Shown in pieces: positions 1-31,372 of a stretch of 31,372 nt of DNA. The stretch spans positions 1 through 31,372 of IMG/VR virus record IMGVR_UViG_3300028767_000070; one strand, written 5' to 3'. A program made the position numbers and the translations under genes. How positions within the stretch are numbered: the stretch's first letter is position 1; every line of letters begins with the position of its first letter. Below the pieces are notes generated by a model, which saw only the letters and a list, made by a program, of their open reading frames with translations, was not told where the DNA came from and made no database searches. Source of the DNA: a virus.

Positions 1-111
1 ATTAACCTTAAAAGTCGGATATAATTTGAATTGACCGACGCGAAAATAGATCTTTCTTCAACTTAAATCGCAAAACTATGCTAGTAAAAACCTTTGGAGC
101 GGCAGTTCAAG

Positions 112-134
112 GAATTAACGCTACTATAGCTACT
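112..134. other. attL attachment site
   Basis: Host yifB sequence (GGAATTAACGCTAC) runs into phage sequence here. Aligning GCTACTATAGCTAC at attL with GTAACAATTGTTAC at attR leaves two candidate shared core dinucleotides, AC (123-124) or AT (126-127). Either choice rebuilds an attB encoding Ala-Thr-Ile-Val-Thr-Ile-Glu, the expected YifB sequence. The lack of a long duplicated core fits a large serine recombinase rather than a tyrosine integrase. Confidence 0.8.
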
Positions 135-165
135 TATATACAACTACTATTTACAATTATTTATA

Positions 166-173
166 TATCTTTG
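166..173 (+). promoter_or_regulatory. Possible -7 box for the integrase gene
   Basis: TATCTTTG matches the Bacteroidota -7 consensus TAnnTTTG and lies about 50 bp before the integrase start. No good TTG-type -33 box is present at the expected distance, so it may be weak or need an activator. Confidence 0.4.
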
Positions 174-221
174 TATTCAGAAATCAGATACAAAACTAAT
201 CAATAATAAATAATTAACACC

Positions 222-2264
222 ATGAAATCAGCTGAAAATTCAAATAAAAGAGTTTGTTTCTATTTAAGAAACTCAACTAATGCTGGCGGTCAAGACTTCA
301 TTTTTCAAAGGGAAGCATTACAGAGTGTATTTAACACTAGAAATGATTTAATTTTTGTTGGTGAATATGCTGAACAAGTCAGCGGTAAACTAGAAGATAT
401 TGAAGAGAGACCAGAACTGAGTAAATTAATGCAAGCTGTCAATAATGGTGATGTTGATTCTGTCTGGGTATATGATGTTAAAAGGCTTGCCAGAAATTCT
501 ATTGTACTACAAACTGTTTGTCGAGATTGTGCAAAGGTTGGAGTTAATGTGTTTTTCAAAGAAGAGAATATTAACACACTTACTCCAAAGGGTGAACAAG
601 ATGCAATGGCAAAAATGATATTAAATTTACTGGGTGAATTTGCAGAACAAGACAGGTCGGCATTTATTAGAAAAGGTATTGATGGCAAAAAAACATCAGC
701 CAGAGCAGGTAATTATGTTGGTGGTAATTTACCATGTGGTTATGCCTTTGAGAATGCTGGTATTAAAAGTAAATTTTTACCTAAAAAGATATTTATTGAT
801 GATAAGCAAAGAAAGATAGTAGAATTTGTGTTTGATGAAATTGGTAATAAAAAACAATCTTGTAATGCCACAGCAATTAACCTCAATAATAAAAAGTTAA
901 TTGATTCATCTTTTGATACAGTAATGAAATCTAAAAACTATGGTTCAAAAAATAACAGATGGTTATTTCATAGCTGGGCTGGTGGTACAGTTAAATCAAT
1001 TATTAATTGTACTTGGTATATTAAAGGCGAGGGATATAGAATATATGATAATGAAAAAATTGAATTGGATGATAGTTTAACTTTTATCGATTCTGAATTA
1101 TGGCACAGGGCAAATGAACAATTAAAGAAAAACCAATTTGTAAAAACCAAAACAAAGCACAGTTATTTAATCAAAGATTTATTATTTTGTGAATGTGGAC
1201 AACCTATGTACCCACAAAACTCAACCAGATGGCATTATAAATGTAAATTGAATATACAAAACAATAGGGATAAATCCATTAAATGTGATTCAAGTAAAAG
1301 CATTGGAATAGAACAACTGGAAAATACAATTTTTCTATTGATCAAAAATAAATTACCAGAATTCAAATTAACAGTTCAAAAGAAAGAAAATAAAATTGAC
1401 CAGATCAATAATCAAATAAATGAAAATAATTCTATTATAGGAATAATTAACAGTAACAACATAACAAAACTAACTGATCAAAGGAAAAGAACTTTAAATC
1501 TATTTGAAAAATTCGGTGGTGATGGTGCTGATCTGGAAAATAAAATTTTAGCTATTGATAACGAGATCAAACAGGAAAGAAAGAAAATTAACCAGCTAGA
1601 ATCAGATAACAAACAATTGAGTATGTCACTAACTCAACTGGATATGGCTACAGAGATTGAAAATAATATTAGAATGATTGAAACTGATAGGAATTTAATT
1701 AAATATTATTTTGAACGCCTTATCAAAAAAGTAACTGTTTTGGGTGGTCTTAAAAGACAATTAGTTAATGTAGTTAAAATTGAATGGAACGATAATATAA
1801 ATAACAATAATAGCACATATTTGTTATATCATTCAAAAGTAAAAATTAATCCTCTATATTATTTCATGAGTTCAACTGAAAATAATACAATTGATTGGAC
1901 AGCATCAACAAAAACACTTAATATAACTGAGAATAACGAAACAATTAAATTGTCAATTGAAGAAATTGTTAAGGTCTTAAATGCTCATTACTGGGAATAT
2001 GCAGAACAATTATTACCAAATAAAATGCTTGAAAATTTTCCATTGATTCGGGAACATAAAAACCTATCAACAGCAGAACAATTTAATACACCTGTTAAGC
2101 CCGAAACATTTGGAATTGATTTAAACAACTTAAATTATACAGAACATCCAAACTACCAACAGTATAATAATTTGCTTACAGTAGTCAACAGTGGAGCAAT
2201 TAACTACAAATTTAGATTAAATATGGGTGTTGGTAAATTAGAAATTGTAACACCATTCATTTAA
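222..2264 (+). CDS. int: Large serine recombinase (prophage integrase)
   Basis: This 680-residue protein catalyses site-specific integration at attB in yifB and, with a directionality factor not identified here, excision. The resolvase-like catalytic domain spans about residues 10-150, with the motif YLRNST placing the nucleophile at Ser18, and DVKRLARN (85-92) carrying the conserved catalytic arginines. A recombinase domain follows (about 165-300). A zinc ribbon has cysteines 323, 325, 341 and 355, and a coiled-coil segment lies at about 375-485, the usual layout of large serine integrases. The roughly 170 residues after the coiled coil are not recognised and make the protein longer than many relatives. 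The gene is directly adjacent to attL, as expected, and is read in the same direction as the interrupted yifB. Confidence 0.95.
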   Translation: MKSAENSNKRVCFYLRNSTNAGGQDFIFQREALQSVFNTRNDLIFVGEYAEQVSGKLEDIEERPELSKLMQAVNNGDVDSVWVYDVKRLARNSIVLQTVCRDCAKVGVNVFFKEENINTLTPKGEQDAMAKMILNLLGEFAEQDRSAFIRKGIDGKKTSARAGNYVGGNLPCGYAFENAGIKSKFLPKKIFIDDKQRKIVEFVFDEIGNKKQSCNATAINLNNKKLIDSSFDTVMKSKNYGSKNNRWLFHSWAGGTVKSIINCTWYIKGEGYRIYDNEKIELDDSLTFIDSELWHRANEQLKKNQFVKTKTKHSYLIKDLLFCECGQPMYPQNSTRWHYKCKLNIQNNRDKSIKCDSSKSIGIEQLENTIFLLIKNKLPEFKLTVQKKENKIDQINNQINENNSIIGIINSNNITKLTDQRKRTLNLFEKFGGDGADLENKILAIDNEIKQERKKINQLESDNKQLSMSLTQLDMATEIENNIRMIETDRNLIKYYFERLIKKVTVLGGLKRQLVNVVKIEWNDNINNNNSTYLLYHSKVKINPLYYFMSSTENNTIDWTASTKTLNITENNETIKLSIEEIVKVLNAHYWEYAEQLLPNKMLENFPLIREHKNLSTAEQFNTPVKPETFGIDLNNLNYTEHPNYQQYNNLLTVVNSGAINYKFRLNMGVGKLEIVTPFI

Positions 2265-2274
2265 TTAAATCATA

Positions 2275-2318
2275 ATTACACTAAAGCTTGTGTAATCAAA
2301 ATTAAACAACTATGTTTG
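2275..2318 (+). promoter_or_regulatory. Host-type promoter with overlapping dyad
   Basis: A -33 TTG (2288-2290), a 20 bp spacer and TATGTTTG (2311-2318) match the Bacteroidota housekeeping sigma consensus TTG/TAnnTTTG very well. A 7 bp inverted repeat, ATTACAC (2275-2281) and GTGTAAT (2290-2296), overlaps the -33 box and could be an operator. The promoter would drive the single gene at 2380. Confidence 0.65.
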
Positions 2319-2379
2319 CATCGTCTTAACAACAACTGGAAAAAATTAAATATATTATTAACATATAACAATTAACATT

Positions 2380-3147
2380 ATGGCAGCACCTAGCGATTTT
2401 TACAATTATTTTCAAGCAATCAAAGAAAATCAAAAATTAGTTGATGAATTGAATTTAACAGCAGAACAAACAGTTTTATTAAACAAAACCAATGCTGAAT
2501 TAAGCGATACAGATAGAGCTATATTAAAAAAATCTGTAAAAAATACACAAACTACAATTGTTGAAATTTGGAAAGAAAAACAACCAACCAAATTTCAAAA
2601 GTATTTTAACTCAATTAAAAATGATTCTTCAAAAATTACTGAGTTAAAATTAACTGAAAGACAGACTTTGTTGTTAAATAAAAATAATGATGATTTAACC
2701 GATTCTGAACGCACTGAATTAAAACAATCTGTTACACCAGAACAAAAACAATTTTTATTACCAAAATCATCAAGCGGAAAAACAATACCAACATATAAAA
2801 AGTTAACTAAGGCTGAAATTAAAATACAAGAAGAAAAAGATAGAGCCGAAGCAATTGCAGCTAATTCAGAGGAACAAAAAAAGATAGTTCATTTATTTAG
2901 CGAATTAAATATTTTAACTAATAGGTTTGAAAAACATGTACTAGCTTACACCCCCGAAGAGATAAAAGATTTTAAAGATAAACTAACTAAATTTCAATCA
3001 AGTATTGATACTAAAATAAAAGAAGCCAAAGAAGCTAAATTAAAAGCAGACAAAGAAGCAGCACAAGCAAAAATTGACGCTTTGAAAAAGCAAATTGAAG
3101 ATGCAGCAGCAGAGTTAAAAAAACTTGAAGAATTAGAACAAAAATAA
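2380..3147 (+). CDS. Unknown protein with duplicated helical domain and coiled-coil tail
   Basis: I do not recognise this 255-residue protein. It has two similar units of about 50 residues (roughly 7-56 and 72-121). Each begins F-x-x-YF-x-x-I-K, contains an L-x-L-T-x-x-Q/R-T-x-LLN segment, and ends in an acidic stretch followed by LK-x-SV. Residues from about 147 to the end are strongly charged and predicted by eye to form a long coiled coil. There is no signal peptide or membrane segment, so it is probably cytosolic. It stands alone between the integrase and the leftward operon, with its own consensus host promoter and a strong terminator. That is the usual arrangement of a gene expressed in the lysogen (a moron), for example for superinfection exclusion. 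The function is otherwise unknown; an excision or integration accessory role is an alternative. Confidence 0.8.
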   Translation: MAAPSDFYNYFQAIKENQKLVDELNLTAEQTVLLNKTNAELSDTDRAILKKSVKNTQTTIVEIWKEKQPTKFQKYFNSIKNDSSKITELKLTERQTLLLNKNNDDLTDSERTELKQSVTPEQKQFLLPKSSSGKTIPTYKKLTKAEIKIQEEKDRAEAIAANSEEQKKIVHLFSELNILTNRFEKHVLAYTPEEIKDFKDKLTKFQSSIDTKIKEAKEAKLKADKEAAQAKIDALKKQIEDAAAELKKLEELEQK

Positions 3148-3180
3148 TACTATCACTCTCTAAATATTATTTACAGATAA

Positions 3181-3216
3181 GGGGCTGCACTAATTAAGTG
3201 TAACCCCTTTTTATTT
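3181..3216 (+). terminator. Rho-independent terminator after the gene at 2380
   Basis: GGGGCTGCAC (3181-3190) pairs with GTGTAACCCC (3198-3207) around a 7 nt loop, with two G-U pairs, followed by a T-rich run. Read on the minus strand the stem is followed by only a weak T tract, so termination of the opposing operon here is less certain. Confidence 0.8.
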
Positions 3217-3287
3217 GTCCCCTGTTCAATTAATTCTATTATTCCAGTACATTGTACCATTCAACAGTAACAGGGCTTTAAATCGCT

Positions 3288-3596
3288 TTATTCATCTTCA
3301 TTTGGTTTGTCTGGCAATATTCTTAGCTCAATAAAATTTAATCGGTTCTTTTTATCTTTCTTTTGATAGTTCATTTCACCAAGGAATTCTGTTTTTAATT
3401 TGGTATAACCATCTTCAATGGTTGCAAATTCAATATCTTTATTTTTTGATATGAAGTTTAACATTATGTCATGCATTAAATCTTGATCCTCTGAACTTTT
3501 AAAACCTGTTGTATTTTCATATTCATGTATTTTATTGAGTTGGCAATATTTCAATAGATCGGTGTATTTTCTTTCAATTATTTCATTTGCTGTCAT
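3288..3596 (-). CDS. Small protein resembling sigma factor region 2
   Basis: This is the last gene of the leftward operon, 102 residues. The segment NEIIERKYTDLLKYC followed by DQDLMHDIMLNFI resembles the helices of ECF sigma region 2 (A-x-D-L-x-Q-D-V-F-x-x-x) often seen in truncated form in Bacteroidota phages. No region 4 is present. The C-terminal third is charged and unrecognised. Its start overlaps the preceding small membrane gene by 14 bases, supporting translational coupling. If the resemblance is real it could redirect RNA polymerase to the late promoters described elsewhere in this window. It could equally be an unrelated helical protein. Confidence 0.7.
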   Translation of the reverse strand: MTANEIIERKYTDLLKYCQLNKIHEYENTTGFKSSEDQDLMHDIMLNFISKNKDIEFATIEDGYTKLKTEFLGEMNYQKKDKKNRLNFIELRILPDKPNEDE

Positions 3597-3708
3597 TGTT
3601 AAGTTTTTTAGCTCTTTTATTTTTGATTATCGTCTTAATTATTTTTGGAGTATAGAATATTAACAGTATTAGTGATAATATGAATTTAGTTTTATTTAAT
3701 TTTTCCAT
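3583..3708 (-). CDS. Small predicted membrane protein (41 aa)
   Basis: The reading frame starts MEKLNKTKFILSLILL and ends in a lysine-rich tail. A single hydrophobic segment at about residues 9-22 suggests a membrane protein with its basic tail in the cytoplasm. It fills the gap between the HNH gene (23 bp upstream) and the sigma-like gene, whose start codon it overlaps (14 bases shared). It is short, but the overlap and operon position support it being translated. Function is unknown. Confidence 0.5.
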   Translation of the reverse strand: MEKLNKTKFILSLILLIFYTPKIIKTIIKNKRAKKLNNDSK

Positions 3709-3731
3709 TGGTATATTATTTTGTTTAGTTA

Positions 3732-4037
3732 TTAGAATGTTTTTCCCCCATGTAACTCACCATGACACTTAGCACATAAGCTTTGTAGTTGATCATAATC
3801 TAGGAATAAAGCCCATTTTTCACCATCTGTTTTACCTTGTATAAATGGGGTCTGGTGATGGACTTGTGTTGCAAATGATACTCTTTCATAATCCAAACAG
3901 CGTTCACATACTGGATTGTTTTGTAACTTAAGCTGTCTTAATTTCAACCATTTAACAGAACTATAAAATTTTGCTCTTTCCTTTTGATTATCTGTTTTTT
4001 CTGGTTGTTTTTTGGTTATTTTATTAATTGTCGGCAT
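3732..4037 (-). CDS. HNH endonuclease
   Basis: This 101-residue protein has the complete zinc-bound HNH signature: C44-x2-C47, the paired His60-His61 (QVHHQTP), and C88-x2-C91-His92 with a further His96. The N-terminal ~30 residues are basic. Small stand-alone HNH proteins in phages cut DNA in recombination, packaging (nearly always beside the terminase) or homing. Here the gene is in the leftward early operon, 4 bp after the ribbon-helix-helix gene and far from the terminase. A role in packaging is therefore less likely than in replication, recombination or attack on competing DNA. Confidence 0.85.
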   Translation of the reverse strand: MPTINKITKKQPEKTDNQKERAKFYSSVKWLKLRQLKLQNNPVCERCLDYERVSFATQVHHQTPFIQGKTDGEKWALFLDYDQLQSLCAKCHGELHGGKTF

Positions 4038-4041
4038 ATAG

Positions 4042-4239
4042 TTAATTGTTTATTTGGTTATTGTCTATTAGATTGTATAATGATTCAGAATTTTTTGATA
4101 TGAATGATGTTACCATTGTGCGAACTAGTAAACTTTTGCTTACTTTAAAAGATTCGGATAATTCTGTAATAGTTAGAAAATCATTTGGTGAAAATCGAAT
4201 TGATAATCTATCAGCATCATTTAATTGTTTTTTTTTCAT
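4042..4239 (-). CDS. Ribbon-helix-helix DNA-binding protein, candidate regulator
   Basis: This 65-residue protein begins MKKKQLNDADRLSIRF, continues with a short strand that would form the DNA-contacting ribbon, then two helices (LTITELSESFKVS and KSLLVRTMVTSFI). This is the fold of MetJ/Arc/CopG and MobC-type proteins, which dimerise and bind operators. It lies inside the leftward operon, overlapping the preceding gene by 23 bases. As one of few recognisable DNA-binding regulators here, it is a candidate for binding the paired element upstream of this operon and of the rightward early operon. That link is inference only. Confidence 0.75.
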   Translation of the reverse strand: MKKKQLNDADRLSIRFSPNDFLTITELSESFKVSKSLLVRTMVTSFISKNSESLYNLIDNNQINN

Positions 4240-4438
4240 AGTTGAGTATATTGTTAATATGTATTATTTTAGCAGCGGTGGTATTATCTTCAAATTTAAT
4301 TCTGTTTGAAGTATCAATTAAGATATTATTATCATTTTTATAAATCAATTCACCTGTTTCTTTTATTATTCCATTGTATGGTGATATATATGTTAATTGA
4401 ACTATATCATTTTGTAAACCTTTTGTATTTTTCATCAA
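4217..4438 (-). CDS. Unknown protein (73 aa)
   Basis: Not recognised. The protein is short, with alternating hydrophobic and polar residues (VQLTYISPYNG, LIYKNDNNILIDTSNRI) suggesting a small beta-rich fold, and no membrane segment. It overlaps the nuclease-like gene upstream by 32 bases and the ribbon-helix-helix gene downstream by 23 bases. The dense overlaps in the leftward operon are the main support for its being real. The start used is the one giving the longest product; a second methionine follows immediately. Confidence 0.6.
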   Translation of the reverse strand: MMKNTKGLQNDIVQLTYISPYNGIIKETGELIYKNDNNILIDTSNRIKFEDNTTAAKIIHINNILNYEKKTIK

Positions 4439-4940
4439 ATTCTCTTTTTACATATTTATTCAATTCATAATCATAACAGTAATATGAACCTTTTTCAATT
4501 GGTATTAATAGCCTATCTTCATACTTGTATTGTTTCAGAGTTTTAATCCAAATCTTAACATCTGGTTTTAATTCTAGTTCGTCCCTGTTTAAAGTGCTTA
4601 TATCACATATCCAAAATTTTGTTTTCTGATTATCCAAAAAATTGATATACCATTTCAGATCAGCTTTTGCATTCTGTAGGGCTGTTAATTTATCTGGTTC
4701 AATAAAAAGAGCTGGATATTTATTAATGTTTATTTCCCTTGTCTTTAATTCCAGCACCCCTTTTTTATACCCTTGTTTTTGGTTGGCAATGAATGAATAA
4801 TCAATTCTTTCAAATTCTTTGTTACTGGTTACACTTTCGAAAAACCTTGCACCTGTTGTACCTGTCAAGAATGCTAGATTAGCAGTGCATATAGCCTCAC
4901 AGGCTCTACCATATTCAATTTCGTCATTAGTTAATTTCAT
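4407..4940 (-). CDS. PD-(D/E)XK-like nuclease
   Basis: The 177-residue protein shows the spacing of the PD-(D/E)XK superfamily: Glu15 in an N-terminal helix (GRACEAICTANL), Asp47 in ERIDYSF, then the strand VLELKTRE with Glu64-x-Lys66, followed by a helix containing Q88. These enzymes cleave DNA; in phages they serve as exonucleases, Holliday-junction resolvases or host-DNA degrading nucleases. It is the second gene of the leftward operon, and its start codon overlaps the stop of the small membrane gene (ATGA). No recombinase partner such as a single-strand annealing protein is recognisable nearby. The nuclease assignment rests on motifs only. Confidence 0.75.
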   Translation of the reverse strand: MKLTNDEIEYGRACEAICTANLAFLTGTTGARFFESVTSNKEFERIDYSFIANQKQGYKKGVLELKTREININKYPALFIEPDKLTALQNAKADLKWYINFLDNQKTKFWICDISTLNRDELELKPDVKIWIKTLKQYKYEDRLLIPIEKGSYYCYDYELNKYVKREFDEKYKRFTK

Positions 4941-5113
4941 TTTATTTTAAAAGTTGATATTCTATTATTTAATTCCACCCATTTAATACTATCTTGTTGA
5001 TGTATTATTGTTTGTTGTTTTTGTATTGTTTTAATTCTATTTGATTGAATTGCAATATTTATTTGAATTATAGTTAATGATATACTAATTATTAGTATTA
5101 AAAAATCTTTCAT
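4937..5113 (-). CDS. Small membrane-anchored protein (58 aa), first gene of leftward operon
   Basis: The frame begins MKDFLILIISISLTIIQINI, a hydrophobic segment of about 20 residues, followed by a glutamine-rich helix (QKQQTIIHQQDSIKW). It could be a single-pass membrane protein with a short periplasmic helix. It starts 38 bp after the conserved AAACTATTTATA promoter element and ends in an ATGA overlap with the nuclease-like gene, so it is placed as a true first gene of the operon. It is just below the usual 60-residue reporting limit. Function unknown. Confidence 0.7.
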   Translation of the reverse strand: MKDFLILIISISLTIIQINIAIQSNRIKTIQKQQTIIHQQDSIKWVELNNRISTFKIK

Positions 5114-5151
5114 GTTTATTTTTTTTATTTGGTTATTTATTTGCTTATACC

Positions 5152-5243
5152 TATAAATAGTTTTGAAAAAGCAAATGTTATGTATTTTTGAAAATTATTA
5201 TTAACAAATATGTAATTTATTATTCATTCTAAATAGTGTTAAT
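5152..5243 (-). promoter_or_regulatory. Bipartite early promoter/operator, leftward copy
   Basis: On the minus strand a 33 bp element (5243 to 5211, beginning ATTAACACTATTTAG and ending AATAAATTACA) is followed after exactly 47 nt by AAACTATTTATA (5163 to 5152). The same two blocks with the same 47 nt spacing occur on the plus strand at 8960-9051. Each block is identical between the copies while the spacer is not, so selection is the natural explanation. The ATG of the first gene follows 38 nt later. The 12 bp block could hold the -10 region. Confidence 0.75.
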
Positions 5244-5269
5244 AGAAAATTCTTTCCTTTAATTGGTTA

Positions 5270-5328
5270 TTAGGCTACAATATTTGTACTTTATAGCAAT
5301 ATATGCTGTTTTAGGCTACAAAATTTGT
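5270..5328. repeat. Direct repeat of an 18 bp word next to the gene at 5329
   Basis: TTAGGCTACAATATTTGT (5270-5287) and TTAGGCTACAAAATTTGT (5311-5328) differ at one position and start 41 bp apart. The second copy contains the 11 bp palindrome ACAAAATTTGT and abuts the stop codon of the leftward gene. The repeat could be a pair of protein-binding sites; no function can be assigned. Confidence 0.55.
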
Positions 5329-6051
5329 TTAAAACAATCTATAGTTCAACCCCACCCCACAAGACCAACCAACCCGAAAATCAGTTAATTTTACATTGGA
5401 GTTTATACCATACCCCATAAATAACCCAAATTTCCACCTATTTTGCTGTTTTACAGGTAGTTTATTGATAATTAATACACTATTAAGGTCTGAAAAGTTA
5501 ACATATTTGGACCTACTTAAGGCAGTAATAATATATTTATCTGATTGATTTACTACATTATAACTCAACTTTACCTGTATTTTATTAGTATCAATTGACG
5601 TTAAAACCTCTTTATTGATTAGATCTATGCGATTTGATCCGCTGATGGTCTGGTTTACCGAACTATCAGAGTATTGAAACTTGAAGTGTGTATTAATATA
5701 AGTGCGGTTACTGTCTGACAAAGTGTTTAAATTGCTTTGGGTTGGTAAATTTATATTTGCTGTTACCTGTATTGCTACAGCGGTGTTTTTGGTTTGCTTT
5801 GTCTGGTTATATAAATCTTTATTGAATTGCTTAAGGTCTTTAGCTGTATTAACTGTATATGTTCCTTTACTAAATTCAAATTGTTTTGTTAACCTGTTAT
5901 AGTTCTTTTTAATTGTATCGTTCTGAACAGTTAAATTATAATTTTCAGTTGATAAATTATTATTCTTAGTTTTGAAATATGAATAAGTTAATATATTCAA
6001 CAGTACTAAGGTTATTATAATGACTGTAATTTTTACATTGATTGTTTTCAT
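5329..6051 (-). CDS. Membrane-anchored coiled-coil protein with glycine/aromatic C-terminus
   Basis: This 240-residue protein has an N-terminal signal anchor (MKTINVKITVIIITLVLLN). A periplasmic helical stretch (about 25-90, asparagine-rich with coiled-coil character) follows, then a central beta-rich region. The C-terminus (WKFGLFMGYGIN ... CGVGLNYRLF) has alternating aromatic and glycine residues and ends in phenylalanine, like small outer-membrane beta segments. Proteins of this layout are frequent in Bacteroidota phages and lack a known function. A protein spanning from inner to outer membrane could act as a spanin-like lysis factor, but it could also modify the envelope of the lysogen. 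It stands alone on the minus strand, outside the early operon. Confidence 0.75.
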   Translation of the reverse strand: MKTINVKITVIIITLVLLNILTYSYFKTKNNNLSTENYNLTVQNDTIKKNYNRLTKQFEFSKGTYTVNTAKDLKQFNKDLYNQTKQTKNTAVAIQVTANINLPTQSNLNTLSDSNRTYINTHFKFQYSDSSVNQTISGSNRIDLINKEVLTSIDTNKIQVKLSYNVVNQSDKYIITALSRSKYVNFSDLNSVLIINKLPVKQQNRWKFGLFMGYGINSNVKLTDFRVGWSCGVGLNYRLF

Positions 6052-7049
6052 CTCTTTATTTTTCTTTATTATATTATAAAGTTAATATTGAGATTTTAAA
6101 CAGTTATTCAAAACAATCTATTCAACTATTTTAATTAAGTAGTCTTGAAATATTAAATAAATATGCTTTGATGGTTAATTGCTTTGCTCTGGTTGAATTA
6201 ATACCCTCTGGTTGGTACATTCACCTGTTTTCTGGTTAAAGTCGCTTAGATCGCTTTAAAATGGCTTGTTTTGTTCATCTGGGTTGGTATGGGTATTCAA
6301 TAGGGTGGTTTACCTTAATTCTCTGGGTTGGTAGCTTACTAGTTCTATGGGTTGGTGTATGGTTTACCTGTATTTAGGCTATAGGAGCTATTTAAAGGCT
6401 GTAGGTTGAATTATTACCCTCTGGTTGGTATGTTTGCCTGTCTGAGTGGTTAAAAGTAGCTCTAAGGGTCTTATTCTGGTGGGTTGGTTGCTTTGTTCCT
6501 GGGCTTTGCTTTATATATTTCAATATTAATTAACTTTAATCTATAATAATATAATAATAAATCAGTAATAATCAATCAATTATAATAATATGAATAATAT
6601 TATGAGAAAAAAACAATGATTTGTAGAATTGAAATTATAAATTATTTCTCTTAATTTTTTAAGTCTTGAACGGGTGTGTGTGCGCTCAGGCGCATGATTC
6701 TACCAATAAGAAATAATAAAACCAACATAATCAATAAAAATATTGTGCTGAAAGCAAAGTTTATTTTCTTAACATAATTGAACTATCAACAGATCATAAT
6801 TGAAAAATAGCATATCAATAGATTATAATTAACTATTATATAATTATAGATTACTATTATAGATTAGTTAATTGTTTATTTTGTAAATTTTATAATTTAT
6901 TTACACCCCATAAACCCCACTCTGGGGATTTGACCCCTACTGATTAATAGATAGTTAGATGTAAAGTACTTATATACAGTACATATTTAAAACACACCCC
7001 TACTGTATATCAACAAGTTACAAATAATTGAAAGTTTTTTAAGAATAAG
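6052..7049. other. Non-coding region, candidate origin/regulatory zone
   Basis: About 1 kb without a convincing gene separates the leftward gene at 5329 from the rightward replication operon. It contains, in order: promoter space for the leftward gene; a G-rich segment of GGTTGG-type repeats (6184-6500); an AT-rich stretch of TAATAATA words (6540-6600); a short hairpin TGCGC-TCAG-GCGCA near 6690; a CCCCA-CTC-TGGGG hairpin (6915-6927); and the word ACCCCTACTG twice (6933-6942 and 6996-7005). Only tiny frames without support are present. A repeat array beside an AT-rich stretch and next to an initiator gene fits a replication origin. Confidence 0.5.
6184..6500. repeat. GGTTGG-type repeat cluster
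   Basis: At least six copies of TGGTTGGTA/TGGGTTGGTA-like words occur at about 6209, 6281, 6325, 6349, 6422 and 6481. A 27 bp block starting GGTTGAATTA (6191-6217) recurs at 6404-6430 with a single mismatch, and the similarity continues imperfectly for about 25 bp more. TTGCTCTGGT (6184-6193) and GTTGGTTGCT (6483-6492) at the two ends of the cluster both occur in the reverse complement of the 18 bp repeats inside the replication initiator gene. Confidence 0.65.
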
Positions 7050-7080
7050 TTGTTTTTGTTAATCCATATTAGTACATTTG
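7050..7080 (+). promoter_or_regulatory. Host-type promoter for the replication operon
   Basis: TTG (7050-7052), a 20 nt spacer and TACATTTG (7073-7080) match the Bacteroidota consensus. The -7 region lies within ATTAGTACATTTGT, the same 14 bases found in the promoter at 8849-8879. Transcription would start near 7087, giving an untranslated leader of about 250 nt before the gene at 7336. Confidence 0.6.
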
Positions 7081-7255
7081 TACATATATTAAGGTATATT
7101 TTATTAAAACATATTACATTTCATTACAAAATATCAATAAAAATAGTTATTATTCTATATATCAATATATTAAATAATTAAAGAAATATTAATATTCATT
7201 AGTGTTTTTGGTTTTAGTATTATATTTATCAATGTAATCAGTTAATTTTGATTAT

Positions 7256-7306
7256 CCCCCACCAGTTTGGTGGTTCTGTCTGGTGGGGGTTATTTTAAAG
7301 AACCAC
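7256..7306 (+). promoter_or_regulatory. Attenuator-like leader with alternative hairpins
   Basis: CCCCCACCAG (7256-7265) pairs perfectly with CTGGTGGGGG (7280-7289), followed by TTATTTT: a terminator-like hairpin inside the leader of the replication operon. The same 5' arm can instead pair through CCACCA (7259-7264) with TGGTGG (7268-7273). In addition GTGGTTCT (7270-7277) is complementary to AGAACCAC (7299-7306). The pairings exclude one another, as expected of a riboregulator. It could also simply terminate upstream transcription. Confidence 0.6.
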
Positions 7307-7335
7307 TAAAATAATAGCTAAATACAGAACCCAAA

Positions 7336-8085
7336 ATGAAAGCTAAAAACAATGGTGTAATAACCAAAGCAACTACAGAAAACCCATATACTATTATACC
7401 AAATAGTATTATACAATCCGAATTATTATCATTTGACGCTATAGGTATATTAACCTATTTATTAAGTCTACCAACAGACTGGTCAATTGTTAAAACAAAT
7501 TTACACAAGAAAATTAAAATTAGTGAAAGTAGATTAGATAAGGCATTCAAAGAACTTATTAAACATAACTACATTCATACCATAAAAACATCAACAAAAA
7601 CAGGTTGGGTTTATACATATAATATTTTTTCATTACCAACTGAACCAGTTAATGAAATTGAATTAAATACTAAAGAAGAAATGAAACAAGAAACAGCACC
7701 AGAGCAACCAACAGCACCAGAGCAGGCAACTACAACACAAGAAACCACAGCACCAGAGCAACCAACTAAAGAGATCGAACCAGAACAACCAACAGACCCC
7801 AACACAGAGTTATTTAATAGGGTTGATGATTATATATTATTTAAAAATGATGGTGAATGTTATACTTATGATGATGCAATTGATTTATTAAAAAATCATT
7901 TCGAATATGATGAACTAAGAACATTATATCTAAATTTTGATTCATACCAAAAAAGAAATAAATTGAAAAGCTATTATAATAAAGTAAAGATGATAGTTAC
8001 TTGTTTAGCACCTTATGAATTAGTTAAAGAGGTTGTACAGTTAGAAGAGATTGAAAAAGTTGATTACAGATTAATGAATTTATAA
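7336..8085 (+). CDS. Phage replication initiator-like winged-helix protein
   Basis: Residues 1-100 match the N-terminal winged-helix domain of phage replisome organisers: YTIIPNSIIQSELLSFDAIGI, a DWSI turn, a segment resembling a recognition helix around SESRLDKAFKELIKHNYI, and a wing at TKTGWVYTYNIF. A flexible linker rich in APEQPT repeats (about 115-160) joins it to an unrecognised C-terminal helical domain (165-249) that could recruit helicase or loader. Such proteins bind origin repeats and start phage DNA replication. It is the first gene of the rightward replication operon, behind a promoter and an attenuator-like leader. Total length, 249 residues, is usual for the group. A purely regulatory role for the winged helix is the alternative. 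Confidence 0.75.
   Translation: MKAKNNGVITKATTENPYTIIPNSIIQSELLSFDAIGILTYLLSLPTDWSIVKTNLHKKIKISESRLDKAFKELIKHNYIHTIKTSTKTGWVYTYNIFSLPTEPVNEIELNTKEEMKQETAPEQPTAPEQATTTQETTAPEQPTKEIEPEQPTDPNTELFNRVDDYILFKNDGECYTYDDAIDLLKNHFEYDELRTLYLNFDSYQKRNKLKSYYNKVKMIVTCLAPYELVKEVVQLEEIEKVDYRLMNL
7695..7793 (+). repeat. 18 bp repeats inside the initiator gene
   Basis: AGCACCAGAGCAACCAAC occurs at 7695-7712 and 7749-7766. A variant (last six bases GGCAAC) sits directly adjacent at 7713-7730, and a more divergent copy at 7776-7793. They encode the APEQPT linker. Lambda-type phages keep origin iterons inside the initiator gene at the same place, between the DNA-binding and protein-binding domains, so these may be initiator-binding sites. 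A purely protein-level repeat is the simpler alternative. Confidence 0.6.
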
Positions 8086-8121
8086 AGCAGTAAAATAATA
8101 TAATTAAAAAATAAAATAAAT

Positions 8122-8826
8122 ATGGAAAATTTAGAATTAACCCTAACACAAAATTATAACATTAAAAATTTAAACTCAGAAATTGAAATATTCATACATC
8201 TATATAATGAAGATATATTTATTAATACATGTAAATATGTTCACTACTATAGATTGTTTACAAATAAAGAATTAGTTAAAATAGTTATGACGTTAACAAA
8301 ATATCTTTCTGATGAAAAAAATAAAGATTTACCTACAATTGACGAATTAGAAATATTAACAATTAATAATGTTGCATACTTAGGAAAAAAATTATTGTGC
8401 GAAAGACTTAAAAATATATTTGATCTAATAAGAGAAAATAATGTAAATAGTGATTTAGATGATTTTGATACAAAAAATTTGGTTGCTAGATATTTAGAGC
8501 CTGCAAAAATTACTAATTTCAATAAGATGTATAAATTGATTAATTCATTAAATAATAATGAATTTGAAATTAAAATTAAAGAGATGAATTATAGTCAATT
8601 TCTGTTAACAGGGTATTGGAATGCAATTAGAAGTCAAAAAAAGAAAATTGAAAATGGTTGTCAAAACTGTGGCTCACATAAAAATTTAGAAGTTCACCAC
8701 CTAACATATATTAATCATGGTAATGAACATAATCATTTAGATGATTTGAAAGTATTATGTACAGAATGTCATGCTAAAGAACATAATAAAAAAACTATAT
8801 ATAAATTTAATAAGCAGGTTGCATAA
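8122..8826 (+). CDS. HNH endonuclease with long unknown N-terminus
   Basis: The C-terminal 55 residues form an HNH nuclease: C180-x2-C183, the pair His192-His193 in EVHHLTY, then C213-x2-C216-His217. The residues just before (SQFLLTGYWNAIRSQKKK) match the usual entry helix of this family. The first ~155 residues are helical, rich in Asn, Lys and Leu, and unrecognised; they may target the nuclease to DNA or to a partner. It follows the initiator gene by 36 bp in the same operon, so it probably acts in phage DNA replication, recombination or maturation. A homing nuclease is possible but no disrupted target gene is visible. Confidence 0.8.
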   Translation: MENLELTLTQNYNIKNLNSEIEIFIHLYNEDIFINTCKYVHYYRLFTNKELVKIVMTLTKYLSDEKNKDLPTIDELEILTINNVAYLGKKLLCERLKNIFDLIRENNVNSDLDDFDTKNLVARYLEPAKITNFNKMYKLINSLNNNEFEIKIKEMNYSQFLLTGYWNAIRSQKKKIENGCQNCGSHKNLEVHHLTYINHGNEHNHLDDLKVLCTECHAKEHNKKTIYKFNKQVA

Positions 8827-8848
8827 TAGTTAATCAATGTTAATCAAC

Positions 8849-8879
8849 TTGTTATTAAAATATAGTATTAGTACATTTG
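8849..8879 (+). promoter_or_regulatory. Host-type promoter, second copy
   Basis: TTG (8849-8851), a 20 nt spacer and TACATTTG (8872-8879), sharing ATTAGTACATTTGT with the promoter at 7050-7080. Transcripts would start near 8886 and carry a leader of about 200 nt, with a weak hairpin GGGGTAG...CTATCCC (around 8937-8954), before the gene at 9093. Confidence 0.55.
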
Positions 8880-8959
8880 TTGAGTAAGTTATTAAATGAT
8901 GATTTGTGTTGTTGATGGTTAGTTATGGGGGTAGTTGGTAGTTCGGTCTATCCCAATTA

Positions 8960-9051
8960 ATTAACACTATTTAGAATGAATAATAAATTACACTTTCAAT
9001 GAAAATAAATAAAAATAAATATGAACTAATGGAATTTAGAAACTATTTATA
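8960..9051 (+). promoter_or_regulatory. Bipartite early promoter/operator, rightward copy
   Basis: The 33 bp block at 8960-8992 is the exact inverted copy of 5211-5243, and AAACTATTTATA at 9040-9051 follows after 47 nt, the same spacing as in the leftward copy. The first gene of the rightward early operon begins 41 nt later. The two copies point toward their own operons, away from the replication genes that lie between them. Confidence 0.75.
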
Positions 9052-9092
9052 TATGTAACTAAAATAACACAACATAAACCAATAAACAAAAA

Positions 9093-9341
9093 ATGAGTAT
9101 TAAAGTAGAAACAAAAATCACAGGAACAATTGATGAATTATTAACAGCTAATTATTTATATATAAAAGATAATAAAATCAAAGCTACTGATTTATTATCA
9201 AATAGAAAATTATCTGAAATGATGATTAATTCATTCAAAAAAGATAATACATATATTTCAGAAATTAATAGAAGACTTTCAACAAATGAAAATAATGAAA
9301 AAGAAATATCAACTATAGTTACTTATATAGTAGCTGAATAA
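9093..9341 (+). CDS. Unknown early protein (82 aa)
   Basis: Not recognised. It has a beta-rich start (IKVETKITGTIDELL), a helical middle with conserved-looking SEMMINSFKKDN, and a beta end (EISTIVTYIVAE). There is no membrane segment. It is the first gene of the rightward early operon, directly behind the bipartite promoter element, so it is likely among the earliest made phage products. Very AT-rich coding. Small early phage proteins of this sort often modify host machinery or block defence, but nothing here shows it. Confidence 0.75.
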   Translation: MSIKVETKITGTIDELLTANYLYIKDNKIKATDLLSNRKLSEMMINSFKKDNTYISEINRRLSTNENNEKEISTIVTYIVAE

Positions 9342-9369
9342 AATAATAAAACCTAAAACCCTAAACAAA

Positions 9370-9759
9370 ATGGAAAATTTCGAACTAAAGACTGTTAATG
9401 AAAATGAATTATCAATTGAACAACTAAAAATAATAATTGAAGTTGAAACTGAAAGAAAAAATTTATTAATTAAATCACTTAATCAAAGTATATATGTATA
9501 TACAAATGATTATATGGCTGAACATAATTATAGAAATATTAATAAAGCAATACATAACATTGAATTAAAAATTAGTGAATGTTATAATTTATTTGGTAAT
9601 TTGAAAAATTCAAAAAGAATAATTCATCAAAAATTAATTAATGATTTGGATATATTAAATAAGTTATTTAATTGTTTCTGTAATATTGAAAGATATGAAT
9701 ATAATATTAATATGCAAAAAAGAATTCTAAATATAATAAAATATAACCAACACCAATAA
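9370..9759 (+). CDS. Unknown early helical protein (129 aa)
   Basis: Not recognised. The sequence is almost entirely helical by eye (ENELSIEQLKIIIEVETERKNLL, NINKAIHNIELKISECYNLF), with two coiled-coil-like halves and no membrane segment. It lies 28 bp after the first early gene and starts in the first copy of the shared leader. Function unknown. Confidence 0.75.
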   Translation: MENFELKTVNENELSIEQLKIIIEVETERKNLLIKSLNQSIYVYTNDYMAEHNYRNINKAIHNIELKISECYNLFGNLKNSKRIIHQKLINDLDILNKLFNCFCNIERYEYNINMQKRILNIIKYNQHQ

Positions 9760-9772
9760 AACCCTAAACAAA

Positions 9773-10006
9773 ATGGAAAATAACTATCCCTCAAAAATGA
9801 ACCCTGTACAAGAACTAAAAACAGGCTTAGAAAGAATAAATTTAGATCTAATTCAAGAAGTAATCAGTTATGATAGTAAGTTTAAATATAATTTGACTGA
9901 TATAATTAACAATAAAATATGTAGAATATATATTGATATAATCAACAATGAAGTTAATGAACTGGATGACTTAATTCAATTATATGATTTAATCAATAAT
10001 GACTAA
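9773..10006 (+). CDS. Unknown early protein (77 aa)
   Basis: Not recognised. The protein is acidic and helical, with many Asn, Asp and Ile residues (QELKTGLERINLDLI, NELDDLIQLYDLINND). Its small size and net negative charge resemble DNA-mimic or inhibitor proteins in a general way, but no specific signature supports that. It starts in the second copy of the shared leader, 13 bp after the previous stop. Confidence 0.7.
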   Translation: MENNYPSKMNPVQELKTGLERINLDLIQEVISYDSKFKYNLTDIINNKICRIYIDIINNEVNELDDLIQLYDLINND

Positions 10007-10038
10007 AATAAAATAACACAAATAAAACCCTAAACAAA

Positions 10039-10377
10039 ATGGAATACACAGAACAAAAAAAATTAGATTTAATAAATGGAGTAGTTGAAATAACACAGGA
10101 TGAATATAACCTACTAGAAAGAGAAAAAACATACTTTCAAAAAAAACTAGAAGAAGATAAACTTGATAAAATAAAAGGTGTAGATTCAAAAATATCAGAA
10201 TTTAAAAGTAACCTTTTTAACTATATTTCTGATACTGATGTTTTTGGTATTATTTCAAATAGAGATGAACAAAAACAGTTACAAAAACAAAGAACTGAAA
10301 TTAATGAATATATTAAAAATGAAATTTCTAAAATTGAAATTGTTTATAATGATAAATTTAATTTCAAAATAAAATAA
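10039..10377 (+). CDS. Unknown early coiled-coil protein (112 aa)
   Basis: Not recognised. Residues about 12-60 and 80-105 are charged helices (LLEREKTYFQKKLEEDKLDKIKG, EQKQLQKQRTEI). It is the last gene of the rightward early operon, begins in the third copy of the shared leader, and is followed by a strong terminator, so the operon ends here. Function unknown. Confidence 0.75.
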   Translation: MEYTEQKKLDLINGVVEITQDEYNLLEREKTYFQKKLEEDKLDKIKGVDSKISEFKSNLFNYISDTDVFGIISNRDEQKQLQKQRTEINEYIKNEISKIEIVYNDKFNFKIK

Positions 10378-10412
10378 CTAAAAACTTACTCTCATTAGTT
10401 TTTATTTTTAGA

Positions 10413-10447
10413 GGTGTTGCACTCATTCCAGTGTAGCACCTTTTTTT
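10413..10447 (+). terminator. Terminator of the rightward early operon
   Basis: GGTGTTGCACT (10413-10423) pairs with AGTGTAGCACC (10430-10440) with two G-U pairs and a 6 nt loop, followed by seven T. It separates early from late transcription. Confidence 0.9.
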
Positions 10448-10485
10448 ATTGTTTTCAGTCGATTTAAGCCACTTATATATGAATA

Positions 10486-10514
10486 GCTGACATTTATATA
10501 CATAATACTATATA
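10486..10514 (+). promoter_or_regulatory. Late promoter 1 (terminase operon)
   Basis: GCTGAC (10486-10491), 7 nt, TACAT (10499-10503), 5 nt, TATATA (10509-10514). It lies 17 bp before the terminase small subunit start. GCTGAC is the reverse complement of the GTCAGC box in late promoters 2 and 5. Confidence 0.7.
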
Positions 10515-10531
10515 AATGATTATAACGATAT

Positions 10532-10921
10532 ATGCCAAAATATAAAATTGATAAGAACTTACAAAAGGACACTAAGCAATATATGTCTATTGTAATTAAA
10601 AAATTGACCAGCGGTGAAACAGAACTAGATGAAAGCTGGAATGCTGCACTGCAAATGTTAGCACAGAATTATGATACTTTCATTAAATGCCATTCTGAAC
10701 TAAATAATTCAGGTTTATTAATAACTAAAGCTAATGGTGAACTGGTTGCACACCCATTGATCAAAGTGGCAGAGAATGCAGAGATACAATGCATAAAACT
10801 ATTAAATGAATTTGGACTAACATTAAAAGCCAGTAGCAAAATTGGAACAATTGAACAGATTGACGAAACAAGTGATCTAACCAATTTTTTAATTAATAAA
10901 AATAAAAGTGAAAAGAGATAA
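10532..10921 (+). CDS. terS: Terminase small subunit, P27-like
   Basis: The 129-residue protein recognises phage DNA and hands it to the large subunit for packaging. The stretch from about residue 70 (ELVAHPLIKVAENAE...LLNEFGLTLKASSKI) matches the conserved HPxIKV...LLxEFGLTPxSR block of P27-family small terminases. The N-terminal part would contact DNA. It is the first gene behind late promoter 1 and is followed 7 bp later by the large subunit, the standard order. The length is normal for the family. Confidence 0.9.
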   Translation: MPKYKIDKNLQKDTKQYMSIVIKKLTSGETELDESWNAALQMLAQNYDTFIKCHSELNNSGLLITKANGELVAHPLIKVAENAEIQCIKLLNEFGLTLKASSKIGTIEQIDETSDLTNFLINKNKSEKR

Positions 10922-10928
10922 TTAACTA

Positions 10929-12554
10929 ATGATATATACATATGAACAATATGCAAATGATATTGAAAATAATATAATACTATCAAATAAATGGGTAAAA
11001 TTAGCAGTCGAAAGATATAGAAAATTTCAATCTAGGGATGATATATATTTCGATGTTGATGCTGTACATTCTGTTATTGACTTCATAGGTTTGATAAAAT
11101 TATTTGAGGGTTCTGGGGCAGGTTCACAATTCAAGTTAGAACCTTGGCAGCAATTTATTCTTTGTAATATATATGCATGGAAATGGGTACATAATAATAA
11201 AAGAGTTACCAGAGATGTGTTTTTATTTATGAGTAGAAAACAGGGTAAGAGTTCATTTGGGGCTGGTATTGCATTAAATCAAATATTAAATGATTCTGAA
11301 AATTCACCATCTGTTATAATGGCAGGTAATAGCACATTCCAAGCTCACCAGCTATTAGAGAAAGCCCAACAGTTTAGTCATTCGCTTGATCCAAAGCAAA
11401 AGATATTAAAAGTATATAGAAATGAAATAAGGTGTAAACAGAATGTTGGTAAACTAAAAATTGTATCGTCTGATGTAAAAAGTATTGAGGGTGCTAATGC
11501 CAGCTGTTTTATCCTAGATGAATATCATCAAGCTACCGATAACAGTGTTTTAAACTCTCTGAGATTATCACAGGGGGCAAGATTAAACCCATTAGCCATT
11601 ATTATCACAACAGCTGGGAGTAATCAATTCTCACCATGTAAAAAATTATATGAAACATCAACAGAAATATTAACAGGAGTAAAAACAGATGATAGTGTTT
11701 TTTCAATGCTGTATCAACTTGATGAAGATGATCAATGGGATGATTTGAATATGTTAATCAAAGCTAATCCAAATCTAGGAGTATCAAAAGAAAAAGAAGT
11801 AATTGAACAGGAAATTTTAAAAGCTAAAAACAATCCATCGGACGAAAGCGAAATAAAAACAAAAGTTTTAAATTTATGGGTCAGTAGTTCTGATGTTTGG
11901 TTAACAAATAATTTAATTTTATCCTGTACACATAATATTAACATAGAAGATTTTAAAGGTCAAAAATGCTGGGTTGGTATTGATCTAGCATCAACATCAG
12001 ACCTTTGTGTTATTTCATTCATGTGGTTAAAGGATGGAATATATTATTTTAAAAATAATCATTATTTACCACAATCAGCATTAACAGAACATCAGCAACA
12101 TGAATTTTATAAAAGAATGTATAATCAAGGTGATTTGATTTTAACCGCTGGAAACTGTACAGATTATGATTACTTATTAACTGATCTTTTAAAAGTTAAT
12201 CAAATTTGTCCAATACAAACAGTATTTTTTGATTCATGGAACAGTACACAGTTCAATATTTCATGTACAGAAGCAGGTTTAAACATGATACCTTATAGCC
12301 AGTCATTAGCAAATTATAATAAGCCAACAAAAGAACTAGAACGATTAATCAAAACTGATAAAGTTGTATTTGATAATAATGAATTAATTCGTTTTTGTTT
12401 TAGTAATGTAATTCTGAAATTTGATCACAACCAGAACTGTAAACCTGTTAAATCAAATGACAAATCAAAAATTGATTCTGTAATTGCAAGCCTTACTGTT
12501 TTGGGTGGTTATTTAAGTACACCTAAATTCAATACTAATGTTTATTCATTCTAA
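10929..12554 (+). CDS. terL: Terminase large subunit
   Basis: The 541-residue motor powers DNA packaging and cuts the concatemer. Residues 102-109 (SRKQGKSS) form the Walker A loop of the HK97/P27-type ATPase, and CFILDEYH (193-200) is Walker B with the catalytic glutamate. ITTAGSN (about 226-232) is the coupling motif. The nuclease domain begins with GIDLASTSDL (Asp352), and IDSVIASL near residue 515 supplies the last metal-binding aspartate. All key residues are intact and the length is normal, so packaging should be functional. Confidence 0.97.
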   Translation: MIYTYEQYANDIENNIILSNKWVKLAVERYRKFQSRDDIYFDVDAVHSVIDFIGLIKLFEGSGAGSQFKLEPWQQFILCNIYAWKWVHNNKRVTRDVFLFMSRKQGKSSFGAGIALNQILNDSENSPSVIMAGNSTFQAHQLLEKAQQFSHSLDPKQKILKVYRNEIRCKQNVGKLKIVSSDVKSIEGANASCFILDEYHQATDNSVLNSLRLSQGARLNPLAIIITTAGSNQFSPCKKLYETSTEILTGVKTDDSVFSMLYQLDEDDQWDDLNMLIKANPNLGVSKEKEVIEQEILKAKNNPSDESEIKTKVLNLWVSSSDVWLTNNLILSCTHNINIEDFKGQKCWVGIDLASTSDLCVISFMWLKDGIYYFKNNHYLPQSALTEHQQHEFYKRMYNQGDLILTAGNCTDYDYLLTDLLKVNQICPIQTVFFDSWNSTQFNISCTEAGLNMIPYSQSLANYNKPTKELERLIKTDKVVFDNNELIRFCFSNVILKFDHNQNCKPVKSNDKSKIDSVIASLTVLGGYLSTPKFNTNVYSF

Positions 12555-12584
12555 TTAACTAATAATTATAATTGAAATTATTTA

Positions 12585-12617
12585 AGCCTGTACATTAATT
12601 TGTATGGGCTTTTTATT
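12585..12617 (+). terminator. Terminator after the terminase genes
   Basis: AGCCTGTACA (12585-12594) pairs with TGTATGGGCT (12601-12610) around a 6 nt loop, then a T run. Late promoter 2 begins at 12619, directly behind the T run. Confidence 0.85.
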
Positions 12618-12618
12618 T

Positions 12619-12648
12619 GTCAGCTACCAAAGTACATCTATCTATATA
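12619..12648 (+). promoter_or_regulatory. Late promoter 2 (portal)
   Basis: GTCAGC (12619-12624), 8 nt, TACAT (12633-12637), 5 nt, TATATA (12643-12648), 30 bp before the portal start. Confidence 0.7.
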
Positions 12649-12678
12649 CAATAATTAAATACATTAATACAAATATAG

Positions 12679-13944
12679 ATGAGTAATTTTTTAAATTTAT
12701 TTTTTACCAGAGAAGAAAAACAAATTGATAAACCGAAAGAACCAGAACAAAGAGATTTTTTTGGTGGAACGTCTTTGACATTTAATTCGGTTAGTAGTTA
12801 TGTTAGTAATCAATATTTGAGATTATCGGCTGTATTTGCAGCTACTAATGCTATAAGTAATGCTGTTGCAACCTTACCGATTAATATTAATCAAGTTGAT
12901 ACTAATGGCTTTAAAACAGTTAATTATCAGCATCAATTATTCCCAATATTAAACAGCCAACCTTGTGAAAATTTATCAAAATTTAATTTCTTTAAAAGAA
13001 TTGTATGGGATATAATAACTAAGGGTAATGGTTATGCTTTAATTCAAAAAGATACAACTGGAAATATAACAGCCTTACAGTATTTAGAACCAGAATGGGT
13101 AAGTATTACTAGTGAAATGTTTACCAATAAAAAAATATATAACATTCAAGGATTAAATAAAGCTATTGATCAAAAAGATATTTTACATTTCTGGCAATAT
13201 AGTAATGATTGTATTAATGGTTTATCTGTAATTAACTATGCATGGAATTCATTAAAACAATCTACAGATGCAGAAACTCACAGTTCAAAATTCTTTAAAT
13301 CATCTGGTTCACTTAATGGAATTATGACCAGCACTGGTAATGTTGATGGTGAACAAATTGCTCAATTGGGGCAAAAATGGCGTTCCACATTTGATCAAGA
13401 AAATGGCGGTGTTGTAGTTTTACCCAATGGTTTAGATTATAAAGCAATTTCAATTAATCCAGTTGATGCACAATTATTGGAAAGTAGGCAATTTAATATT
13501 ATCGAGATAGCCAGATTTTTTAATATTTCACCAGTTAAATTAATGGATTTATCACATGCCAGTTATTCAAGTCTTGAACAAACACAATTATCATTTTTAG
13601 AAGATACAATTAAGCCATATTTATCATTAATTGAAAATGAGATTAACAGAAAAATATTCAATCAAAAAGGTGTAAATATATCTATATCGTTTGATACTAC
13701 CAGTATGTTATCAACTGATAAATCAGCTACAGCAAATTATTTAAAAACATTGGTTGCATCTGGTTTAATGACAGTAAATGAAGCTAGAAAACAACTAGGA
13801 TTAAATGAAGTTGATAATGGTGGAGATTTATATATGCAATTGAATATGTCTACACTTGATAATTTAAAAAATAATACCCCTGCACCAGTTCAAAAGGATT
13901 TAAAGCAAAAAGTTAGTACTGATACACAACTGTTAACAGAATAA
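12679..13944 (+). CDS. Portal protein, HK97 family
   Basis: The 421-residue protein forms the twelve-subunit ring at the capsid vertex through which DNA passes. Family marks include LRLSAVFAATNAISNAVATLP near the N-terminus, KGNGYALIQKDTTGNI, LEPEWVSI, the segment GLSVINYAWNSLKQS, and the FFNISPVKLMDLSHASYSSLEQ block with the conserved S-x-x-S-x-E-Q signature. Length and position after the terminase are typical. It is transcribed from its own late promoter, and no terminator follows it, so late promoter 2 may read into the capsid operon as well. Confidence 0.95.
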   Translation: MSNFLNLFFTREEKQIDKPKEPEQRDFFGGTSLTFNSVSSYVSNQYLRLSAVFAATNAISNAVATLPININQVDTNGFKTVNYQHQLFPILNSQPCENLSKFNFFKRIVWDIITKGNGYALIQKDTTGNITALQYLEPEWVSITSEMFTNKKIYNIQGLNKAIDQKDILHFWQYSNDCINGLSVINYAWNSLKQSTDAETHSSKFFKSSGSLNGIMTSTGNVDGEQIAQLGQKWRSTFDQENGGVVVLPNGLDYKAISINPVDAQLLESRQFNIIEIARFFNISPVKLMDLSHASYSSLEQTQLSFLEDTIKPYLSLIENEINRKIFNQKGVNISISFDTTSMLSTDKSATANYLKTLVASGLMTVNEARKQLGLNEVDNGGDLYMQLNMSTLDNLKNNTPAPVQKDLKQKVSTDTQLLTE

Positions 13945-13963
13945 TTTAAAATAAAAATAAAGT

Positions 13964-13992
13964 GCTGACAAATAAATACATATAAATATATA
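13964..13992 (+). promoter_or_regulatory. Late promoter 3 (capsid operon)
   Basis: GCTGAC (13964-13969), 7 nt, TACAT (13977-13981), 5 nt, TATATA (13987-13992), only 3 bp before the start codon of the protease-capsid gene. Unlike the other late promoters it has no terminator in front. A transcript starting after TATATA would be leaderless or start inside the gene; if so, the true start might be a later codon, or the motif acts upstream of the actual -10. Confidence 0.55.
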
Positions 13993-13995
13993 AAG

Positions 13996-15825
13996 ATGAA
14001 AGAAATAATTGAAATAAGACAGATAGCAAATAATTTAACTAGTTCAGAAAATAGATCGGTTAATGGATATGCTTTATTATTCAACACATTATCACTCGAC
14101 CTTGGAGGATTTAAAGAACAAATTGATCCTAATGCATTGAATGGAGTTATTGAAAGAAGTGATGTTTATGCTTTGTTAAATCATGATAAAGAAAAAGGTG
14201 TTCTGGCTAGATCAAAAAATGGAGTTGGAAGCTTGAAATTAACCATTGACGAAAGAGGTTTAAATTACCAATTTGATGCACCACAAACAGATCTTGGGAA
14301 TGTAGTTTTAGAACACATTAAAAGGGGTGAAATTGATAGTTCAAGTTTTGCTTTTACAGTTAAAGAGGATCGATGGGATAAACAAACAGATGGTACATAT
14401 ATCAGAACTATATTATCAATAGATAGATTATTCGATTGTTCACCAGTTTACTCACCAGCATATGCTGAAACAAGTGTAGAATGCAAAAGATTCTTAGAAG
14501 TAAAAGAACTTGATGAAAAAGAAATAGAACAAAGGGAAACAGTAATTAACATTACAATAACAGATAGTTCAACAGAATTAACAGAAGTTACAGCAATTGA
14601 TTTATCAACAAATGTAGTTTTAATTAATGATGAACCAGAACCAGATGAACAATGTGATCCAATGCCTATGACAGGCGAAACAGAACAATGTGATCTAGTG
14701 AATGAAGTAATTGATGAAGTAATTGATGAAGATGAAACAACTGATGAAGAAGATACAGAAATTGAGTTAAATGGATGTGTTGATTCAGAAAAAAGAGAAT
14801 TAGAATTAAAAGAAAAAGTTGACATTGATTTGTCAGAAAATAAAAATAATAATACAAAAATAAAAGAACAAAGAATGGAAAATTATTCAATCTTAAAAAT
14901 GATCAAAGACACTGTTGAGGGTCGCAAATTTGATGAAACAGCACAAGAAATTATCAATGCAGGTCAAGCCGAAATGAGAAAATCTAGTTTAGGTTTTGCA
15001 GGACAAATTCAATTACCTATGGAATATCGTTCACCTATTGCTAGTGCTGTTGGTGTAGGTTTAGAAACAATCGCAACAGATAAAGGTAAACTTGAAATTC
15101 CTTTAGTTTCGAATTTATTGCTTACTAAAATAGGTGCAAAATATTTCGGTGGTTTAGTTAATAACTATTCAATACCTGTTTATTCTGGTAGTGCTTTTAA
15201 CTGGGAAGATGAAAATGGAGATGCACAAGATGCAGCAGGTTCATTCAGAGAAATTACACTTTCACCAAAAAGAATTTCTGGCGAATTGATTATCTCTAAA
15301 TCAATTTTAATGCAAGATTCTGCAAGTGTAGAAGCTCAACTATTAGTTGATATTACTAATGAGTTAAGAAAAAAATTAGAAGAAAGTGTATTTGGTTCAT
15401 TTGCTGGATCAACAAAACAACCCGCTGGTATTTTTGCTGGTATTACTGGAACAACTACACCGACATATTCTGGAATTACTGCAACTGTTGCAGGTTTGGA
15501 AAATGCAAATGTCAATGAGTACACATGGGTGTTAAATCCATCTGCAAAAGCAAAATTGAAAGCTACTGATAAAACCAATGGTTCTAAAGTAATGGAAAAT
15601 GGCGAAGTTGATGGTGTTGTTGCTTATCATTCTGCAAACATTAAAGCTAATGGCTATGCTGTTGGTGACTGGTCACAATTGGCAATCGGTCAATGGGGCG
15701 GTTTGGATATACAAGTTGACCCATATACATATGCAAAGAAAAATCAAATCTCTATTGTGGTTAATGGATTTTTTGACTTTGCACAAATCAGACCAGAAGC
15801 AATTGTTAGAGGTACTTTTGCATAA
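13996..15825 (+). CDS. Prohead protease fused to HK97-fold major capsid protein
   Basis: Residues 1-165 form an HK97-type prohead protease: VNGYALLFN, the catalytic His63 in LLNHDKEKGVLARS, and the catalytic serine in GEIDSSSFAF (about 115-117). Residues 165-290 are a very acidic linker with DEVIDE repeats that could serve as the scaffold or delta domain. Residues 294-609 are the capsid protein, with the E-loop/P-domain region LEIPLVSNLLLTKIG, NWEDENGDAQDAAGSF and the PKRISGELIIS strand typical of the family. The fusion makes one gene where most phages have two. An internal ATG at 14875 with an A-rich leader could give the capsid protein (316 residues) alone. Confidence 0.93.
   Translation: MKEIIEIRQIANNLTSSENRSVNGYALLFNTLSLDLGGFKEQIDPNALNGVIERSDVYALLNHDKEKGVLARSKNGVGSLKLTIDERGLNYQFDAPQTDLGNVVLEHIKRGEIDSSSFAFTVKEDRWDKQTDGTYIRTILSIDRLFDCSPVYSPAYAETSVECKRFLEVKELDEKEIEQRETVINITITDSSTELTEVTAIDLSTNVVLINDEPEPDEQCDPMPMTGETEQCDLVNEVIDEVIDEDETTDEEDTEIELNGCVDSEKRELELKEKVDIDLSENKNNNTKIKEQRMENYSILKMIKDTVEGRKFDETAQEIINAGQAEMRKSSLGFAGQIQLPMEYRSPIASAVGVGLETIATDKGKLEIPLVSNLLLTKIGAKYFGGLVNNYSIPVYSGSAFNWEDENGDAQDAAGSFREITLSPKRISGELIISKSILMQDSASVEAQLLVDITNELRKKLEESVFGSFAGSTKQPAGIFAGITGTTTPTYSGITATVAGLENANVNEYTWVLNPSAKAKLKATDKTNGSKVMENGEVDGVVAYHSANIKANGYAVGDWSQLAIGQWGGLDIQVDPYTYAKKNQISIVVNGFFDFAQIRPEAIVRGTFA
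14875..15825 (+). CDS. Possible internal start: major capsid protein alone
   Basis: In frame with the fused gene, ATGGAAAATTATTC at 14875 follows an A-rich stretch (14838-14874) much like the starts of other genes in this phage. The product would start MENYSILKMI and contain the entire capsid domain without protease or acidic linker. It would supply capsid protein in excess over protease. Whether it is used cannot be decided from sequence. Confidence 0.45.
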   Translation: MENYSILKMIKDTVEGRKFDETAQEIINAGQAEMRKSSLGFAGQIQLPMEYRSPIASAVGVGLETIATDKGKLEIPLVSNLLLTKIGAKYFGGLVNNYSIPVYSGSAFNWEDENGDAQDAAGSFREITLSPKRISGELIISKSILMQDSASVEAQLLVDITNELRKKLEESVFGSFAGSTKQPAGIFAGITGTTTPTYSGITATVAGLENANVNEYTWVLNPSAKAKLKATDKTNGSKVMENGEVDGVVAYHSANIKANGYAVGDWSQLAIGQWGGLDIQVDPYTYAKKNQISIVVNGFFDFAQIRPEAIVRGTFA

Positions 15826-15851
15826 TTAACTAATAAAGAAAATCTATAAAA

Positions 15852-16160
15852 ATGTATATAACAATCCAACAAGCTAAGAAACATTTGAATTTAGAAGCAG
15901 AGTTTGAAGATGATGATGTTTATTTATCGTCTTTGATTGAAGTAGCTGAAGCAGTAGTGGAAAATCATATACATCAAAAATTAACTGATGTTGCAATTGC
16001 TAACGGTGATGTTTTACCAAAACCGTTGGCACATGCAATGCTGTTAATGCTAGGAAATTTTTATTCGAATAGGGAAATAGTTTCATTTGCAAGTAAAACA
16101 AGTGCTATCCCTTATAATTATCAATATCTTTTAGACCCTTATATTAACTACTTAAACTAA
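15852..16160 (+). CDS. Head-tail connector, gp6-like
   Basis: The 102-residue helical protein has the family N-terminus TIQQAKKHLNLEAEFEDDD, a long helix (YLSSLIEVAEAVVENHIHQKL) and the late helix PKPLAHAMLLMLGNFYSNRE with the conserved asparagine-tyrosine region. Such proteins form the ring bound under the portal. It lies 26 bp after the capsid gene, where HK97-type phages encode it. Confidence 0.88.
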   Translation: MYITIQQAKKHLNLEAEFEDDDVYLSSLIEVAEAVVENHIHQKLTDVAIANGDVLPKPLAHAMLLMLGNFYSNREIVSFASKTSAIPYNYQYLLDPYINYLN

Positions 16161-16165
16161 TCAAC

Positions 16166-16486
16166 ATGTTACCATCTGGAACACTTATATATTCATTAAA
16201 ATTTAAAAAAAATAGTCAAGTTAGAAATGAATTTGGTGAGGTGGTTAGCACCCTAGTAGATATTTTCAAATGTAAGGCTGCAAAGGTTAAACAGAGTGGA
16301 AAATTTATTGTTGATGGTAAAGAATTATTTAATCAAAATCAAGTGAAATTTAAGATCAGAATTAATAAATTATTAACTGATAACCTAACTGTTGAATATG
16401 ATCAAAATGATTATAAAATTACAAGTCTGGATAAAAATTTATTTGATTACACCGCTGAAATTACACTAGAAAAGATCAATAAATAA
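16166..16486 (+). CDS. Head closure protein (SPP1 gp16-like)
   Basis: The 106-residue beta-barrel protein begins MLPSGTLIYSLKF, followed by RNEFGEVVSTLVDIFKCKAAKV, the usual pattern of phage head-closure/stopper proteins. It seals the filled capsid and links it to the tail. It starts 5 bp after the connector gene, in the standard order. Confidence 0.85.
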   Translation: MLPSGTLIYSLKFKKNSQVRNEFGEVVSTLVDIFKCKAAKVKQSGKFIVDGKELFNQNQVKFKIRINKLLTDNLTVEYDQNDYKITSLDKNLFDYTAEITLEKINK

Positions 16487-16487
16487 A

Positions 16488-16925
16488 ATGGAAATTGAAG
16501 TTAAATTTATTGATTTAGATAAGGTTTACAAAGCGATAAGTAATTTATCAGAAATAGACCAGAATAAAGCGATTAAACAAGGCTTGAAAGATGCATCTAA
16601 TATATTTGTCAAGGCGGGTAAAGAAAACCTAAAAAACAGGCTTAAAAGTGGCAAAAAAGGTGATTCTGGTAGTCTATTGAAATCGTTCAAGAATAAAGTT
16701 AAAAGAACTAAACTTGGTGCTTTGGCTGGTTTTGGTGATGGTGGTGGTGCTGCACATTTAATTGATAGAGGTACAGTGAACAGAATGACAAAGGATGGTA
16801 AGAATAGAGGAGCAATAACAGAAAATCATTTCTGGACTGATGCAATAGAACAAAACCAAACAGCAGCAATTAATGAAGTTTATAATGGAATTGAGAAAGC
16901 TGTAATTAATCTAATTAACAAATAA
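16488..16925 (+). CDS. HK97 gp10-like tail completion protein
   Basis: The 145-residue protein has the gp10 pattern: an N-terminal helix with NLSEIDQNKAIKQGLKDASNIFVKAGKENLKNR, a basic loop (KSFKNKVKRTKLGALAGF), AAHLIDRGTVNRMTK, and a C-terminal helix. It is thought to help join tail to head. It starts one base after the head closure stop, showing tight coupling. Confidence 0.87.
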   Translation: MEIEVKFIDLDKVYKAISNLSEIDQNKAIKQGLKDASNIFVKAGKENLKNRLKSGKKGDSGSLLKSFKNKVKRTKLGALAGFGDGGGAAHLIDRGTVNRMTKDGKNRGAITENHFWTDAIEQNQTAAINEVYNGIEKAVINLINK

Positions 16926-16930
16926 TACAA

Positions 16931-17353
16931 ATGAACATAACATCAGCATTTTCAAAATTTACTATAACTAAAGAATTGTATTCTTTATTGAATTCAAACA
17001 CTGGGCTAACTAGTTATGTTGGTGAAAATATTTATCCAATTGTAGCACCTCAGAAAGATGATAGTGGTAATGAGATAAAAGAATGTATTGTTTACTATAG
17101 AGAAAAATATTCAAAAGAATATATTCAAAATAATATTGTAGTTAATGAAAAATGCCATATAACATTTGTAATTGTATCGTCTTCATATTTCAAAAGTATA
17201 AAGATAGTAGAATTAGTTAATGAAATAATAGAGGGTGTACATCAAAATGAAAGCGGTTACAATTACCAATGTAGATTAATTGATTCGGATGAAAATGTTA
17301 TTGGTGTAAACAATGATAAATATATTCAAGTGGTAACATTTGAAATTAAATAA
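16931..17353 (+). CDS. Tail terminator-like protein (DUF3168-like)
   Basis: The 140-residue protein shows ITKELYSLLNSNTGLTSYVGENIYPIVAPQ, then VYYREKYSKEYIQN and a C-terminal strand ending QVVTFEIK, the layout of DUF3168/tail terminator proteins that cap the tail tube. Its place between gp10-like and tail tube genes agrees. Individual motifs are weak, so the call leans on gene order. Confidence 0.8.
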   Translation: MNITSAFSKFTITKELYSLLNSNTGLTSYVGENIYPIVAPQKDDSGNEIKECIVYYREKYSKEYIQNNIVVNEKCHITFVIVSSSYFKSIKIVELVNEIIEGVHQNESGYNYQCRLIDSDENVIGVNNDKYIQVVTFEIK

Positions 17354-17385
17354 GAAAAATAACAAAACAAAAAATATAAAAAATT

Positions 17386-17835
17386 ATGTCAACATATAAT
17401 TCAAATACTGATTTATTGATGGGTAACAATGTAATGGTGTTCATTTCTGGCGCAACCGCTACCCCTATTGCATTTGCACAAGATTGTAAATTATCAATCT
17501 CAGCAGCTCAAACCGATGTTACAAACAAAATGTCTGGTAACTTCAAAGCTTCAATTCCTGGTCAAATCTCATGGAATGTAACCACTTCAATGTTAGTTAC
17601 TAAAGTAAGCGGTGATACTTCATTTGATACTCTTTTAGGTATTCAATTGACTGGTGGTACTGTTAATATTGTTGTAGGTGTTGCAGATGCTTCATTTGCT
17701 TTGACTGGATCTGGTATGTACTCAGGTGTTGCCCATATTAGCTCACTTGATATGGATGCAAAAGATAATGCAATCTGTACTAGTTCTGTAACTTTTGAGG
17801 GTTCTGGCGCACTTACTAAGGTGGTAGGCTCTTAA
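17386..17835 (+). CDS. Major tail tube protein
   Basis: The 149-residue protein resembles TP901-1-type tail tube proteins: MGNNVMVFISGATATPIAFAQDCKLSISAAQTDVTNKMSG near the start and a C-terminal half ending with DMDAKDNAICTSSVTFEGSG. The recurrent pattern of disc-like beta strands and the strongly T/S/G-rich composition fit. It closes the capsid operon and is followed by a terminator, allowing high expression as needed for a tube subunit. Confidence 0.92.
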   Translation: MSTYNSNTDLLMGNNVMVFISGATATPIAFAQDCKLSISAAQTDVTNKMSGNFKASIPGQISWNVTTSMLVTKVSGDTSFDTLLGIQLTGGTVNIVVGVADASFALTGSGMYSGVAHISSLDMDAKDNAICTSSVTFEGSGALTKVVGS

Positions 17836-17860
17836 TATTGAACAAATAACAAATAACTAA

Positions 17861-17890
17861 AGCTGGTGATTTACTTCACTGGCTTTTTTT
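17861..17890 (+). terminator. Terminator after the tail tube gene
   Basis: AGCTGGTGA (17861-17869) pairs with TCACTGGCT (17876-17884) around a 6 nt loop, then seven T. Late promoter 4 starts at 17893. Confidence 0.87.
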
Positions 17891-17892
17891 AT

Positions 17893-17922
17893 GTCTGCAC
17901 TTTTCATACATATTATTATATA
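17893..17922 (+). promoter_or_regulatory. Late promoter 4 (tail operon)
   Basis: GTCTGC (17893-17898, one mismatch to GTCAGC), 8 nt, TACAT (17907-17911), 5 nt, TATATA (17917-17922), 11 bp before the start at 17934. Confidence 0.68.
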
Positions 17923-17933
17923 TTAACTAAGGT

Positions 17934-18587
17934 ATGATTATAAAAATAAATATAAAATCAATTATAAAATTCGAGCAATTAACAGGTAAAAGTTTTCATA
18001 ATATCGATTATCAAGATGCTGATGATATTAAAAATTTACTCTACTGTATAATTATATCAAACAATCAATTCTTTGAATTTAGTGATTTTGATGGGGTAAT
18101 GCAAAGTAAAAGAATATCGAAAGAAGTATTTGAAAAATTCCAATTAGAATTAAAAAAGATAGAACAGTTTTCAACAAATAACAAACAAATTGAACCAGTT
18201 GAAAATAATGATCCAATTGAAGAAAATAAAGAATTAAAAGATACTCTATTCATTAAAGACATTGCAGCTACTTTAATTGTGTCGGCTGGACTTGATGTTA
18301 ATTATGTATTAAATGATATGGAGTTATTCGATATTAAAATATATATGAATGCATTCAATGATAAGATGAAACAACAGTTAGAAAATGACAGGCTATGGAC
18401 ATTTTTATTATTAAGTCCAAATCTAACAGATAAAGTTAATACACCATCAAAACTTTATAAATTTCCATGGGATGAAATAAAAGAGGTGAAAGAGAAAAAA
18501 CAAATAACAGAATTAGAATTTGATGATATAATGAAAAAATCAGCTGAATTCTTGAATAATATGAATAAAAAAGAAATAACAGATTAA
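17934..18587 (+). CDS. Tail assembly chaperone-like protein
   Basis: The 217-residue protein occupies the invariable place between tail tube and tape measure. It begins with IIKINIKSIIKFEQLTGKSF and contains the helical segment KDIAATLIVSAGLDVN; its C-terminal region has TPSKLYKFPWDEIKE, similar to other Bacteroidota tail chaperones. Most siphophages make a short and a long form by ribosomal frameshifting; here a single long frame is present and I see no convincing slippery site in the right register. It is the first gene behind late promoter 4. The tape measure follows after 4 bp. Confidence 0.7.
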   Translation: MIIKINIKSIIKFEQLTGKSFHNIDYQDADDIKNLLYCIIISNNQFFEFSDFDGVMQSKRISKEVFEKFQLELKKIEQFSTNNKQIEPVENNDPIEENKELKDTLFIKDIAATLIVSAGLDVNYVLNDMELFDIKIYMNAFNDKMKQQLENDRLWTFLLLSPNLTDKVNTPSKLYKFPWDEIKEVKEKKQITELEFDDIMKKSAEFLNNMNKKEITD

Positions 18588-18591
18588 CAAA

Positions 18592-21500
18592 ATGGCAAGT
18601 AACAATTTATCGTTTGCAGTATCGCTACAGATGCTTAATGATAACTTCAAAAGGGGGTTAAAAGAAGTACAAACAGGTTTTGGTGAATTAAAGGCTACAG
18701 CATTAAATATGGTGGGCTTTTTCGGTCTTGGACTTGGTCTGCAACATATAGCCAAAGAAATGGTAAATGTTGCAAGGGAAACAGGAGCAGCACAAAAAGC
18801 ATTAAAAGTAGCATCTGGTGGATTAAATGAATTTGGTGAAAATCAAAAATTTATTGTTGACCTGTCTGAAAAGTTAGGATTAAATGTTAATCAAACAACT
18901 ACCAGTTTTGCTAGGTTCACAGCCAGTGCGAAAGCATCAAACATAAGTATCAAAGATCAACAAAATTTATTCAAGGGTTTAAACTCTGCATTGTTGGCAG
19001 TTGGTGCTGGTGGTGATGCTAAAGCTGAAGCAATCGATGCTGTTAGTAAAATGATGCAAAAGGGTACAATTACCACTAAAATGTTAGTCGGTGGATTGGG
19101 GCAAGCCCTACCAGAATCATTATCAATAATGGCTAAATCTCTGGGTGTATCAACAGATCAATTAAGAGAAATGGCGAAGCATGGACAGTTAACATCTGCT
19201 TCATTAGTTAAATTTGGTGATGAATTAAATAGATCTTTTGCTGATGTCAATAGTGATACTATCACAGGGGCATTAAATAGAATATCAAACACATTTGAAG
19301 AATTAACACAAAAAGTCGGTGCTGGTGATATATACAAAAATATAGTTAAGACATTTGGCGAGGGTTTTAAATGGGTAGTTGATAATCTTACTTTAGTTGG
19401 ACAGGCTTTTGTTAATGTAATTGCAGTTACAATTATTGGTAAAGCTTTCAAATCAATGTCAGAATCTTATTTTAGATTAACATCAGAAGCAGAAACTAGT
19501 TTTGTTAAACAAGAGTTTGCAGCAAGAAAAGCAGCATTAACAGAACAAGTTGCAGCAGAGGGGTTAACTGGTAAAGTAAAAAAAGAAAGATTAAAACAAG
19601 TCTATGATGCAGAAAAGGCATTAATAGAACAAGAATTTGCAACCAAAGGAGCATTAACCAGAATGGGGTTAAGTTGGAAAGGTCTTGGAATTGCAATTAA
19701 ATCAGCATGGACAGCATTTGCACCAATGCTAATAATTGAGGGGCTTGTGTTGATCGGTCAATATATTTATGGCTTATATGAGAAACAAAGAGAATTAAAC
19801 AAAATAACATCAGATTATCAAGATGGATTAAAAAAAGCCTCTAGTGGCTTTGATACTCATTCACAAAATTTAAAAAGTCAAGTATCATTATTAAACAATT
19901 TAAAGTTAGGTGATGAGCAAAGAAAAACAGCATTATCACAAATTAATTCAATACTTGGTACACACTATGAGTATGGCAAATTAAATGTTAGAGCTGGTGA
20001 GGATTTAAACCAAAAGATTAGAGAAAGGTTGAAACTTTATCAATTAGAAAGCCAATATAAATATATGGCTGATAAAGGTGCAGAAACTAAAACTAAACTT
20101 TTTGAAAGTGATTCAAATGTTGAAGAAGATAACAGACAGTTAAAATCATGGACAAGTATATTAAATAAACTTGAAAATAAAAGAGCTGGATTGAAAGGCA
20201 ATTTTGCTCATTTAGATGAAAATGATACTAAACAATATTTATCAGCAAAGGAAAATATACCCCTTTGGAATAGTAAGTTAAAAAATGATGTTCCAGAAAA
20301 TCAAGCTTTACATAAAATCAATGATCAAAATGATGAACAATTAAACAAACTTCTTTCAAAAAATCCAGATTTAGCAAAAATATTAAATCCAGATAGTAAT
20401 ATTAAACCGACAGGTGATGGTGAACAAACAGCAGCAGAAAAACACAAAGAAGAAATATTTAAAGCACAAGAAGCATATGATAAAAAAACCATTGAATTAA
20501 ATAACCTTAAAGAAAATAGTATATTAAAAGAATATGAATTTCATAAAGAATTTGATAAACATGTTGAGGATGGAAAAAAATCTTTAGGTGGTATATTAAC
20601 ACCAGAAGAGGGTAAAAATAATGATAGATATAAACAAATAACTGATTATAAACCTCAATTCTCAGATGCTGATAAACAAGCAGAAGCCAGTGATAAATTA
20701 GTTGTAGAAAAAAATAAATATGCTAAAGAACTGGGAATATTAATACAAAAACATCGTCTTGAACAATTAACCGATGATCAATTTAATAAAGGTTTAGAGG
20801 ATCTGAATAATACCACTGTTAATACAATGCTATCAATTGATAATATTGGAAATGCAGCAGACTTAACAATTAAAGGTTTAAAGGACTTCAATAAAACATT
20901 ATTAGATAATAAACATTTTGAAATTCCAAAAGAACCAGAAATTAATCACACATTCGATTATAGAAAAAAAGATGTTGAAAAGTTAGAGGATAAAAAACAA
21001 CAGAATGATGATTATATTAAACTGTTAGAAACTCAATTAAAAGATGCTGGTGTAAAAGATGTTAAAAAGTTAATGGCTAATGCTAATGGTGATTTTTCAA
21101 AATTCAAAGGTCAATTTAATGATAATGTAATTGAAGCATTAAAAATACTTGATGAACAATTGAGAAAAGAACCAGATCTGGCAAAACAATTAAACCTATT
21201 GAAAGTTAAACAAGAAATAAAAGACTTACAAAAACAATTAAATAATGGTTTATACAATGGGATGAAAGATGTTGCAAATTCTGCAAAAAATGTATATAGT
21301 TCATTAAAAACAATCGGTGCAATAAAACCATCAAAAGAGTGGGAAACATTTTTTTCTGTCTGGGACACTGTAACAAGTGTTATTGATAGTATAAACTCAG
21401 TAATTAAATTATTTAAAGATTTAGGTGGTGTTATTTCAGATTTGGGTGCTGCAAAAGAAGCAGAACAAGTAATTAATACATCAACATCAGCAGCTAAGAT

Positions 21501-21882
21501 AGCTACCAATGTAGCAGAAACAGCATCTTATACAGCATTGGGTGCAGCTGAATCATTTGCAGCATATGCAGCAATACCATTCGCTGGACAAGGTTTGGCA
21601 CTGGCACAAATTGGAGTAATGCAAGGGGCAATTTTAGCATCTGGTATTCCAAAGCTGGCTAATGGTGGTATTGCTTATGGTAATAGTTTAGTTAATGTTG
21701 GTGAGTATGCTGGTGCTAGTGGCAACCCCGAAGTAATTGCACCGCTTGATAAATTAAAGACATTGATTAAACCAACAGAAAGTAATGTTATTGGTGGTGA
21801 AGTTAAATTTGTTATTGATGGTAAAGTAATAAAAGGGGTATTGGATAACTATTCAAATATAAAAAGTAAAGTAACAAAATAA
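18592..21882 (+). CDS. Tape measure protein
   Basis: The 1096-residue protein fixes tail length and helps DNA entry. Residues about 60-220 match the tape measure domain: FIVDLSEKLGLNVNQTTTSFARFTASAKAS...GGDAKAEAIDAVSKMMQKGTITTKMLVGGLGQALPESLSIMAKSLGVS. A hydrophobic segment lies at about 362-397 (WTAFAPMLIIEGLVLIGQYIYG) and another near the C-terminus (about 980-1025), bracketing long charged coiled-coil regions. The end NGGIAYGNSLVNVGEYAGASGNPEVIAPL is a conserved tape measure terminus. Its stop overlaps the next start (TAATG). Confidence 0.95.
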   Translation: MASNNLSFAVSLQMLNDNFKRGLKEVQTGFGELKATALNMVGFFGLGLGLQHIAKEMVNVARETGAAQKALKVASGGLNEFGENQKFIVDLSEKLGLNVNQTTTSFARFTASAKASNISIKDQQNLFKGLNSALLAVGAGGDAKAEAIDAVSKMMQKGTITTKMLVGGLGQALPESLSIMAKSLGVSTDQLREMAKHGQLTSASLVKFGDELNRSFADVNSDTITGALNRISNTFEELTQKVGAGDIYKNIVKTFGEGFKWVVDNLTLVGQAFVNVIAVTIIGKAFKSMSESYFRLTSEAETSFVKQEFAARKAALTEQVAAEGLTGKVKKERLKQVYDAEKALIEQEFATKGALTRMGLSWKGLGIAIKSAWTAFAPMLIIEGLVLIGQYIYGLYEKQRELNKITSDYQDGLKKASSGFDTHSQNLKSQVSLLNNLKLGDEQRKTALSQINSILGTHYEYGKLNVRAGEDLNQKIRERLKLYQLESQYKYMADKGAETKTKLFESDSNVEEDNRQLKSWTSILNKLENKRAGLKGNFAHLDENDTKQYLSAKENIPLWNSKLKNDVPENQALHKINDQNDEQLNKLLSKNPDLAKILNPDSNIKPTGDGEQTAAEKHKEEIFKAQEAYDKKTIELNNLKENSILKEYEFHKEFDKHVEDGKKSLGGILTPEEGKNNDRYKQITDYKPQFSDADKQAEASDKLVVEKNKYAKELGILIQKHRLEQLTDDQFNKGLEDLNNTTVNTMLSIDNIGNAADLTIKGLKDFNKTLLDNKHFEIPKEPEINHTFDYRKKDVEKLEDKKQQNDDYIKLLETQLKDAGVKDVKKLMANANGDFSKFKGQFNDNVIEALKILDEQLRKEPDLAKQLNLLKVKQEIKDLQKQLNNGLYNGMKDVANSAKNVYSSLKTIGAIKPSKEWETFFSVWDTVTSVIDSINSVIKLFKDLGGVISDLGAAKEAEQVINTSTSAAKIATNVAETASYTALGAAESFAAYAAIPFAGQGLALAQIGVMQGAILASGIPKLANGGIAYGNSLVNVGEYAGASGNPEVIAPLDKLKTLIKPTESNVIGGEVKFVIDGKVIKGVLDNYSNIKSKVTK

Positions 21883-24275
21883 TGAAATATACTGGTCAAT
21901 TTTCAAATATTAAAAATAAAATATATCAAGTTGATATTGATGTTAATGATGGTAACAATGGAACGTCTGAATTAATTTTTTCAGATGATCCATTTACTAT
22001 TGAGTTAAATAAAAATAGCGTCATTTATGAACCTTTAAAGCTATCAAATGCCACTTGTAGTATCATAGCATCAGATTATAATTTTAATCTCTACAGTGCG
22101 ACCGCACAGGGTTCAAAGCTTACATTAAAAGATATTGATAACAATAAGATCACATGGATAGGGTATTTAACACCTAATATCTACCAGATGGGGTTCGAAC
22201 AAGAATTTGAAACTATCCAGATAGAAGCCATTGATGGTCTATCTACTTTGGATAATTACAAGTATGAACAAATCTATAATGATAATAGAAAAATTTTATC
22301 ATTTGAGGAATTAATAATTCATATTATAAAAAAATGTAATTGCTACAGTAATATATATGTTAATCAAAATAATTATTTAACAGATAAAACATCTGGCATT
22401 GATAAAATATATAATAATCTTCAATTGATTAGTGAAACATTTTACATGGGTGAAACAAAGTATATTAGAAATTATTTTGAATCAACATATCCAGTAACCT
22501 CACAAGTTGATATTTTAATTAACAACTGGTTACATATGACTATACCTGTTGGACAAAAAAAAACAGGGATATATTTAGGTGATATGACTGTAATACTTCA
22601 AAAGGTAATTACACCCGCAGAAGATGCAACATATTTTTATACACCACACAACACAGATACATTTAATGCAGATCAAACAAAAATAATTGATAAACTATTT
22701 GTTGCAGAACAAAATTTTTATAGTACAGATAATGAAGCAATCACATACAAAGAGGTATTAACACAATTATTGCAATTTTTAAATTATACTATCATTCAAG
22801 ATGGTGATGAATTATTTATAGTTAATTATGATTACATAAGAAATGGTTTTGATGATTATATAAAATATTCAACATCAAATAACTGGTTAACCTATTCAAC
22901 AGAAAGTTGTAAGTTAAAAAATGATTATGAAGTTAATGCAGATAGTTTTAAATCGAATGGTGCTAGTGTTGAATTAGATAGTGTTTATAATCAAATATCA
23001 ATTAAAACATCTGAAAGCAAACAAAGTACATTATTGCCAGAAATGTTCAAAGATGACTATTTAACCAACATAGGTGTAACCAATGCCAGCTGGACTGATT
23101 TGCAAATTAAAGCCTTTGGTGATCAAACATATATTTTTAGATATTTTAAAAATAGTAAATACACAAATATATATTATACCAATGATACAGACTGGACAGA
23201 AACAACATTTGGAACAGTTAACTATAACACTGTAGCTAATAACATTGGAAGTACATTTATCAGAGCAACAAATTATAAAACAACTGATGGTGCACCTGCA
23301 ACACTTGGGTTAACAGATTATTTGTGTTTACACAGACATTTAACTGAATACCCAAATAGCACTAAAAATGTATTAAAACCTGTTTTAAAATTAAATGCTG
23401 GTGTAATACCTCAATGTAGTTATTTATATGATGATTATTTTCTATTGATCAATACATCAGCATACTGGGATAGTAGGTTAAATGTTGCCTATATTGATGA
23501 TAAGGTTGTATTAAAAAATGATGATTCGTTTAATGAAAGTGATATTAAAATTGCAGCAAAATTAAAAATCGGTGATAAATATTGGAACGGTACAGTATGG
23601 AGTTTAACAGATTCAACATTCAATATCCAATTTGATAAAAAAGACAATGAACATCTATTTTATAAATGGTTTGAAATAAAGAACAATGTTAACTATAATT
23701 CATATATAAATCAATCTGGTCAAAAAATACCAATTTTAAAAAGTGATAAATTACTGGGTGAAGTTGAATTTTATTTATATACCCCTACAAATATTATATC
23801 TAAATATATAGTTGATAGTGTATGGTTAAAAGACTTGAAAATTGAATTGATCAAACCATCAGTTAAAAAAAATGATGATAGTGATACAGAATTTAAAAAT
23901 GAAATTAATATCGACTTTGTTAATGAATTTTCAGATATATCATTAAAAACATGTAGCAATACAAATAAAGGTTTAAGTTATTCGGTTGTAATTGATAAAC
24001 CGTCTGTAGCTGTAGGATATAGAAACAATGAACAAATTTGCACAAAAACATTAGAATTAAATCAAATGCAAGAACATAATATTATACAGGCTTATGTTAA
24101 TCAATATTCAACCCCTGCAAAGAAATTAAACTTAACACTGGGTAATGAATTTAAACCATATTCATTATTAACAGTTAATCAAACTGAATTTATCAATGAA
24201 AAATTTATTGTTGATGGCATGAGTATTGATGTTAAAAATGATACAAATCTATTGAACATTGTTTCAAAAAAATAA
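21882..24275 (+). CDS. Tail tip/baseplate protein
   Basis: The 797-residue protein directly after the tape measure starts MKYTGQFSNIKNKIYQVDI and contains ITWIGYLTPNIYQMGFEQEFETIQIEAIDGLSTL. This pattern is shared by Bacteroidota phage tail proteins and resembles distal tail and tail-associated hub proteins. The C-terminal segment KKLNLTLGNEFKPYSLLTVNQTEFINEKFIVDGMSIDV looks like a hub fold end. It likely joins the tube to the receptor-binding parts. No lytic enzyme motif is evident. Position supports the call more than any single motif. Confidence 0.75.
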   Translation: MKYTGQFSNIKNKIYQVDIDVNDGNNGTSELIFSDDPFTIELNKNSVIYEPLKLSNATCSIIASDYNFNLYSATAQGSKLTLKDIDNNKITWIGYLTPNIYQMGFEQEFETIQIEAIDGLSTLDNYKYEQIYNDNRKILSFEELIIHIIKKCNCYSNIYVNQNNYLTDKTSGIDKIYNNLQLISETFYMGETKYIRNYFESTYPVTSQVDILINNWLHMTIPVGQKKTGIYLGDMTVILQKVITPAEDATYFYTPHNTDTFNADQTKIIDKLFVAEQNFYSTDNEAITYKEVLTQLLQFLNYTIIQDGDELFIVNYDYIRNGFDDYIKYSTSNNWLTYSTESCKLKNDYEVNADSFKSNGASVELDSVYNQISIKTSESKQSTLLPEMFKDDYLTNIGVTNASWTDLQIKAFGDQTYIFRYFKNSKYTNIYYTNDTDWTETTFGTVNYNTVANNIGSTFIRATNYKTTDGAPATLGLTDYLCLHRHLTEYPNSTKNVLKPVLKLNAGVIPQCSYLYDDYFLLINTSAYWDSRLNVAYIDDKVVLKNDDSFNESDIKIAAKLKIGDKYWNGTVWSLTDSTFNIQFDKKDNEHLFYKWFEIKNNVNYNSYINQSGQKIPILKSDKLLGEVEFYLYTPTNIISKYIVDSVWLKDLKIELIKPSVKKNDDSDTEFKNEINIDFVNEFSDISLKTCSNTNKGLSYSVVIDKPSVAVGYRNNEQICTKTLELNQMQEHNIIQAYVNQYSTPAKKLNLTLGNEFKPYSLLTVNQTEFINEKFIVDGMSIDVKNDTNLLNIVSKK

Positions 24276-24296
24276 GAAGTTAAAAATTAAAATATA

Positions 24297-26975
24297 ATGA
24301 ATTTCATTACAAAAGATATACCATTACAAAGAAGCACATCAACCAGTACTACAATAGTAAGCAGTTCGGGCGGTGGATCTGGTAGCAGTTCATCAGTTCA
24401 ATACAAATACTTACAATTAGACCCACAGAGCAGTAATTTAATAACTAATGGTACAATTGCATTGTCTACTTCATTGGGTGGCTTATATGGCAGCGTTACA
24501 GGCTCTACAGCCAATTATTTAATCAGTAATAACAATGGGTGGATTTTCAGAAATGGAACAACAAACAAAAACATTGCATCAGTTGACGAAGTAGGGAAAA
24601 TTAATGTAACAGGATTGGAGTTAATTAATGACACTAAAACAATTGACCTATCAATTAATGCTGATGGTAACATGTTGATTAGTGGTAGTGATATGACTGA
24701 TAAACCAGTTATACAAAGTATTATTGATGGAGTGTTTCAAGACCTTTTAATTAATCCCAACGGTGGCAATGTAAGCATCAATACAGAATATAGTGAGGGT
24801 TATCAATTAAATGTAAATGGTACAATAAAATCACATAATATAACTGTTAATGGTGGAAGTCATAACAATGTATTATCAACTGATGCAATAGATGGTAGTT
24901 TTAAATTAAATGGTCAACCTTTAGGAGCTAGAATATACAAAATTGATGAATTAATAAGCGGTACATTTTCATCTGAGGATATAAGTAATTCAGTTAATGC
25001 TTATGTAGGTAAGAACTTACTACAAAGAGTAACAGCCATTGAAACAACAGGTTCACAACCTGTTTTTAATGGTACTGGTTTTGTAAAGGTGAACGGTTCA
25101 GTTATTAGTTATGATAACAATAGTTATTTGACTGGAATTAATGAAGTAATGGTTACTAATGCATTGGGATATTTACCAGTTAAACAAGGTGGTGGTATTG
25201 ACCAAACAAATAATAATGTTTATATCGGTTGGAGCAATGCAGGTAAAGTAAAAGTAACAATAGACAGTACAAACATTGGTAATATATTATTTGAAGGTAA
25301 AGGTAATTCTTTGTTAACTAATGATTCGGGTTTTATAACATCGAGTTCATTAAATGGTTATTTATCATTGAATGGTGGTTCAATGAATAATACAAATATG
25401 GTTAATGGTCTAAATGCTCAATATTTCAATAACCAACCAATTAATAATTTCCATTATAACAGTGATAATTATTACAGTAGTAGAGATGCAAACACTATTA
25501 TTGGTGGTTATGGATTAAACACTACTGGAAATGGAACAGGTAACAATAATTTCCCTTATGGTTATGGTACTGTTATGACTTATGATTTAGGTTATGCAAA
25601 AACACAGTTACAATTTAACTATACAGGTGAGTTAACCGTTAGAAGTTATTGGGGTGGTAATTGGAATGCTAACAGAGTTGTCTGGGATAGCGGTAATTTT
25701 AATCCTGCAAATTACCTACTAAAAACAGGTGATTATATGACTGGTAGACTTGAAATTTATACAACAGAAGCGTTAAGAGTAATTCAAGATAATGGTTATT
25801 TATCTTTTTTTAATTCAGCAGGTACAACAAGAAATGGCTATATACAAGTTGCTAGTAATTCAGTATATATTGCCGCTGAAAGTGGTTCAGGGGATATTGC
25901 TCTAATTAATAAAAATGCTGTAATAATTAGAAATGATGTTGGAGGTGAAGCAAGAGTACAATTAACAGGTTCACAAGGTTCAGCAAAACAATATTCTATT
26001 AAAAATTCAATATATGGTATTTCAAATACTGGTTTTTCTATTAGAAATGATTCCGATAGTACTACTCCATTTTATATAGATGGTTCTGATAATTCAACAT
26101 TTAGTGGAAATGGTAATTTTGGCGGTGGTCTTTTTTCTAATAAATATTTATCACTTGTTAACTCATCAGATAACGATTCAGACGGTAATCCTTGGTATGG
26201 TCTAGGACATAAAACAAGTAATCTTGTTAACCTAAATGGATATTTTGGCATAAGATTAAAAACAGCAGGTGGTTATACTGATTTTACTAGTGGTGGTAAT
26301 ATAGATGCTAGTGGTGGATTAACAACTACTTATTTAGATGTCGCTAAAAACTTAAATACACCTGCTATTAGATTAAGAACTAATTCCCCTTGGGATTCAG
26401 CTATTGGGCACGATAGCGGTGGTGGTGAAACTGTAGCTTTTATGGCTAAAAATGTGTCAACCAATTTTAAATTTAAAGTAGGATTTGACCCTGCTAGCTT
26501 CGGTGTTGGAATATTTAGAAATATGGCTAATGCTGATTTTGAAATTGGTAACGGTTATGCTAAAATAGCGGGTAATGATGTAATTCATACAGGTAACATA
26601 TCAAGTCAATCAGTCAATTATGCAAACACATCGGGTGGCAGTAATAGAATGAATTATATTGATATAAATAACACATCAGCTAATCAAGTAGAATTTTATC
26701 AAAGTAGCTCAAATAATCCATATAATGATAACCCCACAGGTTCGTGGGCTACTATGTTTAAAATGTCGCACGGTGATGGTAATACATATTATAATAGAAG
26801 ATTAGCTTTTCCATTTTGGGGTAATGATGTTTATGTTGGCGGTCGAACAGGTGGAAGTGAAACAAGTTGGGAAAAGTTAATACATTCAAAAACTATAGGT
26901 ACATTTTGGACTGGCACAAAAGCAGAATTTGACGCATTATCAAAAGATGGAAATACAATGTACATAATAATTTAA
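24297..26975 (+). CDS. Tail fibre / receptor-binding protein with pyocin-knob-like domains
   Basis: The 892-residue protein starts with an S/T/G-rich attachment region (residues 12-35). Its repetitive shaft is rich in Gly, Asn and Ser, with beta-helix-like strands (NGTIKSHNITVNGGSHNN). A knob-like domain lies at about 390-480: DANTIIGGYGLNTTG...YAKTQLQFNYTGELTVRSYWGGNWN, matching the pyocin-knob pattern. A second resembling unit precedes the C-terminal end FWTGTKAEFDALSKDGNTMYIII, a common last module of phage fibres. It would recognise the host surface. Composition is unlike the rest of the genome, as usual for exchanged fibre genes. Confidence 0.9.
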   Translation: MNFITKDIPLQRSTSTSTTIVSSSGGGSGSSSSVQYKYLQLDPQSSNLITNGTIALSTSLGGLYGSVTGSTANYLISNNNGWIFRNGTTNKNIASVDEVGKINVTGLELINDTKTIDLSINADGNMLISGSDMTDKPVIQSIIDGVFQDLLINPNGGNVSINTEYSEGYQLNVNGTIKSHNITVNGGSHNNVLSTDAIDGSFKLNGQPLGARIYKIDELISGTFSSEDISNSVNAYVGKNLLQRVTAIETTGSQPVFNGTGFVKVNGSVISYDNNSYLTGINEVMVTNALGYLPVKQGGGIDQTNNNVYIGWSNAGKVKVTIDSTNIGNILFEGKGNSLLTNDSGFITSSSLNGYLSLNGGSMNNTNMVNGLNAQYFNNQPINNFHYNSDNYYSSRDANTIIGGYGLNTTGNGTGNNNFPYGYGTVMTYDLGYAKTQLQFNYTGELTVRSYWGGNWNANRVVWDSGNFNPANYLLKTGDYMTGRLEIYTTEALRVIQDNGYLSFFNSAGTTRNGYIQVASNSVYIAAESGSGDIALINKNAVIIRNDVGGEARVQLTGSQGSAKQYSIKNSIYGISNTGFSIRNDSDSTTPFYIDGSDNSTFSGNGNFGGGLFSNKYLSLVNSSDNDSDGNPWYGLGHKTSNLVNLNGYFGIRLKTAGGYTDFTSGGNIDASGGLTTTYLDVAKNLNTPAIRLRTNSPWDSAIGHDSGGGETVAFMAKNVSTNFKFKVGFDPASFGVGIFRNMANADFEIGNGYAKIAGNDVIHTGNISSQSVNYANTSGGSNRMNYIDINNTSANQVEFYQSSSNNPYNDNPTGSWATMFKMSHGDGNTYYNRRLAFPFWGNDVYVGGRTGGSETSWEKLIHSKTIGTFWTGTKAEFDALSKDGNTMYIII

Positions 26976-26985
26976 TAATAAAACT

Positions 26986-28113
26986 ATGGGGGATTTTAAC
27001 ACAGGAAGTATAAACAATGTAGCTAATATAAAACTGGGAAATGTACAGGTAAATAATGTATTTATGGGTACAACTGGAATATGGACAAATAAACTTAAAT
27101 TTGATTACACAATAACACAGGAACTAACCTTTTTAGACCCAACAGGGGAAGCTAAAGATTCTGGACAAATTCAAGGGATGAATAATACAATAGTCAAAAG
27201 TATATCACAATCAACTGATAACTTTACACAATTAACAACAATTCCATATAGTACAACTAATTCATTAACTTATTACAACCCATTTACTACATTAACACAA
27301 AGTAATAGTTTTACAGACACAATTTATAAATTTGATTTGAATAAATTCAAGTTAGTTACTAATCAGTTTCACAATTGGTATGCAGGTAGCACTGTACCTG
27401 TTGGGAGTGGTTCGGGTGTTGGTGCTGAAAGTTGGCACAATTTAGATGATACAAATGCACATTCAGTTGTAACCAATGGGGCTTATAGTGGAAGTATTAT
27501 ATTAAAAAATCAACCACTTGATATTCCAATTGATTTAAAAATTAATGGTTACAAACAAATAGATGCTTTACAAATAAATTATGATGAACCTGTTTTAACC
27601 AATGGGGCGTTAACTATTAGAATGTGGATAAGAACAGACAATCTATCTAGTAATCACAATTATGGAACAATTAATAGTTTTAGATTTTATGCTTTAAATT
27701 GTAATTTATCTGCTTATGATGATGCAGGTGTATTCTTTGACTTTAACAATAATTTTGATATAACGTTCGATGATGGTACAGCAACATATACTAATGGTAA
27801 TGGAGTTTGTGAGATGATTTGGGTATGGAATTTTCCACAATCAACAATGGGATTTTTTGATGCATTTGCTGAGTGTGGTATTAATTCAGTTGTTGGTACT
27901 ATTCTTAGTATATCATATAATAATACAACTATAACAGTTGATGAGGGTTATTTGTCTAATGGTGTATATTTAAGTAATATATTTTTTGATACCAATGGGT
28001 TAACAGGCATGAACTGGATTACTTTAGGTGGTGATAATATTATGCCAATTACAACAAGATTGAAGAATTATAAAGTAACATTGAATTATAACCTTACTGA
28101 TGTTTACCCATAA
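26986..28113 (+). CDS. Tail-associated protein, possible second receptor-binding or tip protein
   Basis: Not firmly recognised. The first 35 residues (INNVANIKLGNVQVNNVFMGTTGIW) match a short motif seen at the start of many tail-tip and adhesion proteins, in which I-x-LG-x-x-x-V-x-x-V/I-x-x-G-x-x-x-IW recurs. The rest (about 340 residues) is beta-rich with many Thr, Asn and aromatic residues and no catalytic motif. It lies 10 bp after the fibre gene and is the last gene before the operon terminator. It probably decorates the fibre or tail tip; a hydrolytic role cannot be excluded. Confidence 0.65.
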   Translation: MGDFNTGSINNVANIKLGNVQVNNVFMGTTGIWTNKLKFDYTITQELTFLDPTGEAKDSGQIQGMNNTIVKSISQSTDNFTQLTTIPYSTTNSLTYYNPFTTLTQSNSFTDTIYKFDLNKFKLVTNQFHNWYAGSTVPVGSGSGVGAESWHNLDDTNAHSVVTNGAYSGSIILKNQPLDIPIDLKINGYKQIDALQINYDEPVLTNGALTIRMWIRTDNLSSNHNYGTINSFRFYALNCNLSAYDDAGVFFDFNNNFDITFDDGTATYTNGNGVCEMIWVWNFPQSTMGFFDAFAECGINSVVGTILSISYNNTTITVDEGYLSNGVYLSNIFFDTNGLTGMNWITLGGDNIMPITTRLKNYKVTLNYNLTDVYP

Positions 28114-28141
28114 CCAGATCAACAGATCAATTAATAATTTA

Positions 28142-28174
28142 AACCCTGTCAATTAATTTTGATGGGGTTTTTTT
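28142..28174 (+). terminator. Terminator of the tail operon
   Basis: AACCCTGTCAA (28142-28152) pairs with TTGATGGGGTT (28159-28169) around a 6 nt loop, followed by a T run. Late promoter 5 starts at 28177. Confidence 0.87.
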
Positions 28175-28176
28175 AT

Positions 28177-28206
28177 GTCAGCTGTATTGGTACATATATT
28201 AATAAA
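28177..28206 (+). promoter_or_regulatory. Late promoter 5 (lysis operon)
   Basis: GTCAGC (28177-28182), 8 nt, TACAT (28191-28195), 5 nt, AATAAA (28201-28206), the last box with two mismatches to TATATA. The start codon used is at 28270, 63 bp further on. The weaker box may mean lower or later expression of the lysis genes. Confidence 0.55.
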
Positions 28207-28269
28207 AGCAGTTCATTTAACTGTATATATAAGTATAAAATAATAAAAAGGATAGAATGTAATATTAAA

Positions 28270-28701
28270 ATGACTTTAACACTAACAGCAATTATAACAG
28301 GGATAGGATCAATATTTACATTATTGGCAGGGCAAAAATGGTTATTCCCATACATTGAAAAATATATCAATAGAAAGCATACTAATCAACTCGAAACATT
28401 AGATGTTAACAAAAAACTGATAAGTGTTGAAACTGATAATAACAAACTATATGAAAATCAAATTACATTCTTTGTTAATCAAGTTGAGAATTTACAAAAA
28501 CAATTACTCAGAAAAGGGGACGAAATAACAGAAATGTCAATCCAATGTGATGAGTTAAGAGGTGCTTTATTATTAATACAAAAAGAACTTTTTGCAGAAA
28601 AACAAAAAAACTTAGAATTAACAGAACACTATTGTGGTAATACAACATGTGCTGTTAGAGTCAGACACATTAACATAAATAAAATACATAATAAAAAATA
28701 A
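28270..28701 (+). CDS. Membrane-anchored coiled-coil protein of the lysis region
   Basis: I place the start at 28270 (MTLTLTAIITGIG), because an upstream in-frame ATG at 28159 lies inside the terminator and promoter. The resulting 143-residue protein has one membrane segment (about 4-22), a long coiled coil (45-125), and a C-terminal YCGNTTCAVRVRH with two cysteines five residues apart. Bacteroidota phages commonly encode this layout between tail and lysin genes; its function is unknown. A holin, spanin or pinholin-like role is possible given the position. Another candidate holin is encoded at 30617. Confidence 0.75.
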   Translation: MTLTLTAIITGIGSIFTLLAGQKWLFPYIEKYINRKHTNQLETLDVNKKLISVETDNNKLYENQITFFVNQVENLQKQLLRKGDEITEMSIQCDELRGALLLIQKELFAEKQKNLELTEHYCGNTTCAVRVRHININKIHNKK

Positions 28702-28702
28702 C

Positions 28703-28861
28703 ATGGAAAATAAAAAATTGAATTTTGAAGTAAGCATTGAAGATGCTAATATAATTTTAAATGCTTTAAGTACTCAACCCTTTGCACAAGTAGCAAAATT
28801 AATTAATGAATTGCAACAATCAGCATCAGCACAATTGCAACCAGAAGCAGAAGTAAAATAA
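28703..28861 (+). CDS. Small protein of the lysis region (52 aa)
   Basis: The frame reads MENKKLNFEVSIEDANI, then LNALSTQPFAQVAKLINELQQ, a helical, amphipathic protein that has relatives of the same length and pattern in many Bacteroidota phages (from memory; not searched). The start has the local A-rich leader and overlaps no other gene. It falls under the usual size cutoff. Function unknown. Confidence 0.65.
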   Translation: MENKKLNFEVSIEDANIILNALSTQPFAQVAKLINELQQSASAQLQPEAEVK

Positions 28862-28884
28862 TAACACATTAACCTAAACACAAA

Positions 28885-29235
28885 ATGAGTTTACAAAAAA
28901 CAATAGATTTTAAAAATGGTATAGTAGCAGAGAATGCATATATCACTATCAGTAATATTAACATTGATTTCGAAAACAAATCAGCAAATTTTAATGTAAA
29001 AACCTTTTACAGTAAAGAAGTAAAAGAACAAGGTTTAAACCCTATAGAACAGGAATACATACACATATCAGACAATCAATTGAATATGTACCCAACCCCA
29101 ACCACTGGAACAACTGCACCAGAACCAGTACAAAACTATACTTTATATTTTGGGGCTGATGGAGATGTAAAAGACAATGCAGAAAACTATCTGTTAACAT
29201 TGGATAAATATAAAGATGCTGTTATTGTTGAGTAA
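28885..29235 (+). CDS. Unknown late protein (116 aa)
   Basis: Not recognised. A beta-rich N-terminal part (NGIVAENAYITISNINIDFENKSANF) is followed by a proline/threonine linker (YPTPTTGTTAPEPVQ) and a C-terminal segment ending DKYKDAVIVE. No signal peptide or membrane segment. Its stop codon overlaps the start of the endolysin gene by one base, so the two are probably translated together. It may be a small structural or tail-associated protein. Confidence 0.7.
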   Translation: MSLQKTIDFKNGIVAENAYITISNINIDFENKSANFNVKTFYSKEVKEQGLNPIEQEYIHISDNQLNMYPTPTTGTTAPEPVQNYTLYFGADGDVKDNAENYLLTLDKYKDAVIVE

Positions 29236-29642
29236 TGAAAGAGTTAATTAAACCTTTCCAGTTTTTCACTATTGAGGAATTAACCCACACAAATACAGGT
29301 CTACCAAATAAACCAGATCAAACAGTAATATATAATTTATCCCTACTTATCAACAAAGTATTAGATCCTGTTAGAATTGCATATAAGCACAGTATTACTG
29401 TCAATAGTGGCTACAGGTCAAAAGAAGTAAATAAAGCAGTTAAAGGGGCTACAAATAGCCAGCACTTAACAGGTGAAGCATCAGATATAACAGCGGGTTC
29501 ACCAGAGGAAAATAAAAAACTGTTTGAGATAATTAAACATTTGGGTGTATATGATCAAGTCATAAATGAATTTAATTATAGCTGGGTACATGTTAGTTAT
29601 TCACCTGTACATAATAGGAAACAAATATTAAATATCAATTGA
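29235..29642 (+). CDS. M15-family peptidase (endolysin)
   Basis: The 135-residue enzyme cuts the peptide crosslinks of peptidoglycan to release progeny. It shows the zinc ligands of the M15 peptidases: His77 and Asp84 in SQHLTGEASDI, and His119 in WVHVSY, with the conserved SGYRS loop (58-62). It has no signal peptide, so it would need a holin, plausibly the one at 30617. Length is typical of the small phage M15_3 group. Its stop overlaps the methyltransferase start (TTGA). Confidence 0.92.
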   Translation: MKELIKPFQFFTIEELTHTNTGLPNKPDQTVIYNLSLLINKVLDPVRIAYKHSITVNSGYRSKEVNKAVKGATNSQHLTGEASDITAGSPEENKKLFEIIKHLGVYDQVINEFNYSWVHVSYSPVHNRKQILNIN

Positions 29643-30574
29643 AAATAAATGATAACATACAATTATATCATGGTGATTGTTTAATTGAATCAGATAACAT
29701 TAAATCTGGTTCGGTTGATCTTATTCTTTGTGACCCCCCATATGGGACGATGAATGGCTTTAACAGTATCAATTGGGACTTTGCCATTGATCCAAAGGAA
29801 CTGTTTAAAGTAGCTAATAGAATATTAAGAAAGAATGGTAAGTTAATATTATTCAGTCAAGAACCATATACATCAAGATTAATTACTGAATCAATTGCAA
29901 ATATACCACTATCTTATAAGGCTATCTGGGAAAAAGATTCATTTGCTAATGCTTTGGGTTGTAATAAAAATATGGTTAGTTTCTTTGAAGATATATTAAT
30001 ATTCTCAAAGAAAGATGATACTGATTTAATGCACCCATTAAGAGGTTATTTTAAACAGATATTATACTACATTGGATTGAATAGTAAACAGGTTAACAGT
30101 GTATTAAAACATAGGAAAGCAGAACATACATTTTATATTGATAGTACACAGTTTGAATTATGCACTGAACAAACATATAATGAATTAACTGATAAGTTTA
30201 ATTTGAAAGATATGAATGGATATATAAACTTCAATGAGTTAAAAGAAATAGATAATCAATTCAAACAGGAATATAAAAGTACATTTAACCTATGGCAAGA
30301 TGGAAAGTATAAGAGTAATATATTAACATATAAGAAAGATTATACACACTTACATCAAACACAAAAGCCTGTATTATTATTAGAAGATTTAATTAAAACA
30401 TATTCAGATAACAATGATATGATTGTTGATTTAACAATGGGTTCATGCAGTACTGGTATCGCTGCAATCAATACAGACCGCAGGTTTATTGGTATAGAAA
30501 TGAATGATCATTATTATAAAGTATCAACTGATAGAGTTAACAACAGACTGTTAGAACTAATTACATTAAACTAA
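29639..30574 (+). CDS. DNA adenine/cytosine-N4 methyltransferase (phage, class beta order)
   Basis: The 311-residue enzyme has the catalytic motif DPPYG (residues 32-36) ahead of the AdoMet-binding motif DLTMGSCSTGIAAI (264-277), the beta-class order, plus HQTQKPVLLLEDLI before it. A ~95-residue insert (about 130-225) starting HPLRGYFKQIL and containing a helix-turn-helix-like RKAEHTFYIDSTQFEL would be the target recognition domain. Most likely it makes N6-methyladenine. Start is TTG, overlapping the lysin stop (TTGA); no ATG lies before the HGD motif. No cognate nuclease is adjacent, so it is an orphan enzyme that may protect the phage genome from restriction. Confidence 0.9.
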   Translation: MKINDNIQLYHGDCLIESDNIKSGSVDLILCDPPYGTMNGFNSINWDFAIDPKELFKVANRILRKNGKLILFSQEPYTSRLITESIANIPLSYKAIWEKDSFANALGCNKNMVSFFEDILIFSKKDDTDLMHPLRGYFKQILYYIGLNSKQVNSVLKHRKAEHTFYIDSTQFELCTEQTYNELTDKFNLKDMNGYINFNELKEIDNQFKQEYKSTFNLWQDGKYKSNILTYKKDYTHLHQTQKPVLLLEDLIKTYSDNNDMIVDLTMGSCSTGIAAINTDRRFIGIEMNDHYYKVSTDRVNNRLLELITLN

Positions 30575-30616
30575 TAAGATCAACACATAATAAACTAATA
30601 AGACTAATACAATACT

Positions 30617-30865
30617 ATGATTAAATTGATTACACATATTAAATACTTCTATCTGGTTCTTAAGGATCGAATTAAATCAAAAGAACCGATATTCTTTGCT
30701 ACAGTTAAGAAAGTATGTATTAAGATCGGTATAGCTGCACTGGCTGTTATAGGTGCGAACATCTCACTATCTCTGGCACTACCTACCACATTGATCACTA
30801 TACTTGGTTATATAGTCGCTATTGTTGTAGCTGTATATGGTACAAGTTCACTCACTAAAGAGTAA
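30617..30865 (+). CDS. Holin-like membrane protein
   Basis: The 82-residue protein has a short basic/polar N-terminal region (to about residue 33), then two hydrophobic segments (about 35-56 IKIGIAALAVIGANISLSLAL and 58-75 LITILGYIVAIVVAVYG). Small two-span proteins near the endolysin are typical phage holins, forming the hole that lets the lysin out. It is the last gene before the lysis-operon terminator. The family is common in Bacteroidota phages, though direct proof is lacking. Confidence 0.78.
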   Translation: MIKLITHIKYFYLVLKDRIKSKEPIFFATVKKVCIKIGIAALAVIGANISLSLALPTTLITILGYIVAIVVAVYGTSSLTKE

Positions 30866-30914
30866 CAAATATTTAATTGTTTTATATTGTTTCACTTGTT
30901 TAGGTTACAAGTTA

Positions 30915-30946
30915 AAAGGTTTGCATTGAGTTGTAAACCTTTTTTG
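30915..30946 (+). terminator. Terminator of the lysis operon
   Basis: AAAGGTTTGCA (30915-30925) pairs with TGTAAACCTTT (30932-30942), one G-U pair, followed by a T run to about 30946. It closes the late region before attR. Confidence 0.87.
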
Positions 30947-31238
30947 TTTATATTATTAATTAATAAGTAGTTAGGTTGGGTGGTGTAGGGTGGCTGGTCG
31001 CTATCCCTTTGGGTAGGGGGGCTGTTTGAGATTTATTTAACTTATCTTCCTAATCTCAACCAAACCGACCTCACATTTTTTGTATTTTTTCAAAGTTTTG
31101 GATTTGCCATTGGTTAAATACATACCTATATAGTTAAACTTTCAATTATTTTTATATTCAACACTATCAATCAATCAATTATAATTATATATAAATCAAT
31201 TACTTACAATCAAAAAAGTAAAGTAGTATTACTGTATT
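30947..31238. other. Non-coding right end of the prophage
   Basis: No gene is seen. It has a G-rich block (30972-31021) built of GGTTGGGTGG- and GGGTGGCTGG-like words with a CTATCCC-TTT-GGGTAG hairpin (about 31002-31017). An 8 bp inverted repeat TTGAGATT (31026-31033) and AATCTCAA (31052-31059) follows, then an AT-rich stretch up to attR. After circularisation this region lies directly upstream of the integrase gene, so it could hold part of its promoter or attP accessory sites. Confidence 0.5.
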
Positions 31239-31254
31239 GGTAACAATTGTTACC
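31239..31254. other. attR attachment site, perfect 16 bp palindrome
   Basis: GGTAACAATTGTTACC is its own reverse complement. The right part (from about 31243-31246 on) is host yifB; the left part is phage. The candidate core is AC (31243-31244) or AT (31246-31247). Host attB and phage attP must each contribute half, so the perfect symmetry arises at the hybrid site. Confidence 0.75.
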
Positions 31255-31372
31255 ATCGAAGTTAATGTAAGTCAGGGAATACGGTTTATGCATGTGGGAT
31301 TGCCCGACAATGCTGTGAAAGAGAGCCACGAGCGTATTGCTTCTGCACTGGAATACACCGGAAATAAGTTGC
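31243..31372 (+). pseudogene. yifB: Host yifB/comM remainder, displaced by the prophage
   Basis: The frame reads TIVTIEVNVSQGIRFMHVGL then PDNAVKESHERIASALEYTG, the conserved first part of the YifB fold with its GLPDxAVKES motif. It lacks a start codon of its own here and continues beyond the window. With the fragment at 78 it rebuilds an intact N-terminus after precise excision. The base composition is visibly richer in GC than the prophage. Confidence 0.92.

Follow-up and report, generated by a model that had tools for sequence, protein, structure and literature searches.

A 33-bp inverted repeat ahead of two divergent operons of a Bacteroidota-type prophage as a putative upstream regulatory site of two promoters

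Introduction

Little is known about how Bacteroidota phages control transcription. In the prophage described here, two operons that run outward from the replication region are each preceded by a copy of one 33-bp sequence (33-mer), and the copies face in opposite directions. A sequence-only reading of this DNA had proposed that the 33-mer and a 12-bp block (12-mer) at a fixed distance from it form a bipartite switch for both operons. The locus thus raises the question of whether the 33-mer is a regulatory site of the two promoters and whether it places both operons under joint control. We analyzed the window, that is, the whole stretch of 31,372 nucleotides, which is also the whole record, and compared it with a collinear relative, G001.

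Results and discussion

Prophage and gene context

The record is an integrated prophage in a Bacteroidota-type genome. At its two ends, the window carries what read as the halves of one yifB/comM-like host gene. After position 78, the first bases encode MLVKTFGAAVQGINAT (78-125), which we take, from knowledge of the family, to belong to a YifB/ComM-type protein; the last bases (31252-31371) encode VTIEVNVSQGIRFMHVGLPDNAVKESHERIASALEYTGNKL, and this right-end half matches PF13541 (E 5e-7). The two host-gene halves indicate that the prophage is integrated in that gene. A 5.5-kb contig from another metagenome (L084) encodes a portal protein 100% identical to that of the window, which points to this phage, or one very close to it, in a second sample. 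The main features around the repeat are as follows.

222-2264: large serine integrase, adjoining the integration junction
3288-5113, minus strand: left operon, outward of the left 33-mer
3732-4037, minus strand: HNH gene of the left operon
4042-4239, minus strand: ribbon-helix-helix protein of the left operon, by predicted fold match
6052-7335: noncoding region of 1.3 kb with repeated TCTGGTTGGTA-like motifs, parts of it conserved in G001
9093-10377, plus strand: right operon, with four small ORFs and a terminator hairpin at its end, before the small terminase gene
10410-10443: hairpin, predicted terminator of the right operon

The region between the two 33-mers holds a DUF6808-like gene (240 aa, minus strand), noncoding DNA, a gene for a DnaD-like replication initiator, and an HNH gene. 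The left operon encodes a small membrane-type protein, a putative PD-(D/E)XK-like protein (assigned from its conserved ID...ExK pattern alone), a 73-aa protein, the ribbon-helix-helix protein, an HNH protein, and a 102-aa protein.

The repeated element in the window

The elements of the two promoter regions are listed below, where A, B, and C denote modules.

8960-8992, plus strand: right 33-mer (module A), ATTAACACTATTTAGAATGAATAATAAATTACA, exact; conserved in G001 at 32/33 positions, the 47-nt spacing included
5211-5243, minus strand: left 33-mer (module A), ATTAACACTATTTAGAATGAATAATAAATTACA, exact (33/33); missing at the orthologous G001 promoter
9040-9051, plus strand: right core (module C), AAACTATTTATA, the 12-mer, present at both promoters of the window and of G001
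5152-5163, minus strand: left core (module C), AAACTATTTATA; over 5108-5163, promoter and leader share 91% identity with their left counterparts in G001
9001-9018, plus strand: module B, AT-rich GAAAATAAATAAAAATAA, common to the right and left promoters of G001

At both places, the 33-mer is followed by 47 nt, then by AAACTATTTATA, and after a further 41 nt (right) or 38 nt (left) by the ATG; every coordinate previously given for the repeat, the gap, the 12-mer, and the distances to the ATG was correct. The 33-mer is the sole exact repeat of such size in the window, where no further copy within 10 mismatches occurs. Dinucleotide shuffling (100 sequences) gave exact inverted repeats of 21 nt at most, the longest per shuffle averaging 16.8 nt, so that chance does not account for one of 33 bp. 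In such AT-rich DNA, the sharing of some 12-mer, whatever its offset, is unremarkable (P = 0.07), and it is therefore the identical register that carries the weight, an exact in-register run of at least 12 nt downstream of both 33-mers having P = 0.00055. The left and right 47-nt spacers agree at 22/47 positions, against 16.4 expected (P = 0.04), and outside the element, 5' of the 33-mer and 3' of the 12-mer, the two copies are no more alike than by chance. The 33-mer and the core have ACTATTTA in common, 76 bp apart in both copies, and no clear dyad or tandem repeat was found inside the 33-mer.

In the stretch between the DUF6808-like gene and the left 33-mer (5265-5330, minus strand), ACAAAT(T/A)TTGTAGCCTAA occurs twice, some tens of nt apart; this pair is not in G001.

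Conservation of the promoters in a collinear relative

The search for the 33-mer in related phages that had been recommended yielded one collinear phage that keeps the right copy: G001, the record of L087 (28,490 bp), was found by a scan with a 19-mer, the left half of the 33-mer. The region was compared in these two phages, and all statements on conservation rest on this single comparison. Structural proteins of the two are ~45% identical, and neither the replication (initiator) proteins nor the first two right-operon products show significant similarity. Although the proteins have diverged to this extent, the right promoter of G001 carries the 33-mer at 32/33, followed after exactly 47 nt by AAACTATTTATA. 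The right intergenic region (8837-9051) is nearly invariant, with 12-15 of 15 positions identical in most 15-nt bins, and is far more conserved than the surrounding genes.

Different genes lie between this regulatory region and the conserved terminator (9093-10377 in the window, L087:2129-3017 in the relative), and the right-operon genes may be an accessory cassette exchanged between fixed regulatory borders. The hairpin stretch 5' of the small terminase gene (10366-10474) is 94.5% identical to G001 and recognizable in the terminase relatives L003 and L004; it is a candidate terminator, packaging site, or small RNA.

At the left promoter of G001, which is orthologous to that of the window, the core and leader are kept (56 nt, 91% identical; 0/1000 shuffles as good), and the 33-mer is absent, its best match having 11 mismatches. 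Across the two phages, the core is exact in four of four promoters, 37-41 nt before the ATG, and the 33-mer is present in three of four, which identifies the former as the shared promoter core and the latter as an upstream module. The AT-rich module of the G001 left promoter, (A)ATGAAAATAAATGAAAATAA, matches the window right promoter at 20/21 (shuffles, P ~0.001 or less). Module B stands 21 nt from the core in the G001 right promoter and 31 nt in the G001 left promoter, in the latter 10 bp, or about one helical turn, further away; it was not found in the window left promoter. This shows a modular build of the promoters, with A, B, and core at the right, A and core at the window left, and B and core at the G001 left.

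Its absence from the G001 left promoter shows that the 33-mer is no obligatory partner of the core, and joint control of the two operons would be confined, at most, to the window lineage. The proposed bipartite switch is thus partly supported: the right copy, conserved in sequence and spacing, speaks for it, and the left promoter of G001 speaks against it. It had also been anticipated that a relative with one block kept apart from the other, at random distances, would speak against the proposal; G001 agrees with this in part, as it has the 12-mer without the 33-mer on the left but keeps the 47-nt distance on the right. From the sequences compared, the arrangement looks like an ordinary shared promoter switch and not an obligatory two-sided device.

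Primary-sigma promoters around the element

The consensus of Bacteroidota primary-sigma promoters comprises a -7 element TAnnTTTG and a -33 element TTTG (PMC7366714, PMC9723704). On the plus strand of the prophage, TTG-N20-TAnnTTTG occurs four times against 0.19 expected in the 2 kb of noncoding DNA examined, and the minus strand of the same regions has none. Three of the four sites have G001 equivalents, and two (6406, 7050) lie in the noncoding region 6052-7335. Two of the four, one ahead of the replication gene and one upstream of the right 33-mer, are the following.

7050-7080, plus strand: predicted primary-sigma promoter TTG-N20-TACATTTG, 5' of the replication gene; G001 equivalent at 3458
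8849-8879, plus strand: predicted primary-sigma promoter TTG-N20-TACATTTG, fitting the consensus and 31/31 identical in G001

The 8849-8879 promoter is located upstream of the right 33-mer, its predicted start ~75 nt before it, so that transcription of the right operon may not require the 33-mer/12-mer unit. None of the four core promoters has TAnnTTTG at the expected place of the -7 element. A TTTG precedes the core by ~12-16 nt in three of them, and ATGG is found in the window right promoter. Since the AAACTATTTATA core does not match the primary-sigma consensus, its promoter role is deduced from position and conservation. A scan for E. coli-type promoters gave matches no more frequent than in shuffles.

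A putative upstream site acting on the core

The conserved sequence and distance at the right promoter, together with the equal distance at the window left promoter, favor an upstream site that acts on the core. We give a probability of roughly 0.5 to the reading that the 33-mer is an upstream regulator-binding site common to two outward-facing promoters. The exact core in all four promoters, the orthologous left leaders, the shift of module B by about one helical turn, the shared ACTATTTA, and the repeated cassettes of distant terminase relatives (see below) also speak for it. The two places would be paralogous promoter regions facing outward from the replication region, and AAACTATTTATA would be the core of a second promoter class with a start just downstream. 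One regulator would bind the 33-mer, which ends 47 bp upstream of the core, and from this fixed helical position would act on the core promoter. It would control both outward operons in the window lineage and the right operon only in G001, and the right operon could also be transcribed from the constitutive-looking primary-sigma promoter further upstream. The G001 left promoter presumably works without the 33-mer, which counts against this explanation.

A phage ribbon-helix-helix protein and a host factor are equally likely as the 33-mer binder. The model of the protein encoded at 4042-4239 is predicted to adopt the ribbon-helix-helix fold, its best Foldseek matches being CopASO, CopG, ParG, and Arc (probability <=0.98, E 0.26 or worse), and its homologue in G001 is 46% identical. 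It is a candidate binder of the 33-mer. The sigma-like protein that had been suggested as a further regulator was unsupported: the 102-aa protein has no family match and a low-confidence model without a fold match, and it was rejected in this role.

Alternative explanations

The alternative that survives best, although we consider it doubtful, is that the left 33-mer is the trace of a recombination event (ectopic conversion) by which it was copied from the right promoter, the likeness reflecting descent and not common control. Three observations agree with such copying: the G001 left promoter lacks the 33-mer, the two promoter regions show relatedness outside it as well, and the right region sits between swapped genes. 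The window left copy also equals the window right copy at the sole position that differs in the G001 right copy (ATTACA vs ATTGCA), which allows recent copying in the window lineage or, with two phages compared, shared retention. However, a neutral copy should bring its flanks, yet identity falls to chance on both sides, and both the spacing and the sequence are exact.

It is rather unlikely that the 33-mer is enhancer-like, a phage or host activator opening a second, non-canonical promoter class of Bacteroidota phages (core AAACTATTTATA) and thereby switching both operons together, possibly through a 3.7-kb loop. Somewhat less probable still is a transcribed antitermination or processing element of the lambda nut or HK022 put type, acting in RNA from the upstream primary-sigma promoter. 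This would agree with the position of the right 33-mer behind that conserved promoter, with a strong hairpin terminator further on, and with the occurrence of the 33-mer in two divergent units, but the left strand has no matching upstream promoter and the G001 left unit has no 33-mer. Its structured-RNA form was rejected, as no stable structure was predicted (shuffle z 0.00 and -0.37 for the element, -1.16 and -1.08 for the whole leader) and no Rfam match was obtained.

We regard as improbable a replication-linked site, bound by the initiator or marking the edges of the replication region. The two copies do flank the initiator gene and 1.3 kb of noncoding DNA, but the right 33-mer is kept while the initiators of the window and G001 are dissimilar, and G001 has one copy only. 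It is scarcely credible that the 33-mers are transposon ends or the recombination sites of a DNA segment that inverts, and both readings were rejected: perfect inverted repeats of 33 bp that have TG...CA ends and enclose 3.7 kb, together with the large serine recombinase of the same prophage, would suit them, but no target-site duplication and no transposase inside were found, the shared 12-mer lies outside the repeats, and the G001 segment is intact, in the same orientation, with a single 33-mer.

Wider searches and distant relatives

An exact 31-mer search of viral contigs gave no match, nor did a 21-mer from the right half of the 33-mer; the 19-mer from the left half matched L087/G001 and one unrelated coding sequence (L088). 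Phage and plasmid DNA collections gave chance-level matches only, and two genome-contig scans with terminase and portal alignments revealed no relative. The 33-mer is absent from the closest terminase relatives, L003 and L004, which carry AACTATTTATA ahead of the replication gene. Across the wider group, the strand bias of this motif upstream of genes is weak (ACTATTTATA 6 vs 1), and the motif is therefore not claimed as group-wide. The same two contigs have tandem, iteron-like 23-bp repeats, GGTGTCGGACACTTAGGTAGTAG, upstream of a putative replication gene (L003:766-876, L004:376-509).

More distant terminase relatives (L023, L032, L052, and L053) have direct repeats between genes, arranged as cassettes whose distance to the next start codon is nearly fixed (137/137/131 nt in L023, 76/77 in L053, and 60/61 in L052), which suggests that repeated promoter cassettes are common in this phage group. 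The 33-mer case is accordingly of an ordinary type among phage promoters, in a phage group that is uncharacterized. The promoters of the window and G001 form a compact, testable set in which an upstream module accompanies a core and, in one natural variant, the core occurs without that module. Should a regulator bind the module, a phage switch would be identified in this phylum; on the present evidence, we regard the case as a plausible cis-regulatory duplication of an ordinary sort.

Comparison with known systems

The operator sets of phage lambda are ~2.3 kb apart (PMC5880393). The present locus resembles lambda OL/OR in having two inverted regulatory regions ~2-4 kb apart before divergent phage units, and one protein could bind both, such binding being hypothetical here. 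Lambda operators overlap their promoters, each set comprising three short dyads, whereas the single 33-bp block found here is asymmetric and has its end 47 bp upstream of the core. The same element stands before both units in the window but is missing from the left side in G001, so that the lambda-type arrangement does not hold overall.

In phage HK022, one put element is present in each of two divergent early units (PMC9378689). The 33-mer shares with nut and put the pattern of one element per divergent unit; in contrast to put, a structured RNA, it has no stable structure, and no boxA-like sequence was recognized by eye. Compared with Bacteroidota primary-sigma promoters, which its four TTG-N20-TAnnTTTG sites resemble, the prophage has in its AAACTATTTATA core a sequence that does not fit.

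No sequence common to the 33-mer element and the cassettes of the distant terminase relatives was detected. The likeness to these cassettes is one of layout, since they too are repeats of ~25 nt or more at a near-fixed distance from the start codon; there, the repeats are direct and precede co-directional genes, whereas here they are inverted because the operons diverge.
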